Shown here: positions 1 to 64,000 of the stretch, one piece after another | Layout: each line of letters starts with the position of its first letter | Numbering within the stretch: position 1 is the first letter of the stretch | Assembly (NCBI GenBank): GCA_015665315.1 | Contig: JADFAK010000029.1 | Location: forward strand, 28,255-92,254 | DNA: 64,000 nucleotides | Source of the DNA: Flavobacteriales bacterium | GTDB lineage: Bacteria > Bacteroidota > Bacteroidia > Flavobacteriales_D > Sanyastnellaceae | Reading direction: 5' to 3' | The notes under the pieces: generated by a model | Told to the model about the DNA's origin: nothing | The model's input: the letters and a program-made list of their open reading frames with translations, nothing else | Database searches by the model: none | Translations under genes and position numbers: made by a program

Positions 1-512
1 TACTTATGCATTTCATCCTGATACTTTTCCGGATACCTAGAATAGAAGCGCGTTGCACTGTCTAAAAGCGACTCGACAGAGAGTTGCAACAAGGCGGCAT
101 CGATCAAACGTAGCTTTCTACTGGACTGTCCTTCTTGAATCAGTGCCACGAGATTCGGATCTTTCAGCAATTCATCATCTGGCGAGGCAAATGCCGAGTT
201 TTCAAATCGATGGATAAATGTCAACGCGGCCGAGTTGGAAAGCCCCCATGCTATTCTTCCCAAGAAAAGATCTTTTAATCTTTGTTTTACAGTCAGACTA
301 CCATCTGAAATAGTGGAATGTTCGGCTCTCAAGTCCACACAATGTTGGTAAACACATTGAATTAGATCTGCCTTAGAATCAAAATGGTGGAACAAGGTAC
401 CTGTGGCGACCCCGGCATGTTTCGCTACTTGACTCGTTGGTGTCCCTTGAAATCCATTGAGGACAAAGAGTTCCAAGGCCGACTCGATTAATCGTTTGCG
501 TTTATCGCTCAT
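1..512 (-). CDS. TetR/AcrR family transcriptional regulator (3' end cut by window)
   Basis: The frame opens at an ATG (510-512) and runs off the left edge, so about 170 N-terminal residues are visible. Residues 1-50 form a TetR-type helix-turn-helix: a lysine/arginine-rich start (MSDKRKRLIESALELF), then a GTPTSQVAKHAGVATGTLFHHF segment, the usual recognition-helix pattern of this family. The remainder is the helical ligand-binding domain, which is too variable to predict a ligand. A perfect palindrome lies 8 bases upstream of the start, so autorepression is likely. It is convergent with nothing visible and is transcribed in the same direction as valS, from which it is separated by a terminator. 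The regulated genes may lie left of the window. Confidence 0.9.
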   Translation of the reverse strand, partial: MSDKRKRLIESALELFVLNGFQGTPTSQVAKHAGVATGTLFHHFDSKADLIQCVYQHCVDLRAEHSTISDGSLTVKQRLKDLFLGRIAWGLSNSAALTFIHRFENSAFASPDDELLKDPNLVALIQEGQSSRKLRLIDAALLQLSVESLLDSATRFYSRYPEKYQDEMHK

Positions 513-520
513 GGAATATT

Positions 521-536
521 GACTGACTATTCAGTC
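521..536. promoter_or_regulatory. Probable TetR operator palindrome
   Basis: GACTGA-CTAT-TCAGTC is a perfect 6-bp inverted repeat with a 4-bp spacer, 8 bases upstream of the TetR start codon. Its size and place match operators bound by TetR-family dimers. That it is the regulator's own operator is inference. Confidence 0.65.
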
Positions 537-548
537 TATAAATATGGT

Positions 549-579
549 AAAAAAAAGGCACATCCAAAAATGCGCCTTT
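549..579 (-). terminator. Intrinsic terminator after valS
   Basis: A 10-bp stem (AAAGGCACAT/ATGCGCCTTT, one G-U pair) with a 6-base loop lies just beyond the valS stop and ends in a run of eight T on the minus strand. It would separate valS from the downstream TetR gene. Confidence 0.75.
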
Positions 580-594
580 CAATTTGATTCAATT

Positions 595-3234
595 CTACGA
601 AAGCGAAGCGAGCTTCTCTTCAATAATTTTAATCGTCTCTTCAGCATCGGCCATCTTCTTCCGTTCGGCTGCCACGACTTGCTCGGGGGCGCCGCTTACA
701 AAGCGTTCGTTGGAAAGTTTTTTACTTACGCTTTGACAGAATCCTTTGGCATACTCAAGCTCTTTCTTGAGCTTTTCGATTTCACCTTCAACATCAACGT
801 TGTCTCCAAAAGGCACAAAGTATTCATTCCCGGAAACGATGAAAGAAAACGAATTCTCGACTTGCTCTTCGCAGTAGGTAATCGACGCAACATTGCACAA
901 ATGCTGGATCACGCAATCAAATGACTTATCTGCACCGTGATTGATTTTAGCAAATAGCTCAATCTGAATCTTGTTCGGAATATTGTTGTTCTTCCGAACT
1001 TGGCGGACATTACTTACTACTTCAGCAGTTTTTTCAAAGGACTCCAACAACGCTGAATTGGGCGCTGATGCTTTTGGCCATTGAGCCAGTACAATTGATT
1101 CTTCAGGAGAATTACGCTCTCTCAAGAGGTGCCAAATTTCTTCCGAGATAAAGGGCATAAACGGATGAATGACACGCAGGATCGTTTCGAAGCTTGACAC
1201 AGCATGTTCGTAGGTTGTCCTATCAATCGAATCACCGTAAGTAGGCTTGATCATCTCAAGGTACCACGAGCAGAAGTCGTCCCAAATAAGCTTGTAAGAC
1301 AACATGAGTGCCTCTGAAATTCTGAATTGATCGTAGGCTGTATTCAATTCGGCCAAGACTTGTGCCGACTTATTATCGAACCACAAGCTTCCCATTTTTG
1401 CCGACTCGGTTGGCTCTTTGTCCTCAATCTCCCAACTATTGATCAATCGGAACGCGTTCCAAATTTTATTGGAGAAATTACGCCCTTGTTCGCACAACTT
1501 CGGATCAAAAGGCAAATCGTTACCGGCTGGACTCGTGAGCAACATCCCCACTCGCACGCCATCGGCACCATATTGCTTCATCAATTCGATTGGGTCTGGA
1601 GAATTACCGAGTGATTTACTCATTTTCCGCCCTTGCGTATCTCGCACGATTCCTGTGAAGTAGACATTTTTAAATGGCAATTCATCTCGATACTCATATC
1701 CAGCAATGATCATTCGTGCCACCCAAAAGAACATGATTTCGGGAGCAGTTACGAGGTCATTGGTTGGGTAATAATAATCTACCTCCTCCTTTTCATAGAA
1801 ACCATCGAACACAGAAATCGGCCAGAGCCACGAAGAAAACCATGTATCGAGTACGTCTTCATCTTGTTTCAAATCGGCCTCAGTCAAGGACTGATTTCCC
1901 GTTTTTTCCCGGGCTTTCACCAAGGCGTCTTGCAAGGACTTAGCGACTACAAACTGACCTTCTTCCTCTCCGTAATAATAAGCAGGGATTCGATGCCCCC
2001 ACCAGAGCTGACGGCTAATGCACCAATCCTTGATGTTTTCCATCCAGTGACGGTAGGTATTTTTGAACTTTGCAGGATGGAATTGGATGTTGTCGTTCAT
2101 CACATTCTCCAAGGCTGGTTTGCTCAATTCCTTCATATCAACCCACCACTGTTGAGATAGGCGCGGTTCTATCACAACATCGGTGCGCTCTGAGTATCCG
2201 ACTTTGTTGAGGTATTCTTCAATCTTTACAAGACTTCCTTTTTCCTCTAGTTCTTTGACGATTTTCTTGCGGACAACAAATCGATCTTCACCTACATACA
2301 TTTGGGCATCTGGCCCCAAGGTTCCATCGGCGTTCATAATGTTGATCGTCTCGAGCTTGTGTTTTTGCCCAAGCATGAAGTCATTGGCATCGTGTGCAGG
2401 GGTTACTTTCAAACAACCCGTACCGAATTCCATTTCAACATAGTCGTCCAAGATGATTGGAATTTCACGTCCCAACAAAGGCACAATAGCCTTCTTTCCG
2501 TGCAGATGAGTGAAACGCTCATCTTTCGGGTGGATACAAATTGCCGTATCGCCCAGAATTGTCTCTGGACGCGTAGTTGCAATCGTTACAAACTCATTCG
2601 AACCGAGGATTTGGTACTTGACATAGTAGAGTTTAGAGTTCTCTTCTTTGTGAATCACCTCCTCGTCGCTCAATGCGGTTTTGGCCGATGGATCCCAATT
2701 GATCATTCGCTCTCCCCGGTAAATTTTTCCCTTTTCGAACAAGTCTACAAAGGTGTCAATTACACTTTCGTAGTACTTATCATCCATTGTGAATCGGGTT
2801 CGGTCCCAATCACAACTTGCGCCTAATTTTTTAAGTTGCTCCAGAATAATACCTCCATGCTTATCGGTCCACTCCCAAGCATGCTCCAAGAAAGCATCTC
2901 TACTTAGGTCCGATTTTTTAATTCCTTCAGCTCGCAATTTCTGCACAACCTTGGCCTCTGTGGCAATAGACGCGTGGTCGGTACCTGGCACCCAACAAGC
3001 ATTCTTACCCATCATGCGCGCACGGCGGACCAATACATCTTGAATCGTATTGTTCAACATATGCCCCATATGGAGGACTCCGGTCACATTGGGTGGTGGA
3101 ATTACGATGGTGAAAGGTTCTCTTTCGTCAGGAACTGATTTAAAGAATTCGTTCTTTAACCAGAATTCGTACCACTTGTCCTCGGTTACCGTCGGATCGT
3201 ATTTTGCTGGAATATCCATTGCTTTTTTATTCAA
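595..3234 (-). CDS. valS: Valine--tRNA ligase
   Basis: Charges tRNA(Val) with valine in the cytoplasm. The 879 residues are the normal bacterial length. The class I signature HMGH is at 55-58 (preceded by PPPNVTG), the editing domain occupies about 190-345, and KMSKS is at 537-541; a charged C-terminal coiled coil follows from about 810. The start could also be the internal Met at residue 6 (MDIPAKYDP), which fits the usual start of Bacteroidetes homologues better. The gene appears to be transcribed alone, from a good promoter upstream and with a hairpin terminator downstream. Confidence 0.97.
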   Translation of the reverse strand: MNKKAMDIPAKYDPTVTEDKWYEFWLKNEFFKSVPDEREPFTIVIPPPNVTGVLHMGHMLNNTIQDVLVRRARMMGKNACWVPGTDHASIATEAKVVQKLRAEGIKKSDLSRDAFLEHAWEWTDKHGGIILEQLKKLGASCDWDRTRFTMDDKYYESVIDTFVDLFEKGKIYRGERMINWDPSAKTALSDEEVIHKEENSKLYYVKYQILGSNEFVTIATTRPETILGDTAICIHPKDERFTHLHGKKAIVPLLGREIPIILDDYVEMEFGTGCLKVTPAHDANDFMLGQKHKLETINIMNADGTLGPDAQMYVGEDRFVVRKKIVKELEEKGSLVKIEEYLNKVGYSERTDVVIEPRLSQQWWVDMKELSKPALENVMNDNIQFHPAKFKNTYRHWMENIKDWCISRQLWWGHRIPAYYYGEEEGQFVVAKSLQDALVKAREKTGNQSLTEADLKQDEDVLDTWFSSWLWPISVFDGFYEKEEVDYYYPTNDLVTAPEIMFFWVARMIIAGYEYRDELPFKNVYFTGIVRDTQGRKMSKSLGNSPDPIELMKQYGADGVRVGMLLTSPAGNDLPFDPKLCEQGRNFSNKIWNAFRLINSWEIEDKEPTESAKMGSLWFDNKSAQVLAELNTAYDQFRISEALMLSYKLIWDDFCSWYLEMIKPTYGDSIDRTTYEHAVSSFETILRVIHPFMPFISEEIWHLLRERNSPEESIVLAQWPKASAPNSALLESFEKTAEVVSNVRQVRKNNNIPNKIQIELFAKINHGADKSFDCVIQHLCNVASITYCEEQVENSFSFIVSGNEYFVPFGDNVDVEGEIEKLKKELEYAKGFCQSVSKKLSNERFVSGAPEQVVAAERKKMADAEETIKIIEEKLASLS

Positions 3235-3248
3235 TCTAGTGAAGCTCG

Positions 3249-3278
3249 CAAAATTACACAGATTGTTGGCGTGGGCAA
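3249..3278 (-). promoter_or_regulatory. Probable valS promoter (Bacteroidetes type)
   Basis: On the minus strand TTG is followed after 19 bases by TAATTTTG, matching the Flavobacterium/Bacteroides consensus TTG-N17-23-TAnnTTTG. It lies 15 to 44 bases upstream of the valS start. Confidence 0.6.
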
Positions 3279-3434
3279 TGATCTTATCCCGTGCATTTTG
3301 ATTTAAGCTTTAGCACAAGGCAAATGAATTTAACATCTCGCAACATGGTTTGGCATTCGTTAACATAACAATTTGCAGCGTTGGCCGTCTTACAGGTGTC
3401 TTTAAGATACTGAAGATCATCAAAACGCAAAACC

Positions 3435-3785
3435 ATGAATTCAAAAACACTATTCTCCATCATTGCCGCATTCGTATTCTCAGTTCAGTTTACGTACGCG
3501 CAGCCACTTGAGTCCACTCCCAATATGGGCAAAGAAGAAATCAGAAAAACCATCGTGACCCACCTAAGTGGAATGAATGTCAAAGGTGCCGCACGGTTTA
3601 CCGAGGACATTAAAATCTGCTTCAAGATTCAGTCGGACGGACTTGTGCAGCTGCACGAGGTTGTTTGTAGCAATCCGAAGTTGGCCAAAGAAATTAAAGA
3701 AGAGTTGAAAGACATGAAGGTTGAAACATCCGACTCAGATGAAGATCAGTTCTACTGGATAACCGTGAAGTTCAAGGTTGTCTAG
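3435..3785 (+). CDS. Small secreted protein of unknown function
   Basis: A 116-residue protein with a clear signal peptide (about residues 1-23, hydrophobic core then TYAQ). The mature part has a beta-alpha-beta look (KICFKIQSDGLVQLHEVV, then a lysine-rich helix, then a final strand), which resembles the small TonB-C-terminal-like periplasmic domains common in Bacteroidetes; this resemblance is a guess from pattern only. It has its own terminator and stands between valS and the DUF1573 genes. No catalytic motif is visible. Confidence 0.75.
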   Translation: MNSKTLFSIIAAFVFSVQFTYAQPLESTPNMGKEEIRKTIVTHLSGMNVKGAARFTEDIKICFKIQSDGLVQLHEVVCSNPKLAKEIKEELKDMKVETSDSDEDQFYWITVKFKVV

Positions 3786-3810
3786 CAGGTTTATATATAG
3801 GAAGCGGAAA

Positions 3811-3839
3811 GGGAGTATTCTAACGAATGCTCCCTTTTT
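3811..3839 (+). terminator. Intrinsic terminator
   Basis: GGGAGTATTC-TAAC-GAATGCTCCC forms a 10-bp stem with one G-U pair, followed by five T, 25 bases after the stop of the small secreted protein. Confidence 0.8.
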
Positions 3840-3956
3840 GTTTTCGGGAAGCTTAGATGGGTTAATGAAATGTTAAAGGAGTTATGAAGCTGTTAAATGC
3901 CGAACTTAGCGGAAAATGTGAGCGTAATTCGTAGGGCAAACAAAAATTCAAAAATC

Positions 3957-4352
3957 ATGAACAAATTTCTACCAACCCTTTTTCTTGCCCTTATGAGCAC
4001 CGTGATGATGTCGCAGCCAGTATTGGGCGAACCCAATTTAAGTGTGGAACAAGACACCTATGATTTCGGTCAAGTGGATCAATTTGAGCACACAGAATGT
4101 GTCATTGTGGTGACCAATACGGGCGACCAACCTTTGATCATTAGCAAATGTCAAAAATCGTGTGGTTGCACAATACCTCAATGTGACCCGACTCCTATTG
4201 AACCTGGACAGACCTCTGAGATTACCATTAAGTATGACTCAGGACGCGTTGGCCCATTTAACAAATCGATCACGGTTCACAGCAATGATCCTGATGAACC
4301 AAAGAAAGTACTGCGCATTAAGGGAGAGGTCTTGGCGCAAAAGAAAGACTAA
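3957..4352 (+). CDS. DUF1573 domain secreted protein (paralogue 1)
   Basis: The start was placed at the internal ATG at 3957 rather than 3897 because it begins a proper signal peptide (MNKFLPTLFLALMSTVMMSQ). The mature protein is one DUF1573 immunoglobulin-like domain: YDFGQV, then NTGDQPLIISKCQKSCGCTI, an EPGQTSEITIKYDS turn and a closing IRGEV-type strand. DUF1573 proteins are secreted, typical of Bacteroidetes, with no known activity. The KCxxSCGCTxPxCD cysteine cluster is shared with the next gene. First of three DUF1573 genes in a row. Confidence 0.88.
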   Translation: MNKFLPTLFLALMSTVMMSQPVLGEPNLSVEQDTYDFGQVDQFEHTECVIVVTNTGDQPLIISKCQKSCGCTIPQCDPTPIEPGQTSEITIKYDSGRVGPFNKSITVHSNDPDEPKKVLRIKGEVLAQKKD

Positions 4353-4485
4353 TTGAAACTTTAAACACAAAAATGCGTGTAATACAGATCTTGTTAAGCA
4401 TTTGTTAAAGCGCATTAACAATCATTCTACTGGTATTATATTTGCCTTAGAGTATTCCAAAATAGAAACGACAAAACAAAGTATT

Positions 4486-4941
4486 ATGAAAAAAGCAATC
4501 TTGTCAATCGCATTTGTATTCGGCGCAGCCGTAGCAATGCTAGCTCAGACAGAAGTAGTAACAGGCCCAGCAATCGCATTGGACAAAGAAGTACATGATT
4601 ATGGTACTATTCAGCAAGGTGGTGACGGAGCGTGTGAGTTTATTGTATCTAACACTGGTACTGAGCCGTTGATCATTGCTAAGTGCAAAGGATCTTGTGG
4701 TTGTACTGTACCTAAGTGCGACAAGAACCCAGTTCTTCCAGGTGAAACTTCTGCAATTTCAGTGAAGTATGACACGAAGCGTGTTGGACCAATTAACAAG
4801 AGTGTAACAATCACTTCAAATGCTGTTAATGAGCCTACGAAAGTGATTCGTATCAAAGGAAAAGTTGAAGGAGACCCAAGCGCTACTCCAGCTACTCCAG
4901 TTAAGGTTCCTTCGGAAGGAGCTCCTGTTAACAAGCAATAA
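4486..4941 (+). CDS. DUF1573 domain secreted protein (paralogue 2)
   Basis: The start at 4486 (MKKAILSIAFVFGAAVAMLAQ) gives a signal peptide; an upstream in-frame ATG at 4402 would not. The DUF1573 domain spans about residues 25-125 with the same SCGCTVPKCD cysteine cluster as paralogue 1, followed by a short Pro/Thr-rich tail (ATPATPVK). A TATATTTG element at 4437-4444 may be its -7 box. Paralogue 3 starts 7 bases after its stop, so the two are probably co-transcribed. Function unknown. Confidence 0.9.
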   Translation: MKKAILSIAFVFGAAVAMLAQTEVVTGPAIALDKEVHDYGTIQQGGDGACEFIVSNTGTEPLIIAKCKGSCGCTVPKCDKNPVLPGETSAISVKYDTKRVGPINKSVTITSNAVNEPTKVIRIKGKVEGDPSATPATPVKVPSEGAPVNKQ

Positions 4942-4948
4942 TATACGT

Positions 4949-5338
4949 ATGAGCCTGAATGTCAAGTCTATTTTCATTCTGCTCTTCACTATAACATTGA
5001 ACTCCGCAACTGTCTTTGGACAGTTTGCGGAGTTTTTATTTGAGGAAGAGGTACACAAGTTTGACAAGACACAAGAGGGCGAACAGCTTTCGCATACCTT
5101 CCGATTCACCAATACTGGTGATGCACCTTTGATCATATCGAAATACAAGGTTGAATGCACGTGCACCGTTGCAACTTATTCCAAAGACCCCATTCTCCCG
5201 GGAGAGGAAGGCACCATTGAGGTCACTTTTGACACACATGAGAAGATTGGTTGGCAATACCGGCAGATCGAATTGTACGCCAACACAAAAAAATCTCCCA
5301 CTATCATCGAGCTACGCGTAAAAATCTTGAATGATTAG
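4949..5338 (+). CDS. DUF1573 domain secreted protein (paralogue 3)
   Basis: The ATG at 4949 begins a signal peptide (MSLNVKSIFILLFTITLNSATVFGQ, about 25 residues); the longer frame from 4865 overlaps paralogue 2 and has no signal peptide. One DUF1573 domain: hydrophobic start KFDKTQ, NTGDAPLIISKYKVECTCTV, LPGEEGTIEVTFDT and a final strand. Only two of the cysteines of the other paralogues remain (ECTC), so the disulfide pattern differs. Probably an operon partner of paralogue 2. Confidence 0.88.
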   Translation: MSLNVKSIFILLFTITLNSATVFGQFAEFLFEEEVHKFDKTQEGEQLSHTFRFTNTGDAPLIISKYKVECTCTVATYSKDPILPGEEGTIEVTFDTHEKIGWQYRQIELYANTKKSPTIIELRVKILND

Positions 5339-5479
5339 CGGTTGAACCGAACTCAAAGCATAGTTCAACTGGCTTCGAATCCCTTAGTGCTCCTTATCGA
5401 CTTCTTGACCGAGCGCAGTTGCCTAGCTACCATCTACAGTCCTCTTTCCACTTAGTTCATCATTTGCCTTGTGCATAAA

Positions 5480-5508
5480 AAAAAGCCCCACGAATCGCAG
5501 GGCTTTTT
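5480..5508 (-). terminator. Bidirectional intrinsic terminator
   Basis: AAAAAGCCC and GGGCTTTTT face each other across an 11-base loop, with T-runs on both strands. It lies between the convergent DUF1573 and hydrolase genes and could end both transcripts. The rest of 5339-5531 shows no gene. Confidence 0.75.
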
Positions 5509-5531
5509 CACTAATATGAACTAAACAGGGA

Positions 5532-7727
5532 TTACTCCTTGATCAATTTCTGAGTCAATTGCTGATTTCCAGCAAAAACAGTTACAAAATAAACACCCGT
5601 CTCTAAGTTTTGCGTGTTGAGCTCAACTTGGGCAGACAATGGCGATTGAATCACTTCTACTACTTCTCCGATGAGGTTGTGAACGATTACACGATCCATC
5701 AATCCTTTGGTAGTAATCTTTACGTTTCCAGTCGTTGGATTCGGATAAAGATCAAAGTTAGCAGCTGTAAATTCTTCAACGCTCACTGTAAGCTGAGTGA
5801 TGTGAATACAATACTCACCATCTGCTTGAACGCCTACTTCATCTACACCAACTCCGTTGAAACCATCAATCATGATGATGTAATCTTGTCCGTCAACAGT
5901 TGAAAAGTCCAAACCGGCAAAATAGTTATCGGTTACGGCATTATCAGAATCCTCGCTACAGCCATCGGCTACAGGAACGAGTGCACCACAGTCTCCTGTG
6001 AAAATCTGAATCTGCGTATCACCGAAGTCAATGTAGTCGGCTAATCCGCCGCCACAATCGCCTGTTTCGATGGTATAATCTTCACCATCACCGGTAAAGG
6101 TGTAGTACATTGTATTGTTCAAGACAGGATCAACATTGAAGCTAGGCTCACCAAAGCAATCATATCCAGAAGTAGGATCTGAAGCTGTTGATGTAGCTAG
6201 AGTGTTGTCATATACATCCGAAATCACTTCATTCGTAGAGTTGGTATGGAATAAATCATCCACATCGATTGCTCCTGCACAGTCGTTATTTGCTGGAGGT
6301 GCACCTGCGCATGGATTTCCAGGAAGATCCATCACGCACATTACACGTGGAAGAATATATCCTTGAATCGTATCCAGGTAAGCCATTCCTTTTTCGGCTG
6401 ACATATCTGGGTTCGTTGCCAAAGAAGCTTGGTGAATGGTTACTCCAAGAGGCGTAACTATTTGCGAATTCGGAGAATTTGGATCCCACCATTCCCAAGG
6501 AGCTGCCTGATTGAATGTAAAATCCTCAAGAGGAAGTTCAATTGGGAACAATCCTTCAGGTGTCGCGCTTACAGTTATCTGAGTAGCATTGGATGCATCA
6601 AAGGTCTGTCCGTACAAAGAACGTGCGCGATCGGTATAAGGATCGCCATCAGGTAGACTAGCAAATACATCGTTAATACCGAGGTCGTTGCACTTTTGGA
6701 TAAATTGATTGGCACCATTCACTGGCACAACGTCTTGTAGACTTCCAGGAACAATAACGATACCCTCGTCAAAAGGAGCAAAATCGTCACGAATGCAGTT
6801 AACACCTACCATTGGCACATCGCCAGGCCCAAGCCACGACTCATCGGCCATAGCTCCACCGGCGTTGATCACCATGCTTACATCGGCCGAAATACCATTG
6901 TCACGGTAAAGGTTCACTGAATTTGGGTAACCCCAACCTTCAACAACACCAACCGCCAATGTGTCGACATAGCTTACGTCTGGCTCAAAAGGGTCTGGAA
7001 TAAATTTGTCCAAGAAAAGCTCCGTTGCGGCGTCATCAAGCGTTGCATAAGAAGTAGCGATATAGCCTCCAGAACCTTGTCCGAAAATAGCAATACGCGT
7101 TTCATCGATTTCCCATTGATTATCGGCCATGGCATCTGCTCTCATATAGCGGACAGCCATTTTCGCATCATGGATAGCACGGTAAACGGCATTAAGGAGC
7201 GTTCCTCTTCTTTCTTGCACAGAAGGAAGATCAGGTCTCCAGCCCAGACGATAATCGGCACTAATGGCAACATACCCGCGCTTGGCCCAACCTCTACACA
7301 AGGCTACAGCAGAGCTATCGGTCCGTTCCCCTGTAGCAGACATATTTTGGGGCTGCGGAAGGAAGTTACCTGTGTGAAGGAAAAGAATAACAGGGCGTTC
7401 ATCCACATCATCATCATCCATGTTTGGGTAATAGATATCCATTTCGATATCTATGATTTTCACGTCGGTCGAACCATCAGCTGGATCGTAGTAGGCAGCC
7501 GGGAATTCGAGGCCATTGTCAACAATATTGCTCAAAGTTCCGATATCGACAGCGGTATTTGGTCCGTCGAGAACTGAAGTTAGAAAATTAATATTGGTCG
7601 CGTAAACGACAGTTTCCATCTCTATCTGATCATCCGTAAAGACCTCCTCGAGATATCTCTGAGCGAAGGCTCCTTGGACCGACAAGACGGCAGTTAGCAG
7701 AAGAATAGTACGTAAAGTTTTGCTCAT
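5532..7727 (-). CDS. T9SS-exported alpha/beta hydrolase (esterase/lipase-like)
   Basis: 731 residues: signal peptide (1-22), an alpha/beta-hydrolase domain and a C-terminal T9SS type A sorting domain (about 655-731, YPNPTTGNVKI then LETGVYFVTVF). HTG at 118-120 is the oxyanion-hole strand and GQGSGG at 216-221 the nucleophile elbow (Ser219); DVVPV near 330 may carry the acid. Family members cleave esters; the substrate is unknown. A linker of about 150 residues with cysteines and many Asp/Gly separates enzyme and sorting domain. It starts 32 bases after the TonB receptor gene, so the pair probably degrades and imports the same compound at the cell surface. Confidence 0.88.
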   Translation of the reverse strand: MSKTLRTILLLTAVLSVQGAFAQRYLEEVFTDDQIEMETVVYATNINFLTSVLDGPNTAVDIGTLSNIVDNGLEFPAAYYDPADGSTDVKIIDIEMDIYYPNMDDDDVDERPVILFLHTGNFLPQPQNMSATGERTDSSAVALCRGWAKRGYVAISADYRLGWRPDLPSVQERRGTLLNAVYRAIHDAKMAVRYMRADAMADNQWEIDETRIAIFGQGSGGYIATSYATLDDAATELFLDKFIPDPFEPDVSYVDTLAVGVVEGWGYPNSVNLYRDNGISADVSMVINAGGAMADESWLGPGDVPMVGVNCIRDDFAPFDEGIVIVPGSLQDVVPVNGANQFIQKCNDLGINDVFASLPDGDPYTDRARSLYGQTFDASNATQITVSATPEGLFPIELPLEDFTFNQAAPWEWWDPNSPNSQIVTPLGVTIHQASLATNPDMSAEKGMAYLDTIQGYILPRVMCVMDLPGNPCAGAPPANNDCAGAIDVDDLFHTNSTNEVISDVYDNTLATSTASDPTSGYDCFGEPSFNVDPVLNNTMYYTFTGDGEDYTIETGDCGGGLADYIDFGDTQIQIFTGDCGALVPVADGCSEDSDNAVTDNYFAGLDFSTVDGQDYIIMIDGFNGVGVDEVGVQADGEYCIHITQLTVSVEEFTAANFDLYPNPTTGNVKITTKGLMDRVIVHNLIGEVVEVIQSPLSAQVELNTQNLETGVYFVTVFAGNQQLTQKLIKE

Positions 7728-7759
7728 AATTTCATGTATTTAGTTACTAATCTTGAGTA

Positions 7760-10714
7760 TTATTTCAACTCAAATAAGACAGACGCATACAGCAACCTTC
7801 CAACGCGGGGGCCGCCATATACTTGTAAGTTATCATTGTGTATAGCTCTTTCAAATTTATCAGAAAATGTGGTCAAGTCGTTATCAAAAAATGGAATTAC
7901 ACCAAAAAGATTTGAACCACCAACTTTAACTGTACAGTTAATGGCTGGCACATAGACATTGATTTGGGCATCAACCATATCGTATCGATCTATGGCACCA
8001 GTAAACTGAGGGGACCCTTCGAAAACGAAACCATCAATCCACTTGTAATTCACCCCGAATCCAACCTTCTTGATCCTGTTGAAAAGCACGAGATCCCTTC
8101 CGTTCAAACCAAGGTTATATTTATGCTTGGGCGTATTGAATGCTGGAATAATTGGATCATCCTCACCGCTCAAAAGCGTGTTGTAGCTATAATTGGCGTT
8201 GAAGGTGAGCCTTTTGAAGTAGTAATTAAGACCGATAGACGCACCCGTAGTTCGCACCTTCTCTTGGGCGTTGGCGGCCACACGATAGACACCAATACCT
8301 CCAACGGTATAGCCATTTGTTTCATCGAACTCGGCATCGATACCGATTACGTAACCAATAAAGTCGGTGTAGACACTGTAATATGCGCCCACATCCAAGT
8401 ACACACTTTTACTCACTGTCCCTCGGTATCCAGCTTCAATGGTTCGAACTTTTTCAGGACGAATTTTGTCAATATTGAAATACTCCAGTTTCTCCAGTCC
8501 GCCAATCAAGGAAGTTGAAGTTCGGTAATCATTGAAGGAATCAACTGTGATTAGTGAATCGGATCCTTCCTCAAATCGACCGTCGATATTTCCTAGAAGA
8601 ATGGCACGCCCTACGTTGTAAAACAAGTACTGATCGGCCAAGGTCGGATTTCGAATGGCCGATGACACGCTGGCTCTAAAGGTGTGCTTTTCAGAGGGCA
8701 AGTAAACTACTGATCCAGCAAAGGATGGGAGAAAACCGAAGTTTTGGTTTTTATCTACGCGTGCCGTGGTATTTAACTTGAGCTTTTCCTCAAACAGTTT
8801 TGCTTCCAACCCCACATAGGAGCCGACCTCCCAATTCCGAATAACCACTCTCGTTGAATCGGTAGTCACTCTGCGACCATTGCCATCCAGAATGTAATTC
8901 CCTAAGGAATCGACAGCGTATACATACTGCAAGGTGTCTTGAAAAATTGTCCCTTGCGTATCAGGTCTGTACAGTCGACCACTCACACCTCCAACTATAT
9001 CTAGATACTTGGTTTTTACTTTCTTTTCTCCTTGAATATTGTAAAGGGCTGATTTGTCATAGAACAGTGAACCACCCTCCGTAAATGTCTTGGAAGTCAC
9101 CGCGGCATGCAGGGAGTCAAACCTCGCAGTTCCAGGCTCGAAGAAAGGTTCAATAACCGCCGTACTTTGGCTATTGATTTCATCTAGGGCTTGGTCATAC
9201 AATCCGCTGAAATAGTCAAATTCCTCCAAGTACCATTCGGCAAGCAAGGTTCTAAAATAGTCCAGTTTTTCGTCATTCGGGATATCAGCTTCTAATGCCA
9301 TATTGAACAACTCGTCGTAGCGCGGAAGGTCCTTGACGTCATCGGCATAATTGAGTCGCCAGTACTGGGCCATTCTTGCATTCCACTCGGCTGTCTTGGC
9401 CGACTCGTCCAACATTCTAATTCCCGTCGTAACAATATCGTAGGTATCTCCAGCGTCTTCTTGGGTTGAATAAATGCGTACAAACCAATCATCTTTGGCT
9501 CCAACTTGGAGTTTATGTTGCATGAATTCAACGTTCTTTAGAGCATATCTATTATCGCCTTGGTAAACCGTGGAGCCTGTGCTATAATTGAAATTGTAGC
9601 TAGCCTGTACGTTGGAAGAAATATTGTAATACAGCCCTGTATTGAATTTTCTGTTGTCAGTGCTATAGTCCACTAAATCTATTTCCCTGTATCCTCGGCG
9701 ATAGAAAGTACCCAAGCCGGCATAATCTTGCGGCAGGTCACTAAAATCATTGTTGGTCGCTGAAGCTTCATCGCCGTATATATTCACAGCATTGTAACCA
9801 AAAGGATTGGTTTCATCGTGCAATGAACCAGTGATAGGCGAATAATTTTCTGCCTCCCATTCATTGGCCGTTAGAGAGAACCAATTCAACTTAAAACCGA
9901 ATTTCTCCTCACCTTTATCGTTTTTAATCACCTCGGCCAATCTGAATGCATATTCCCACAATCCCCGCTCGCCTTTCTTCATATACATGCTGAAACCAGG
10001 AAAAGTAAAAGGATCCTTGGTTGTCATATTGATCACGCCATTGAATGCTCCAGGACCGTAGAATGCCGAGGAAGCGCCTGCAATAATATCCACACGCATG
10101 ACGTCTAAATCCGACGCCCCCAAGAAATTTCCGAGAGAAAAATTCAGCCCGGGAGATTGGTTGTCCACTCCATCGATTAATTGAAGCGATCTCACTGGTG
10201 AAGTAGAATTAAATCCGCGGGTATTGATGATTTTAAATCCCAGACTGGCTGATGTTAGGTCTACACCTTTCAAAGTTCCCAGACTTTCATAAAAACTACC
10301 TGAAGGGGCATCTTTGATCGCAATAACATCCATTGACTCGACTGTGAGCGAGGCTTGCTTTTGTTTATCTGAAATTCGTTGTCCGACTATCTCAGCTTCT
10401 GAAAGCATAACATTGTCTTCTTTCAAACGAATCGTAATATTCGAAACTGGCGCAGTGAAAGTTTGCACCTGCGGGAGGTAGCTAATAAAAGAGAACTCCA
10501 AATTAACTGGAAACGATTTGACATCGATTTCGAAAACACCATCAAAATCGGTACTCACACCTGTCGTAGTGCCTTTGATGATGACATTTCCAAAAATGAT
10601 AGGATCGCCCGTCGTGGCGTCGAGCATAACGCCCTTTACAACACCTTGCCCCAAGATCAATTGGGAGCAAAGAGCAATCATAACTGTGAGGCTTATTCGA
10701 GACAACAATTTCAT
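7760..10714 (-). CDS. TonB-dependent outer-membrane receptor
   Basis: 984 residues: signal peptide (1-22), a CarboxypepD_reg-like beta-sandwich (about 23-100, GVVKGVMLDATTGDPIIFGNV), a plug domain (about 120-235, with SASLGFKIINTRGFNS and GPGAFNGVINM) and a 22-strand barrel ending in an aromatic strand (LLYASVLFELK). It takes up a ligand across the outer membrane using TonB energy. No SusD partner is adjacent; instead the next gene encodes a T9SS-exported hydrolase, which suggests ester-linked or lipid substrates. The promoter region carries an 11-bp inverted repeat. Ligand not predictable from sequence. Confidence 0.93.
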   Translation of the reverse strand: MKLLSRISLTVMIALCSQLILGQGVVKGVMLDATTGDPIIFGNVIIKGTTTGVSTDFDGVFEIDVKSFPVNLEFSFISYLPQVQTFTAPVSNITIRLKEDNVMLSEAEIVGQRISDKQKQASLTVESMDVIAIKDAPSGSFYESLGTLKGVDLTSASLGFKIINTRGFNSTSPVRSLQLIDGVDNQSPGLNFSLGNFLGASDLDVMRVDIIAGASSAFYGPGAFNGVINMTTKDPFTFPGFSMYMKKGERGLWEYAFRLAEVIKNDKGEEKFGFKLNWFSLTANEWEAENYSPITGSLHDETNPFGYNAVNIYGDEASATNNDFSDLPQDYAGLGTFYRRGYREIDLVDYSTDNRKFNTGLYYNISSNVQASYNFNYSTGSTVYQGDNRYALKNVEFMQHKLQVGAKDDWFVRIYSTQEDAGDTYDIVTTGIRMLDESAKTAEWNARMAQYWRLNYADDVKDLPRYDELFNMALEADIPNDEKLDYFRTLLAEWYLEEFDYFSGLYDQALDEINSQSTAVIEPFFEPGTARFDSLHAAVTSKTFTEGGSLFYDKSALYNIQGEKKVKTKYLDIVGGVSGRLYRPDTQGTIFQDTLQYVYAVDSLGNYILDGNGRRVTTDSTRVVIRNWEVGSYVGLEAKLFEEKLKLNTTARVDKNQNFGFLPSFAGSVVYLPSEKHTFRASVSSAIRNPTLADQYLFYNVGRAILLGNIDGRFEEGSDSLITVDSFNDYRTSTSLIGGLEKLEYFNIDKIRPEKVRTIEAGYRGTVSKSVYLDVGAYYSVYTDFIGYVIGIDAEFDETNGYTVGGIGVYRVAANAQEKVRTTGASIGLNYYFKRLTFNANYSYNTLLSGEDDPIIPAFNTPKHKYNLGLNGRDLVLFNRIKKVGFGVNYKWIDGFVFEGSPQFTGAIDRYDMVDAQINVYVPAINCTVKVGGSNLFGVIPFFDNDLTTFSDKFERAIHNDNLQVYGGPRVGRLLYASVLFELK

Positions 10715-10744
10715 TTAATCTACAAGTTACCGAAGTAAAGCATA

Positions 10745-10786
10745 TTGCCGACAAAAATTTACTTAAAGCTTCAACTTTGTCGGCAA
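10745..10786 (-). promoter_or_regulatory. Perfect 11-bp inverted repeat over the receptor promoter
   Basis: TTGCCGACAAA (10745-10755) and TTTGTCGGCAA (10776-10786) are perfect reverse complements 20 bases apart, i.e. about three helical turns centre to centre. On the minus strand one arm contains a TTG that stands 22 bases before a TAAATTTT element, and the other arm directly follows that element. It therefore looks like an operator laid over the -33 and -7 boxes of the receptor gene. Confidence 0.6.
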
Positions 10787-10860
10787 AGCAGATTCGAAAG
10801 ATATAATTTTTTAGTAGGCTTGCATAACATATTTCATTTTTCCGAGGCGCATATTTCAAT

Positions 10861-10890
10861 GAAATCTTGATTTCGAAAAAACTAGATTTG
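10861..10890 (+). promoter_or_regulatory. Inverted repeat and -7 box before the MFS gene
   Basis: GAAATC-TT-GATTTC (10861-10874) is a perfect inverted repeat, and TAGATTTG (10883-10890) matches the Bacteroidetes -7 box. The box ends only 5 bases before the ATG, so a transcript from it would be nearly leaderless. A TTG at the right distance is missing, which lowers confidence. Confidence 0.35.
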
Positions 10891-10895
10891 CATTT

Positions 10896-12113
10896 ATGCC
10901 AAAGTACCAAAAACACGCCTTACTTTTTATTTTCATTACGGTCCTAGTTGACGTAATCGGCGTAGGAATCATTATTCCTGTTATTCCAGAATTATTGACC
11001 TCACTTACGGGAAAGAATTTGAACGAAGCGGCAGGAATTGGTGGACTTTTAATGTCGACGGCCGCGCTGATGCAATTTTTCTTTGCCCCTGTCATGGGCG
11101 AACTGAGTGATCGATTTGGCCGAAGGCCGGTTCTTTTATTGGCACTTTTCGGACTGGGCTTGGATTATTTGCTTCATGCGTATGCTCCAACAATCGCCTG
11201 GTTGTTTTTGGGAAGAATTTTGGCAGGAGTATTCGGATCGAGCTTTACCGTTGCTACGGCATATATCGCAGATGTGAGTACACCAGAAAAGAAGGCCAAA
11301 AATTTCGGATTGGTTGGCGCGGCCTTTGGTTTGGGCTTTATTATCGGGCCCGTGATCGGTGGGGTGTTTGCACAATGGGGTGTACAAGTTCCATTTTTGA
11401 TCGCGGCTGGGCTGACTTTGGCAAACTTCATCTTCGGACTTTTTATTCTACCTGAATCCTTACCTGTTGAAGATCGCAGACCCGTGAATTTTAAAAAGAT
11501 GATTCCGGGTGTTTCACTTTTCAAACTCGGCAGCTACAAAGCATTTGGTGGTCTGCTGTTGGCATTTTTTCTAGCTCAACTAGCTGGCCAAACCCTACCT
11601 TCCATTTGGTCCTTTTTCACCATTGAAATGTACTCTTGGACGGCGGCAGAAGTTGGGTATAGTTTGGCTGCCGTTGGGATTCTAGTGGCCATCGTTCAGG
11701 GATTGTTGATAGGGAAGGTCGTATCTCGGTTTGGCAACAAACGTGTTATTATGGGCGGCTTTATTCTATGGACTCTGGGGATGTTGCTGTATGCGGTTAG
11801 TTTTCAGTCCTGGATTCTCTATGCCTCCTTGATCCCTTACTGCCTAGGAGGTGTCGCTACGCCAACTTTGCAAGGTCTGATTTCCAACAAAATACCGGCC
11901 AACGAACAAGGAAACCTCCAAGGAACATTGACGAGTATGGCAAGTGTAACATTCATTGTTGGACCGTTTATCAGCACCACTATATTTGCGGCCTTCGCTG
12001 ATTCAACGAAAGGAATCTATTTCCCTGGCGCACCTTTTGTCATGGGCGCGATGTTTTTGGTTGTCGGATCAATTGTGGCCTATCGATCGTTGAAAAAAAT
12101 CGAATCGAACTAA
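10896..12113 (+). CDS. MFS exporter, TetA-like (DHA family)
   Basis: 405 residues with 12 predicted membrane segments. The loop 2-3 signature GELSDRFGRRPVLL (about 68-82) and the start LVDVIGVGIIIPVIPELL are typical of the TetA/DHA1 drug:proton antiporter group. TetA-type homologues in Bacteroidetes are usually chromosomal and not proven tetracycline pumps, so only a general efflux role is claimed. It is divergent from the TonB receptor and its end overlaps the convergent S4-domain gene by 4 bases. Confidence 0.9.
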   Translation: MPKYQKHALLFIFITVLVDVIGVGIIIPVIPELLTSLTGKNLNEAAGIGGLLMSTAALMQFFFAPVMGELSDRFGRRPVLLLALFGLGLDYLLHAYAPTIAWLFLGRILAGVFGSSFTVATAYIADVSTPEKKAKNFGLVGAAFGLGFIIGPVIGGVFAQWGVQVPFLIAAGLTLANFIFGLFILPESLPVEDRRPVNFKKMIPGVSLFKLGSYKAFGGLLLAFFLAQLAGQTLPSIWSFFTIEMYSWTAAEVGYSLAAVGILVAIVQGLLIGKVVSRFGNKRVIMGGFILWTLGMLLYAVSFQSWILYASLIPYCLGGVATPTLQGLISNKIPANEQGNLQGTLTSMASVTFIVGPFISTTIFAAFADSTKGIYFPGAPFVMGAMFLVVGSIVAYRSLKKIESN

Positions 12114-12319
12114 GCTTGTACAACCTCAATGGTGCGACCTTCGAATTCAATTTTGTCACCCAGTCGGATCTTTCGTCTTTTTCGAAATTCTTGCTCGCCA
12201 TTCACGAAGACCATGCCTTCAGCAACAACCATCTTAGCTTCCCCTCCAGACTGGACGAAATTCATGTATTTAAGTACTCGAATAAGTTCTAAGAACTCCT
12301 TGTCCAATTTGAATTCCAT
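12110..12319 (-). CDS. Small S4-domain RNA-binding protein
   Basis: 69 residues covering essentially one S4 domain: helix-turn LIRVLKYMNFVQSGGEAKMVVAEG followed by VFVNGEQEFRKRRKIRLGDKIEF. Single-domain S4 proteins (YaaA/RlbA type) bind structured RNA, some in ribosome assembly. It starts 2 bases after the stop of the dehydrogenase E1 gene, so it is read from the same transcript, and its 3' end overlaps the MFS gene by 4 bases. Confidence 0.88.
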   Translation of the reverse strand: MEFKLDKEFLELIRVLKYMNFVQSGGEAKMVVAEGMVFVNGEQEFRKRRKIRLGDKIEFEGRTIEVVQA

Positions 12320-12321
12320 AA

Positions 12322-14736
12322 TTAGCTGATCGGAAGAAATGTATTGGGATCGGCCTCGGACATCATTTCATAAACTGCCTCCACGATGTCATCAACCGAC
12401 GGTTTGCTGAAATAATCTCCATCGGTGCCGTAGGCTGGCAAATGTGGTTTAGCACTCATCGTCTTAGGTTCTGAATCCAAGAAGTAGAAAGCACCTTGTT
12501 TGTTCACGACTTGATCCAAAATATACGCTGTTGCACCACCTGGAACATCTTCGTCGACAATGAATAGTCGATTTGTCTTCTTAACGGAATTCGCAATTTC
12601 GTGCAGTTCGTCGAATGGAAGTAAAGTCTGTACATCAATCATTTCCACCGAAACACCGAGATTCTTAAAAGACTCTCGAGCTTCCATCGCAATATTGAAT
12701 GTACTACCGTAGGAAACCAATGTAACATCAGTACCCTCTTCAACTATATCTACTTTGCCCAAGCGAACTTTATGTTCTCCTAAATTCGTAGGCATTTGCT
12801 CCTTCTTACGATATCCATTGAGACATTCAACAACTAAGGCCGGCTCATCGGACTCCAGTAGGGTATTGTACATACCTGAAGCTATTGTCATATTTCGTGG
12901 CACACAAACATGCATTCCTCTCACCGAATGAATGATGGCTGCCATTGGCGATCCCGAATGCCAAATTCCTTCTAAACGGTGTCCACGAGTACGAATAATC
13001 AATGGAGCTTTTTGTCCGCCACGCGTTCTATATTGCACAGTAGACAAGTCATCTCGCATAAGCTGCAAAGCGTAATACAGGTAATCTAAATACTGAATCT
13101 CGGCGATTGGGCGAAGTCCCCTCATTGCCATACCGATTCCTTGTCCGACAATGGTAGCTTCTCGAATGCCAGTATCTGCAACTCTTAACTTACCGAATTG
13201 CTCTTGCATGCCTTCCATCGACTGGTTCACACCACCAATGGTTCCGGTATCCTCACCAAAAGTTAGTACTTCGGGATATTTCTCAAATATTTTCGCAAAA
13301 TTCTCCCGCAAAATAATTCTACCATCAACCCAGTCGGCGGCCTCATCAAATATGGGATCTACGCTTTGGATGTTTTGGACAGACTGACTATTCTCGGAAT
13401 ATAGTTTGTCGCTATATCTGTTGTAATTGACTTTTTGATTGGCGTCCAACCAAGAGATTAGTGTTTCTCTTTCACTTGAGCTGTCGCCTCGAGAAAGCAA
13501 CAATACTTGTCGAATCGCCGAAACAAAATCCTTTCTTATCGGCTCACTGTTCTTTCTCAGAGCTTCGGTAATGGGTGCAATCTCTTCCTGAAAATCCGAA
13601 TTATCGGCATACGCATCCATCAGGGCAAGAGCCTCTTGGGTCTCGCCGTCAATATCAGCCCGAAACTCGGCCCAAGCTTCTTTTTGTTGATTGCGAACAA
13701 GCTTTTTAACCTCCTTGCGGATTAGATCAAACTCTTCTTCTTCAACCGGACCTTGCAGCTGAATGAACTTCTGCATTTGATCAATGCAATCGTATTCTTT
13801 GGCCCAAGCTAGTCGCTCAGGAGTTTTATAACGTTCGTGCGACCCCGATGTCGAATGTCCTTGAGGCTGGGTCATTTCTTCCACGTGAACCAGTACGGGA
13901 ATATGATTTTTGCGCGCGAAAGCAGTCGCCTTTTCATAAGTAGCAATCAGGTGCGGATAATCCCACCCTTTTGTCTTGAATATTTTTAGTCCGTTCCCCT
14001 CCTTCCCAATAGCAAAACCTGCCAACGCCTCAGAAATACTCTCTTTTACAGTTTGGAATTTCTTGGGTACAGAAATCCCGTATCCATCATCCCAGATAGA
14101 CATCACCATGGGCACACCCAGTACACAGGCCGCATTCATCGACTCCCAGAACAATCCTTCCGAGGTAGAGGCATCACCTATTGTTCCAAAAGCAACTTCA
14201 TTCCCTTGGTCTGAAAATTTGGTGAAATGCGCGAGATCTGGGCTTGCGCGATATATCTTGGAAGCTTGCGCCAACCCTAGTAACCTGGGCATTTGGGAGC
14301 CTGTTGGAGAAACATCTGCTGAGCTATTGTACTGCTCCATCAAATTCTTCCAACTTCCATCGGGATTCAGGTTTCTCGTCGCGTAATGTCCGCCCATTTG
14401 TCGGCCACCGCTTGCAGGTTCCTTCTCCGTATCGGTATGCCCATAAAGCGCTGCAAAATATTCTTTGACTGTAATTAAGTCAAGCGCAAACATGAATGTC
14501 TGGTCCCGATAATATCCCGATCTGAAATCACCTTTGCGGAAGCACCTAGCCATTGCCAATTGGGCAACTTCTTTTCCATCGCCAAAAATGCCAAACTTGG
14601 CTTTTCCGGTTAGTACCTCTTTTCTACCTAGCAGGGATGTTTCACGACTGATGCACGCAATGCGAAAATCATTTAGCATCTGCTCGCGTAATTCCTGATC
14701 AGTTAATTCCAACACTTCGGTGATACTTTCTGACAT
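12322..14736 (-). CDS. 2-oxoacid dehydrogenase E1, alpha and beta subunits fused
   Basis: 804 residues. Residues 1-400 are the alpha half with the thiamine-diphosphate region (GTIGDASTSEGLFWESMNAA, then SIWDDGYGIS); residues 440-804 are the beta half (FGEDTGTIGGVNQSMEGMQEQFG near 480, then IREATIVGQGIGMAMRG). This layout is the Bacteroidetes form of the branched-chain/2-oxoisovalerate dehydrogenase E1, which decarboxylates 2-oxoacids for acyl-CoA and branched-chain fatty acid synthesis. The exact substrate cannot be read off. No E2 gene is nearby; an E3 (lpdA) lies 6 kb away. A TATCTTTG -7-like box is upstream (14767-14774). Confidence 0.88.
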   Translation of the reverse strand: MSESITEVLELTDQELREQMLNDFRIACISRETSLLGRKEVLTGKAKFGIFGDGKEVAQLAMARCFRKGDFRSGYYRDQTFMFALDLITVKEYFAALYGHTDTEKEPASGGRQMGGHYATRNLNPDGSWKNLMEQYNSSADVSPTGSQMPRLLGLAQASKIYRASPDLAHFTKFSDQGNEVAFGTIGDASTSEGLFWESMNAACVLGVPMVMSIWDDGYGISVPKKFQTVKESISEALAGFAIGKEGNGLKIFKTKGWDYPHLIATYEKATAFARKNHIPVLVHVEEMTQPQGHSTSGSHERYKTPERLAWAKEYDCIDQMQKFIQLQGPVEEEEFDLIRKEVKKLVRNQQKEAWAEFRADIDGETQEALALMDAYADNSDFQEEIAPITEALRKNSEPIRKDFVSAIRQVLLLSRGDSSSERETLISWLDANQKVNYNRYSDKLYSENSQSVQNIQSVDPIFDEAADWVDGRIILRENFAKIFEKYPEVLTFGEDTGTIGGVNQSMEGMQEQFGKLRVADTGIREATIVGQGIGMAMRGLRPIAEIQYLDYLYYALQLMRDDLSTVQYRTRGGQKAPLIIRTRGHRLEGIWHSGSPMAAIIHSVRGMHVCVPRNMTIASGMYNTLLESDEPALVVECLNGYRKKEQMPTNLGEHKVRLGKVDIVEEGTDVTLVSYGSTFNIAMEARESFKNLGVSVEMIDVQTLLPFDELHEIANSVKKTNRLFIVDEDVPGGATAYILDQVVNKQGAFYFLDSEPKTMSAKPHLPAYGTDGDYFSKPSVDDIVEAVYEMMSEADPNTFLPIS

Positions 14737-14846
14737 AGATTATATAGCTTCTGGTGACTAGAAATGCAAAGATAGTGAACGGCTCTGAAGTGTAGGCGTT
14801 GAACTAATGCTTTCAGGAAAAAATCAGTTTTTCTAAGGACCTGAGA

Positions 14847-15767
14847 CTACCTTGCCGACCAGTTTACGGCACATTGTGCCCCGAGAACGGCATTGTTCTT
14901 CACCAATTCTAAATTTGCCTGAAGGCTCTTCCCATGCGTAATTTCATTCACGCTAGACAGCAAAAAAGGAGTCAATTGTTTTCCTGAAATTCCCTTGGCA
15001 ACTGCTGATTCCAGCGCCAGTTCGATAGCAGACTCAATCTGACTTGCATCAATAGCTGCCGCTTGTGGGATAGGATTGGCAACGATTATTCCTTGCTGGG
15101 AACCTAAGGACTGATGAACACGAAATACGTTCACGATTTCTTCAACGGTATTCACACGATGGTCAACAGAACAACCACTGCTGGCGCAGTAAAACGCGGG
15201 AAAACTTGCCGTTCGAAAACCTAAAACAGGCACTCCCATAGACTCGAGGACCTCTAATGTTTTGGGAATATCTAGAATGGATTTGGCCCCGGCGGTAACT
15301 ACGGCAACCGGCGTACTGGCCAATTCTTGGAGATCGGCTGAAATGTCCCAGGAATCTGCGACACCTCTATGTACACCACCAATTCCACCGGTAACAAACC
15401 AAGAAATACCTGCAAAATGCGCTGCCATCATGGTCGTGGCAACAGTCGTGGCTCCAAGTTGCTTGGTCGCCAAAGCCCACGCCATATCCCGTCTGGACAA
15501 TTTAATACACTCTGGGCTAGAGGCAATCTGTTCGAGACCGTCGTCATTTAGTCCAACTTGAATTTTTCCATTCGACACGGCGATGGTCGCGGGAACAGCT
15601 CCCTGCTCTCTTATGATTTTCTGAAGTTGATGGGCTAGTTCCAAGTTGTTAGGCCACGGCATGCCATGTGCGATGATGGTAGACTCCAATGCGACTACCG
15701 CCATACCTTGGGCTAGAGCATCTGCCACTTCCTCGTTTATTTGGAGATACTCCGATACATTTCTCAT
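14847..15767 (-). CDS. psuG: Pseudouridine-5'-phosphate glycosidase
   Basis: Breaks pseudouridine 5'-phosphate into uracil and ribose 5-phosphate in pseudouridine degradation. The 306 residues are the family length. Typical blocks: ALESTIIAHGMPWPNNLE (27-44), GKIQVGL (67-73), TGGIGGVHRG (126-135) and TAGAKSILDIPKTLE (158-172), whose lysine (about 162) matches the Schiff-base lysine of the E. coli enzyme. The kinase partner psuK is not visible in the window. It starts 7 bases after the arylsulfotransferase-like gene, an unexpected operon partner. Confidence 0.93.
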   Translation of the reverse strand: MRNVSEYLQINEEVADALAQGMAVVALESTIIAHGMPWPNNLELAHQLQKIIREQGAVPATIAVSNGKIQVGLNDDGLEQIASSPECIKLSRRDMAWALATKQLGATTVATTMMAAHFAGISWFVTGGIGGVHRGVADSWDISADLQELASTPVAVVTAGAKSILDIPKTLEVLESMGVPVLGFRTASFPAFYCASSGCSVDHRVNTVEEIVNVFRVHQSLGSQQGIIVANPIPQAAAIDASQIESAIELALESAVAKGISGKQLTPFLLSSVNEITHGKSLQANLELVKNNAVLGAQCAVNWSAR

Positions 15768-15774
15768 AGAGACA

Positions 15775-18231
15775 TCACTTCACGATTCGGACAGTATGAT
15801 TCGAATCGGCATTGGCAATGGTGATCAAATATAAGCCATCAACCAAATTTTGAATTGAAAAATCGAAATCTGTTCCCGAGAAGGTAAACTCTTGAACGAG
15901 ACGACCGCTTGCATCAAATACGCGTGCTATCCATTTGCCAGCGGCTAAATTATTTAAAAAGATAGCATCACCTTGACGTAGAAACGAGAATGGGAACTCC
16001 TGCTCCAAAACGCCCACTAACAAATCTTCTCCATCGCAATCTTGATCAATGCCGTCATTTGGAATCTCTATTTCGTCTGGATTGATATCTTCATCAAAAT
16101 CATCACAATCTCCATCGGCGGGGGAAAATCCATCGTTATCTTGGTCATCTAAATCGGCACCTGAACAATCCTGGTCCACTCCGTCGTAGGGAATTTCATC
16201 GGCATCGGGATTGATATCTGAATCGTAGTCATCGCAATCACCATCTTCAGGTGTAAATCCGTCTCCGTCGACATCCGTAAGATCCGCACCTGAACAGTCT
16301 TGATCTATCCCATCGTAAGGAATTTCATCCATATCGGGATTGATATCTGAATCGTTGTCGTCGCAATCACCATCATCGGGAGAAAAACCATCTCCGTCCA
16401 CATCTGTAAGATCAGCTCCCGAGCAATCTTGGTCTATCCCATCGTAGGGAATTTCAACGGCATCGGGATTGATGTCTCCATCATTATCGTCACAATCAAC
16501 GTCGGCTAAAAACCCGTCTCCATCTGCATCAATGGCGTCGGCTCCACTACAGTCTTGATCAATTCCGTCGTTCGGAATATCGGTGGCATCGGGATTTATT
16601 GATTCATCCGTATCATCACAGTCACCCGTTTGGGAAGTGAATCCATCCCCATCGTCATCATATTGACACATATTGGGTGCATCGACGTTGGCATCGGGGT
16701 CAAAATTGAAGGCAGTTTCGTCCATGCAACCCATGATTGGTGTCACAAACATCCATTCGGCTTTTCTGACTCGATACGAGCCCCAGCCTTGGGGATAATT
16801 GAATTCGAGCAGCACATTTCCAGCTACATCGACTTCTGAAAACCTTGCGCCATATCCATCAATTGACACATTCCCCCAATAAATGAGCGTGTTTCCGTTG
16901 GACATTCTTTGCACACCGCCGGTGCTCGAACCAAAAATCTGCTCGGGATGAATGTATTGCCATACTCTGGACACCGTATTTGCTACTGTATCCATCGAGT
17001 ACTCAATTGCGCGTGAAACTTGGCCTGTAACATTCGCGTTGTCATACATGAGGATATTTCCATTGGGCAATCGACGAACGTCATGCTGATGCGAAAAGCC
17101 AAAGTCGTTGAGGAATTCAAATTGAGAATTTGCCTCGTTGATCCCCCATCGCCAGATTATTTCACCTGTCGAGCTGTTGAACTTCAGCACCTCATTGAGA
17201 TGTCGCATTGAAATAAGAATATTCGAATCGGAATCAATATCTATTGAATTGATGTGAAATGGATCAACTGAGGTCAGGCTAAGATTCTGGTTTTCATTGT
17301 CTGTAATCTCCAAATGGTCCCAGCTTCTCCATTGCAGAAGAAGTAAATCATTCTCATCTAGCTCCTGGATAACAAAACCGGCAACCACGGCATCGGGATG
17401 GCCACCGTCCACTTCTTCGCTCAAGTCTACTATTTGTTGATCATAAGCGAAGAGCCACTTGTGACCATTTTCAAGATGTTGGAAATCGTGCCAATCGATT
17501 GTATAGCCGTTCCACATTGTGACAAATTCCGACACTTGACCAAGGTCATCCAAGATTCTCCAACCGTACGGTTCAGTAATTCCATATGTCGGCAAATTGC
17601 CTCGCCCAAGTTTAAAATCGCGACCTCCGATTGGTTCGGCATCGTGCCAGAGAATCTCTCCTGCAACTGAATCGAGAATTGCAATCTCGGAGTCTTGACC
17701 ATCACGGAGGGATATAAAATAATTCCCTGGTGCAATGTTGCCATTTGGAGCTACTAAATAATTTTCTTGTGGAAAATTCTGAGCAGACAAATTGACTTGT
17801 CCTTCTTCCGAACTATCTTCTTCATCGACCCATGGAATAGGCAAATGTTTACTTGTATGAAAACTCCAACTCATTCCGTCTATCGGCGCACCTTCAACCG
17901 TTTTCAAGCAATCACCTAGCACCAAACTCACTTCTTCATCCAATGCAAAATCTTCATCGAAGGTGAAATTCAGTGTTTTTTGGTCGGCACTCTGAAAGAA
18001 TTCAAATTCATGCGCCCCACTGTTGCTACCCACTACAGAAAAACAATTTTCATCCAGATCATGCACGTCTATTCCGACAGCATGCCGCAGAACGACGCAT
18101 GTATTGGTGTTATGGTATTCGCTGTTATCCTTTGGACTGAAATACTGGAGTTTCTCGGAATCTTGTGTCAATTGGGAAAAACTGCCAATAGAAAAAGAGG
18201 CTATAAAGCTTAACGTTACTAAAATTCTCAT
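15775..18231 (-). CDS. Arylsulfotransferase-like, MopE-repeat, T9SS surface protein
   Basis: 818 residues in four parts: signal peptide (1-19); a beta-propeller of the arylsulfotransferase (ASST) superfamily (about 150-500, with GNYFISLRD, DWHDFQHLENGHKWLFAY and SHQHDVRRLPNGNILMYDN); one GCMDxTAFNFDPDAN repeat; five MopE-type repeats of about 40 residues (DGDGF..GDCDD.D..INPD..EIP.DGIDQDCSGAD, about 530-735); and a T9SS type A sorting domain (about 745-818). The Asp-rich repeats probably bind calcium. Whether it transfers sulfate is unknown: many such propellers in Bacteroidetes have not been tested. Upstream of psuG in the same transcript. Confidence 0.82.
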   Translation of the reverse strand: MRILVTLSFIASFSIGSFSQLTQDSEKLQYFSPKDNSEYHNTNTCVVLRHAVGIDVHDLDENCFSVVGSNSGAHEFEFFQSADQKTLNFTFDEDFALDEEVSLVLGDCLKTVEGAPIDGMSWSFHTSKHLPIPWVDEEDSSEEGQVNLSAQNFPQENYLVAPNGNIAPGNYFISLRDGQDSEIAILDSVAGEILWHDAEPIGGRDFKLGRGNLPTYGITEPYGWRILDDLGQVSEFVTMWNGYTIDWHDFQHLENGHKWLFAYDQQIVDLSEEVDGGHPDAVVAGFVIQELDENDLLLLQWRSWDHLEITDNENQNLSLTSVDPFHINSIDIDSDSNILISMRHLNEVLKFNSSTGEIIWRWGINEANSQFEFLNDFGFSHQHDVRRLPNGNILMYDNANVTGQVSRAIEYSMDTVANTVSRVWQYIHPEQIFGSSTGGVQRMSNGNTLIYWGNVSIDGYGARFSEVDVAGNVLLEFNYPQGWGSYRVRKAEWMFVTPIMGCMDETAFNFDPDANVDAPNMCQYDDDGDGFTSQTGDCDDTDESINPDATDIPNDGIDQDCSGADAIDADGDGFLADVDCDDNDGDINPDAVEIPYDGIDQDCSGADLTDVDGDGFSPDDGDCDDNDSDINPDMDEIPYDGIDQDCSGADLTDVDGDGFTPEDGDCDDYDSDINPDADEIPYDGVDQDCSGADLDDQDNDGFSPADGDCDDFDEDINPDEIEIPNDGIDQDCDGEDLLVGVLEQEFPFSFLRQGDAIFLNNLAAGKWIARVFDASGRLVQEFTFSGTDFDFSIQNLVDGLYLITIANADSNHTVRIVK

Positions 18232-18384
18232 AATTGCAGATGGTTCAGTCGCAAGGTCGCAATCGATTGGGATAACAGAAAAGGATCAATTTGAATATCT
18301 AGGATTGCCAATCTGACCAGTTCTTGAATAATGTGGCTACATCCCAAGTGGCTCGCCCAACTCAGAATCTACTAAATTGCAATC

Positions 18385-18939
18385 ATGAAGCAGTTAATCC
18401 TTCTTTTCATCGGACTTGTTTGTACTATGGCATTCACGGGGCAAGACTCACTAATAACTTGGAAACACGACATCCAATTAGATTGGTCGGATTTCACTCA
18501 GCGGGTAGGCCAAGGAGGAGTGTTTAAAGCTTTCACATACAGCGGAATTCGCTACGAGGTTCGCGATTATAATGGCACGATACAAATCGATGTAGCGGCT
18601 TACTTTCTACCGGATGAAAGTTGGGCGTTTCAAGACTTTTTGAACCCTGAATTATTGGCTCACGAGCAATTCCATTTTCATATCACCGAACTATATGCAC
18701 GACGGATGCGACAAGAATTTCGCGAATTTGAGGTAGGCGTTGAGCAGTTCATTGAAGAACACTTAATTGAGAAGCTAAAGGATCTTTTCAACTCAATTTA
18801 CGACGAAATGGAAAATACCCAGAAAGAGTATGATGAAGATACTAGCCACGGTACAAAGCAGGACGTGCAAGACAAATGGCAGGCAACGATAGAAGGCCAG
18901 TTAAAATCGACCGAAGTCTATGCACTTCCTAGCGACTAG
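18385..18939 (+). CDS. DUF922 family putative secreted zinc protease
   Basis: 184 residues with a short signal peptide (about 1-19) and the DUF922 pattern: WSDFTQRVGQGGVFKAFTYSG early on and LLAHEQFHFHITELYARRM at 90-108. HEQFH (93-97) is an HExxH zinc-protease motif, and the following ELYARR helix usually supplies the third ligand. Family activity is predicted, not proven. It ends 4 bases before the convergent obg gene. Confidence 0.82.
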   Translation: MKQLILLFIGLVCTMAFTGQDSLITWKHDIQLDWSDFTQRVGQGGVFKAFTYSGIRYEVRDYNGTIQIDVAAYFLPDESWAFQDFLNPELLAHEQFHFHITELYARRMRQEFREFEVGVEQFIEEHLIEKLKDLFNSIYDEMENTQKEYDEDTSHGTKQDVQDKWQATIEGQLKSTEVYALPSD

Positions 18940-18943
18940 TCAA

Positions 18944-19945
18944 TCAGTCATTTAGAGACTTCCAGATCATATCTTTGAGCGCTTGTATTCCAAGCCCTGA
19001 GACTGACGAGATAAAAATCAGCGGGATTCTTGGAAGCACTGCTTCAATCTCGGCCTTCATTTCGGCCATCAATTCTTCATCGAGCATATCGCATTTCGAA
19101 ATGGCCAAAATTCGCTGTTTGTCTATTAATTCAGGATTGAACTCCCGCAATTCATTCAACAAAATTTGATACTCCTTTCCTACATCGTTTGAATCGGCGG
19201 GGATCATGAACAATAAGGCCGAATTCCGTTCGATATGCCTTAAAAATCTGTGCCCCAAACCCTTTCCTTCATGAGCACCTTCGATGATTCCTGGAATATC
19301 GGCCATCACAAAGGAGCGGTCTCCTCGATATTGAACCATGCCCAAATTGGGCACCAGGGTCGTAAAAGGATAATCGGCTATTTCAGGCTTGGCTTCAGAC
19401 ACCACAGAGAGTAAAGTTGACTTACCAGCATTGGGGAAGCCCACTAGCCCCACATCTGCCAAAACTTTCAGCTCAATGATAAAGCACTTTTCTATTCCTT
19501 CCCCCCCAGGCTGTGCAAAACGTGGAGTTTGATTGGTCGACGTTTTAAAGTGCGCATTACCTTTACCGCCTTGTCCGCCCTCAACAACAATGACTTCCTT
19601 GTCATGTTCCGTAATCTCAAAAGCAACTTCTCCTGTTTCCTCATCACGCACCACAGTTCCCAAAGGTACTTCGAGCACTTCATCGGCCCCATCGGAACCA
19701 TGTTTATGATTGGCTCCACCAAACTCCCCCACGGCAGCAAAAACATGCCGATGATAGCGCAAGTGGAGCAAGGTCCAAATATTCCTATTTCCTTTGAGAA
19801 TTATATGTCCGCCTCGACCACCATCGCCTCCATCCGGGCCACCTTTGGCCAAGTTTTTTGCTCGATGCAAATGCGTAGAACCTCCACCACCGTGCCCAGA
19901 ACGACAATAAATCTTGATATAATCAACAAAGCTGGAGTTACTCAT
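18944..19945 (-). CDS. obg: GTPase Obg (CgtA)
   Basis: Ribosome-assembly GTPase. 333 residues: the glycine-rich Obg fold (1-158, [20 protein letters not shown] and [11 protein letters not shown]) then the G domain with GFPNAGKST (about 168-176), [12 protein letters not shown] and SKCD. The optional C-terminal OCT domain is absent, as in most Bacteroidetes. Starts 22 bases after adk on the same transcript. Confidence 0.97.
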
Positions 19946-19967
19946 AGGATCGAAAAATCTTTGACTA

Positions 19968-20534
19968 TTAGTCTATAGCGTTATAAAGTCGCTGCGTAAT
20001 AGCATCAATTGACCCAAGGCCGTTGACCGCATGAAACTTATCTTGTCTTCGGTAATAATCTGCAACGGGAGCAGTTTCGGCATTGTACACGTCGATACGC
20101 TTCTGGATAACTTCGGGATTCGCGTCATCCGGTCTGCCACTCGTTTCAGCTCTTTTAGCTAGTCGATCTCGCAATTCAGACTCCTCAACTTCGAGGGCCA
20201 ACATTTTTGTAATAGAAGTATCTCTTCCCGCAAGGAATGTATCCAGGGCATCAGCTTGTGCTTCAGTTCTAGGAAAACCGTCGAAGATAAAGCCCTTGGC
20301 CTCAGGGTGTTTATTCACTTCCGATTCAAGCATTTTAATCGTCACCTCGTCTGGCACCAACGCACCTTTGTCCATAAAACTCTTAGCCAAGTTTCCAAGT
20401 TCAGTAGCTCCTTTGATATTGGCACGAAAAATATCCCCCGTTGATAAATGAATCAAGTTATACTTCTCGATCAATCTTTCACTCTGAGTTCCTTTTCCGG
20501 CTCCCGGAGGCCCGAACAAAACAATATTCAACAT
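19968..20534 (-). CDS. adk: Adenylate kinase
   Basis: Balances ATP, ADP and AMP. 188 residues, the short form common in Bacteroidetes with a minimal lid. P-loop GPPGAGKGT (8-16), AMP-binding DGFPRT near 86 and a reduced lid at about 128-137 ([10 protein letters not shown]). Neighbouring obg follows directly; a TAATTTTG -7-like box lies 30 to 40 bases upstream but without a well-spaced TTG. Bacteroidetes adk is often preceded by hpt; here it is not. Confidence 0.97.
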
Positions 20535-20755
20535 CTCTTATTTTTTATGTCAACCTTTTTTAACGCCCGCAAAATTACGGTTTTTCCATCACTAGGCAGT
20601 GACCAAAGTCATCCTGTATCCGCTAAAGACTGCAATGGACAGACTTACCTATGCGAATAGTTTACAATTTGGTTTAACCGAGCAGGTAGATTTGCTAACT
20701 TCGCACCCAATTTATTTCCCAAAAGGGAATCTTTGGATAAATATTCAATATCACT

Positions 20756-22144
20756 ATGAATTACGATGTAATAGTTGTCGGCAGTGGCCCAGGAGGATAT
20801 GTTGCCGCTATTCGTTCGGCGCAATTGGGCTTGAAAACAGCCGTTGTAGAGCGAGAATCATTGGGAGGAATTTGCCTGAACTGGGGCTGTATTCCAACCA
20901 AAGCATTGCTTAAAAGTGCAAGCGTATTTGAGTATATCAACCATGCTGCAGACTACGGAATCTCGGTTTCGGGACAGAAAGTAGATTTTGGCGGTGTTGT
21001 AAAACGCAGTCGCGACGTGGCGAATGGGATGAGCAAAGGCATCGAATTCCTTATGAAAAAGAACAAAATCGACGTGATTTTGGGAAATGGTGTAGTCAAA
21101 GCTGGTAAGACAGTTGCGGTTACTTCTGAAGATGGAAAAACTACCGATTACTCTGCAACTAGCATTATAATCGCTACAGGTGCTCGTTCACGCGTTCTGC
21201 CTTCGCTTCCACAGGATGGAAAGAAAATTATCGGCTACCGTGAAGCCATGAATCTTGCAAAGCAACCTAAGAAAATGGTTGTTGTAGGATCAGGTGCAAT
21301 TGGAGTCGAGTTTGCCTATTTCTACAATGCTATCGGTACCGAGGTAACAGTTGTTGAATTCATGCCCAATGTTGTGCCAGTAGAAGACTTGGAAGTGAGT
21401 AAGCAACTGGAACGTTCGTTGAAAAAGACAGGCATTAGCATAAAAACCAATGCCGAGGTAACTTCAGTTGACACATCTGGAACTGGTTGCAAAGTGCACG
21501 TTAAGACAAAGAAAGGGGAAGAAGTTATTGAATGTGACGTTGTGCTTTCTGCCGTAGGTATCGCAGCCAACATCGAAAACATCGGTCTTGAAGACTTAGG
21601 AATCGCAACCGATCGAGGCCGAATCCTTGTCGATGAATTCTACCAAACAAATATTCCTGGTTACTACGCAATTGGCGATGTGATTCCTGGACCAGCTTTG
21701 GCTCACGTCGCGTCGGCCGAGGGAATTATCTGCATTGAAAAAATTGCAGGACACAATCCTGAGCCTTTGGACTACGGAAATATTCCTGGTTGTACCTATT
21801 GCTCTCCTGAAGTGGCATCTGTCGGAATGACCGAGGCCGCAGCTATTGAAGCCGGACACGAAATCAAAGTGGGTAAATTCCCGTTCTCGGCATCTGGTAA
21901 AGCAAGTGCAGCAGGACACAAAGATGGATTCGTAAAATTGATCTTTGATGCCAAGTATGGAGAATTGTTAGGCGGACATATGATCGGATACAACGTAACA
22001 GAAATGATCGCGGAAATTGTAGCCGTTCGTAAATTAGAAACTACGGGAGAAGAGTTGATTAAAACTGTTCATCCGCATCCTACTATGAGTGAGGCCATTA
22101 TGGAAGCTGCAGCAGCGGCTTACGGCGAGGTAATTCACCTATAG
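20756..22144 (+). CDS. lpdA: Dihydrolipoyl dehydrogenase (E3)
   Basis: Re-oxidises dihydrolipoamide in 2-oxoacid dehydrogenase complexes. 462 residues. FAD motif GSGPGGYVAA (9-18), redox disulfide GGICLNWGCIPTK (Cys40/Cys45), NAD motif GSGAIGVEFA near 180, second FAD contact YYAIGDV near 305 and the catalytic HPHPTMSE near 440. Transcribed alone, with a strong terminator. It could serve the fused E1 encoded 6 kb away. Confidence 0.97.
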   Translation: MNYDVIVVGSGPGGYVAAIRSAQLGLKTAVVERESLGGICLNWGCIPTKALLKSASVFEYINHAADYGISVSGQKVDFGGVVKRSRDVANGMSKGIEFLMKKNKIDVILGNGVVKAGKTVAVTSEDGKTTDYSATSIIIATGARSRVLPSLPQDGKKIIGYREAMNLAKQPKKMVVVGSGAIGVEFAYFYNAIGTEVTVVEFMPNVVPVEDLEVSKQLERSLKKTGISIKTNAEVTSVDTSGTGCKVHVKTKKGEEVIECDVVLSAVGIAANIENIGLEDLGIATDRGRILVDEFYQTNIPGYYAIGDVIPGPALAHVASAEGIICIEKIAGHNPEPLDYGNIPGCTYCSPEVASVGMTEAAAIEAGHEIKVGKFPFSASGKASAAGHKDGFVKLIFDAKYGELLGGHMIGYNVTEMIAEIVAVRKLETTGEELIKTVHPHPTMSEAIMEAAAAAYGEVIHL

Positions 22145-22166
22145 ACAAGGTATTCTATTATGAGGG

Positions 22167-22203
22167 GCCATTCTGAATTAGTTCGGAATGGCTCTTTTTT
22201 TTT
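22167..22203 (+). terminator. Intrinsic terminator after lpdA
   Basis: GCCATTCTGAA and TTCGGAATGGC form an 11-bp stem (one G-U pair) with a 4-base loop, followed by TC and nine T. Confidence 0.9.
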
Positions 22204-22225
22204 GACTGGTTTGTGATTTCGATTA

Positions 22226-22256
22226 TTGAGCGACAAGCGCAAATCTTGTATTTTCG
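22226..22256 (+). promoter_or_regulatory. Possible promoter of the YdeI-like gene
   Basis: TTG (22226-22228), 20 bases, then TATTTTCG (22249-22256), close to the Bacteroidetes pattern TAnnTTTG. It lies 37 bases before the ATG at 22293. Confidence 0.4.
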
Positions 22257-22292
22257 TACAAACCAAGCGTAGAACACAATGAGATTTGGGTC

Positions 22293-22904
22293 ATGGGAAA
22301 GAAGTTAAAAGCCATCGATGAGTACATTGCCAATGCACAACCATTCGCTAAGCCAATCTTGCTCATGTTTCGTGATTTGATTCATGAAGTATGTCCGCAA
22401 TGTGAAGAAAAAGTAAAATGGGGCATGCCGCATTTTGAATACAAGGGTCAAATGATGTCCACCGCCTCATTTAAAGAACATTGTATCTTAAACTTTTGGA
22501 AAGCCCCACTTCTAGATGACCCGCAAGAGGTATTGGAAAAAGGCAGCACTTCCGCGATGGGACAGTTGGGACGTATTCGGAGCATGGACGATGTGCCAGA
22601 CAAATCGGTCCTAGAAGAACTCATACTGAACGCTATGCGCCTCAACGAGGCCAACATCAAATTGCCTAAAAAGACCTCGCAACGTGTCAAAGAAATTGAT
22701 CTTCCTTCTGATTTTCAACTTGCTTTGGATGCCGACGTGACAGCCGCAGACCATTTCAACAGCTTTCCACCCGGACAACGAAAAGAGTATTTGGAATGGA
22801 TTACTGGGGCAAAAAGAGAAGAGACGCGCGCTAAGCGTATAATAACAGCCATAGAATGGCTCGCGGAAGGAAAAAGAAAAAACTGGAAATACGAAAAATG
22901 CTAG
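22293..22904 (+). CDS. YdeI/OmdA family protein (DUF1801-type)
   Basis: 203 residues. The N-terminal part (IDEYIANAQPFAKPILLMFRDLIHEVCP, then EKVKWGMPHFEYKGQMM) is the DUF1801/YdeI fold; the C-terminal 70 residues (DADVTAADHFNSFPPGQRKEYLEWI) match the OmdA-type 'bacteriocin-protection' tail with its R/K-rich end (AKRIITAIEWLAEGKRKNW). Cytoplasmic; biochemical function not established. The next gene's ATG follows 2 bases after its stop. Confidence 0.88.
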   Translation: MGKKLKAIDEYIANAQPFAKPILLMFRDLIHEVCPQCEEKVKWGMPHFEYKGQMMSTASFKEHCILNFWKAPLLDDPQEVLEKGSTSAMGQLGRIRSMDDVPDKSVLEELILNAMRLNEANIKLPKKTSQRVKEIDLPSDFQLALDADVTAADHFNSFPPGQRKEYLEWITGAKREETRAKRIITAIEWLAEGKRKNWKYEKC

Positions 22905-22906
22905 CG

Positions 22907-23491
22907 ATGAAAATAAAATCGATCATAGCCACAATAACCTTATGCACTGCCCTTAATTGTGTAGCTCAGGAAACGTCAACTACAATTATTCCAATTGACA
23001 TTATTTATCCCGACACTTTTCATTTCGAATTTGGCTACTACGGAGATGAAGAAGGAATCGTCTTGGAGCAAGCTCCATTATTTGCCAACTATTACGAACT
23101 TGGCGGAGATCAATGGGGTTTGAGAATTTTCCATTACCAAGCCCAAGATCCCTTGACACCCTCCGACACCGCCATGTTAATCGAGTTCCGAGGAAGCGAT
23201 GGAGGTGGCCCATCACAGTTTATTGACACAACTATCTTTGTTTTTAACCCATTGGTTGATGCCGTATGGGAGAGAATTCAACGCCAACCAAAGATTGGAC
23301 CCAATCCATGTTCAGGAGATTTGTTGAACACCTCAAGTTTCGAACAGGAGTACTTCATTTACGATGGCTCTGGCTCTTTAGTGCAAATGGGTAAAACTAC
23401 CAGCCAAGGTGAAATAAGATTAGAAAAGGTGCAGACTGGATTGTATTATTTGGTACTTGCCGGACATACCGAAAAGATTATTCGTCTATGA
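22907..23491 (+). CDS. Small T9SS-exported protein of unknown function
   Basis: The start at 22907 (MKIKSIIATITLCTALNCVAQ) gives a signal peptide and lies 2 bases after the upstream stop; the longer frame from 22856 would overlap. 194 residues: an unrecognised beta-rich domain, then a T9SS type A sorting domain from about residue 125 (GPNPCSGDLLNTS, then LEKVQTGLYYLVLAG and IIRL at the end). It overlaps the PAP2 gene by 4 bases. Confidence 0.8.
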   Translation: MKIKSIIATITLCTALNCVAQETSTTIIPIDIIYPDTFHFEFGYYGDEEGIVLEQAPLFANYYELGGDQWGLRIFHYQAQDPLTPSDTAMLIEFRGSDGGGPSQFIDTTIFVFNPLVDAVWERIQRQPKIGPNPCSGDLLNTSSFEQEYFIYDGSGSLVQMGKTTSQGEIRLEKVQTGLYYLVLAGHTEKIIRL

Positions 23492-24216
23492 AATCGTGGA
23501 CTATCCTTGCTTTTCTGTTGTTCAGTATAACCTCGACAGGCCAATTCACAGAATACCATCCTACAAGTGAGTGGATAAAAAGCGGGAGCGCATTGGTGTT
23601 ATTTGGAGGCTCACAACTCATCAAATACAATGTAAAACCATTGTCCATCGAGCAAATAGATATGCTTCAAGTGGGACACGTAAACAAACTTGACCGGATT
23701 TCCACTAGTCTTTGGTCGCCACAACATGCCAAGGCTAGCGATGTTCTGATGATGACTAGTTATGCATTCCCCTTGACATTAGCGTTCAACAAAGACGCAC
23801 GAAGCCAATGGAAGACTATTGGTCATATTTATTTTCAAACTGCCGTCCTGACAGTGGCTATGACTGAGACCATTAAGTCACTTGTACACCGCACGCGACC
23901 ATACGTCTACAATAAAGAGGTTGAGCTTCACCATAAAACCGAACGTGATGCGCGGTTCAGCTTTGTTTCAGGACACACCTCCACAGTCGCCGCCAATTGC
24001 TTTCTTACAGCTCAATTGTACTCCAAATACAGCACCAACAACCTGTCTAAAGGCTTGGTATGGACAGGAGCTGCCATCTACCCATTGTTGGTCGGGTATA
24101 TGCGCATTCGCGCCGGCAAACACTTTGTAACGGATGTTATTGGTGGGTACATTCTCGGCGCGTCATTGGGTCTAACCATGCCTTGGATTCTTCAACAAAT
24201 CTCCAAATCAAAATAG
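23488..24216 (+). CDS. PAP2 superfamily membrane phosphatase
   Basis: 242 residues with an N-terminal signal/anchor and several membrane helices. The three phosphatase motifs are present: KSLVHRTRP (about 130-138), VSGH (about 155-158) and RAGKHFVTD (about 208-216). Family members remove phosphate from lipid phosphates such as undecaprenyl pyrophosphate or phosphatidate; the substrate is not predictable. Third gene of a four-gene run (22293-24650). Confidence 0.92.
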   Translation: MKSWTILAFLLFSITSTGQFTEYHPTSEWIKSGSALVLFGGSQLIKYNVKPLSIEQIDMLQVGHVNKLDRISTSLWSPQHAKASDVLMMTSYAFPLTLAFNKDARSQWKTIGHIYFQTAVLTVAMTETIKSLVHRTRPYVYNKEVELHHKTERDARFSFVSGHTSTVAANCFLTAQLYSKYSTNNLSKGLVWTGAAIYPLLVGYMRIRAGKHFVTDVIGGYILGASLGLTMPWILQQISKSK

Positions 24217-24221
24217 ACTAG

Positions 24222-24650
24222 ATGAACAGAATTTATAGTTCTCTGATTTTTTCCTTCCTCCTACTTACTCTGATAAGTTGCCATTCACATCTCGACAACG
24301 AGAGCATCAAAGGAACTTGGAAGGTCACCCACGTTGAAGTTATTTCTTTGACCGAAAACTTCACAGAGGAGATAACCAACAAGGCGGAAGAAAGAATGAT
24401 GTCCTTCACCTACACTTTTCTGGAAGATGACAACCTCAAAACACTGGACGGAGATCGCAATATTGAAAAAGGAGGAGACTATATTCTCGACGAAAAACGC
24501 AATGTCCTCACTATCAACGAAGCATACAATGGAATCAAAATAGCTTCAGTCCTTTGGAAAATCGAAGAGAGTAGTTCCGAATCAATGACATTATACCTGG
24601 AGACTCCCAATAAATCTACAACCCGCATGACGCTTGTCAAGGTGCGATAA
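24222..24650 (+). CDS. Lipocalin-like lipoprotein
   Basis: 142 residues with a lipobox (LISC, Cys20). The mature part starts with SIKGTWKVTHVE, the classic opening of the lipocalin-like domain of small Bacteroidetes lipoproteins, and ends with alternating hydrophobic strands (MTLYLET, RMTLVKV). Probably an outer-membrane-anchored protein of unknown ligand. It begins 5 bases after the PAP2 gene and is followed by a terminator. Confidence 0.75.
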   Translation: MNRIYSSLIFSFLLLTLISCHSHLDNESIKGTWKVTHVEVISLTENFTEEITNKAEERMMSFTYTFLEDDNLKTLDGDRNIEKGGDYILDEKRNVLTINEAYNGIKIASVLWKIEESSSESMTLYLETPNKSTTRMTLVKVR

Positions 24651-24983
24651 ACGCAAATGAAAAAGGTCCCCGACGCTTCGGAGACCTTTCTTAAACCTTA
24701 ACCAAAATAACTATTAACCAAAACCAATACTTGCTAGAATTGCAAGTTTAGAAGTTGCTAATCATAATGCAATTGCTGTGCCAAAGACACAAGCATCGAG
24801 GCTGATTAACACCCTTTAACTTTCACCAACACCTCTTTAAATAGTTCCTCCAAGAAGCTCGTACCTAGGTAACCTCTTCATCCTACTGCAAGCATGTTGA
24901 CGCAGGACATATTTGTCCCTGACCGTCATCACCCTCAAAATCAGACTTCCTCGTTAAATTCGATGTAGAATCAATAACGAAAA
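24651..24983. other. 333-base intergenic region
   Basis: After the terminator there is an AT-rich stretch with repeated TTAACCAAAA-like words (24697-24726), then unremarkable sequence. A TAAATTCG -7-like box (24954-24961) lies 23 bases before the CBS gene but has no spaced TTG. No RNA gene or small ORF with a convincing start was seen. Confidence 0.6.
24662..24691 (+). terminator. Intrinsic terminator after the PAP2/lipoprotein genes
   Basis: AAAGGTCCCCG and CGGAGACCTTT pair with one mismatch around a short CG-rich loop, followed by TTTCTT. Confidence 0.65.
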
Positions 24984-25406
24984 ATGATGAAAAAGAGAGA
25001 ACCAGTATCACACATTATGACAAGGGATCTATTTACCTTGAATCACACCAACACCCTAGAGGATGCCGAAAAACTATTCCACGAACACAAGGTGCGCCAT
25101 TTACCTGTTGTCACTGGATCGAAACTAGTAGGCATGTTGAGCTTGACAGACTTGCAAAGAATTAGTTTCGTCGACAATTTTGGAGATGGTGAAGATTTAG
25201 TTGATACGGCCGTGTACACGATGTTGAGCCTCGAACAAGTAATGGTATCAAATCCGATATCAGTGTCGAGTGCAACAACTATTAAAGAAGTCGCAGAGAT
25301 ACTTTCAAAGCAGGAATTTCACGCATTGCCTGTTGTTGATGACGGCAAACTAGTGGGAATAGTAACCACCACTGACTTGATCAAATTCTTGATCGACCAA
25401 TATTAA
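24984..25406 (+). CDS. Two-CBS-domain protein
   Basis: 140 residues made of two CBS domains: SHIMTRDLFTLNHTNTLEDAEKLF (9-32) with LPVVTGSKLVGMLSLTDL, and VMVSNPISVSSATTIKEVAEIL (about 86-107) with LPVVDDGKLVGIVTTTDLIKFL. CBS pairs bind adenine nucleotides and act as energy or ligand sensors. Stand-alone CBS proteins have varied partners; none is adjacent. Two ATGs in tandem (24984, 24987) are possible starts. Confidence 0.92.
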   Translation: MMKKREPVSHIMTRDLFTLNHTNTLEDAEKLFHEHKVRHLPVVTGSKLVGMLSLTDLQRISFVDNFGDGEDLVDTAVYTMLSLEQVMVSNPISVSSATTIKEVAEILSKQEFHALPVVDDGKLVGIVTTTDLIKFLIDQY

Positions 25407-25434
25407 GAAGTCTAAGTCTTAAGGAATGCAGTTT

Positions 25435-26604
25435 TTAGTAAGCCTGAGTTGCGCGCTCAGGCTTTACTTCCTTTACCTCACACAGGTTTTGCAGTTTAGC
25501 GACCGCAAAGTCAATCTCTTCCTTGGTGGTGAACTTGCCAAAGGAGAATCGTAGACTTGTTCTGTTCGGATGGATGGCATCAATTGCCGTTAACACGTGA
25601 GATCCTTTTGCGGCACCTGAAGAACATGCACTTCCCCCTGAGCATGCTACTCCTTCCAAATCTAGAAGAAACAACATCATTGCTGAATTCGGGTTTTCTG
25701 GAAGAGTAATATTGAGCACCGTGTACAGACTATTCTTACTTCCAGAATCGCCGTTAATATCGCACCCTGGAAGGTGTTCATTGAGTTGCTGAATCATGTA
25801 TTGCTTCAAGCCTCCGATATGTGATTGGTGCTCTTCAAGATGGTCATAGGCGAGTTGCATAGCCTTACCGATCCCAACAATTCCATATAGATTTTCCGTT
25901 CCACCACGCTGCTTTCGTTCCTGTCCGCCACCAGTAATCAGTGCTTTTACCTGCACCTGGCGATTGATATACAAGAATCCTATTCCCTTTGGCCCATGAA
26001 ATTTGTGAGCTGCTCCAGTAATAAAATGGATATGAAGATCTTGCAAATCGAATTCATAATGCCCCATCGTTTGGACCGTATCTGAATGAAAGATAGCATC
26101 GTACTTCTTGCAAAGCTCCCCTACTTCTTTTAGTGGAAGAAGGTTTGCAATTTCATTGTTCCCATGCATCAATGACACGAGGCACTTGCCTCCCATAGCC
26201 AGAAGCTCATCCAAGTGCTGAAGATCAACATGTCCCTTTGGCGTCAGATTCACATAATTCAGCTCTACCTTTCCGGCCGACTCAAACTCTTCTGCGGTAT
26301 TGATTACAGCGTTGTGTTCAAGTTTGGACGTGATTATTCGATTGCATCCTAGGTCATTGACACTTCCTCGGATTGCGAGATTATCTGCTTCAGTTCCACC
26401 AGAGGTGAAACATATTTCTTGTGGCCGACAGTTCAAGGTCGATGAAATGATTCTCCGTGAAGTCTCTATCGCTGTTTTTGTCTTTCGCCCAAAGGAGTGT
26501 GTCGACGAAGGGTTGCCAAAATGGTCGGTCAAGAATGGAAGCATCGCATCGAGTACTTCTTTGTCCAATGGGGTCGTTGCCGCGTTATCTAGATAAACTT
26601 TCAT
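25435..26604 (-). CDS. Cysteine desulfurase (NifS/IscS class)
   Basis: Takes sulfur from cysteine for Fe-S clusters or tRNA thiolation, using pyridoxal phosphate. 389 residues: YLDNAATTPLD start, HNA near 98, PLP lysine in GAAHKFHGPKG (Lys201) and the active cysteine in ACSGGSACSSGA (Cys327). Downstream of, and overlapping by 4 bases, the phosphoglucosamine mutase gene. A perfect 9-bp hairpin (25440-25464) spans the end of the gene but lacks a T-run. No isc/suf scaffold gene is adjacent. Confidence 0.94.
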   Translation of the reverse strand: MKVYLDNAATTPLDKEVLDAMLPFLTDHFGNPSSTHSFGRKTKTAIETSRRIISSTLNCRPQEICFTSGGTEADNLAIRGSVNDLGCNRIITSKLEHNAVINTAEEFESAGKVELNYVNLTPKGHVDLQHLDELLAMGGKCLVSLMHGNNEIANLLPLKEVGELCKKYDAIFHSDTVQTMGHYEFDLQDLHIHFITGAAHKFHGPKGIGFLYINRQVQVKALITGGGQERKQRGGTENLYGIVGIGKAMQLAYDHLEEHQSHIGGLKQYMIQQLNEHLPGCDINGDSGSKNSLYTVLNITLPENPNSAMMLFLLDLEGVACSGGSACSSGAAKGSHVLTAIDAIHPNRTSLRFSFGKFTTKEEIDFAVAKLQNLCEVKEVKPERATQAY

Positions 26605-27992
26605 TTTTCAATAATCTCTTTAATCTCCCCGATAGTCTTTTGCGCCAGTGCATTTGCCTGATCAGCACCTACACTTTCGGCATAAATGCGAATTATTGGC
26701 TCCGTATTGCTTTTTCGCAAATGAACCCACTCAGTTGGGAAGTCAATTTTAACTCCGTCGATCGTATTCACTTGTTGATCGCTATGTTTGGCTTCCATTT
26801 CTCGAAGCACTTCATCGACATCGATTTGAGGAGTTAGCTCAATTTTGTTTTTACTTATTACATACGTGGGGTAGGAGTCTCTCAATTCTGAACATTTCAT
26901 CTTACTCTTCGCAAGATGAGTGAGGAACAAGCCAACACCTACTAAAGCATCCCTTCCGTAGTGCAATTCAGGATAAATCACCCCACCATTTCCTTCACCG
27001 CCGATCACCGCCTTGGTGCTCTTCATTTGGTCGACTACATTCACCTCGCCTACAGAAGCGGCGGTATACGTTTGCCCCCATTTTTCCGTAACATCACGAA
27101 GTGCTCTTGTGCTTGACAAATTGGAAACAGTATTGCCTGGAGTCTTACTTAAAACATAATCTGCCACAGCGACCAATGTGTATTCTTCGCCAAACATGCT
27201 TCCATCTTCACAAACCATGGCTAATCGATCCACATCCGGATCGACGACGATCCCGACATCAGCACCATTCTTGGTGATTATGCTCGCAATCTCCGTTAGA
27301 TTTTCAGGAAGCGGCTCCGGATTGTGTGGAAAATGACCTGTTGGCTCAGAATAGATTTCTAAAATCTCCTTCACCCCTAGCGCCCGCAGTAAGGCCGGGA
27401 TAAAAATCCCACCTGTTGAATTAACGCTATCGCAGGCTACTTTAAAATTGGCCGCTTGAATCGCTTCCTTGTCCACCAATGGAAGATCAAGCACCATTTG
27501 AATATGCTTTTCAAGATAAGAGTTGTCTTGGGTATAAGTTCCGAGGTCGTGAACATCGGCAAAACTCAGAGCACCTTCCTCTCCGATCCGCAACACTTCA
27601 GCTCCGTCTTCTGCAGATATAAACTCTCCTTTTTCGTTCAAGAGTTTCAGGGCATTCCATTGAGTCGGATTGTGGCTTGCTGTAATGATTATCCCAGCAT
27701 CTGCATTTTCATTGGGCACAGCAACCTCTACAGTAGGGGTAGTCGACAAGCCGAGATCAACGACATCTGCACCTATACCTTGAAGTGTACCTACGACCAA
27801 ATTCCGAACCATTTCACCCGAAATTCTAGCATCCCTTCCAATGATAACTTTGATACGTTTTTTGCCACTTCTCTTCAGAATAAAGGCAGCAAAAGCCGAA
27901 GTGAATTTCACAATATCCGGCGGAGTTAGACCTTGATCTATCTGCCCACCTATCGTACCGCGAATTCCAGAAATAGATTTTATTAGAGTCAC
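26601..27992 (-). CDS. glmM: Phosphoglucosamine mutase-type phosphohexomutase
   Basis: Interconverts glucosamine 6- and 1-phosphate for cell-wall precursors. 463 residues: IGRDARISGE (51-60), catalytic serine loop TASHNPTQWNALK (Ser106), metal loop DPDVDR (about 252) and phosphate-binding RKSNTEPIIRIY near the end. The family also contains phosphomannomutases and phosphoglucomutases; the glmM name follows the usual annotation of this Bacteroidetes clade. First gene of a two-gene operon with cysteine desulfurase. Confidence 0.9.
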   Translation of the reverse strand: MTLIKSISGIRGTIGGQIDQGLTPPDIVKFTSAFAAFILKRSGKKRIKVIIGRDARISGEMVRNLVVGTLQGIGADVVDLGLSTTPTVEVAVPNENADAGIIITASHNPTQWNALKLLNEKGEFISAEDGAEVLRIGEEGALSFADVHDLGTYTQDNSYLEKHIQMVLDLPLVDKEAIQAANFKVACDSVNSTGGIFIPALLRALGVKEILEIYSEPTGHFPHNPEPLPENLTEIASIITKNGADVGIVVDPDVDRLAMVCEDGSMFGEEYTLVAVADYVLSKTPGNTVSNLSSTRALRDVTEKWGQTYTAASVGEVNVVDQMKSTKAVIGGEGNGGVIYPELHYGRDALVGVGLFLTHLAKSKMKCSELRDSYPTYVISKNKIELTPQIDVDEVLREMEAKHSDQQVNTIDGVKIDFPTEWVHLRKSNTEPIIRIYAESVGADQANALAQKTIGEIKEIIEK

Positions 27993-28120
27993 AATAAATA
28001 TGATTAAGTCAACAAAGATAGAGCTTTAGATCCTCCTCTTTGTAATCCCTAAAGGTGATTCTATTCACAAGACACTGACACCTTTGTGACGCTAGAAAAT
28101 GTTCAGGAAAAAATTATCCA

Positions 28121-28148
28121 AAAAAATGGGCGACCACAAGGATCGCCC
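28121..28148 (-). terminator. Intrinsic terminator after the YceI gene
   Basis: On the minus strand GGGCGATC-CTTGT-GGTCGCCC pairs with one G-U, followed by ATTTTTTT. It lies 28 bases beyond the YceI stop codon. Confidence 0.8.
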
Positions 28149-28155
28149 GAATAAG

Positions 28156-28170
28156 CATTTGCCGAAGGCT
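28156..28170. repeat. Copy 1 of the 15-bp dispersed motif
   Basis: CATTTGCCGAAGGCT on the plus strand, between the YceI stop codon and its terminator. Contains the mini-hairpin GCC-GAA-GGC. One of five identical copies in this window. Confidence 0.6.
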
Positions 28171-28175
28171 AAATA

Positions 28176-28784
28176 CTACTTCGTTCCAACGATCTCAATC
28201 GAAAGAACAATATCATCTGAAAGCACCATTTCTTGTGCCGGGTGAGCAAATGCTACCTCATAGTTTTGACGATCAAACGTCAATGAAGCTGTGGCTTTTA
28301 ACCCTGCATCGGATTCATTGATAACTATGTCTGTTAGCGTTTCGGCATTTGTCTTTCCGCGAACAGTCAAGCTACCTGTATCAGCACCTGTAAATGAGAA
28401 AGAAGCTGTCGGGTTGCTCTCAACCGCGAAAAAGTCTTCTGACGACAAGTGTCCGACAAGCATGCCAGCAGTCTTTTCCTCGTCGTAATTCCCATCGGTT
28501 GGGTTCATGGTAGTCATGTCAATTACGAAGTCTCCACTAACAACAGCACCATCCTTCACCGTAACAGTTCCTGAAGTGAATTTAATGTCACCTTCGTGCG
28601 AGTACATGCCCATCATTTGGCCCTTCCATTTAACTGAACTAGCTGCCAAGTCAACATTGTAAGTTGTCTCAACACTCTCGACTACAGCTTCTTCTTGAAC
28701 AGCTGGACTTTCGGCTTTCTCAGCACCTCCGCAAGAAGCCAGAATTAATAGGCCCGCCATGGCCAAAACTTGTGTAATTTTCAT
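28176..28784 (-). CDS. YceI family lipoprotein
   Basis: 202 residues with a lipobox (LASC, Cys18) and a YceI domain from about residue 42 (YNVDLAASSVKWKGQMMGMYSHEGDIKF to LSIEIVG). YceI proteins are lipocalin-like barrels that bind isoprenoid-type lipids; the exact role is unknown. Transcribed alone from a well-matched promoter, ending in a terminator. Confidence 0.93.
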   Translation of the reverse strand: MKITQVLAMAGLLILASCGGAEKAESPAVQEEAVVESVETTYNVDLAASSVKWKGQMMGMYSHEGDIKFTSGTVTVKDGAVVSGDFVIDMTTMNPTDGNYDEEKTAGMLVGHLSSEDFFAVESNPTASFSFTGADTGSLTVRGKTNAETLTDIVINESDAGLKATASLTFDRQNYEVAFAHPAQEMVLSDDIVLSIEIVGTK

Positions 28785-29174
28785 CTTTTGATTGAATTTT
28801 GATTTGGCTGCAAATGTAAATGTCTCGACGAAATATTCGCCAACTTATTTTGATTAATGTCCATACATCTGTATGCAAATGAGAAAGTTAGATGATTCCA
28901 ATAGCCATTGTCTCAGGTTGAGTATTTTATGTTCATCGTTCTTATTTGAAACAAAATGACTAAAAAGTACATTCTACACCATTTATTGTAACTCTCTCCT
29001 TCCTGTACCCCTGATTCGTCTGCATTTAAGCCATGAATCGACCTCCTGTTTAATCTTTTTTGGCACGTCAATTGCAATGCGTTGTATAAAGATTAATTTT
29101 ACCCTTCTATACCCACCTCTAGAAAAGTCTTTGTATTACGACTACTAACTGAGTGTGAGTGAAACCACAGAAGC
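28785..29174. other. 390-base intergenic region between divergent lipoprotein genes
   Basis: Apart from the YceI promoter, AT-rich sequence with no convincing gene or RNA structure. A promoter for the CsgG-like operon must lie here, but no good match to the consensus was found. Confidence 0.6.
28811..28843 (-). promoter_or_regulatory. Probable promoter of the YceI gene
   Basis: On the minus strand TTG (28841-28843), 22 bases, then TACATTTG (28811-28818), matching TTG-N17-23-TAnnTTTG; 27 bases before the start codon. Confidence 0.6.
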
Positions 29175-30551
29175 ATGACCAGACTTTTATTCTCTCTTTC
29201 TCTTGCGTGTGTTCTTGCCCTATTCTCGTGCGGAGGCTCATCGGCCTTGACTAAAAAAGCTGTGCAGCTTGAAAACGCAGGATTAGTCACGGAGGCTGCT
29301 CAATTCTACTATGACGCGCTGACTAAAAAACGCACCAACATTGACGCGCAAATTGGATTGAAAAAGACAGGCCAAATTTTACTATCTCAGAAATTGAGTG
29401 CCTTTTCCCAAGCCGCGGCTTTTGACTCGCAAAGAGAAGCTGTTTACAAATACTTAGAAGCAGAAGACTACCAAAAAAAAGTCGCTAAAGTGGGCGTAAA
29501 CCTGGAAATACCCGCCATGTACAGGTCTGATTTCGAGGTAGCCAAAGAAAAATATTTGGGTGAATTGTACGAACAGGGGACCGAATTATTAGATCAGCAA
29601 CAATTTTCGGAAGCAGAGAATGTTTTTAGCGAATTATCCCGACTTGATCCAAGTTTTAAAGATGCCTCCAATTTGCAGAGTATTGCTTTCGTGGAGCCCA
29701 AATACAAAGCGGGAAAAAAAGCAATGGCCAATGGTCACTACAGAACGGCCATGAATCGATTCACTGAAGTTCAAAAAAAGATGCCTCATTATAAGGACAC
29801 GGATGAAGAACTTAAAAATGCTCTTGCGCTGGGGCAATATAGTCTTGCCTTACTCCGATTCGAAAATGCCTCCGATAAAATAGGTTTGTCGGCCTTGGCA
29901 GAAGCTTATGTGCTTGAGGCTCTTTCGGACATCAACGATCCTTTTCTTCGCATAGTAGATCGAGACAATTTGCAAGTTATAATGGATGAACAGACCCTGG
30001 GTATGACGGGGGTTATTGACGAAGAAACAGCTGTGAATGCCGGAGAGATAATTGGGGCTCAAGCAATTGTCACAGGGACAGTTTTATCGTATTCATCTTC
30101 GCTTGGAAGGGTTGTTACCAAGAAAAAGAAAGGATTCGAACATTCTCAAGTAAAACAGTACTCCAAGGCCGATGAAACCCCTAAGTATGTTGACAGGTAC
30201 AAAGAGGTCGAATATGTTGAGACAAGCGCTACAAACAAAGCAAGTTTTTCATTTCAATTCAAAGTCATTTCGCTTAAAACGGGAGAAGTCCTACTCACGA
30301 ATCTCATCAACAAAGAGCTGAGTGACCAAATGGCCTATGTGAATTATGAAGGCGAGCTAAAGTCCCTCTACCCTGCTGGCTCCAATGGTGCAGTGAACAC
30401 AAAAAGATCAAGCCAAATGGCACTTCATCAACTGGCTAATGCTCCGCGTGAGTGCAAAACTCCTGAGCAATTGACAAATGAAATAATCCTGGCTTCCTCT
30501 TTGGAAATGAAATCGGCGATAAGCAAGTTACTCAAGCAGGAAGTTAAATGA
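29175..30551 (+). CDS. CsgG-like lipoprotein with TPR-like N-terminal half
   Basis: 458 residues with a lipobox (LFSC, Cys19). The first 200 mature residues are helical repeats (QLENAGLVTEAAQFYYDALT, FSEAENVFSELSRLDPSFKDASN) of TPR character; the second half carries the CsgG/HfaB-type core (VDRDNLQVIMDEQTLGMTGVIDEETAVNAGEIIGAQAIVTGTVLSY, about 257-302). CsgG proteins form outer-membrane or envelope-attached oligomers. First of three lipoprotein genes; overlaps the next by 4 bases. Confidence 0.82.
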   Translation: MTRLLFSLSLACVLALFSCGGSSALTKKAVQLENAGLVTEAAQFYYDALTKKRTNIDAQIGLKKTGQILLSQKLSAFSQAAAFDSQREAVYKYLEAEDYQKKVAKVGVNLEIPAMYRSDFEVAKEKYLGELYEQGTELLDQQQFSEAENVFSELSRLDPSFKDASNLQSIAFVEPKYKAGKKAMANGHYRTAMNRFTEVQKKMPHYKDTDEELKNALALGQYSLALLRFENASDKIGLSALAEAYVLEALSDINDPFLRIVDRDNLQVIMDEQTLGMTGVIDEETAVNAGEIIGAQAIVTGTVLSYSSSLGRVVTKKKKGFEHSQVKQYSKADETPKYVDRYKEVEYVETSATNKASFSFQFKVISLKTGEVLLTNLINKELSDQMAYVNYEGELKSLYPAGSNGAVNTKRSSQMALHQLANAPRECKTPEQLTNEIILASSLEMKSAISKLLKQEVK

Positions 30552-31933
30552 TGGTTCGCACGCTGACATATATATTCCTTGTAATTCTAGTTTGCGGATG
30601 TGGCAATAAAAAGGGCACCCAAGAAACGGTTGAGCAACCTGATGTACAACCCCATTGGATGACTGATCGGCCTATTCAAAGCGGTTATTACATCGGAGTA
30701 GGCAGCGCTTCAAAAAATGAGCATCCTCTTGATTTTTCACAAGTTGCCAAAGAAAATGCCCTCTTAGATTTGGCGTCTGAGATTCGGGTGACCATTTCTG
30801 GCGAGTCGTTTCTAAGCACCCTTGAGGTGAACGATTATTTTCAGGAAGAATTCATCTCCAAAATTTCCACCTCAACAAAAGAATATCTGGAGGGTTATGA
30901 TCTTGTGGACACCTGGGAGGACAATCAACAATACTGGACTTTTTATCGACTGTCTGTCGCCGAATACAACCGAATTCGAGCAGAGCGCAAGCAAAGTGCG
31001 ATGAAACGATCGGCCGACAACTTAAGGCGAGCAAAGAGTTTTGAACTGGAAGGGGATGTACGCGGAGCGATTTCAAACTACTTAGATGGTTTGGTTGGGA
31101 TTCATGAATATTGGACAGAAAGCAATGAGTTTGACCTAAACGGACAGACGATTTTCTTGGATCATGAATTACATCATGGTTTCAAAGACCTGCTGCGAGA
31201 TATTCAAATTGAACCTAATCCAACAGAGATTGTACTGAACCAAATGAATCGTTACAGAGAAGATGTAAAAGTCTTGGTTCACTTGCGTGGCAACCCAGTG
31301 CGGGATTTCCCTTTGAAATATCGTGTAACATTTGATGGCGGATACAATCGATTTCTCGCCATTCGCACCAACGACAATGGAATAGCCACAATTCGTATTG
31401 AAAATGTGTCCCTAGAAGGAGGAAGTACAACCAGACTAGAAATAGAATCGGGCATGGATAAGATGGATTTTGAGGGGATAGAAATGCAGGTGCGAAAACC
31501 ATTGATGGATGAAATCGGCTTTAGTTCTCGTCAGCTTCCCTTGCGCATCATTTTGCCATCGATGTCGATCGAAAGCCAGGAATTAAATTTAGGCACTACA
31601 CTAAGTAGCCCCTTGCTTTCGGCAACCTTGCGCTCTGAATTAGCGTCACTCGGAATTCGGTTCGTTGCCTCCTCGGCACAGGCCGACTATGTTGTGAAGG
31701 TGCATGCCGACTCACGAGAATCAGGCACCTCGCAGGGATTTCACGTGGCTCACTTGGACGCGCGTGTCGAAGTGCTAGACAGGATAACGGGCGAGCTGGT
31801 TTATTCATGGCAAGAAAACAGCATCAAAGGACTGCAGCTCAATTTTGAATCTGCCGGAAAAGAAGCGTATAAAAAAGCGGCAAAAAAAATGGAACAAATA
31901 GTTGGAACAGAAATCATAGACGCTATTCTTTAG
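30548..31933 (+). CDS. LPP20 family lipoprotein
   Basis: 461 residues with a lipobox (LVCGC). Residues 37-150 are an LPP20-type domain (PHWMTDRPIQSGYYIGVGSASK, then ENALLDLASEIRVTISGES), the fold seen in Helicobacter Lpp20 and Vibrio FlgP. The rest contains an arginine-rich helix (RRAKSFELEGDVRGAISNYLDGL) and a beta-rich C-terminal domain. Lies between a CsgG-like and a second LPP20-like lipoprotein, which suggests one envelope complex. Confidence 0.82.
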   Translation: MMVRTLTYIFLVILVCGCGNKKGTQETVEQPDVQPHWMTDRPIQSGYYIGVGSASKNEHPLDFSQVAKENALLDLASEIRVTISGESFLSTLEVNDYFQEEFISKISTSTKEYLEGYDLVDTWEDNQQYWTFYRLSVAEYNRIRAERKQSAMKRSADNLRRAKSFELEGDVRGAISNYLDGLVGIHEYWTESNEFDLNGQTIFLDHELHHGFKDLLRDIQIEPNPTEIVLNQMNRYREDVKVLVHLRGNPVRDFPLKYRVTFDGGYNRFLAIRTNDNGIATIRIENVSLEGGSTTRLEIESGMDKMDFEGIEMQVRKPLMDEIGFSSRQLPLRIILPSMSIESQELNLGTTLSSPLLSATLRSELASLGIRFVASSAQADYVVKVHADSRESGTSQGFHVAHLDARVEVLDRITGELVYSWQENSIKGLQLNFESAGKEAYKKAAKKMEQIVGTEIIDAIL

Positions 31934-31992
31934 CTCTGGCATAGTTTGTGCATCCAACGAGAATCAACATAAAAACGTCTAATTCAACTGAT

Positions 31993-32577
31993 ATGAAAAA
32001 CATTACCACTTTTAGAAATCTAGCCCTTATTGGTTTGGCTTTGCTTACAATAACTGCCATTGGGTGTAAGAAGAAAAAGCAGATCGTAGAGGAAAAGCCG
32101 AAAGGAGAAGTATTGATCAATGAGTATTGTTCATCTGAAAACTTCTTTTCTGACAAAAAGACTTTTCGCGCAACAGCTACTGGAGAAAGCATGGATCGAG
32201 AAACGGCCAAGAAAAAGGCTCGTTCTAATGCCAATGCTGAGTTGGCAAAAACAATCCGTACAACCATGCAGATTGTGGGAGACAACTATGTTAATTCAAC
32301 TGAATTCAACAACAAAGAAGAAGTTACTGAGACTTTCAACGAGATGGCCAGAACCATCATCGACGAAACGTTGACTGGGGCGATAAAAATTTGCGACAAG
32401 CTTACCCAGAAGCCTGACGGAAATTACGTCTCGTATATAGCCATTGAATTATCCGGCGAGGACTTGGTAGCCGAATACCATGAAAGTTTAAGTAAAAATG
32501 AACGCATCATGGCCGAATACAATTATGAAAAGTTCAAGGAGACTTTTGAAGCTGAAATGGAAAAAATGGGCAACTAA
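31993..32577 (+). CDS. Second LPP20-like lipoprotein
   Basis: The start at 31993 (MKNITTFRNLALIGLALL) gives a signal sequence with lipobox AIGC (Cys25); the longer frame from 31948 adds a poor N-terminus. 194 residues with the same core as the preceding protein: FRATATGESMDRETAKKKARSNANAELAKTI and a helix-rich end. 59 bases after the previous stop; followed by a terminator. Confidence 0.82.
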   Translation: MKNITTFRNLALIGLALLTITAIGCKKKKQIVEEKPKGEVLINEYCSSENFFSDKKTFRATATGESMDRETAKKKARSNANAELAKTIRTTMQIVGDNYVNSTEFNNKEEVTETFNEMARTIIDETLTGAIKICDKLTQKPDGNYVSYIAIELSGEDLVAEYHESLSKNERIMAEYNYEKFKETFEAEMEKMGN

Positions 32578-32603
32578 ACATCCCCATTTCTTAAAATAAG
32601 TAG

Positions 32604-32638
32604 AAGGTTAAGTCGGAAGGCTTAACCTTTTTTATTTT
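32604..32638 (+). terminator. Intrinsic terminator of the CsgG/LPP20 operon
   Basis: AAGGTTAAG and CTTAACCTT form a perfect 9-bp stem with an 8-base loop, followed by TTTTATTTT. Confidence 0.9.
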
Positions 32639-32759
32639 CCAATAATTCTGGGAACAAGCGTCCAAAACTAATTAGACGAAGGTGTGAACTGCGTACAACA
32701 TCACCTCATTATTTGTACATTCGTAGCCGCAGACGATCTTGGATTAAGCACCTAGACCT

Positions 32760-35312
32760 ATGTTGAATTTACTCCGCATTAACATATTGCTGGTTGGGCT
32801 TGCTATGTCAGCCGCTATGGACGCCCAAATTTATGGCGACCCTATCGTCTATTGGGATTTCGCGAATGGATTACCAAACACTTGGGTAAACGATAGCGAG
32901 TCACAAATTGGCAACTGGGAATACCGGGGGCCATCGACCTCGCCCAACAATACAGTATGTTCGCAGGGCTCATGTGGGACTGGATCGGTCCCAATTGCTT
33001 CTCAAAGTTTAACGAACGGATTTGTGATTTTCGACTCCAATTATTGGGATGACAACGTCGGTCCGTGTGGCAGTATAGGTTCTGGCCAAGATCCAGGGCC
33101 TCATGAAGCATGGCTTATCACCAACGCGGTTAATCTGACCGGTGTGAGCACGCCTACCCTTACTTTTCAGCAACAATACAAGCATTTCCAGTCTGCCCAA
33201 TACGACGTTTACACCTCCATTCTTATAAGCATCGATGGCGGAGAAAACTTCACGGTCATTCACGAGAACCCAGGTGACTACATGGTTTCCCCTCCTGCAG
33301 AATGGGTTACGATCCCTATTGGTTCCATTGCGGCTAATCAGCCTGACGTGCGGATCAAATTTCTATTTACGGGGTTATATTATTGGTGGTGTTTAGATGA
33401 TATCGCTATCTATCAACCGAATCAGGAAGACCTCCTCATCGCGAATGCCAAGTTTACCGAGTTCGACTACAATTTGGATCCTGCGGGATTCGGGGACATG
33501 GAATACAGTTCGTACGCATACACCATGCTGCCCGAATTCAACTTTTCGGGTCAGTGCATCAATATCGGTGCTACTGCTGCGAATGGCTCGCACTTTGAGG
33601 TTAGCGTGAATGATTCAGACGACAACGAAGTTCACTTTCAAACAACCAATCCCTTTAATTTAGTTACTGGGGGAAGTATATTGTACGAAGCACCCAGTTC
33701 ATACGTCCCCGACCTTCCGTTCGGCCATTATGAAATTGAGTTTCTCATGGATCAAACGGAAGTAGACGATGCTTACTGGAATAACTTCGCTTACAAAGAT
33801 TTCAATATCCATCCTTTTCAAATGGCACTTGATAAAGGAAACAATGGTGGTCAATTCGTCCCTCCTGTCTCGCTTCAAAACCAGACAATGGAGATTGGAA
33901 ATATTTTTGTCACTTGGGAATACGGTCATCAAATAAACTCTGTCAGCTTTTCAGTCGGTGACAGTTCCGACGTGGGAACGCCAGTATATGGTGTTGTGTA
34001 CAACCTTGAGCGGAGTGAGATATACGGGCAAACGGCGTCTTACGAGATTAACGTGACGGATGTAAACGGAAGTCCGCAAGACGCATGGGTCACCTTGCCC
34101 CTTCTGGAACCTATACCTACAACTGATACGTCCTTGTTCTTGATCATGATTGTCGACAGTTCGGATATTGGCAATTTCTATGTTAATCGCAGTGGTCAAG
34201 TTCCTGAATTTGCTTCGCAGGTTGCTTTTCCAGAATCGAATGGTTTATACTACCTCTTGGAGGCCGCTGCAGTTCGCATGAACCTATTTCCCGCTGGAGT
34301 CATTTCGGGATGTTTAGATTCCAATGCGATGAACTTCAATGCAAACGCTACGGCTGATGATCTTTCTTGTCTTTTCGCTGGCTGCACTGACCTAGAAGCA
34401 TCTAATTATGATAGCACCGCTACTTGGGACGACGGTAGCTGTGTCAATGCTGGATGTACCGATCCAGAGGCCGACAACTACGACCCGGATGCTGAGATTG
34501 AAGATGGAAGTTGCCAATACTTGGGCTGCACAGATGAAAATGCAAATAACTACGATTCGACGGCCAATACAGACAACGGATCATGTACCTACAGCCAAGC
34601 GTTCATGAGTGTAAATCAAATGATAGGTTGTGTTCCTTTGACGATAACGATCATGAACCAAACAGAATTGGGCGAAGAGTCGGAATGTACATTTGACCTA
34701 GGGGACGATACGATTATCACCACTTGCGAAACCAGTATTACCCACACTTACACTGAACCGGGAAATTACACGATCAACTACTCGCACACCATCGGTGAGT
34801 TTCAATCTGATTTTCAGATTTCGCCAATTGAAGTTTTTGCAAACCCGGATCCTCCAATGATCTCTTTCGATTCGGGCACCAACGAACTTAGTTGTGCCTG
34901 TCCAATTGATATCAGCTATACATGGTTCTTTAACGACATTCAACTCACGGATACATCGGCCCAGATTAATCCGAACAACAATGGCATCTATAGCCTGTTG
35001 ATTGTCGACGAACATGGATGCAGTGCAACTTCAAACGACCTACCGGTTGTCATTACGCATTTGGACGAAGTTCCAAACAATATTCATGCAACAATCGTTT
35101 ATCCAAACCCCGCAGAAGAGTGGTTTTTCATCGCAACTCCTCTGATCAACCCGATGGTGACGGTCTTTGACTTGTACGGACGAGTCATTCACACCGAGCA
35201 ATTATCTGGTGAATCGACCATGGTAAAGACAGACCAATGGGCCTCTGGAAGCTATATCGTGCGGATTTCGACTCAGGAAAAAACTGAATCGATACGATTG
35301 CTAGTTCATTAG
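32760..35312 (+). CDS. Large T9SS-exported multidomain surface protein
   Basis: 850 residues: signal peptide (1-22); an N-terminal MAM/jelly-roll-like domain (about 25-220); an unassigned beta-rich middle; four tandem cysteine-containing repeats of about 24 residues (GCTD..A.NYD..A..DDGSC, about 517-616); a PKD-like domain (CTFDLGDDTIITTCETSITHTY, about 640-690); and a T9SS type A sorting domain (about 775-850, VYPNPAEEWFFIATP to SIRLLVH). The repeat type also occurs once in the ASST-like protein at 15775. Probably an adhesin or matrix protein; no enzyme motif. Read alone. Confidence 0.85.
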   Translation: MLNLLRINILLVGLAMSAAMDAQIYGDPIVYWDFANGLPNTWVNDSESQIGNWEYRGPSTSPNNTVCSQGSCGTGSVPIASQSLTNGFVIFDSNYWDDNVGPCGSIGSGQDPGPHEAWLITNAVNLTGVSTPTLTFQQQYKHFQSAQYDVYTSILISIDGGENFTVIHENPGDYMVSPPAEWVTIPIGSIAANQPDVRIKFLFTGLYYWWCLDDIAIYQPNQEDLLIANAKFTEFDYNLDPAGFGDMEYSSYAYTMLPEFNFSGQCINIGATAANGSHFEVSVNDSDDNEVHFQTTNPFNLVTGGSILYEAPSSYVPDLPFGHYEIEFLMDQTEVDDAYWNNFAYKDFNIHPFQMALDKGNNGGQFVPPVSLQNQTMEIGNIFVTWEYGHQINSVSFSVGDSSDVGTPVYGVVYNLERSEIYGQTASYEINVTDVNGSPQDAWVTLPLLEPIPTTDTSLFLIMIVDSSDIGNFYVNRSGQVPEFASQVAFPESNGLYYLLEAAAVRMNLFPAGVISGCLDSNAMNFNANATADDLSCLFAGCTDLEASNYDSTATWDDGSCVNAGCTDPEADNYDPDAEIEDGSCQYLGCTDENANNYDSTANTDNGSCTYSQAFMSVNQMIGCVPLTITIMNQTELGEESECTFDLGDDTIITTCETSITHTYTEPGNYTINYSHTIGEFQSDFQISPIEVFANPDPPMISFDSGTNELSCACPIDISYTWFFNDIQLTDTSAQINPNNNGIYSLLIVDEHGCSATSNDLPVVITHLDEVPNNIHATIVYPNPAEEWFFIATPLINPMVTVFDLYGRVIHTEQLSGESTMVKTDQWASGSYIVRISTQEKTESIRLLVH

Positions 35313-35323
35313 ACCTGACTCCT

Positions 35324-35338
35324 CATTTGCCGAAGGCT
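35324..35338. repeat. Copy 2 of the 15-bp dispersed motif
   Basis: CATTTGCCGAAGGCT, 11 bases after the stop codon of the large surface protein. The match with copy 1 continues for three more bases (AAA). Confidence 0.6.
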
Positions 35339-35404
35339 AAAGTATTATCTCCTTACAATTTCTTGCCATTCTTGCCTTCCAGTTTTCGGGCTTTCAAACA
35401 GGTC

Positions 35405-35435
35405 TTGTTCCAGTAGGCCATATTTGTTAACTTTA
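35405..35435 (+). promoter_or_regulatory. Possible promoter of the DUF1501 operon
   Basis: TTG (35405-35407), 20 bases, then TAACTTTA, one base off the TAnnTTTG box; 16 bases before the first start codon of the seven-gene operon. Confidence 0.4.
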
Positions 35436-35451
35436 CCCAAAGCCTTTAACC

Positions 35452-36363
35452 ATGGTGAGAGTCACCTATCTATTTCTTCTTCTAACACTTGTTTTTGGAT
35501 CTTGTAAAAAGGACCCTGTCGTATTTGAAAATAACGACATTCCTCCTTATGACGAAATCCCTACGATTGTTGTCAATAATTATGTGAACCGACTCTTCAT
35601 TGACATCATTGGGCGAGAACCTCTTGACGCTGAAATGTCGGCCGAAGTATCTCTACTCGAGCAAAACGACCTCAACCAAGAGTCGCGTGAGCTTTTAGTT
35701 CAGAAATTGATGTACAGCGAGGAACCAGTCGACGGGGACATCAGCTACAATCACGCATGCTTCCACAAGATTTATGAAGACACCAAGGCGCGTTTTATCG
35801 AGGGTGCATCCGACGGCTATATCAACGAACAGTGGTTTATTTTTAGGTCGGCCGCTATCGCCGACTCTATCGCGGGGAATATGGTTGGGTATACCAAAAA
35901 CATGACAGACGCCAATAAATTGACGGCCATCATCGAGAGCAAAGAAGAACTTAGGAATCAAGAAATTGTGATGACCGAAATGTACCGTCGGATGATGTAC
36001 AACTGGTTATATGACGAAATAAACATGAATACTTTCAACTTCGTCAATGCTTCCTTCGATGATTTGTACTACCGTTACCCTACAGATGCAGAATTTGAAA
36101 ATGCTTACAACGTAATTGAATTCAATGAGCCCGCCCAGCTATTTGGGGAGATCGCGCAGACGAAATTAGAGTACTTGGAATTACTGCTTTCTACGGAAGA
36201 GTGTTACGAGGGCATGATTAGGTGGAGTTTCAAGAGTCTTTTAGCTAGGGAGCCTTCGGCAAATGAGGTTTTTGCGTTGTTGGGAAGTTTAATCCTAAGC
36301 GAGAATGTGCTGACTGTTCAAGAATCAATTTATCTTACCGATGAATATGCAGGTTTCGAGTAA
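35452..36363 (+). CDS. Lipoprotein with DUF1549-like N-terminal stretch
   Basis: 303 residues with a lipobox (FGSC, Cys18) followed by KKDP, the usual Bacteroidetes surface-lipoprotein start. VNRLFIDIIGREPLDAEMSAE (about 43-63) closely resembles the opening of DUF1549/PSCyt2 proteins of Planctomycetes, where a helical domain accompanies DUF1501 proteins; two later stretches (FDDLYYRYPTDAEFENAYNV, SLLAREPSANEVFALLGSL) repeat the same R-P/D-A-E pattern. So it may consist of three related helical units. First gene of the operon. Function unknown. Confidence 0.75.
   Translation: MVRVTYLFLLLTLVFGSCKKDPVVFENNDIPPYDEIPTIVVNNYVNRLFIDIIGREPLDAEMSAEVSLLEQNDLNQESRELLVQKLMYSEEPVDGDISYNHACFHKIYEDTKARFIEGASDGYINEQWFIFRSAAIADSIAGNMVGYTKNMTDANKLTAIIESKEELRNQEIVMTEMYRRMMYNWLYDEINMNTFNFVNASFDDLYYRYPTDAEFENAYNVIEFNEPAQLFGEIAQTKLEYLELLLSTEECYEGMIRWSFKSLLAREPSANEVFALLGSLILSENVLTVQESIYLTDEYAGFE
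36251..36265. repeat. Copy 3 of the 15-bp dispersed motif (inside a gene)
   Basis: AGCCTTCGGCAAATG, the reverse complement of the motif, encoding PSANE within the third helical unit of the preceding lipoprotein. Confidence 0.5.
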
Positions 36364-36838
36364 ATATATTGCATTGATATTCGTGGTGTTTTTGCTCGTT
36401 GGATGCAAAAAAGACCCCGAGCCCTCCTTCGTCTTAAACGATGTTGAGCTCTATCCGTCGAATGCGGGAAAGGACAAACTGAAAACGAACAATCAATATG
36501 TGGCTATTTTGCATGCCAATTTGTTCCAAACTGCCTTGTCGGCGAACGACATCTACGACCTGAACAATTGCATAGAATCCATAGGGGATAAAGAGCTTGC
36601 GCGTGAGGTGATTATTAGCAATTTCATGAACAAGGATGGTGTGCAACTTCCTACAGTGGAAGAAATGAATGCCGACATCAATGGATTCATTGAGGAAACC
36701 TATATCCGTTTTTTTGTAAGGTATCCCACTGAAGCTGAGAAGACTTACGTAAAGAATTTTATCGAATCGAATGCTTACATGACACCGGAGCTGGTCTATT
36801 TTTCGTTTGCTCTGGCCGATGAATATATGTTCTACTGA
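36347..36838 (+). CDS. Small lipoprotein related to the preceding one
   Basis: The start at 36347 (MQVSSKYIALIFVVFLLVGC) gives a clean lipobox (LVGC, Cys20 or so) followed by KKDPEP; an ATG two codons earlier is also possible. 163 residues. YIRFFVRYPTEAEKTYVKNFIES (about 112-134) is the same helical unit as in the upstream 303-residue lipoprotein (YRYPTDAEFENAYNVIE). Overlaps that gene by 17 bases and precedes the DUF1501 gene by 3. Function unknown. Confidence 0.75.
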   Translation: MQVSSKYIALIFVVFLLVGCKKDPEPSFVLNDVELYPSNAGKDKLKTNNQYVAILHANLFQTALSANDIYDLNNCIESIGDKELAREVIISNFMNKDGVQLPTVEEMNADINGFIEETYIRFFVRYPTEAEKTYVKNFIESNAYMTPELVYFSFALADEYMFY

Positions 36839-36841
36839 GCC

Positions 36842-38176
36842 ATGAAGAGAAGAGACTTTATTAAACGAGCTGGATTGACAGCGGCAGGCGGATTGATTTC
36901 TCCGTATATCTTGCCGAGCGGAAGGTTATTTGCTCCTACTGGAAATCAAATGGCGCCCCACGTTATTGTGGTGATGTATGCCGGTGGTGTTCGTCAGCAG
37001 GAAGCCGTAGGCATGCGTTATTTGGATGATTCTCAGGAAGACGATCCGTACGCAGGAAACATCATGTACAATTTATTGAACGGTGAAGCCCCGGAGCAGA
37101 AGATCGTATATGGGACAGGCCTCGGTGGCGTCAATCCTATTCCGCAGTTGCTCGATTCGACCTTGCAAACGCAGGGGACTTTATTCAAGGAGGTTCGTGC
37201 CTTATCGGCTGGACATTACGGCGGACTCAACAGCATGGTTCAAGGGAGCACGGTTACTACTCAAGGACTGCGACAGCGACCACTCAATCCAACCATTTTC
37301 GAATACCTACGCAGACATGGAGGTTATAGCGCGACAGACACCTGGTTTATAGGCAATGGCATTGGTAACTCAGTACCTCTATTGAACTACAGCGCCGATC
37401 CAAATTATGGAGCTCCATATGGTGCCAATTTCTTCGCTCCAACAATTACTTTCGATCAAGTTTGCCAGCAATTTATGGGCGACTCTAAAGTCTACCACCC
37501 AGAGAATGAGTTATCGCCCATGTACCAACTGAAGTATTTTCTGGACAATAGTTTCAACAACTATGGAGGAAATTTATTGTCATTGGGCAACACGGAGGAT
37601 GAGAAGCAAAACATCAAGGACTTTATAGATGAAATGTACGCCAAAACGGTAGCCAACACCATCGCAGCGCCTCCTGTTCAGGACAATGGCGATGCGCGTG
37701 TCATTGGCTATGCGTGCGAGGTTTTAAAGTGGTTCAAGCCTGCATGCTTGTTTGTCAACTTAAACGGAGTCGATAATTGCCACTCCAATTTCACACGTTA
37801 TTTGGGAGCTCTGCACCGCGCCGATCACTCGGTAGGACATTTGTGGAATTACATACAGAACGAAATCCCGGAGATGGCTGACAATACGATCATCATCTGC
37901 ACACCTGAATGTGGTAGAAACGACAATCCCAATGCCATTGTCGATGAAAATAATTGGAAAGCATACGACCACTCTGATGCAAATGCACAACGGGTTTGGA
38001 CCATGATGGCCGGACCAAATGTACCCTCAAACCTGATTATTGGTGACGAAGGAAACCAAATAGGCCAAGTGACTGACACAATGCTCACTGTTGCCGACAT
38101 TCTGGGAGTTAAGAACGAGGTTCAAGCGGCCGGAAACCTGGCACCTGGAACCAATTCACTTTTTGACCTCATTTAA
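36842..38176 (+). CDS. DUF1501 family protein with Tat signal
   Basis: 444 residues. RRDFIKRAGLTAAGGLISPYI (3-23) is a twin-arginine signal. The body is DUF1501, an alkaline-phosphatase/sulfatase-like fold: HVIVVMYAGGVRQQE near 40-54, KPACLFVNLNGVDNCHSN near 300, and the C-terminal IICTPECGRNDN...YDHSDANAQRVWTMMAG, which corresponds to the EFGR...DH block of the family. DUF1501 enzymes are predicted hydrolases without proven substrate. It sits between DUF1549-like lipoproteins and a cytochrome-like lipoprotein, the partners it has in Planctomycetes. Confidence 0.88.
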   Translation: MKRRDFIKRAGLTAAGGLISPYILPSGRLFAPTGNQMAPHVIVVMYAGGVRQQEAVGMRYLDDSQEDDPYAGNIMYNLLNGEAPEQKIVYGTGLGGVNPIPQLLDSTLQTQGTLFKEVRALSAGHYGGLNSMVQGSTVTTQGLRQRPLNPTIFEYLRRHGGYSATDTWFIGNGIGNSVPLLNYSADPNYGAPYGANFFAPTITFDQVCQQFMGDSKVYHPENELSPMYQLKYFLDNSFNNYGGNLLSLGNTEDEKQNIKDFIDEMYAKTVANTIAAPPVQDNGDARVIGYACEVLKWFKPACLFVNLNGVDNCHSNFTRYLGALHRADHSVGHLWNYIQNEIPEMADNTIIICTPECGRNDNPNAIVDENNWKAYDHSDANAQRVWTMMAGPNVPSNLIIGDEGNQIGQVTDTMLTVADILGVKNEVQAAGNLAPGTNSLFDLI

Positions 38177-38179
38177 GAC

Positions 38180-39133
38180 ATGCTGAAACGAATCGTCGTC
38201 ATATCGTGTATTATTGCGCTGGTTGTCTCCTGCAAAAAGGATGATCCGGTGAACCCATACGATGATATCGTGCGCGTTCAAAACGACAATCCTGAGGCCG
38301 ATGACCTGCCTGTAGGTAACTTTGCTTGGCTGCAGGCAAAAGTATTTGGTCCGACATGCGCCAATAGTGGATGCCATGATGGCACATTCGAGCCAGCCTT
38401 CAGTTCAATCAATTCATCTTATAACACATTGGTCAACCATCCGGTGATCACCAATGACGACAACGGTACCTTCACCTATAGAGTTGTTCCCGGTGACGCT
38501 TCGAATTCTCTGTTGCACGAAAGATTAACGGTATTCATTCCGAACACTTCCGGGATAATGCCATTGGAGTACGAACCAGCTAGCGATTGGCCCGACAATG
38601 AAGCCTTCTATATCAATCAAATTGCTTCTTGGATCAATGCCGGCGCTAAAGATATGTTTGGGCATTCACCTGGGTCTGGCAATGCCGATTTTCCGCCTTC
38701 AGCTGAAGGATTGGTTGTTTTTCCAAGTGGAAATACGACTACACCTTACCCGCGTGATGAGGATGGTATTGGAATAACTCCAATTCTTGTAGATGCCGCA
38801 CCTATTGACATTTGGATTCTTGCAACTGACGACAATACAGCAGTTCAAGACTTCACAACGGCGCACATTAAATTGGCATCGGATATAAATGACTTCCCCA
38901 CCGAAAGCGCTATTGATCTCGTGTATTCAAGTCCGCTAACGGCGCTAGACTTTACAGATCAAGATGCTCAATTTTATTACAAAGCAACGGTAGATCTTAC
39001 AGGTGTTCCCAGCGGACAACAATATTTCTTGCGTGTTTACTTGAATGATGGAGTACAAAGTGAGGTGACCGAGATTCCCAATGATGGTTCAAGCAACGTC
39101 ATAAATGCCCTATTCTTACTGAGCGTCCAATGA
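38180..39133 (+). CDS. Cytochrome-c-like lipoprotein
   Basis: 317 residues with a lipobox (VVSC, Cys16) and KKDDP. FGPTCANSGCHDGTFEP (about 54-70) holds a CxxxxCH heme-type motif, one residue longer than the usual CxxCH but seen in Planctomycete-type (PSCyt1) and Bacteroidetes lipoproteins; further on, NPTSGIMPLEYEP-like text (PNTSGIMPLEYEPASDWPDNE) gives a methionine that could be the second heme ligand, and IASWINAGAKD is the closing helix. The C-terminal 150 residues are a beta domain. Heme binding is inferred, not certain. Confidence 0.7.
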   Translation: MLKRIVVISCIIALVVSCKKDDPVNPYDDIVRVQNDNPEADDLPVGNFAWLQAKVFGPTCANSGCHDGTFEPAFSSINSSYNTLVNHPVITNDDNGTFTYRVVPGDASNSLLHERLTVFIPNTSGIMPLEYEPASDWPDNEAFYINQIASWINAGAKDMFGHSPGSGNADFPPSAEGLVVFPSGNTTTPYPRDEDGIGITPILVDAAPIDIWILATDDNTAVQDFTTAHIKLASDINDFPTESAIDLVYSSPLTALDFTDQDAQFYYKATVDLTGVPSGQQYFLRVYLNDGVQSEVTEIPNDGSSNVINALFLLSVQ

Positions 39134-39579
39134 TTAGAAAGATCACATACCTCGCCCTAATTCTATGCCTCACTCATACGGGATGCAAAAAGGATGAAGA
39201 AGAAATATCTGACATTCCCGCAATTGCATTTACCAGTTTGTCGGATGACTCAGTCGTGCAATTTGAGAACAATGTTTCTATCAAATTCACCTACATCGAT
39301 GGAAATGGGGATATTGGCCATGTCGATCCAGACGAGTACGCTTTGAGAGTTAAGGATAGTCGCCTTGCAGACTTCGACTGGTACCATATTCCGCCTGTCA
39401 CTCCGAATAATGAAGAGCTTAACGTAAGCGGTTCTTTAACGGTTGAATTATCCTCGTTGTTCTTGTTGGGGAACGGCGGACAGGAATCGGCTTCATTTAC
39501 GGTGCAGCTCCAAGACCGAGCAGGAAATTGGAGCAATCAAATTATCACGCCTGTTGTACTGATTAACGACAGTCTGTGA
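39130..39579 (+). CDS. Small surface lipoprotein of unknown function
   Basis: 149 residues with a lipobox (HTGC, about Cys18) followed by KKDEEE. The mature part is one immunoglobulin-like beta-sandwich: IKFTYIDGNGDIGHVDPDEYAL and SFTVQLQDRAGNWSNQIITPVV, a layout common in Bacteroidetes surface lipoproteins. Overlaps both neighbours by 4 bases, so it is translated with the cytochrome-like and giant proteins. Confidence 0.78.
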   Translation: MIRKITYLALILCLTHTGCKKDEEEISDIPAIAFTSLSDDSVVQFENNVSIKFTYIDGNGDIGHVDPDEYALRVKDSRLADFDWYHIPPVTPNNEELNVSGSLTVELSSLFLLGNGGQESASFTVQLQDRAGNWSNQIITPVVLINDSL

Positions 39580-42500
39580 TGAACCGATTGCTAATATTGA
39601 CCGCACTAATTCTCTGGACGTGGACAGCATTCGGACAAGGAGACCTCCCAGAGTATAACATGTCCGATACAACCCTCACTGAATGTGATGGAATACTCTT
39701 TGACTCGGGTGGAGCAGATGACATTTATTCGAATAACGAATTTTACACGCTTACGATCACCACCAATGCACCTATCGAACTGACATTCCTGACGGAGTTT
39801 TGTGTCGAGACCAACTTCGATGAGCTTCTCATTTTCGATGGACCAGATGACACTTTTCCTCTCATCGCCACTCTGAGCGCTCTAAATGCTGGTCTGCCAG
39901 GCCCATTCATGACCAACAGTGGTTCGGTCACTCTTGTTTTCATGAGTGATAACAATGCCGCTTATTGTGGCTGGGAAATGCAGTGGTCAACTTTAGCACC
40001 GCCACCGCCAGTTCCCGTAATTCAGGCCGATCCGCTTCCAATCTGTGAAACGAATCTTGTTCCAATGACCTTTTCATATCCACTTGGGTGTGACTGGATT
40101 TACACCGAAAATTTCGCATTCGAAAGTCCGCAAGGATTCACCGTTACAGACCTCCTCATTGACTGTGTTGACGACTCGACTGTTACAGCGCAATTGGTCT
40201 TGGATCAGACTATAGACTACAATTGCGAGTATTCGATAGTGGCGACTCTTGGCATCCCAGACATTTGCGATAGCATATGGACCTACATAGTCACCGAAAC
40301 TTTCATTTATGACCAATGCCCTATTCGAAGTGATGTTTTGAGCGACTTGGACTCCCTTTGCTCGGGTCAATGTACCCCCATCATTGCGACTGTAGAAGGT
40401 TGTTTCGATCACACTTTCACTTGGAACAATGGACTCCCAGATGGAGCAGGCCCTCACAATGTCTGTCCGCTTGAGACTACCACCTACGTCGTTAACATCA
40501 CCGAAATCCCCACCGGCAACACGAGTCAAGACAGCATTACAATCGAAGTCATAAGCCCCACGATTGACCTCAATGACACGTTAATGTGTCAATCTGCTGA
40601 AGCCTTTCAACTCACGGCTAGTCCTCCAGGGGGATCATGGTATGGCAATGGAGTTCAAGATGAATTCACAGGATGGTTCATTCCCGACAGTGCGATGGCC
40701 GGTGTCAATACAATTTATTACGTAGTCTCCGATTTTTGTGTAGATAGCGTTCACATTGACATTAACCCTATCCAAGCAGGTTCCGTTTTAGCCGCATGCC
40801 CGGGATCGGCACCTTTCCAGCTTGAAGCTATTCCTGCGGGTGGAACATGGACTGGATTAAACACCCAAGCTGATGGGATGTTTAGCCCTGATTCGGCCGG
40901 AGTTTATTATCCCGTGTACAACGTCAATGGATGCCAAGACTCGCTGACGATCAACGTTGATGACATTGTAGGTAATTTCGATCTTGATACGCTCTGTCAA
41001 TCCCTGTATCCCGACACAATTGAATTCAGTCCGCTTGGAGGAGTCTGGTACGGCAATGGCCTATTGGACACATTGCTAGGCGTATTCGACCCGAATGAAA
41101 TGCCTCCTGGAGCCCAGACTTTCTTGTATGTCGTGGAGGGATGTGATCAAGAATTCGACATAACTATACTTGAAATTCAGACGGGTAGCATCAATAAAAC
41201 GAGCTGTCCAGAACAAGCGCCGTTTCAAATCTTCGAAGAATTCTCCCCTCCTGGTGGCTATTGGCAAGGAGAAGGAATAATCGACACGATCACTGGTCTA
41301 TATGACCCCGGGCTTCTTCCCAATGACTACGGCAGTACTATCGTCTATTATGCTCCTAACGGTTGTACAGACACGACCTTCATGTGGAATATTCAGACAC
41401 ACATTCCTGTTGACACGGTTTACTTCTGCCAAAGCGACGAGACTTTTCCCCTCACCTACGATGAAATTGGGCGTCAACCGGGTGGTGGTGTTTGGACTGG
41501 AGCTGGCATCATCAATCCTGAAAACTCCTATTATATTTTTGAACCCAGCACAGTTGTGCCAGGTGAGTACTTGATGACCTACGATAAAAACACCTGTTCC
41601 GATACGGTTTTGTTCATTGTGTATCCTGATGAATTAATCGTCCAAGAAATCGCATTGTGTTCTACGGCCGAAGAGTTCGTTATTCAAGAAGGTTTACCTG
41701 CTGGGGATTATTGGGTTGGAGATGGAGTCTCAGATCCATGGGAAGGAACATTCGACCCTAGCCTATCAAATGGTGGAGAATATCAGATTTATTGGGTGAC
41801 TCCAGCGGGATGTGTTGACTCTGTGTCGGTTAATGTGGATGTTTATCAGCAAGCGACAATTGACTTGCTGGAGGATTTTTACTGTTATCAAGACACCTTG
41901 ATTCCTGTCACTTTTTCTCCTGAAAGTGCTGTACTTACTGGTAGCGTTGTCGATGGGAGTTTCAATCCGGCCGACTTGGGACAGGGCCTTCACTCGATTT
42001 ATCTCAACTACACGGGTAATTTTTGCTCAAGCAGTGACACGGCAACCTTCTGGGTGTATCCTGAAATACTCACAACAATAAGTGCTACTCCAAATCCCAT
42101 TTGCAACGGCAATGGCTCAACAATTACAATAGAAGCTGGAGGCGGTCTACCGGATTCCTTGCTTACATATACCTGGAGTCATGACCTCTTCCCTATTTCG
42201 GAGAACAACGTGAGCCCATCCACCTCCACGACCTACTATGTCGAAATAAACGACGGTTGCAGTGACCCTTCGCTCGACTCCATACTTATAGAAGTTTTGC
42301 CGCCGATAGTTCCGATGGTCACGACAAGCGACACGGCCTGCTTTGGCGATCCGGGCTGGGCACAAGCGACGGCCAGTCCGCCGGCAGATTATTCATTCTT
42401 TTGGGACAACCTTCTTGCTGATGAAGACAATGGGGTGACTTCAACAGCTGGAAACTCGTTGGTACTAGAAATTGTTGACAATGAAAACGGATGTACACAC

Positions 42501-43064
42501 GACACCTTGGTTCTCATACCAAACTACACGCCAATAGCTGCAAATTTCTCAGTGAATCCCAACGCCCAATGTATCGCTTTCGACGCCCTCCCACTGACAT
42601 TCATTGATTTAAGTCAGCACGGTATTTCAGGAACCTGGGATTTTGGAAATGGTGATTCTGAGCCCTATGATTCAGGATCAAACCCTGTCATCACGTACGA
42701 CCAAGCAGGAAATTACGTCGTCACTTTGGAGATCGTCAACGAAGGAGACTGTCCGGATGCTGCTTCACTTGACGTGTGTATTCTACCGCCTACTCCTATT
42801 TTCATTCCCGATGTATTCTCTCCTAACGACGATGGAAACAACGACGTCCTCTACGTGCGCGGATCTGGGATAGATGGGATGAATTTTACCGTGTTTGACC
42901 GATGGGGGGAACAAGTTTTCACCAGTACTCATCCTGATTTTGGCTGGGACGGACGCTTTCGTGGCAAGCCCATGCCTTCGGGGGTGTATGTTTACTATTT
43001 GACGATCAGTTTAAACACGGGAGTTCGAGAAGTAATAAAAGGAGACGTGACCTTAGTGAGATGA
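39576..43064 (+). CDS. Giant surface protein with CUB, repeat and type B T9SS domains
   Basis: 1162 residues: signal peptide (1-20); a CUB-like domain (about 33-143, LTECDGILFDSGG to MQWSTL); a linker of Ig-like strands; six repeats of about 65-80 residues sharing GGxWxGxGhxDxxxGxFDP (about 345-770); two more Ig-like stretches; a PKD domain (about 1015-1075, GTWDFGNGDSEP); and a gliding-motility-associated (type B) T9SS domain (about 1078-1162, IPDVFSPNDDGNNDVLYV to GDVTLV). Type B proteins are exported by T9SS and often need a partner PorP/SprF, which is the next gene, overlapping by 4 bases. Confidence 0.9.
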   Translation: MMNRLLILTALILWTWTAFGQGDLPEYNMSDTTLTECDGILFDSGGADDIYSNNEFYTLTITTNAPIELTFLTEFCVETNFDELLIFDGPDDTFPLIATLSALNAGLPGPFMTNSGSVTLVFMSDNNAAYCGWEMQWSTLAPPPPVPVIQADPLPICETNLVPMTFSYPLGCDWIYTENFAFESPQGFTVTDLLIDCVDDSTVTAQLVLDQTIDYNCEYSIVATLGIPDICDSIWTYIVTETFIYDQCPIRSDVLSDLDSLCSGQCTPIIATVEGCFDHTFTWNNGLPDGAGPHNVCPLETTTYVVNITEIPTGNTSQDSITIEVISPTIDLNDTLMCQSAEAFQLTASPPGGSWYGNGVQDEFTGWFIPDSAMAGVNTIYYVVSDFCVDSVHIDINPIQAGSVLAACPGSAPFQLEAIPAGGTWTGLNTQADGMFSPDSAGVYYPVYNVNGCQDSLTINVDDIVGNFDLDTLCQSLYPDTIEFSPLGGVWYGNGLLDTLLGVFDPNEMPPGAQTFLYVVEGCDQEFDITILEIQTGSINKTSCPEQAPFQIFEEFSPPGGYWQGEGIIDTITGLYDPGLLPNDYGSTIVYYAPNGCTDTTFMWNIQTHIPVDTVYFCQSDETFPLTYDEIGRQPGGGVWTGAGIINPENSYYIFEPSTVVPGEYLMTYDKNTCSDTVLFIVYPDELIVQEIALCSTAEEFVIQEGLPAGDYWVGDGVSDPWEGTFDPSLSNGGEYQIYWVTPAGCVDSVSVNVDVYQQATIDLLEDFYCYQDTLIPVTFSPESAVLTGSVVDGSFNPADLGQGLHSIYLNYTGNFCSSSDTATFWVYPEILTTISATPNPICNGNGSTITIEAGGGLPDSLLTYTWSHDLFPISENNVSPSTSTTYYVEINDGCSDPSLDSILIEVLPPIVPMVTTSDTACFGDPGWAQATASPPADYSFFWDNLLADEDNGVTSTAGNSLVLEIVDNENGCTHDTLVLIPNYTPIAANFSVNPNAQCIAFDALPLTFIDLSQHGISGTWDFGNGDSEPYDSGSNPVITYDQAGNYVVTLEIVNEGDCPDAASLDVCILPPTPIFIPDVFSPNDDGNNDVLYVRGSGIDGMNFTVFDRWGEQVFTSTHPDFGWDGRFRGKPMPSGVYVYYLTISLNTGVREVIKGDVTLVR

Positions 43065-44056
43065 TGAGGTATCTATTCATATTGTTTTTGTTTGCGCCGC
43101 TGGCAAATGTTTGTCTAGGGCAAGATTACATTTTGAGTCAGCGAACCAACCTGGTCCAACTAGTGAACCCAGCAAAAGTAGGCGTGATGGAAACCGACTA
43201 CCGAAGCGGAATTGCTCATCGCAGTCAGTGGTCATCCATTAGCAAAGCTTTTGTGACTACAGCTGCGCATTTTGACATGCCCTTGCTCAAGAAAAAAACG
43301 GGAGGGCACTACTTGGGCGCCGGATTGTTGATCGTACGCGACAAAGCGGGAAAATCACAACTTGGTACTTTTGAACTAAAAGGTTCCTTGGCCGCACACC
43401 TTGAATTGAACGACTACAATAGACTGTCTACAGGCATACTACTTGGCTACTTCCAACGGAGTATTGACCTGACTGGTCTTGCTTGGGACAGTCAGTTTAA
43501 CGGAGTAGGTTACGACCCCAGCTTAAGTCATGGAGAAGACATTCAACGTAAGAGTAGCGGCTATTTCGACGCTGGACTTGGCATGGAATGGGCACATCGC
43601 AAAAAAACAAACTACAGCTTTTCCTATGCTTTGTATCATTACGGCCAGAACCAAAGTATGCTTGGATCGGTCGACAAATTATTCATCCGACAAGTATTTC
43701 AAGCCAGCTGGGACAAAAAGATAAAGGCAACCACTTGGGTAGTAGATCTCACGGCTCAAGTGCAAAGTGCCGCAATGGAAATAGCGATTGGGACACGTGC
43801 CAAATACAGACTAGGAATAGACTCAAGGTATACCGACAAGCTGACCTCCAGTGCTGTTATGGCCGGCGTGTATTATCGTTACAACGATGCAATAATTCCT
43901 ATGATTGGATATGAATACAAGCGACTCATAACAGCTTGGTTTAGCTACGATCTTAACATTTCTAAATTACGAGTTGCCACTTCCACCCAAGGCGCGTGGG
44001 AGATCCATATTCTACATACTGGATTTCTCGAAAAACGAAGGGTGAAATTAAAGTGA
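43061..44056 (+). CDS. PorP/SprF family outer-membrane protein
   Basis: 331 residues with a signal peptide (1-21) and the family start QDYILSQRTNLVQLVNPAKVG, which resembles SprF/PorP, the T9SS-associated beta-barrel that anchors or helps export the neighbouring type B protein (as SprF does for SprB). Strand pattern and the GIAHRSQWSSISKAF block support this. Last gene of the seven-gene operon; the opposite-strand small gene abuts its stop. Confidence 0.9.
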   Translation: MMRYLFILFLFAPLANVCLGQDYILSQRTNLVQLVNPAKVGVMETDYRSGIAHRSQWSSISKAFVTTAAHFDMPLLKKKTGGHYLGAGLLIVRDKAGKSQLGTFELKGSLAAHLELNDYNRLSTGILLGYFQRSIDLTGLAWDSQFNGVGYDPSLSHGEDIQRKSSGYFDAGLGMEWAHRKKTNYSFSYALYHYGQNQSMLGSVDKLFIRQVFQASWDKKIKATTWVVDLTAQVQSAAMEIAIGTRAKYRLGIDSRYTDKLTSSAVMAGVYYRYNDAIIPMIGYEYKRLITAWFSYDLNISKLRVATSTQGAWEIHILHTGFLEKRRVKLK

Positions 44057-44218
44057 TTAGCGAGTAGCCATCCGCACAATTAGAACGATTATGCAGATCA
44101 GGAAAATCAATATCGACAACTTGTTCACCCCATGCATCATGCGCAAGCTTGTGTTATCTGTCTCCTTACGAAACCAATTCTTGGGATTGAGATAATGAAG
44201 GATCCTTTTGAAAATCAT
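44057..44218 (-). CDS. 53-residue membrane protein, DUF6728-like
   Basis: A 54-codon frame on the minus strand starting ATG at 44216-44218 and ending TAA at 44057-44059. It encodes MIFKRILHYLNPKNWFRKET, then SLRMMHGVNKLSILIFLICIIVLIVRM: a basic amphipathic start, a conserved-looking RMMHGVNKLSI block and one membrane helix. This is the layout of the small Bacteroidetes family DUF6728. It abuts the convergent PorP/SprF gene exactly. The family assignment is from memory of its pattern; coding status rests on the frame, helix and recognisable motif. Confidence 0.7.
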   Translation of the reverse strand: MIFKRILHYLNPKNWFRKETDNTSLRMMHGVNKLSILIFLICIIVLIVRMATR

Positions 44219-44468
44219 GCCGCAAGATAATCAATGATCTGCTCAATCGAATATTCCTATTCCAGATCTCAATTGCAAGGAATTCTCCGAGACACACAAG
44301 GAAGTTATTCACACACCAAAAAATGAAAATTGGTAGCTATAGAAGAAAAATAAGCTAGGAATCAAGTGAAAATTGGAAGACCCCTCCACATGCATACTAG
44401 TTGTTAAGAAAGTAACTGGTTGTGAATTAATATAGTAGTCGACATCTTCGCAGTGGAACTCGGGGCGT

Positions 44469-44990
44469 ATGGCAAATTATATTTCAACAAAGGAAATACC
44501 ACAAACAATCAACGACATTTTGGCTTCAACGTCAAGAATTGTGGTGATTTTACCATTTGGTGCAGTTCAAGACAAAACACTTTTTACTGATTGGAATTTA
44601 CAAGACTATCCCACAGTCGATTTTACACTCGTATTATCCGGTCCATTCAACAACAAACGAGCCCTGGCGCTTGCTTCGGTCGAACCAATTCTTCAAGTTC
44701 AATCGGTCCAAATCACCTACCACGACGAGCCGCTCATCTCGCGCATCGTCACCGACAACCACTCGCTTCTACTTCCGAACGGACTTAGTGAAACAGAGAG
44801 CGACAAAGCGGGGGTACTCAGTAAATTAGGAATCGACCACCAAAGCGACATCAAGAAAATCGAAGCCAGCGGCCGTGCGGTCTATAAAAAGGTCGCCAAT
44901 TTCAAGAAGAAATATTTCGGTCTGAAAAAGATTTTCCACAATTCAAGTGTCATTGAAGACACGTTCGGTTTTGACCCTAGTCGGCAATAA
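44469..44990 (+). CDS. Degenerate PLD-like protein of unknown function
   Basis: 173 residues, cytoplasmic. The layout resembles small phospholipase-D-family proteins of Bacteroidetes (a starting helix, IVVILPFG like LVLISPYL, then DKTLF), but where those have H-x-K-x4-D this one has LISRIVTDNHSLLLPN: the His, Lys and Asp are replaced, so it would be inactive if homologous. The match is by eye only. The lysine-rich C-terminus (KKVANFKKKYFGLKKIF) is unique. Its end overlaps the convergent RidA gene by 14 bases. Confidence 0.55.
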   Translation: MANYISTKEIPQTINDILASTSRIVVILPFGAVQDKTLFTDWNLQDYPTVDFTLVLSGPFNNKRALALASVEPILQVQSVQITYHDEPLISRIVTDNHSLLLPNGLSETESDKAGVLSKLGIDHQSDIKKIEASGRAVYKKVANFKKKYFGLKKIFHNSSVIEDTFGFDPSRQ

Positions 44991-45360
44991 AAGCCGTTAC
45001 CGAAATCTCAACGTTCACATTCTTTGGAAGACCTGCGACTTCGACCGTTTCGCGTGCTGGAAAATCTGAGGTGAAATACGAACCGTAAATTTCGTTCACA
45101 CGTGCAAAGAGTCCCATATCCGAAAGGAATATTGTCGTTTTAACCACGTTTTCAAAGTCGGCCCCAGCTTCATTCAGAACAGCTCTAATGTTCTTCATGA
45201 CCTGATGTGTCTCATTCTCAACAGTCGAAAGATCAAGCTCACCCGTTTCCGGAACAAAAGCAATTTGGCCACTGCAAAACAACATATTCCCCGCCTTTAC
45301 TGCTTGATTGTATGGGCCGATTGGAGCGGGGGCATTCTTACTTGTAATTATCGTTTTCAT
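44977..45360 (-). CDS. RidA family enamine/imine deaminase
   Basis: Breaks down reactive enamines from PLP enzymes. The start at 45360 gives MKTIITSKNAPAPIGPYNQAV, the standard RidA start; an upstream ATG at 45390 would add ten unusual residues. 127 residues with CSGQIAFVPETGEL and the active arginine in the SDFPARETVEVAGLPKN block. Transcribed opposite to the neighbouring PabA/TrpG gene. Confidence 0.94.
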   Translation of the reverse strand: MKTIITSKNAPAPIGPYNQAVKAGNMLFCSGQIAFVPETGELDLSTVENETHQVMKNIRAVLNEAGADFENVVKTTIFLSDMGLFARVNEIYGSYFTSDFPARETVEVAGLPKNVNVEISVTAFIAD

Positions 45361-45449
45361 GGAGGTTAAATTTGTCGCCAAATTAAGCATATCAAATTCT
45401 TATCGCTAAAATCCCTAACATCTTATATTTTTGGCGCAAATACATCGCC

Positions 45450-46013
45450 TTGAAAGTCGTCATCATTGACAATTACGATAGTTTCACCTTCAACCTGGTC
45501 CACTACGCCGAGCAGTTTGCCGAGGTCCTTGTCATGCGAAATGATGAGGTAGACATGTCACAAATCCAAGCGGACGACAAATTGATCCTCTCGCCAGGGC
45601 CCGGACTTCCTCGTGAATCGGGTCAGCTCATGGACGTGATCGACCGCTTTGGCACATCTCATAGCATTTTGGGGGTATGTCTTGGCCATCAAGCTTTGGC
45701 CGAATATTTCGGGGGGCGCCTCATCAATTTGGACCATGTATTACATGGAATCACCTCGACATGCTCAGTAGTGAAAGCAGATAGGCTATTTGGCAGAATG
45801 CCGGAAAAATTTGAAATAGGTCATTACCATTCATGGCACGTCGACGCAGAAAATATTGGAGATAATCTTGAGGTTATTGCGATCAATGAAAGAGGGCTAG
45901 TTATGGGATTGCGACATCGAAACCTACCCTTGAGAGGGGTTCAGTTCCACCCCGAATCGCTCATGACAGTGGGAGGATTGAACATTGTCCGCAGCTTCAT
46001 TGAGGATATTTAG
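45450..46013 (+). CDS. Glutamine amidotransferase, PabA/TrpG type
   Basis: Supplies ammonia from glutamine to an anthranilate or aminodeoxychorismate synthase. 187 residues. IIDNYDSFTFNLVHY (5-19), active cysteine in ILGVCLGHQALAEYFGG (about 78) and His/Glu in VQFHPES (about 172-178). The start codon is TTG at 45450; no ATG lies upstream in frame near it. The partner synthase gene (pabB or trpE) is not adjacent, so the choice between folate and tryptophan synthesis is open. Divergent from RidA. Confidence 0.9.
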   Translation: MKVVIIDNYDSFTFNLVHYAEQFAEVLVMRNDEVDMSQIQADDKLILSPGPGLPRESGQLMDVIDRFGTSHSILGVCLGHQALAEYFGGRLINLDHVLHGITSTCSVVKADRLFGRMPEKFEIGHYHSWHVDAENIGDNLEVIAINERGLVMGLRHRNLPLRGVQFHPESLMTVGGLNIVRSFIEDI

Positions 46014-46025
46014 CATACGCAAATG

Positions 46026-48830
46026 TTAGTACAGCAGGTTCTGATCGCCGTAGTTCTTTCGCTTCTGCAATTTGAGATCTTTGAGCAGACTTGATTTTAC
46101 GTTAAGCTGGATATTGTAGCTTTTTCGGTCACCAAAAGGAATCCAGTTGAATGCAAACTCCCAACAATGCAAATCCCAATAGAGCGAAATGGTTGTTGGC
46201 GTAAAATCCCGATTCTCCAAGTCGTAACCACCGTCGTACGTAATGAACCAATTCCTAAAAACATTAACACTAGCATTCAAGGTAATTGCATGCCTTAAAG
46301 CAATAGTATCGCGCAGCGTTTCTTGATCCCAATTCTTTCTCAGGTTGAATGTATACCCCACATTCATACTCCAGGACTGTGTTAAATCCACGTAATCATT
46401 CTGCGTACTATTGATGTAATCGATCTCTTCTTGGGTTGCTCCTTTGGGAATCTCACTTATGTCTTTGTTGTTTTTACTTGAAAACTGCATTCGTACGGAG
46501 CCATCCAAAGATCGCATGCGGACAAGCTTTCGCTGCGTATCCCAAAGGTAATCTCCCACCTGACTTCCGTTTAAATCTCGATCGTAAGGACTGAGCACGG
46601 AGTTCATGGATAGCTTCAAGTTTTTAAAGATCGTCGTAAACGCACGCACATTGAAATCGGCCAAATTCATGGAATCCGCTAACAAATTATAGCTAGACGA
46701 AACATTGAAACCTTCCAATAATTTCACTTTTTTCCATGCTAGCTTATCGGCCTGTTTGTCCCTCACCTTCATCTCTAGGTTGTTTTGTAAACCAAAGGTG
46801 ATGGCACCCGACTCTTGGGAATTACTGGGTTTGAAAGCTGCAACATCGAAAGATGAATATGTCTCTAATTGACCGTCTTCTCCAAAGAAGCCATATTCGG
46901 TATAATTCCGGTAGGGTGAATACCTCAAACCAAGCGTCGGCGTCATCACGTGGCGCATAGCCTTCACGTTTTTTAGACGCTTAAATTGGTACATACCAAA
47001 AAGTTTAGTCGTCGCATTCACCGATGAATTCCATGTTCGCCCCGACTTAAATCCACCAAGCGTATCCCTTCTGGCAATTTGAGTCTCTTCGTCAAAAGAA
47101 CGGTCGACATGTCGGAAAGCCCATACCTCGTTATAACTGAAGTTTGGCGTAATGGAAACAAAATTTCGAAATGCTTTCAGAGAAGTTGATACTGCGGCCG
47201 TATGTTTGACGCCATTCCTAGCCTCGTTCATTAATTGACCAGCCCTATCCCACCTTAGTTGCTTATCTGTCGTATTCAACACATTGTCGAATCGAGTGGA
47301 GTAGCTCACCCCTATCTTGTCATACCATTTGCTGGAAGCTGAATTCTTTTTAATAAAGCCTAAAGGCAAATTGAATCTATTCACCGTAAACGTAGCCGAG
47401 GGAAGCGTAATATCCACGTTTCCAGATGTTACATTTTGATTCTGTCGTCCGCTGATAGCTAAGTTGTACGGTCGGCCCGACCAGCCGCGTGACCACTGCA
47501 CACTAGAAGAAAACGAACTGCTCACATAATCGGCCTGCGAGCTATTTAAGTTATTCCGGAAATTGTTGCTACTACCTAGGTTCACGTCGGCTGAGAAACG
47601 TGAATTCGGTCTTGCTTTGGAATCCTTTGAGTGCCTCCAACGCACAAAGAAATTGGTGTTCTTCGTAAAAGTCGGCAATTCTGAAAATCCAGACTTGGTG
47701 ACGGTTCGACTAATGTTGAAAGTTCCGTTGTACTTGTACCGTTTGTTGTAGGCTGTGAGGTTTTGTACCGACCAACTTCCTCTGGAGTAGACATCAAAAA
47801 GGAAGCGCGTATCAATGTGCGGATTGATTGGAATGTAGTAGCCCCCATTTTGTAAAAAGAAACCCAATACTTCGTGATCACCATAGCTTGGCAGGATAAG
47901 GCCATGCGAACTTTCGATTTTATTGGGAAAGAAAGCGAAGGGCAAAACCAAAGGTGTTTTTTTAATGATTGGGGGAAGGCTTAATTTCAGGCCAAAGGGC
48001 TTCTTAAATCGTCGTCCACCTTTAATTTCAATGGTAGGAATTGGCACGCGAACTCTCAAATTAATCGGTCCCGTGACGATTTTATCTTGGGGAACGACTA
48101 TGGCTTTTCCGACGTAAAAATGGTAATGTGGCTCATCGGCGTCGCACGAAGTGAGTTTTCCGGATTTCATGTGAACCCATTCATTCTGCTGCCTTTTGGC
48201 TACTTCGCTGTGGACATAAATTTCACCATCATTGGTGACTACTTCGTGGCTGCTACCTCTCTTCGTTTTAAAATTGTAGCACATTGTTTTCTGAGAAAAT
48301 TGCTGCCCTCCATCAATGAGAATAGGCACTCCAACTAAAACTCCAAGGGAATCACGAACACCATTTGCGCATGCACTCCCTTCACCCATGGCGTATTCAA
48401 TGTATTCGGCTTGCAGCTCAATATTTTCGTATTTCACAACGGCTTCACCATATAAATAGACCGTTTCAGTGAGAAGATCAAAAACGATAGAATCACGTGC
48501 ATCGTAGAAAATTGAGGACGGAAAAAAGTCATCTTCAGGCAACGAGAGTGAGTCTGGCAAAATAGTTGCTAGTGAATCAGCGTTAAGTGACAGAGAGTCC
48601 GCCTGCAAGGGATTCACAGGAAAATTTACGTCACGGGAAATAGCAAGAGTGTCCTCTTGAGCCAACAGGTTTGGTACTATGCCAAAGCTGCTTATCAACA
48701 GAAAAAGGAGGAAAAGTTTGCTAACCCCGAAAAGTCGACCCAAGGCTATACGTTTAATTTTGCTTGAATACCGCGAACGCGGCGGTAAAACTACACAATA
48801 AACGCGATATTGAATTGTATGCAATGCCAA
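46026..48830 (-). CDS. lptD: LPS-assembly outer-membrane protein LptD (Bacteroidetes type)
   Basis: Inserts lipopolysaccharide into the outer leaflet. 934 residues as drawn: signal peptide (about 34-58, KLFLLFLLISSFGIVPNLLAQ), OstA-like N-terminal domain (LYGEAVVKYENIELQAEYIEY near 128), a conserved block IEIKGGRRFKKPFGLKLSLPP near 280 and a large barrel to the end. The ATG at 48830 overlaps the divergent amidase by 21 bases and adds an odd N-terminus; a TTG at 48743 (start of LGRLFGVSKLFLLF) is a plausible shorter start. Ends near the convergent PabA/TrpG gene. Confidence 0.9.
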   Translation of the reverse strand: MALHTIQYRVYCVVLPPRSRYSSKIKRIALGRLFGVSKLFLLFLLISSFGIVPNLLAQEDTLAISRDVNFPVNPLQADSLSLNADSLATILPDSLSLPEDDFFPSSIFYDARDSIVFDLLTETVYLYGEAVVKYENIELQAEYIEYAMGEGSACANGVRDSLGVLVGVPILIDGGQQFSQKTMCYNFKTKRGSSHEVVTNDGEIYVHSEVAKRQQNEWVHMKSGKLTSCDADEPHYHFYVGKAIVVPQDKIVTGPINLRVRVPIPTIEIKGGRRFKKPFGLKLSLPPIIKKTPLVLPFAFFPNKIESSHGLILPSYGDHEVLGFFLQNGGYYIPINPHIDTRFLFDVYSRGSWSVQNLTAYNKRYKYNGTFNISRTVTKSGFSELPTFTKNTNFFVRWRHSKDSKARPNSRFSADVNLGSSNNFRNNLNSSQADYVSSSFSSSVQWSRGWSGRPYNLAISGRQNQNVTSGNVDITLPSATFTVNRFNLPLGFIKKNSASSKWYDKIGVSYSTRFDNVLNTTDKQLRWDRAGQLMNEARNGVKHTAAVSTSLKAFRNFVSITPNFSYNEVWAFRHVDRSFDEETQIARRDTLGGFKSGRTWNSSVNATTKLFGMYQFKRLKNVKAMRHVMTPTLGLRYSPYRNYTEYGFFGEDGQLETYSSFDVAAFKPSNSQESGAITFGLQNNLEMKVRDKQADKLAWKKVKLLEGFNVSSSYNLLADSMNLADFNVRAFTTIFKNLKLSMNSVLSPYDRDLNGSQVGDYLWDTQRKLVRMRSLDGSVRMQFSSKNNKDISEIPKGATQEEIDYINSTQNDYVDLTQSWSMNVGYTFNLRKNWDQETLRDTIALRHAITLNASVNVFRNWFITYDGGYDLENRDFTPTTISLYWDLHCWEFAFNWIPFGDRKSYNIQLNVKSSLLKDLKLQKRKNYGDQNLLY

Positions 48831-50030
48831 GGAAGTAAAATATGCTCTTCTGCTAAACGGATTATTCCAGGATTTCTTGTCCTGTTAATCGTCGTCATGG
48901 CATCATTTGCGCCAGCGCCACCCATTAAAACTCATGGGGTGCGGACAATTGTGATTGATGCGGGGCATGGAGGAAAGGATCCCGGTAATCTCGGTACTGG
49001 AAGATATAAGCTGACTGAGAAAAACATAACGCTGGACATTTCACTTCAAGTGGGAAAATATATTTCTGAGGCATTTCCCGACACGAAGGTTATTTACACG
49101 CGGACCGGCGATACTTATCCGACATTAAAAGATCGAGTTAAAATCGCGAACGACAGTAAATGCGACCTGTTCATTTCTATTCATTGTGATGCCTTTACCA
49201 AGCCTTCGGCCAAAGGAAGTAGCACATTCGTCATGGGGATGCATAAGACAGAAGAAAGTTTGCGCGTAGCGATGCAAGAAAACGCATCGATCTACCTTGA
49301 AGAAAACTACGAAGAGGCTTACCAAAACTTTGACCCGAAGGATCCTGATACATATATTGCGCTTACCTTGCGTCAAAACGTTTATCTTGACAACTCATTG
49401 AATCTGTCGAAGAAAATTCAGGATCAGTTTAGGGATCGTGTGGGCCGACCAGACCGAGGAGTTCGACAGGCAGGGTACTATGTTATTTGTTTCACAACAA
49501 TGCCTAGTGTGCTTATCGAGTTAGGCTTTTTAACAAATGCCGAAGAGGAAGACTTTTTAAATTCTGAAAGTGGAAAATCCTATATGTCTTCGGCCATTTT
49601 TAGGGCATTTAAAGAATACAAAGCTGAAGTTGAGGGCCTTGATTTAGTGGATATTGAGCCAACAATTGAAGTAGAAAAGCCAAAACAGGCAGACCCTGAG
49701 AAAATGGAGGAGCCGACTGGAATTTCTGGAAATTGGCAATCTCAATTGGTAAATGAGCACCAAAGCAAGGGGATTGAATTTCAGGTACAAATTGTATCCT
49801 CGTCGAAGAAACTATCCAAAAACGCAGAGGAGTTTAACGGCATAGAGAAAGTATACGAATACGAAATCAACGGACAGTACAAATATGCAGCAGGAGCAAC
49901 AAGGGATATTGAAAAAGCCCGAGCAAACCAGGCGTTGTTGCGTGAGAATGGATTTACAGGAGCCTTCATCGTCGGCATAAAAGACGGTGAGCGCATATCA
50001 GTACAAGAAGCCCTTAAGCAGACCAACTAA
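48810..50030 (+). CDS. N-acetylmuramoyl-L-alanine amidase (AmiA/AmiC type)
   Basis: Cleaves the stem peptide from peptidoglycan. 406 residues: N-terminal hydrophobic anchor (about 16-34), amidase_3 domain with zinc-binding VIDAGHGGKDPG (about 47-58), the ISIHCDAF strand near 120 and the catalytic ELGFLTNAEEEDFL near 237-250. The C-terminal 90 residues (IEFQVQIVSSSKKL to ANQALLRENGFTGAFIV) look like a divergent SPOR domain. First gene of a run with mlaD and two Fe-S genes. Confidence 0.92.
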   Translation: MNCMQCQGSKICSSAKRIIPGFLVLLIVVMASFAPAPPIKTHGVRTIVIDAGHGGKDPGNLGTGRYKLTEKNITLDISLQVGKYISEAFPDTKVIYTRTGDTYPTLKDRVKIANDSKCDLFISIHCDAFTKPSAKGSSTFVMGMHKTEESLRVAMQENASIYLEENYEEAYQNFDPKDPDTYIALTLRQNVYLDNSLNLSKKIQDQFRDRVGRPDRGVRQAGYYVICFTTMPSVLIELGFLTNAEEEDFLNSESGKSYMSSAIFRAFKEYKAEVEGLDLVDIEPTIEVEKPKQADPEKMEEPTGISGNWQSQLVNEHQSKGIEFQVQIVSSSKKLSKNAEEFNGIEKVYEYEINGQYKYAAGATRDIEKARANQALLRENGFTGAFIVGIKDGERISVQEALKQTN

Positions 50031-50041
50031 CCCTATTTATT

Positions 50042-51097
50042 TTGAGTGAATCAAAAGCAATTTCCAGAGAATTTAAAATCGGCGCAGTGGTCCTTTTTGC
50101 CATTGCGTTGTTGTTCCTTGGAGTTAATTATTTGAAAGGAATTAACCTCTTCGAAGAGCAATGTTCATTCTTCGCAGTTTACAATAACATTGACGGACTG
50201 GATGAATCGAATCCAGTGATCTTGAACGGCTACAAAGTCGGATTGGTTAAAAACATTGAATTGCTGTCGGACGGAAGTGGATTGTTACTCGTTGAAATCT
50301 TGGTAAATGACAAGACGCTAAAAGTACCTGATGATTCGAAAGCTCAGATTGTGACTTCTGACTTTTTTGGATCCAAAGCTATTCGTCTGCAATTAGGACA
50401 CAGCCTAGTGATGGCAGAAAACAAGGACACTTTGGATGGGGACATAGAGGTAGATCTTACCAAGGCAATCAGAAAGGAACTTGAGCCATTGAAGCAAAAG
50501 ACCGATCAGATGATTGCCGGTATTGAAGAAATAATTGACAACCTCAACGAAGTTTTCAAGGCCGACGCGACACAGGGTTTACCGAAAGCCTTTTTAAGTT
50601 TGCAGCGATCAATGGAGACATTGGAATCCGCTTCTATTGGTTTAGAGGGCATGATTTCGGAGAATCGCGTAAAGCTGGGATCGATCTTCGACAATGTTGA
50701 GTCGATAACAGGAAACATCGAAAAGAACAATGCGCAACTAGAGAATGTGATTCGGAATTTCAGTGCTATTTCTGATTCATTGGCCCAATCAAATATCAAA
50801 CAAACCATATTCAAGGCAGACAAGGCCATGGGTGATTTGGCCAATATGGTGGCCAAAGTTGAGCGTGGAGAAGGTAGTCTGGGCTTGCTTATTCAGAGTG
50901 ACTCGTTGCACAACGCATTGATTCAAACCAATGAGGAGTTACAAACATTGGTGGATGATATTTACGAAAACCCTTGGAGATATATTCATGTTTCTATCTT
51001 TGGCAAAAAACAAGAAAAGCGGTATACCAAGAAAGAATTGGATCAAATACGCGAACTTGTTGACGACGCAATCAAAGAAAACGAAACATCTGAATAA
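50042..51097 (+). CDS. MlaD family (MCE-domain) lipid-transport protein
   Basis: 351 residues with one N-terminal membrane anchor (FKIGAVVLFAIALLFLGVNYL) and a single MCE domain (about 40-118, FFAVYNNIDGLDESNPVILNGYKVG to SKAIRLQLG). The rest is a long coiled coil (DQMIAGIEEIIDNLNEVF to LEKNNAQLENVIRNFS-like heptads). MlaD proteins bind phospholipid or sterol-like ligands in the periplasm. The start is TTG at 50042, 11 bases after the amidase stop. No MlaE/MlaF is adjacent. Confidence 0.88.
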   Translation: MSESKAISREFKIGAVVLFAIALLFLGVNYLKGINLFEEQCSFFAVYNNIDGLDESNPVILNGYKVGLVKNIELLSDGSGLLLVEILVNDKTLKVPDDSKAQIVTSDFFGSKAIRLQLGHSLVMAENKDTLDGDIEVDLTKAIRKELEPLKQKTDQMIAGIEEIIDNLNEVFKADATQGLPKAFLSLQRSMETLESASIGLEGMISENRVKLGSIFDNVESITGNIEKNNAQLENVIRNFSAISDSLAQSNIKQTIFKADKAMGDLANMVAKVERGEGSLGLLIQSDSLHNALIQTNEELQTLVDDIYENPWRYIHVSIFGKKQEKRYTKKELDQIRELVDDAIKENETSE

Positions 51098-51099
51098 CT

Positions 51100-52419
51100 A
51101 TGATCTCACAAATCATTTTTGCGATTCTGCTGCTGGCCACGGCGGTGTTATTTGGCTTACGTCTTAAAACCATTCGCAGAAATATCCTTTTAGGCAAGGA
51201 TATCGAGCGTAAGGACCGCAGTGCAGACCGTTGGAAAAACATGGCGCGCGTTGCGCTTGGCCAAGGCAAGATGGTTACTCGACCAGTTGCTGGTTTCTTC
51301 CATATCCTCATTTACGTTGGATTTGTCCTCATCAATATCGAGATGTTCGAAATTGTGGTAGATGGATTGTTTGGCGGACATAGAACTTTTTCTAATTCGA
51401 TGGGCGGGCTGTACAACATCCTGATCGGGTCGTTTGAGTTTCTTGGATTTGGTGTACTGCTATCATGCATCATCTTTTTAATCCGAAGAAATGTTGTCCG
51501 CATTCGCAGATTCCACCTCAAAGAAATGGGAGGATGGCCCAAGTCGGATGCCAATATCATTCTGATTTGGGAATCACTGCTGATGTTTGCATTTTTAAGC
51601 ATGAATGCCTGTGATTTTCGGCTGCAAGAACTGACCGGCGAAGGGTCGATTGGATTTCCCTTAAGTCAGTATTTAGGCAACACGTTGTACGGCGGCCTCG
51701 ACGAATCGGCGCTTCACATGACAGAGCGCTTTATGTGGTGGTTTCACATTGTTGGGGTAATGGGATTCGCCGTTTATGTCACTTATTCGAAGCACCTGCA
51801 CATTTTCTTTGCCTTTCCGAATACCTACTACGCCAATCTCGAGCCAAAAGGTAAGCTCACCAATATGGAAGCGGTGATGAAGGAAGTGCAAATGATGATG
51901 GACCCCAATGTGGATCCATACGCCACACCTGCGCCGGCAGACCCGGAGGCAACACCCGAAAGATTTGGAGCCAAGGATGTTACCGACTTGACTTGGAAAC
52001 AGCTTCTAGACTCGTACACATGTACTGAATGCGGACGTTGTTCATCTGAATGTCCAGCCAATCAGACAGGGAAGCTGCTTTCTCCCCGTAAGATCATGAT
52101 GGATACACGAGATCGTCTGGAAGAAGTTGGTAAGTCTTTGGACGGAAATGGAAAGCCAGTCGACGATGGTAAGGCATTGTTGGGAGACTATATTTTAGAA
52201 GAAGAACTTTGGGCATGTACATCTTGCAATGCTTGTGTTGAAGCCTGCCCAGTAGATATCGACCCGCTTAGCATCATTGTTGATATGCGTCGCTATTTAA
52301 TCATGGAAGAATCAAAATCACCTGAGTCGATTACGGTCATGTTCAACAATATAGAGAACAACGGGGCGCCATGGGCTTTTAGCGCGATGGACAGGGATAA
52401 GTGGAAGGACGAGTTGTAA
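51100..52419 (+). CDS. Membrane Fe-S oxidoreductase (HdrC/NarI-like fusion)
   Basis: 439 residues: about five membrane helices (1-260, like a heme-b/NarI-type subunit), then two 4Fe-4S motifs: CTECGRCSSECP (about 307-318) and CTSCNACVEACP (about 371-382). Such proteins move electrons between the quinone pool and a soluble Fe-S partner; the next gene supplies a CCG-domain partner. Conserved in Bacteroidetes but the redox pair is not known. Starts 2 bases after mlaD. Confidence 0.88.
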   Translation: MISQIIFAILLLATAVLFGLRLKTIRRNILLGKDIERKDRSADRWKNMARVALGQGKMVTRPVAGFFHILIYVGFVLINIEMFEIVVDGLFGGHRTFSNSMGGLYNILIGSFEFLGFGVLLSCIIFLIRRNVVRIRRFHLKEMGGWPKSDANIILIWESLLMFAFLSMNACDFRLQELTGEGSIGFPLSQYLGNTLYGGLDESALHMTERFMWWFHIVGVMGFAVYVTYSKHLHIFFAFPNTYYANLEPKGKLTNMEAVMKEVQMMMDPNVDPYATPAPADPEATPERFGAKDVTDLTWKQLLDSYTCTECGRCSSECPANQTGKLLSPRKIMMDTRDRLEEVGKSLDGNGKPVDDGKALLGDYILEEELWACTSCNACVEACPVDIDPLSIIVDMRRYLIMEESKSPESITVMFNNIENNGAPWAFSAMDRDKWKDEL

Positions 52420-52438
52420 CCGACAATTATAGAGAATC

Positions 52439-53239
52439 ATGGAAAACACACCAATACAAGTTCCGACCGTAGCCGAAATGATTTCGCGAGGCGAGACACC
52501 TGAGATTCTATTTTGGGTGGGTTGCGCGGGAAGCTTTGACGATAGAGCACGAAAAATAACCAAAGCCATCGTGCGAATTCTTCACAAATGCGAAGTGAAA
52601 TTTGCGGTTCTTGGCGCCGAAGAGAGTTGCACTGGAGATCCTGCCAAGCGAGCGGGAAATGAGTTTTTATTCCAGATGCAGGCTATGCAAAATATTCAAG
52701 TCCTTAACGGATATGAAGTGAAGCGAATAGTAACGGGTTGTCCGCATTGTTTCAACACACTTAAAAATGAATATCCAGAATTAGGAGGAAACTACGAAGT
52801 GATTCACCACACGCAGTTGTTGCAGGAATTAATTGATTCGGGCAAACTGCGTATTGAAGATTCCAGTGCATTCAAGGGCAAGCGAATCACCTTTCATGAC
52901 CCGTGTTACCTAGGGCGGGCGAACGACGTCTACGAAGCCCCTCGAAGCGCTCTACAGCAGCTCGACGCAGAGTTGGTAGAAATGCGTAAGTGTAAAAAGA
53001 ACGGCCTGTGTTGTGGTGCAGGTGGTGCTCAAATGTTCAAAGAAGCTGAAAAAGGCGACAAGGAAGTCAATGTTGAGCGTACCGAGCAGGCCATGGAGAC
53101 CAAGCCCAACATTATCGCTACAGGTTGTCCGTTTTGCAATACCATGATGACCGATGGCATCAAACATTTGGAGAAAGAAAGCGAGGTTCAAGTAAAAGAT
53201 ATTGCCGAGTTGATTGCTGAGGCACAAGATCTGCTTTAA
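52439..53239 (+). CDS. CCG-domain Fe-S protein (HdrB/GlpC-like)
   Basis: 266 residues with two cysteine-rich CCG domains: WVGCAGSFDDRARK (about 20-33) with CPHCFN, and HDPCYLGR (about 150) with LCCGAGGAQMF and CPFCNTMM. These bind non-cubane Fe-S clusters as in heterodisulfide reductase B and GlpC. It is the expected partner of the upstream membrane Fe-S protein, 19 bases away. Confidence 0.92.
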   Translation: MENTPIQVPTVAEMISRGETPEILFWVGCAGSFDDRARKITKAIVRILHKCEVKFAVLGAEESCTGDPAKRAGNEFLFQMQAMQNIQVLNGYEVKRIVTGCPHCFNTLKNEYPELGGNYEVIHHTQLLQELIDSGKLRIEDSSAFKGKRITFHDPCYLGRANDVYEAPRSALQQLDAELVEMRKCKKNGLCCGAGGAQMFKEAEKGDKEVNVERTEQAMETKPNIIATGCPFCNTMMTDGIKHLEKESEVQVKDIAELIAEAQDLL

Positions 53240-53241
53240 AT

Positions 53242-54183
53242 ATGTCTAGCTCCACGAACAAAAGAATATTGGTTGTTCATTATAGCCAAACTGGCCAGCT
53301 CACCGAGATCGCCCAGTCTTTTACAAAACCTTTTGGTGAAGCCCATGTCCAAATCGACTGGTTGGAGATAAAGCCCATTAAACCTTTTATATTTCCTTGG
53401 TCGGCCCCTCGATTTTTCGACGCCTTTCCAGAAAGTGTAGACCGCATCCCCTGTGAAATTGAGCCATTGAACTTGGACCCTACGATCGAATACGATCTCA
53501 TTGTTCTCGCTTATCAGGTTTGGTACATGAATATCTCTATTCCGATTAATTCCTTTCTACAAGCTCCAGGAGTCGACAAACTGTTTGCAAACACTCCTAT
53601 AGTCACCTTGGTGGGCTGTCGCAACATGTGGGTCATGGCACAAGAAGACGTGAAGAACAGACTCAAAGGCTTTGGTTCGAGACTGGTAGGTCATGTTGCT
53701 TTGATAGACAAGACAAACAATCTTGTGGGTTTAATAACTGTCTTGGGATGGATGTTGGCCGGAAAAAAGAAGAAACTGTTTGGTTTCTTGCCTGATTCAG
53801 GGGTGAGTGACGAAGATATTTCTGGCGCATCGGTATTTGGGACACACGTATTGGAGCACTTGGAACAAAATTCTTGGGATGGGCTGTATGAAAAATTGCA
53901 AGCCTCTGGTTCACACTTTATTTCGCCAAGTCTATTGTTATTAGAAAAGAGAGGCAGCAAGATCTTCAAGATCTGGTCAAGATTCATCGCCGGTGGATCT
54001 GGTCAGCCCCCAGGACATCCTGCGCGCCTGAATCGTGCACGAGTGCTGACTTTTGTCTTGCCATTGGGAGCTTTTATTTTAGGACCAATCATGGCGATTG
54101 TGTCTAAAATCCGCATTCTCTTTTCTAAAAAAGAGCTTGACAAGGAAATAGAAGCGTATATGGGTTCTGATCCTGTGCAGTGA
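53242..54183 (+). CDS. darA: DarA-like protein (dialkylresorcinol/flexirubin locus)
   Basis: 313 residues. ILVVHYSQTGQLTEIAQSF (9-27) is a flavodoxin-like start; membrane-like segments occur near 160-170 (LVGLITVLGWMLAG) and 275-290 (VLTFVLPLGAFILGPIMAIV). The length and layout match DarA, named a dialkylresorcinol condensing enzyme in Bacteroidetes pigment clusters, where it works with DarB. The next gene is a DarB-like ketosynthase. It begins only 2 bases after the CCG Fe-S gene, so the pigment genes are transcriptionally tied to a housekeeping run. Confidence 0.78.
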   Translation: MSSSTNKRILVVHYSQTGQLTEIAQSFTKPFGEAHVQIDWLEIKPIKPFIFPWSAPRFFDAFPESVDRIPCEIEPLNLDPTIEYDLIVLAYQVWYMNISIPINSFLQAPGVDKLFANTPIVTLVGCRNMWVMAQEDVKNRLKGFGSRLVGHVALIDKTNNLVGLITVLGWMLAGKKKKLFGFLPDSGVSDEDISGASVFGTHVLEHLEQNSWDGLYEKLQASGSHFISPSLLLLEKRGSKIFKIWSRFIAGGSGQPPGHPARLNRARVLTFVLPLGAFILGPIMAIVSKIRILFSKKELDKEIEAYMGSDPVQ

Positions 54184-54304
54184 ACATATTGGTCGCAATG
54201 TTGTTAGAGAAATTGGTTAAATTTTAATTGAGGGGGCCAATCATGGTTCTTACCTCAAATAGAAATTTTATTTTTACCGATTCTTATTCTAGAAAAGCAG
54301 ACCA

Positions 54305-55441
54305 TTGACACCAGTATATATAACACGACTATCCAGCTTTTTACCTCACGAGCCCATCGACAATGACTCCATGGAGGATTATTTGGGACTTTTAGGAGGT
54401 AAGCCTTCAAAGGCTCGAAGACTCGTATTACGTAATAATGGAATCAAAACACGTCATTATGCCATGACGCTGGATGGCACTCCTACAGAAACCAATGCTT
54501 CCATGGCGGCAAAAGCCGTGAGAGGACTTGAAGGAGAAGGACTTAGTCTAAAAGATTTTGAATTTCTTGGGACTGGTACTACAAGTGCCGATCAAATGGT
54601 TCCTTCACATTCATCTATGGTACATGGCGAACTAGGTCATGCCCCTATGGAAATTGCTGCCTTCTCGGGAAGTTGTTGTTCATCGATGAACGCAATGAGA
54701 ATGGCATACCTCGGAATTCGTTCAGGTGAATTCAACAATGCAGTATCGGTTGGTTCAGAAATGTTGAGCAATTGGATGCATGCCAAAAATTTCGAAGAAG
54801 AGATTCGTACGAAGGAAGAACTGGAGCAAAATCCTATTCTCGCCTTTGAAAAAGACTTTTTGCGTTGGATGCTCTCTGATGGAGCGGGCGCTGCTCTTTT
54901 GGCCAACAAACCAAATGAAAAGGGTATCAGTCTGCGCATAGATTGGATGGAACTTCGCTCTTATGCCAATCAGCTCGACACGTGTATGTTTGCCGGAAGC
55001 GATAAAAATGAGGATGGGAGTCTTACTGGATGGCGTCAAATGACTAGTTCAGAACTCAAGACCAACTCGCCTTTCAGCTTGAAGCAAGATGTGCGTATTC
55101 TTGGAGACAACATCGTTCCACGTGGCATCGATCACTTGGAAGATATCATTGCTAAGCGCAATGTTGACCTAACCAAAATCGACTACTTCTTACCACATCT
55201 TTCGAGTAATTTTTTCCGTCAAAAGATCATTACAGGTCTTGAAGAAAGGGGCATTCCGATTCCAGCTGAAAAATGGTTTACCAACTTGGAAAAAGTCGGT
55301 AATGTGGGTGCTGCTTCTCCGTACTTGATGTTGGACGAATTGTTTCACTCGGGCAAGCTCAAAGCCGGAGATGTTGTTTTTATGATGATCCCAGAAAGCG
55401 CTCGTTTTTCTTATGCCTATCTTTGGCTAACAGTTTGTTAG
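54305..55441 (+). CDS. darB: DarB/StlD-type beta-ketoacyl synthase III
   Basis: 378 residues with a TTG start at 54305. KAS III fold with active cysteine in AFSGSCCSSMNAMRMA (about 122-137), and the C-terminal histidine and asparagine blocks YFLPHLSSNFFRQKI and NLEKVGNVGAASPYLMLDELF. In the DarB/StlD subgroup the enzyme joins two acyl chains into a dialkyl-cyclohexanedione that becomes the resorcinol of flexirubin pigments. A gap of 121 bases separates it from darA. Confidence 0.85.
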   Translation: MTPVYITRLSSFLPHEPIDNDSMEDYLGLLGGKPSKARRLVLRNNGIKTRHYAMTLDGTPTETNASMAAKAVRGLEGEGLSLKDFEFLGTGTTSADQMVPSHSSMVHGELGHAPMEIAAFSGSCCSSMNAMRMAYLGIRSGEFNNAVSVGSEMLSNWMHAKNFEEEIRTKEELEQNPILAFEKDFLRWMLSDGAGAALLANKPNEKGISLRIDWMELRSYANQLDTCMFAGSDKNEDGSLTGWRQMTSSELKTNSPFSLKQDVRILGDNIVPRGIDHLEDIIAKRNVDLTKIDYFLPHLSSNFFRQKIITGLEERGIPIPAEKWFTNLEKVGNVGAASPYLMLDELFHSGKLKAGDVVFMMIPESARFSYAYLWLTVC

Positions 55442-55450
55442 ACAACGCCT

Positions 55451-55864
55451 ATGAAAAAGGATGAAGTCCCACAGGACGATGCCAACGTTCTTGAGGGTAA
55501 ATTAAAAACACTCAAATATGCGACCAATGAAGACGGGTCGTATGTTCAGGTTCAAACCGTTGGTTGGGAACCCGAGAACTTAGCATTATCTCAAGCCTGG
55601 GAAGACATCCATGAAAGATTGGAAATTATTGCTCAGGACATAGCCGCTGGCAAATCATCCCCTATTCTCTATTTCATGGAAAAATGCCTAATGGAGCCAC
55701 CTATGTTGGCCAAGCACATGGGCATTGGGACATGGCGAGTGAAGAGACATTTTAAAGCCAAAGGATTTGCAAAACTCAGTCAAAAAAGACTTGAAAAATA
55801 TGCCTACGTCTTTGAGGTCCCGGTAGAACATCTCACACAATTTGACCCAACCCGCACATCTTGA
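55451..55864 (+). CDS. Small helical protein conserved in pigment loci
   Basis: 137 residues without signal or membrane segment. A Trp-rich middle (VGWEPENLALSQAWEDIHERLEI) and a C-terminal helix-turn-helix-looking stretch (PPMLAKHMGIGTWRVKRHFKAKGFAKLS) suggest a DNA-binding or adaptor role; not assigned. Overlaps the BtrH-like gene by 4 bases, so it belongs to the cluster. Unknown function. Confidence 0.65.
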   Translation: MKKDEVPQDDANVLEGKLKTLKYATNEDGSYVQVQTVGWEPENLALSQAWEDIHERLEIIAQDIAAGKSSPILYFMEKCLMEPPMLAKHMGIGTWRVKRHFKAKGFAKLSQKRLEKYAYVFEVPVEHLTQFDPTRTS

Positions 55865-56868
55865 CCAACAAATTTAACCACCGACAATCAGCCCACTGCG
55901 AAAACGGTGTGGTTTCCAACTTACTGTATCACGAGGGAATCGATTTAAGCGAGCCCATGATATTTGGAATCGGAAGTGGATTGTTCTTCAGCTACATTCC
56001 TTTTGTAAAACTCAATGGAAATCCAGGCACTTCGTTTAGGATCTATCCTGGTTATATTTACAAAAGAGCCACTAACCGACTGGGCATTAAGACGAAAATG
56101 AGAACTTTTCGCAATGCTGAAAAAGCGATGGATGCTTTGGATGCAAACTTAGAAAAGGGAATTCCGACGGGCGTGCAGACCAGCGTGTACTACCTACCCT
56201 ATCTTCCTAGTCAGTACAGGTTTCATTTCAATGCTCACAACATCGTTATTTATGGGAAGGATGGTGAGGAATACCTTGTGAGTGATCCTGTGATGGACGA
56301 TGTAACGCGTATAAAACGCTCCGATTTGATGAGAGCACGTTACGCCAAAGGAGTGCTCGCGCCCAGTGGCAAGATGTACTACCCAATCAATGTGGCAAAA
56401 GATTTTGACCTCAAGCCAGCGATTATTCGAGGCATACAACATACGGCTAAGGATATGCTTACGATTCCGGTTCCTATGTTTGGGATAAAGGGGATCTATA
56501 AATTGGCCAAGGACGTGCGCAAATGGCCTGAAAAGGTAGGTGAGCGCAAAGCTGGATTGCATTTGGGCAACTTGGTTCGCATGCAAGAGGAAATAGGCAC
56601 AGGTGGTGGAGGATTTCGATTTATCTATGCGGCTTTTCTGAAAGAAGCGGCCGTGATTATGGATATGCCTGAGCTGAATGAAATCGCCGATGGCTTTACT
56701 AAAGTGGGTGACCGTTGGAGAGAATTTGCCATTATGGCTTCGAAAATATTCAAGCAACGGACCAACGTTCAGGGCGACTATCAATTGGCGGCAGATATTA
56801 TCGTTGATTGTGCAGATCAAGAAAAAGTGCTTTTCACCAAGCTCCGCAATTTGAAATTCCCTGCCTAA
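55861..56868 (+). CDS. BtrH N-terminal domain protein
   Basis: 335 residues with a TTG start. NHRQSAHCENGVVSNLLYHEGIDLSEPMIFGIGSGLFF (about 5-42) is the BtrH_N block, with the conserved H-C pair; a second cysteine-peptidase-like part (FHFNAHNIVIYGKDGEEYLVSDPV) follows, then a helical DUF4872-type tail. BtrH in butirosin synthesis moves acyl groups between carrier protein and substrate. In flexirubin-type loci it accompanies DarA/DarB and an ABC transporter, as here. Acyl transfer to the pigment is a reasonable inference. Confidence 0.85.
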   Translation: MTNKFNHRQSAHCENGVVSNLLYHEGIDLSEPMIFGIGSGLFFSYIPFVKLNGNPGTSFRIYPGYIYKRATNRLGIKTKMRTFRNAEKAMDALDANLEKGIPTGVQTSVYYLPYLPSQYRFHFNAHNIVIYGKDGEEYLVSDPVMDDVTRIKRSDLMRARYAKGVLAPSGKMYYPINVAKDFDLKPAIIRGIQHTAKDMLTIPVPMFGIKGIYKLAKDVRKWPEKVGERKAGLHLGNLVRMQEEIGTGGGGFRFIYAAFLKEAAVIMDMPELNEIADGFTKVGDRWREFAIMASKIFKQRTNVQGDYQLAADIIVDCADQEKVLFTKLRNLKFPA

Positions 56869-57605
56869 TGATCGTCATCGAACATCTTCATGTGAGCTAC
56901 CCAAAGGCCAATAAAAAGGCAGTTGACGGTTTGTCCTTGCATGTAAAAAAAGGTGAGATCTATGGTTTGCTCGGTCCGAATGGCGCTGGTAAGACTTCTA
57001 CGATTAAAGTAATTTGTGGCCTGATGGTAGCCACTTCCGGGGAAGTCAAGGTTATGGCAGAAGCGATTAACACCTCCAAGAAAAAAGCGTTAACCAACAT
57101 CGGTTTGGCACCTCAAGAAATTGCCCTTTACCCTTCATTGACCGCCAAAGAAAACCTGCGATTCATAGGGGAGCAATATGGGATATCCCCGTCCCTCCTA
57201 TTGGAACGGACTGAAGCTCTTCTTGCTCGCTTTGAGTTATTGGAAAAAGCCAATCAACAAGTTCAGAATTTCTCAGGAGGGATGAAGCGCCGACTGAACT
57301 TGATTGCCTCCTTGTTGCATGCTCCTAGTATCTTGATTTTAGACGAACCTACCACTGGAGTTGATGTACAATCACGAGCGATTATTCATGACTTCCTGAA
57401 AAGTGAAAATGAAAAGGGGCTAACAATAGTCTACACCTCCCATCACCTCGATGAGGCCGAGAGACTTTGTCAGCGCGTAGGCATTGTGGATCACGGCAAA
57501 CTATTGGTCGAAGGAAGTCCTCAAGAATTATTATCAAAGCACGATTGTCCAGACCTCGAATCGGTGTTTATTTCACTCACGGGAAGACAATCCAGAGATC
57601 ACTGA
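56868..57605 (+). CDS. ABC transporter ATPase
   Basis: The ATG at 56868 overlaps the previous stop by 1 base (TAATG); the longer frame from 56808 is not needed. 245 residues: Walker A GPNGAGKTST (about 38-47), Q-loop region APQEI, signature NFSGGMKRRLN, Walker B ILILDEPTTGVD and switch His in TSHHLDEAE. Energises the ABC-2 permease encoded next, probably to move the pigment or its acyl-lipid precursor to the outer membrane (inference). Confidence 0.95.
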   Translation: MIVIEHLHVSYPKANKKAVDGLSLHVKKGEIYGLLGPNGAGKTSTIKVICGLMVATSGEVKVMAEAINTSKKKALTNIGLAPQEIALYPSLTAKENLRFIGEQYGISPSLLLERTEALLARFELLEKANQQVQNFSGGMKRRLNLIASLLHAPSILILDEPTTGVDVQSRAIIHDFLKSENEKGLTIVYTSHHLDEAERLCQRVGIVDHGKLLVEGSPQELLSKHDCPDLESVFISLTGRQSRDH

Positions 57606-58837
57606 TGAAAAGATTTCTGTCGGCATATCGCAAAGATTGGTTGTTAATCACGAGGGACCGTGCTGGATTGGCTTTGTTGTTCATCATGCCGCTGGCGCTC
57701 ACGGTCATTATGGCCTTGATCCAGGATGCCCCGTTTAAATCCTTTCAAAATAGCGCTATTGAAATTGGTCTAGTTAATTTAGATACGGGTGAGTCGGGGA
57801 AGGAATTAGTGGGCGGACTCCACAAAATCGAGTCCTTCAAGTTGCACGATTTGGAGGCAACAGAAGTTCTCGATGGTAATCGTTTAATTGAAGATCTTGG
57901 TCTGCAAGCATTGTTGATCATTCCGGCCGATTATACAGAAGAACTCGTCGCCTCAAGCAATACTCGCGTGTTAAAATTAGCCGATGCTGACACAGAGGTC
58001 ATCCCTGGCAAATTGGTGGAAGTATACTTTGATCCAGCGCTCAACCTTAGCTTTCAGGAACTCATAAAAGCTCATTGCAACGGCGTACTAAGCCGAATTG
58101 AACTTCAGGCCTTTCTCGCCTCGTACAGTGAAGTCGTCCCTGGCATTTCAAAAGACATTGACCTTTCCACTTTGCTTCCTCAGGGATCACTACAGGTCTC
58201 TGGGAGTAAAGGTAAAATGGAAAGTTTCGCCTACAACTCGGTCCAACACAATGTTCCGGCTTATGCGATTTTCGGCATTTTCTTCATTGCGCTGGCTCTT
58301 TCTGGCAACATTATAAAAGAAAGAGACGATGGCAGCGCGATGCGACTTAAGTTGATTCCAGGCAGTCTATGGCCGTTAGTATTGGGAAGGATCATAGCTT
58401 ATCAGAGCATTGCATTTATTCAGGCAGCGCTGGTATTTCTGGCTGGAATTGTTCTTATGCCCATGCTAGGCTTACCTGCCTTGGACATTAGCGGTTCAAT
58501 AGGAGGGGTAGTTGTAATTATTCTAGCAAGCGGGTTAGCAGCTGCGGGATTAGGTCAGCTTCTTGGAGCTTTGTTTCAGAGTCAGCAACAGGCGGCTGCT
58601 ACGGGTGCAATATCTATTATAATCCTCGCTGCTCTTGGCGGAATTTGGGTCCCTACTTTCGCCATGCCTGAATGGTTGCAGACGGTCTCGATGGTATCTC
58701 CGTTTAATTGGGCCATGGGAGGCTTTCAGGATATTCTCCTTCGAGGACAAGGAGTCGTTGACATTCTTCCCGAGACTGGACTACTGGTTGGATTTGCGGT
58801 TCTATGCGCAGCTATTTCGGTTTCGCGCAGAGCTTAG
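57605..58837 (+). CDS. ABC-2 type transporter permease
   Basis: The ATG at 57605 overlaps the ATPase stop by 1 base (TGATG); the frame from 57467 only overlaps the neighbour. 410 residues: one N-terminal membrane helix (AGLALLFIMPLALTVIMALI), a periplasmic domain of about 200 residues and five C-terminal helices (YAIFGIFFIALALSGNI onward), the ABC-2/DrrB layout. Last gene of the darA-onward run; convergent with the cupin gene 38 bases away. Confidence 0.93.
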   Translation: MKRFLSAYRKDWLLITRDRAGLALLFIMPLALTVIMALIQDAPFKSFQNSAIEIGLVNLDTGESGKELVGGLHKIESFKLHDLEATEVLDGNRLIEDLGLQALLIIPADYTEELVASSNTRVLKLADADTEVIPGKLVEVYFDPALNLSFQELIKAHCNGVLSRIELQAFLASYSEVVPGISKDIDLSTLLPQGSLQVSGSKGKMESFAYNSVQHNVPAYAIFGIFFIALALSGNIIKERDDGSAMRLKLIPGSLWPLVLGRIIAYQSIAFIQAALVFLAGIVLMPMLGLPALDISGSIGGVVVIILASGLAAAGLGQLLGALFQSQQQAAATGAISIIILAALGGIWVPTFAMPEWLQTVSMVSPFNWAMGGFQDILLRGQGVVDILPETGLLVGFAVLCAAISVSRRA

Positions 58838-58875
58838 AGTTGTACACTAGACCAGCACCGTGTCCAGCGCAAAGC

Positions 58876-59241
58876 TTAAATCTTCTCCAACTTATCAACG
58901 GTCAAATCACTTACCGCATCCCCCGTATTTAAAGTCGTTTTAGGCTCAAAGAGCATGACGCACACTTCCTCCGGGGCAAATGGCTTGTGAGGTGTTCCTT
59001 TTGGAATTACCACCATCTCCCCTGGACCTAATTCCAAAGTTGTATCAGCCAATTCTATGAACAATGTACCACTGACCACAAAGAAAAGCTCATCTTCATT
59101 CTCATGTTGGTGCATGACAAACTCTCCTTGGAGCTTGGCAAGTTTGACAAATTGATCGTTGAGCTCACCTACAATTTTGGGAGTCCAATGCTCTGAAAAG
59201 GTATTGAGTTTGTCTTGTAGGTTTACTTTTTCTATTTGCAT
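58876..59241 (-). CDS. Single-domain cupin protein
   Basis: 121 residues. Cupin motif 1 HQHENEDELFFVVSGTL (about 44-60; metal ligands H44, H46, E50 or so) and motif 2 GEMVVIPKGTPHKP (about 74-87). Small metal-binding beta-barrel; the reaction is not predictable. Transcribed alone on the minus strand within the split pigment locus, but no evidence ties it to pigment synthesis. Confidence 0.88.
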   Translation of the reverse strand: MQIEKVNLQDKLNTFSEHWTPKIVGELNDQFVKLAKLQGEFVMHQHENEDELFFVVSGTLFIELADTTLELGPGEMVVIPKGTPHKPFAPEEVCVMLFEPKTTLNTGDAVSDLTVDKLEKI

Positions 59242-59622
59242 ATCAACTTCACTTAGAATCCAATTTAATCATTCTTCTATAAATCTAATGGCTATCCTAA
59301 AAGTAGCACCAACGTTTTAACTGATGTCCCCGTGTGCGATTGGATTTCATGAAATTTAGCCATGTGAATCCCGTACCTAACGGCACGGAAAATCTGTTGG
59401 GCGGGCAAATTTCTACCGATATTTAGTCCCTACGGGACAGGATTTACGCGAGTTTCGGGATCGGTTGTTTCTTTTTAACGAGACACGATGCTGTACAATT
59501 TCATAGCCATTCACCCCGTGAGGCAAAAGTAGTCTTAGCTTCGAATATCTGTCAAATGAGCACATTTCCCGCTGACTTGGCTCCCGGTGACAACTTGCGG
59601 GTAGTCATGATCTAATCAATCA
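59242..59622. other. 381-base intergenic region with a candidate dispersed repeat
   Basis: Holds no gene. The stretch around 59409-59440 (TTTCTACCGATATTTAGTCC and on) contains a perfect GTCCC-TAC-GGGAC stem (59426-59438) and resembles a short interspersed repeat seen in other Bacteroidetes genomes; this resemblance is from memory, and no second copy lies in the window. Confidence 0.4.
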
Positions 59623-60126
59623 TCAATAAATCTTTATTTTGGTTTCTGACAACCCCTTGGATTCAAAATAAGCGAGCATCTCGAGGGCGTCTTCCCCTCC
59701 CTTTTGTGCATGATGTAAAAATGTAAAACCATGAGGTCCCAGGGAATTCAAAATCACAGGATACGCCTCAATAACAGGTTTCACCAGTTCGATTTTACCG
59801 AGCATTGCAAGCACATGCAAACTAGGTGTCGCGCCTTGCTCCATCAAGAAGTTCACTACCTCAACGTTTCCCACATGTCCGCCTGCACCAATGGCCGTTT
59901 CGAAATCTCCCCCTCCCCAGTCGTGACTGCTGACTATCAAATTAGGAAACTCAGACAATAATTCTTTGACTTTATCGAGGTTGCCATGTCCGGCGCCAAC
60001 GAATTGTTGTACAATGTCCTTTTGATAAGCAGCAGGCTTATCGTCTTGTCCGAGAATCAAATTGGAAGCAATGACCATAGCTGCACCTGCTAGCCCCATG
60101 CCGTTGAGAAAATCTTTTCTGTTCAT
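59623..60126 (-). CDS. Exported ankyrin-repeat protein
   Basis: 167 residues from the ATG at 60126 (MNRKDFLNGMGLAGAAMVIASN); a TTG at 60132 would add two residues. The start looks like a Tat-type or ordinary signal sequence with only one Arg before Lys (NRKDF), so the export route is unsure. Ankyrin-like helices follow: GAGHGNLDKVKELLSEFPNL, GNVEVVNFLMEQGATPS and FLHHAQKGGEDALEMLAYFESKGL. Protein-binding role; partner unknown. Confidence 0.82.
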   Translation of the reverse strand: MNRKDFLNGMGLAGAAMVIASNLILGQDDKPAAYQKDIVQQFVGAGHGNLDKVKELLSEFPNLIVSSHDWGGGDFETAIGAGGHVGNVEVVNFLMEQGATPSLHVLAMLGKIELVKPVIEAYPVILNSLGPHGFTFLHHAQKGGEDALEMLAYFESKGLSETKIKIY

Positions 60127-60214
60127 ATCCAAGAGTTTCCAAAAAGGTAGAGACTCTCACCTCATTTCTTCTAACTATTTGGCTAAGCGGTAATTGTCGA
60201 GGATGAACTCTGCC

Positions 60215-61759
60215 TCAGAGAATCTCTTGCGGAATGATCTTTCGCGTCCATGTCTTCAAGCGCTTCATTTTATCCACTTCTTTGTCTGGATTGAACTCAG
60301 GTGTTATCCTCCATGAATTTTGCGGTTGGAATTCGAGCTCTATGCCTTCGAGAACTTTGGCCGACAGTTCTTTCGACCGTGTAATCACAAGGCACTCTGT
60401 ATTGAGATTGGCACTTCTCGGGTCAAGATTAAAGGTCCCTATTATGGTCGTTTCACGATCGACTACCATGGTTTTGGCATGCAAACCGAATATGGGCGCG
60501 TAGCGGAGTGTGTCCTGCAATGTTCCTGTCATGATATCCATTCGCTCTTGCGCATCAGGGCGGAATTCATAGACTTCCACGCCTGTTTCAAGAAGTGCTC
60601 CTCGATCCGATTGATAACTACTAAACGCTTCGACATTATCAGTTGACGCCAGAGAATTGGTCAATATACGCACACGCACCCCGCGATCAACTGCTGCTTT
60701 GAAAAGTGCTCGACTGGTTTCTGTGGTGATGAGATATGGTGATTGGATGTCTACCGACATTTGCGCTCGCGCTAAAAAAGCCACAAGAGAATCGGTAGTA
60801 ACCCCTCCTCCTTGTAGACCGTGACTGCCGTCATTTTTCCCCGGAATATCGGATACAAATTGCACGCTGTCAAGCCAAATCATGCGCCCCTCATCAACGA
60901 TCTTATCAAATGCCTGGGGCAGATTCTCGATTTCTTCACGCACCTGAGGCCAGAAATTACTGGGGTCGCAAGCGTACTCGTGCAGTTTATCGAAACGATG
61001 CGGATCCTTCAAATTCTCAGGCAACTCACCAACCAAGCTAGACACATCTTGGCTAAAATCACTCGTCCAAAAATCGGTAAAAGACTGCTGAACCGTAGCT
61101 GTAATAGGCCCCAAAAGCAGAATATCCCTATCGCGGAAGTTGTATTCGTGATCGTAATCGAAATACTCATCGGCTACATTCCGTCCGCCCGTGATCACTA
61201 CTTTTCCGTCGACGGTGAAGGTTTTGTTGTGCATGCGCTGATTGGCTCCACGAAAATCGGTTGTAAACTTCTTCACCTTGGCGAATATATTCTTGCCCAA
61301 ATTGACCCCGGGATTGTAAATCTTGATCTCAATATTTTCATGTGAATCGAGCATTAGAACGTCCTCGATCTCCGCATCTACCATGATATCATCGACTAGA
61401 ATTCTGACTTTCACTCCGCGATCGGCCGCATGGATAAGGTAATCACAAGCAATAAGACCTACATTATCGGTCGAAAAAATGAAGTACTGGATGTCTATCG
61501 ACTTCTGGGCATTTTCGCATAACCAAGCCCTAGTTACCAAAGCCCCACCACCATCTTCTAAGACGTAAACTCCAGTTTTCTCCTGCATTAAACTATCTAG
61601 AGGCGCCAGATAATCGTGCAATGCCGGCTTTTGGTTCGTATGAATCAAGGAACAAAAATCAGCCTTCGGCAAATGCTCTTTTGGCGCAGTGTTGCAAGCA
61701 GTGGCACATAAATACAGACTGAGAAATAAAGTCCAAGAAAAGAAATTAGACTGATTCAT
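60215..61759 (-). CDS. Phospholipase D family lipoprotein
   Basis: 514 residues with a lipobox (CATAC, about Cys22). Two HKD motifs are intact: HNKTFTVDGKVVITGGRN (177-194) and HAKTMVVDRETTIIGTFNLDPRSANLNTE (427-455). This is the cardiolipin-synthase/PLD layout, but attached to the envelope by a lipid rather than by membrane helices. It could act on phospholipids or related esters in the periplasm. Copy 4 of the 15-bp motif lies inside the gene, near its start. Confidence 0.9.
   Translation of the reverse strand: MNQSNFFSWTLFLSLYLCATACNTAPKEHLPKADFCSLIHTNQKPALHDYLAPLDSLMQEKTGVYVLEDGGGALVTRAWLCENAQKSIDIQYFIFSTDNVGLIACDYLIHAADRGVKVRILVDDIMVDAEIEDVLMLDSHENIEIKIYNPGVNLGKNIFAKVKKFTTDFRGANQRMHNKTFTVDGKVVITGGRNVADEYFDYDHEYNFRDRDILLLGPITATVQQSFTDFWTSDFSQDVSSLVGELPENLKDPHRFDKLHEYACDPSNFWPQVREEIENLPQAFDKIVDEGRMIWLDSVQFVSDIPGKNDGSHGLQGGGVTTDSLVAFLARAQMSVDIQSPYLITTETSRALFKAAVDRGVRVRILTNSLASTDNVEAFSSYQSDRGALLETGVEVYEFRPDAQERMDIMTGTLQDTLRYAPIFGLHAKTMVVDRETTIIGTFNLDPRSANLNTECLVITRSKELSAKVLEGIELEFQPQNSWRITPEFNPDKEVDKMKRLKTWTRKIIPQEIL
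61661..61675. repeat. Copy 4 of the 15-bp dispersed motif (inside a gene)
   Basis: AGCCTTCGGCAAATG on the plus strand, i.e. CATTTGCCGAAGGCT in the reading direction of the PLD gene, encoding HLPKA. Confidence 0.5.
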
Positions 61760-61836
61760 TTTGGGAAGGTAATTAAATAGCTGAATAGCAGGAAGTGATT
61801 GGATTTTTTTCGTTTTTAGCCACTTTTAGGTCAGAA

Positions 61837-62586
61837 CATGCGAGTAAAAGCTCTTTTCTCTTACTCTTTTCTCTTTCTCTTACTCTAAAATCCTCGAGTT
61901 GAGACGGACTCTGGAGTTTGTCGTCATTAGTGACTTGTAGGTCAGAGAGAGTGTGAGTGTGAGTCTTGAGAAATACGGCCGTTCGTTTGGCTCTTTTTCT
62001 TTCTCATTTAAATTCAGGAGGAAGAGGAAGCGTTTAGAGGAAGAGATAAGTGGATTTTGTCGTTGATGCACATGAAAGTCAAAACATGCGAGTAAAAGCT
62101 CTTTTCTCTTACTCTTGCTCTAAAATCCTCGAGTTGAGATGGACTCTGGAGATTGTCGTCATTAGTGACTTGTAGGTCAGAGAGAGTGCGAGTGCGAGTA
62201 ATTAGAAAACTAAACCCACTTATCTCTTACTCTTTTCTCTTGCTCTTGCTCTAAAATCCTCGAGTTGAGATGGACTCTGGAGTTTGTCGTCATTAGTGAC
62301 TTGAAGGTCAGAGAGAGTGTGAGTGTGAGTCTTGAGAAATACGGCCGTTCGTTTGGCTTTTTTTCTTTCTCATTTAAATTCAAAAGGAAGAGGAAGCGTT
62401 TAGAGGAAGAGAAAAGTGGATTTTGTCGTTGATGCACATGAAAGTCAAAACATGCGAGTAAAAGCTCTTTTCTCTTGCTCTTGCTCTAAAATCCTGGAGC
62501 TGAGATCGACTCTGGAGCTCGTCGTCATTTTTGACTTGTAGGTCAGAGAGAGTGCGAGAGCGAGAGCGAGAGCGAGTATTTAGAAA
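61837..62586. repeat. 366-bp tandem duplication of pyrimidine/purine-skewed sequence
   Basis: Two copies of a 366-bp unit (about 61857-62210 and 62223-62586). The anchor AAAATCCTCGAG (last copy AAAATCCTGGAG) starts at 61887, 62122, 62253 and 62488, so the spacing is 235, 131, 235; each 366-bp unit thus holds two sub-copies. Each sub-copy runs from a CTCTT/TGCTCT-rich arm through CTCGAG to a GTCAGAGAGAGTG/CGAGTG-rich arm, complementary enough to fold back. The last copy has expanded GAGCGA units. Short frames inside (61880-62071 and 62210-62437, minus strand) are copies of each other and are not called as genes. Confidence 0.9.
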
Positions 62587-62681
62587 TGGACTGGTGATTT
62601 GAAATGTAAAGAGCGGGAAAAATGCACCTTGCTACGAGAGTCGAATTGGCTTTGGCAGACGTATGATCATTTGCCGAAGGC
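62587..62681. other. Spacer between the duplication and the ketosynthase gene
   Basis: Non-coding. Together with 61760-61836 it completes the 922-base gene-free stretch. Nothing else recognisable except copy 5 of the 15-bp motif. Confidence 0.6.
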
Positions 62682-62682
62682 T
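62668..62682. repeat. Copy 5 of the 15-bp dispersed motif
   Basis: CATTTGCCGAAGGCT on the plus strand; its last base is the first base of the (minus-strand) stop codon of the ketosynthase-like gene. Confidence 0.6.
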
Positions 62683-63728
62683 TAAGCTTTTTCAAGAGCC
62701 ACCACCCCCAGATTGTCGTCGCTGAATAGGTTGACGATTAAAATACGTTGCATCTTTTCTGGCATTTCAGACTTAGGGGCCAACAATTGTTCAAGTTGTG
62801 CAGTGTTGTTCAAAAAGCCCTGAGCCAACCACAACGCGAAGGCCGAGCTGGTTTCAAATTCCCCACACAAGTGCTTGAATCGGGCAACTGGACACGTCAT
62901 TTGGCTTAATGCCTGAGAGAGCAAATTGTCATGACTTGGCAGTCCGTTTTCACCGATCAACAGCAAATCGCACTCACCTTGCCAACCTGCTTCATCCATG
63001 GCTTGAGCTACTTTGGAGGCTATTGTTTCCTGAGAGAGTTTACCGCTTTCGGCGACTACCGACTTTATTTGCGGACCTCTATTCTCATTCGTAATCATGA
63101 AAAATGCGGCTGCTTCTCCAGCGACGGGATGGTTTTTGGTATACATCTGCTGTACATCAACCTCTCCATGACCGACCAAACCAGCTTTGTGCATAACGTA
63201 GGCGTGATCTTTGGTCATCTCGTCAAATCCGCCAACGAGGGCTATTTCTGACTCGTTATTTTCCATCAAGGTAAGAGCATCGATAAGGGCGAGTTCGAAA
63301 CTAATTCCCTTGTGCACCCACGTCATGTTGTAGCCGTGAATTTTATGTTGAAGGGCGATTTGAGCGCCACTCGTGTTGAAGGTCGTCTGTAAAAATGCGT
63401 ATGGAATCAGGTTTTCCTCTTGGTTGTCGAGCATCTGATTCATGAACTTCTCCGTGGAACCCATCGAGCCCAATCCAGTGGCCGTAATAATCGAGTCGGG
63501 TTTTGAACCAAAAGCATCGATGCACAAATTCCCCGCACACAAGGCCAATCTCACGCTTTTTCCCATGCGGCGCACCTGTCGGGGATCAATGTATTTCACG
63601 TAGTCAGGGCGCATCACTTCCAATCGGTCGGTGACTGCGTATGTCCATGATTCTGGCAATCCGTTTGTGCCATCGGTCGACTGCGGTGAGATGCATGACG
63701 AAGCTGCTATGTATCCTTTGGTCTTCAT
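62682..63728 (-). CDS. Ketosynthase-like protein without catalytic residues (chain-length-factor type)
   Basis: 348 residues of KAS I/II fold: TATGLGSMGSTEKFMNQML (about 83-101), QTTFNTSGAQIALQHKIHGYN, and EIALVGGFDEMTKDH. Where active KAS enzymes have Cys (ACxSS) it has HKGISFE (about 139-145), and where they have GHTxGA it has CGEFETSS. Both Cys and this His are therefore missing, as in chain-length-factor subunits that pair with an active ketosynthase. The gene upstream on the same strand is such a ketosynthase; they overlap by 4 bases. Fits the aryl-polyene half of the pigment locus. Confidence 0.82.
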   Translation of the reverse strand: MKTKGYIAASSCISPQSTDGTNGLPESWTYAVTDRLEVMRPDYVKYIDPRQVRRMGKSVRLALCAGNLCIDAFGSKPDSIITATGLGSMGSTEKFMNQMLDNQEENLIPYAFLQTTFNTSGAQIALQHKIHGYNMTWVHKGISFELALIDALTLMENNESEIALVGGFDEMTKDHAYVMHKAGLVGHGEVDVQQMYTKNHPVAGEAAAFFMITNENRGPQIKSVVAESGKLSQETIASKVAQAMDEAGWQGECDLLLIGENGLPSHDNLLSQALSQMTCPVARFKHLCGEFETSSAFALWLAQGFLNNTAQLEQLLAPKSEMPEKMQRILIVNLFSDDNLGVVALEKA

Positions 63729-64000
63729 TTGCTGAAAATTAAGGATGAAGCATTGCCACCAAAACCGAACGAGTTGGTCATGGTATGTTTGATCTCTATT
63801 TCGCGTGGATTCGTTTCGGGTATCCAGGCAATTTCGGGATCGTTTTCTTTTAATCCAGCATTCGCAAATGTCTTTCCTCCGAGCATGGCATGAATGGCGT
63901 ACACAGCCTCCAACGACCCAGCGGCACCGAGCGTATGTCCTGTATATCCTTTCGTAGAGCTTATGGCCGGCACGTCATTTCCGAAGATTCTCGATACTGC
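63725..64000 (-). CDS. Beta-ketoacyl-ACP synthase (FabF-like), C-terminal part only
   Basis: The frame is open to the right edge, so only the last 91 residues are visible. AISSTKGYTGHTLGAAGSLEAVYAI carries the catalytic-His block of KAS II (GHTLGAAG), and NSFGFGGNASSLIFSK is the typical FabF C-terminus with the second conserved stretch. It is likely the active partner of the chain-length-factor-like protein encoded next. A longer start lies outside the window. Confidence 0.92.
   Translation of the reverse strand, partial: AVSRIFGNDVPAISSTKGYTGHTLGAAGSLEAVYAIHAMLGGKTFANAGLKENDPEIAWIPETNPREIEIKHTMTNSFGFGGNASSLIFSK

Follow-up and report, generated by a model that had tools for sequence, protein, structure and literature searches.

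The closest described relatives of the locus studied here are modules of PSCyt/DUF1549-DUF1553 proteins with a neighbouring gene that we take to be DUF1501. Two papers place these modules and their neighbour in Planctomycetes and Verrucomicrobia and suggest a redox or carbohydrate role for them (PMC5615132, PMC2754498). Gene pairs of DUF1800 and DUF1501 are described in a further paper (PMC5122149), and two others propose PorE together with PorP for static type B proteins (PMC9143113, PMC12618676).

In this study, we analysed a window of 64,000 nt from a Flavobacteriales bacterium (assembly GCA_015665315.1, contig JADFAK010000029.1, positions 28,255-92,254, forward strand), focusing on seven consecutive ORFs, g1-g7, of which g1-g5 form the core (Table 1). 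As in the PSCyt modules, cytochrome-named or helical parts adjoin a gene of unknown family. Unlike in those modules, the parts are separate lipoproteins, a T9SS protein usually comes next, and no part in the window reaches the modules' Pfam cut-offs (PF07635 in g4, PF07583 in g1). The DUF1800-DUF1501 pairs likewise combine a helical protein with a Tat DUF1501-type protein; however, the hhalign alignment of g1 with DUF1800 failed (4%), and we therefore rejected g1 as a DUF1800 protein. At another locus (L169), the genome itself holds a DUF1800-DUF1501 pair after which a T9SS type A protein is encoded, and in several relatives the gene after the pair encodes a small protein that, where scanned, has a T9SS type A tail. 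L169 parallels the cassette in associating parts of the same kinds. No CX4CH ORF was flagged in 19 DUF1800-DUF1501 stretches, one of which (L185) held two CXXCH ORFs. Among the titles and abstracts listed in literature searches, none describes the operon.

Gene order and conservation of the cassette

The seven ORFs lie on one strand between 35452 and 44056, and in the ORF list they are joined by 3-base gaps or 4-23-base overlaps, which agrees with the tight same-strand spacing described in an earlier note on this DNA. The g1/g2 overlap is 23 bases with the first ATG and 17 bases with the second, the latter being the maximum which that note had given. Lipoprotein-type N-termini were read off the sequences of g1, g2, g4 and g5; acidic residues at +2 to +7 averaged 1.4-2.0 in the lipobox-type core proteins, a value not decisive for location. 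When the window proteins were scanned with Pfam and NCBIfam, none of g1-g5 scored above the cut-off of a DUF1501, cytochrome or helical family, and megablast against plasmids returned no match.

Table 1. Coordinates (window positions) and predicted features of the seven ORFs.
Gene	Position	Strand	Length (aa)	Features	Place in the unit
g1	35452..36363	+	303	Helical lipoprotein	Core
g2	36341..36838	+	165	Shorter helical lipoprotein related to g1	Core
g3	36842..38176	+	444	Tat-exported, DUF1501-related, predicted alkaline-phosphatase fold	Core
g4	38180..39133	+	317	Lipoprotein, CX4CH then Met-Pro (c-type-cytochrome-like), variable C-terminal part	Core
g5	39130..39579	+	149	Small lipoprotein ("Ig-like" in the earlier note)	Core
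g6	39576..43064	+	1162	CUB-like start, cysteine-paired repeats, PKD, type B T9SS CTD; predicted rod	Usual partner
g7	43061..44056	+	331	PorP/SprF family outer-membrane protein	Optional partner

Linkage was counted in the best 80 of 154 loci with g3 homologues, and loci with too little contig were excluded for each gene (6 for g1/g2, 7 for g4, 9 for g5, 14 for g6 and 27 for g7). Among these best 80 of 154, g1, g2, g4 and g5 lay beside g3 in 71/71 to 73/74 loci (g2 in 73/74, g4 in 73/73, g5 in 71/71), g6 came next in 62/66 and g7 was present in 36/53. In 26 wide loci, g1, g2, g4, g5 and g6 accompanied g3 in all 26, whereas flanking genes did so in only 0-7, indicating that the arrangement is more than chance. 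The earlier note had treated all seven genes as a unit, which would fail if DUF1501 stood without PorP and the giant protein. This situation occurs in three divergent cassettes, which keep g1-g5 and lack g6 and g7, and the seven genes therefore do not form a strict unit; in addition, g6 was missing from 4/66 and g7 from 17/53 loci of the best 80 of 154. What stands is a conserved, operon-like unit with the DUF1501-related Tat protein, the CX4CH lipoprotein and the type B protein. The conserved unit is g1-g5, usually with g6.

Since these loci were picked by g3, their linkage is conditional on g3, and genome-wide searches with g1 and g4 served as an independent test. Among 399 genomes of the order, 54 had a strong match to g1, g3 or g4, and 49 of these had all three. 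The g3 search matched 106 of the 399 genomes, 54 of them weakly and therefore excluded; one genome with a weak g1 match and six with weak g4 matches were left out as well. The five genomes that lacked at least one of the three genes were drafts of 170-630 contigs, with the match cut short or at most 240 bp from a contig start, and we assume that contig breaks caused the missing genes. The results showed that the phylogenetic profile of g4 agreed with those of g1 and g3 across the 399 genomes, and that g1 lay 474-619 bp upstream of 53 of 55 g3 copies, a count which included one weak g1 genome. The cassette is common to many Flavobacteriales, mostly known from metagenomes. Two named species, Sanyastnella coralliicola and Halocola ammonii, were among those whose proteins were recovered. 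In a phylum-wide sample, the g3 profile matched 30 of 395 genomes, and only two matches were strong (the genome itself and one of its family). Twelve loci with weak matches yielded nine ORFs, of which two, apparently off-frame, were excluded; six of the seven scanned passed the Phosphodiest, Sulfatase or Metalloenzyme cut-off, and the seventh matched two of these families below cut-off.

The core proteins g1 to g5

The two helical lipoproteins had been described as related, and hhalign confirmed their homology (94.7%, 6e-8). A structure model of g1 matched phycobilisome-linker domains (PF00427) over about residues 87-287, a predicted fold in a Flavobacteriales lipoprotein that lies below the curated Pfam cut-off. 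PF00427 was found at E ≤ 0.1 in 21/59 g1 relatives (best 2.2e-4), whereas the window g1 gave no match at E ≤ 1. Neither it nor ten separately scanned relatives reached any Pfam cut-off, and the three PF00427 matches shown among these ten were all below it. Six of the seven weak matches in a PDB sequence search with the g1 profile were phycobilisome proteins. PF07583 (PSCyt2) behaved similarly, with 13/59 relatives at E ≤ 0.1 (best 4.5e-5), one of the ten scanned separately below cut-off, and no match at E ≤ 1 for the window g1. For g2, DUF4214 was matched at E ≤ 0.1 in 20/29 relatives and not in the window's own protein.

The Tat signal assigned to g3 was confirmed, scoring 17.5 bits with TIGR01409 (cut-off 16.7). 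The DUF1501 label held as a remote relationship, since hhalign aligned g3 with DUF1501 proteins over 124 columns of the C-terminal part, with shared motifs (94.6%, E 6.7e-8); the Pfam model itself (PF07394) matched 0/59 g3 members at E ≤ 0.1, and in the genome it found only another locus. The predicted fold and a long sequence-profile alignment place g3 in the alkaline-phosphatase superfamily, like PafA, sulfatases and NPP. Searching PDB sequences with the g3 profile turned up three matches, all weak and unrelated. Because g3 could not be aligned by hhalign with a single PafA homologue from the genome (1.6-3.7%), the active site was mapped through a 7-sequence superfamily alignment (A9); DUF1501 itself did not align with A9 (0.8%). 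We take the aligned superfamily positions to have nucleophile and first metal-Asp roles. Unlike in that superfamily, all 67 g3 members carried His125 at the nucleophile position and Gly48 at the first metal-Asp position, and the metal-His position was mostly Cys, so that neither a Ser/Thr/Cys nucleophile nor the first-strand metal Asp was found. D311, C313, H314, R359, D376 and H377 were invariant and position 356 was acidic in 67/67. These alignments indicate that g3 is remotely related both to DUF1501 and to enzymes of the alkaline-phosphatase superfamily. The earlier reading of a surface-anchored hydrolase is doubtful in its second part, given the His and Gly replacements, and g3 could be inactive because the catalytic nucleophile and full metal set are not recognisable. 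Surface anchoring is not supported for g3, in which we saw a Tat signal and neither a CTD nor a lipobox.

The CX4CH lipoprotein was recovered as previously described, with the motif within the first 140 residues in 70/73 g4 ORFs and C60, C65, H66, M127 and P128 invariant across 28 aligned rows. Its putative cytochrome-like character is read from CX4CH and the invariant Met; no cytochrome family passed the Pfam or NCBIfam cut-off in the window protein or in 28 g4 members. PF07635 (PSCyt1) gave no match at E ≤ 1 for the window g4 in the Pfam search of the genome and was not among the families matched by the 28 members. In g5, conserved D, G and P positions were found together with the lipoprotein-type N-terminus; no Pfam or NCBIfam family was matched, and the Ig-like part of its label calls for caution.

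The type B protein g6 and its PorP/SprF neighbour

The type B CTD of g6 was clear (TIGR04131, 54.5 bits against 35), making it a T9SS type B substrate. From its earlier CUB/PKD/type B labels, PKD and the CTD were recovered and CUB fell below its cut-off. Among 53 aligned members with 29-60% identity to the window protein, 26 of 34 cysteines were kept in all 53. This alignment was limited beforehand to proteins of 1050-1260 aa, so the length range was judged from the locus counts instead, where it was narrow (best 80 of 154 loci). No DNA-level tandem repeats were found in g6. The type B tail was kept by g6 in 15/15 loci examined that lack g7.

The PorP/SprF label of g7 was confirmed by TIGR03519 (135.9 bits against 90.55) and Pfam (113.7 against 22.3). 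Together, g6 and g7 carry both signatures, in the usual gene order, of the type B CTD-PorP/SprF pairs treated in PMC9143113 and PMC12618676. They differ from typical pairs in the narrow length and invariant cysteines of g6, in the absence of g7 from 17/53 loci (best 80 of 154) and in the five extra genes. In the genome, 14 of 18 PorP genes have a type B CTD no more than 400 bp upstream, so the g6-g7 pairing is routine, and g7, an optional neighbour, is not supported as the dedicated T9SS adaptor once proposed.

A candidate outer-membrane complex and its alternatives

The cassette is likely a split Bacteroidota relative of the PSCyt/DUF1549-DUF1501 modules, encoding what is likely an outer-membrane metalloprotein-redox complex, with its function inferred. 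The analysis shows how the genes are ordered, that they occur together, which signal sequences they carry and that g3 has altered active-site positions; the steps that follow we infer. g3 would fold and take up metal in the cytoplasm before Tat export and would then dock onto g1/g2, perhaps also g5, on the periplasmic face of the outer membrane. There, g1 and g2, with their predicted phycobilisome-linker-like fold, would scaffold g3 and g4, and electrons would be exchanged between g4 and the g3 metal centre. This remodelled centre, with His at the nucleophile position and Cys beside or among the ligands, may act on a phosphate-, sulfate- or sugar-type substrate in a step that is non-classical or redox. 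In loci that encode it, g6 would reach the surface through the T9SS, be anchored by g7 or another PorP-like shuttle, and serve as a fixed-length capture rod.

In its specific form, 35452-43064 would be a five-gene cassette plus its usual g6, whose products form one outer-membrane complex with g1/g2 scaffolding g3, a predicted metalloprotein, and g4, a predicted haem lipoprotein; we hold this tentatively, at somewhat less than even chances. Linkage, co-occurrence, the divergent g1-g5 cassettes, the alkaline-phosphatase fold and profile alignment, the active-site pattern of g3, the DUF1501 relation, the linker fold, the Tat and CTD signals, the cysteine-rich g6 of narrow length with its type B tail kept where g7 is missing, and the parallel locus L169 support it. 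The altered site of g3, in which no nucleophile or complete metal set can be recognised, the position of g4 below the cytochrome cut-offs and its lack of a PSCyt1 match, the position of g1 below the Pfam cut-offs and its failure to align with DUF1800, and the cassettes and loci without g6 count against it, as would g3 and g6 lying on opposite sides of the outer membrane. The fuller version is unlikely: an undescribed Bacteroidota redox machine of linker-fold lipoproteins, an alkaline-phosphatase-fold enzyme with invariant His for the nucleophile and a CX4CH haem lipoprotein, coupled through the outer membrane to a T9SS-delivered, fixed-length disulfide rod.

Alternatively, g1-g5 could be a PorE-like periplasmic platform for biogenesis or anchoring of the g6 rod, in which the lipoproteins hold or modify g6 or PorP and g3 is a structural pseudoenzyme. 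The remodelled g3 site fits this reading, as does the PorE-PorP-type B complex proposed in PMC9143113 and PMC12618676. So does the single g6 family next in 62/66 loci (best 80 of 154), with a median overlap of 1 base with g5 (ORF-maximal starts). However, g1-g5 occur without g6 in the three divergent cassettes and in 4/66 loci (best 80 of 154), and there are 48 type B CTDs above the cut-off in the genome but one g3, so other type B proteins manage without g3. We consider this platform rather improbable. A catalytically dead surface or periplasmic lattice, built of linker-fold lipoproteins and an alkaline-phosphatase-fold pseudoenzyme, is quite unlikely. The His and Gly replacements at the nucleophile and metal-Asp positions (67/67), the predicted linker fold of g1 and the repeats of g6 speak for it, but the invariant D311, C313, H314, R359, D376 and H377 and the acidic position 356 exceed the needs of a dead site, and g4 keeps CX4CH with Met. 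Tat export, which suggests a cofactor, also speaks against the dead lattice. More doubtful still is a reading in which g1-g5 and an ordinary type B/PorP pair are unrelated and share just a promoter; the optional g7, the 14/18 PorP genes following a type B CTD and the divergent cassettes without g6 agree with this. Against it stand the same g6 family after g5 in 62/66 loci (best 80 of 154), its 26 invariant cysteines at 29-60% identity and the unlinked flanks. A chance operon and a reading confined to g6-g7 rank lower.

PVC bacteria carry many PSCyt/DUF1549-type proteins: PMC2754498 reports two such domains in 41 copies for one genome, and PMC5615132 states their function as unknown. The compact five-gene version, with its separate parts, should be more amenable to expression and dissection than the PVC proteins with their several domains. 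Since g3 aligns with both DUF1501 and alkaline-phosphatase-superfamily profiles, which did not align with each other here, it connects DUF1501 with a class of mechanisms and points to residues for testing. Substrates at the cell surface are suggested by the T9SS protein that usually accompanies the cassette. If the redox-machine reading were true, it would give the DUF1501/PSCyt class its first testable function.

Conservation of the gene order

The earlier note had described seven tightly packed genes on one strand, and the ORF positions bore this out: g1 to g7 are separated by 3-base gaps or overlap by 4 to 23 bases. They encode two related helical lipoproteins (g1, g2), a Tat protein remotely related to DUF1501 (g3), a CX4CH lipoprotein (g4), a small lipoprotein (g5), a type B T9SS protein (g6) and PorP/SprF (g7). 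The source assembly (4.6 Mb, 219 contigs) is 99% complete. A homologue is present in Sanyastnella coralliicola, and the window probably comes from the same family, Sanyastnellaceae (order Flavobacteriales).

We scanned species genomes with a g3 profile and used the best 80 of 154 loci, all titled MAG records; iterative profiles for each gene were made from the ORFs of these 80 loci, and the order was then mapped. Among those of the best 80 with enough contig, g1 and g2 lay upstream of g3 in 73/74 loci, g4 and g5 lay downstream in 73/73 and 71/71, and g6 and g7 were present in 62/66 and 36/53. With ORF-maximal starts, neighbours overlapped or stood at most 20 bp apart in 64/76 (g1-g2), 64/78 (g2-g3), 76/78 (g3-g4), 71/73 (g4-g5), 62/67 (g5-g6) and 36/38 (g6-g7) loci. 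This linkage, like the signals and site changes of the proteins, was observed directly. In the 26 loci chosen by g3 with at least 9 kb on both sides, g1, g2, g4, g5 and g6 were each found in all 26 and g7 in 15, and the nine genes flanking the cassette in the window were found in 0 to 7. The CsgG, LPP20 and 209-aa genes upstream were linked to it in 4 of the 26 and the upstream T9SS type A protein, whose choice-of-anchor J match is below cut-off, in 7.

Coordinates of the cassette and of associated features
Feature	Location	Remark
ORFs g1 to g7	window 35452-44056	one strand
CsgG, LPP20, 209-aa genes and T9SS type A protein	window 29175-35312	upstream, same strand as cassette
Multihaem cytochrome and molybdopterin/Fe-S genes	L189:9106-13822	beside divergent cassette
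Long g6 of one relative	L193:285-5477	1730 aa, far above the ~1160-aa norm
DUF1800-like, DUF1501 and T9SS type A genes, in this order	L169:3587-7681	source genome, contig C26

Distribution and the five-gene core

To test the linkage independently of the g3-based choice of loci, the 399 genomes of the order that had been scanned with g3 were also searched with profiles of g1 and g4. Any of the three matched strongly in 54 genomes and all three in 49, with g1 474-619 bp upstream of g3 in 53/55 g3 copies. Strong g3 matches fell mostly in the window's own family (43 of 52 genomes of the order; nine in other families), and a phylum sample of 395 genomes gave two, in the source genome and in a member of its family. 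The cassette thus clusters in certain families and is rare outside them, although some records whose titles read Sphingobacteriales, Chitinophagales or Saprospiraceae have it too. Among its carriers are MAG records under the names Chryseobacterium gleum or Chitinophaga pinensis (L005, L020, L050, L055 and others), and these titles look like mislabelled bins; one g1 homologue (P0152) is labelled Leptospiraceae.

Three divergent cassettes (L188, L189, L190), with g3 41% identical to that of the window, keep the order g1-g2-g3-g4-g5, and g6 and g7 were not found in the 6-7 kb fetched downstream. Such cassettes stand alongside a standard copy in two genomes (G047, G031) and are the only match in a third (G024); a fourth (L191) is truncated at the end of its contig. 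Nearby Pfam matches were TPR (L188), WG repeat, multihaem cytochrome and molybdopterin/Fe-S (L189), and SH3 (L190); the cytochrome and molybdopterin/Fe-S genes resemble those of alternative complex III. With these three cassettes, and with g6 absent from 4/66 and g7 from 17/53 loci with enough contig, the seven genes proposed earlier do not hold as a strict unit under the refuting condition set in the earlier note. The strict unit is the five-gene core g1-g5.

The g6-g7 pair

The g6 protein bears a type B CTD and has a median length of 1163 aa (10th to 90th percentile about 1091-1225; 54 unfiltered copies after g5). Members 1050-1260 aa long were aligned (53 in total, those besides the window g6 at 29-60% identity to it). 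All of them share 26 of the 34 cysteines of the window g6; most of the shared cysteines form regularly spaced pairs, starting at residue 338, and this arrangement may make a rod. By eye, the aligned type B-like tail was kept in 15/15 inspected loci lacking g7.

The source genome holds 53 type B CTD matches (48 over cut-off) and 18 PorP/SprF genes. In published work (PMC9143113, PMC12618676), PorP-like anchors are linked to type B proteins, and 9/12 type B genes are reported to adjoin an SprF-like gene, with the three orphans sharing a shuttle. Because 14 of the 18 PorP/SprF genes have a type B CTD no more than 400 bp upstream and published orphans share a shuttle, g6-g7 is mechanically an ordinary pair, and loci without g7 need no special explanation.

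Possible nature of the cassette

In g4, C60, C65, H66 and M127-P128 were invariant among 28 aligned members, and CX4CH lay within the first 140 residues in 70/73 ORFs. We take this spacing to resemble a class I cytochrome with CX4CH; no cytochrome family matched g4 over cut-off, and g5, a short lipoprotein, matched no family.

In the source genome (L169) and in L170, L173, L174, L176, L177 and L179, a DUF1800-like gene and a DUF1501 gene stand as a pair, with a gene for a ~240-aa protein immediately after them; the DUF1800 label is Pfam-tested in L177 only. In the three Pfam-scanned loci (L169, L173, L177), the ~240-aa protein ends in a T9SS type A tail that scores over cut-off, and it also matches F5/8 type C, over cut-off only in L169. 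This trio is a second DUF1501-T9SS association.

The folds of the cassette proteins are predicted. With its alkaline-phosphatase-fold, DUF1501-related Tat protein, helical partner and cytochrome-like part, the cassette follows the same logic as the PSCyt/DUF1549/DUF1553 modules of PVC bacteria, for which PMC5615132 and PMC2754498 suggest redox or carbohydrate roles. Its parts also fit the logic of DUF1800-DUF1501 pairs (PMC5122149). The main rival readings are that g1-g5 serve as a platform for g6 biogenesis, or that the cassette builds a structural pseudoenzyme lattice. From the match to both logics, we infer a complex, its electron transfer, substrate and location: the products would assemble at the outer membrane as a metalloprotein-redox complex, usually but not necessarily joined by a surface rod.
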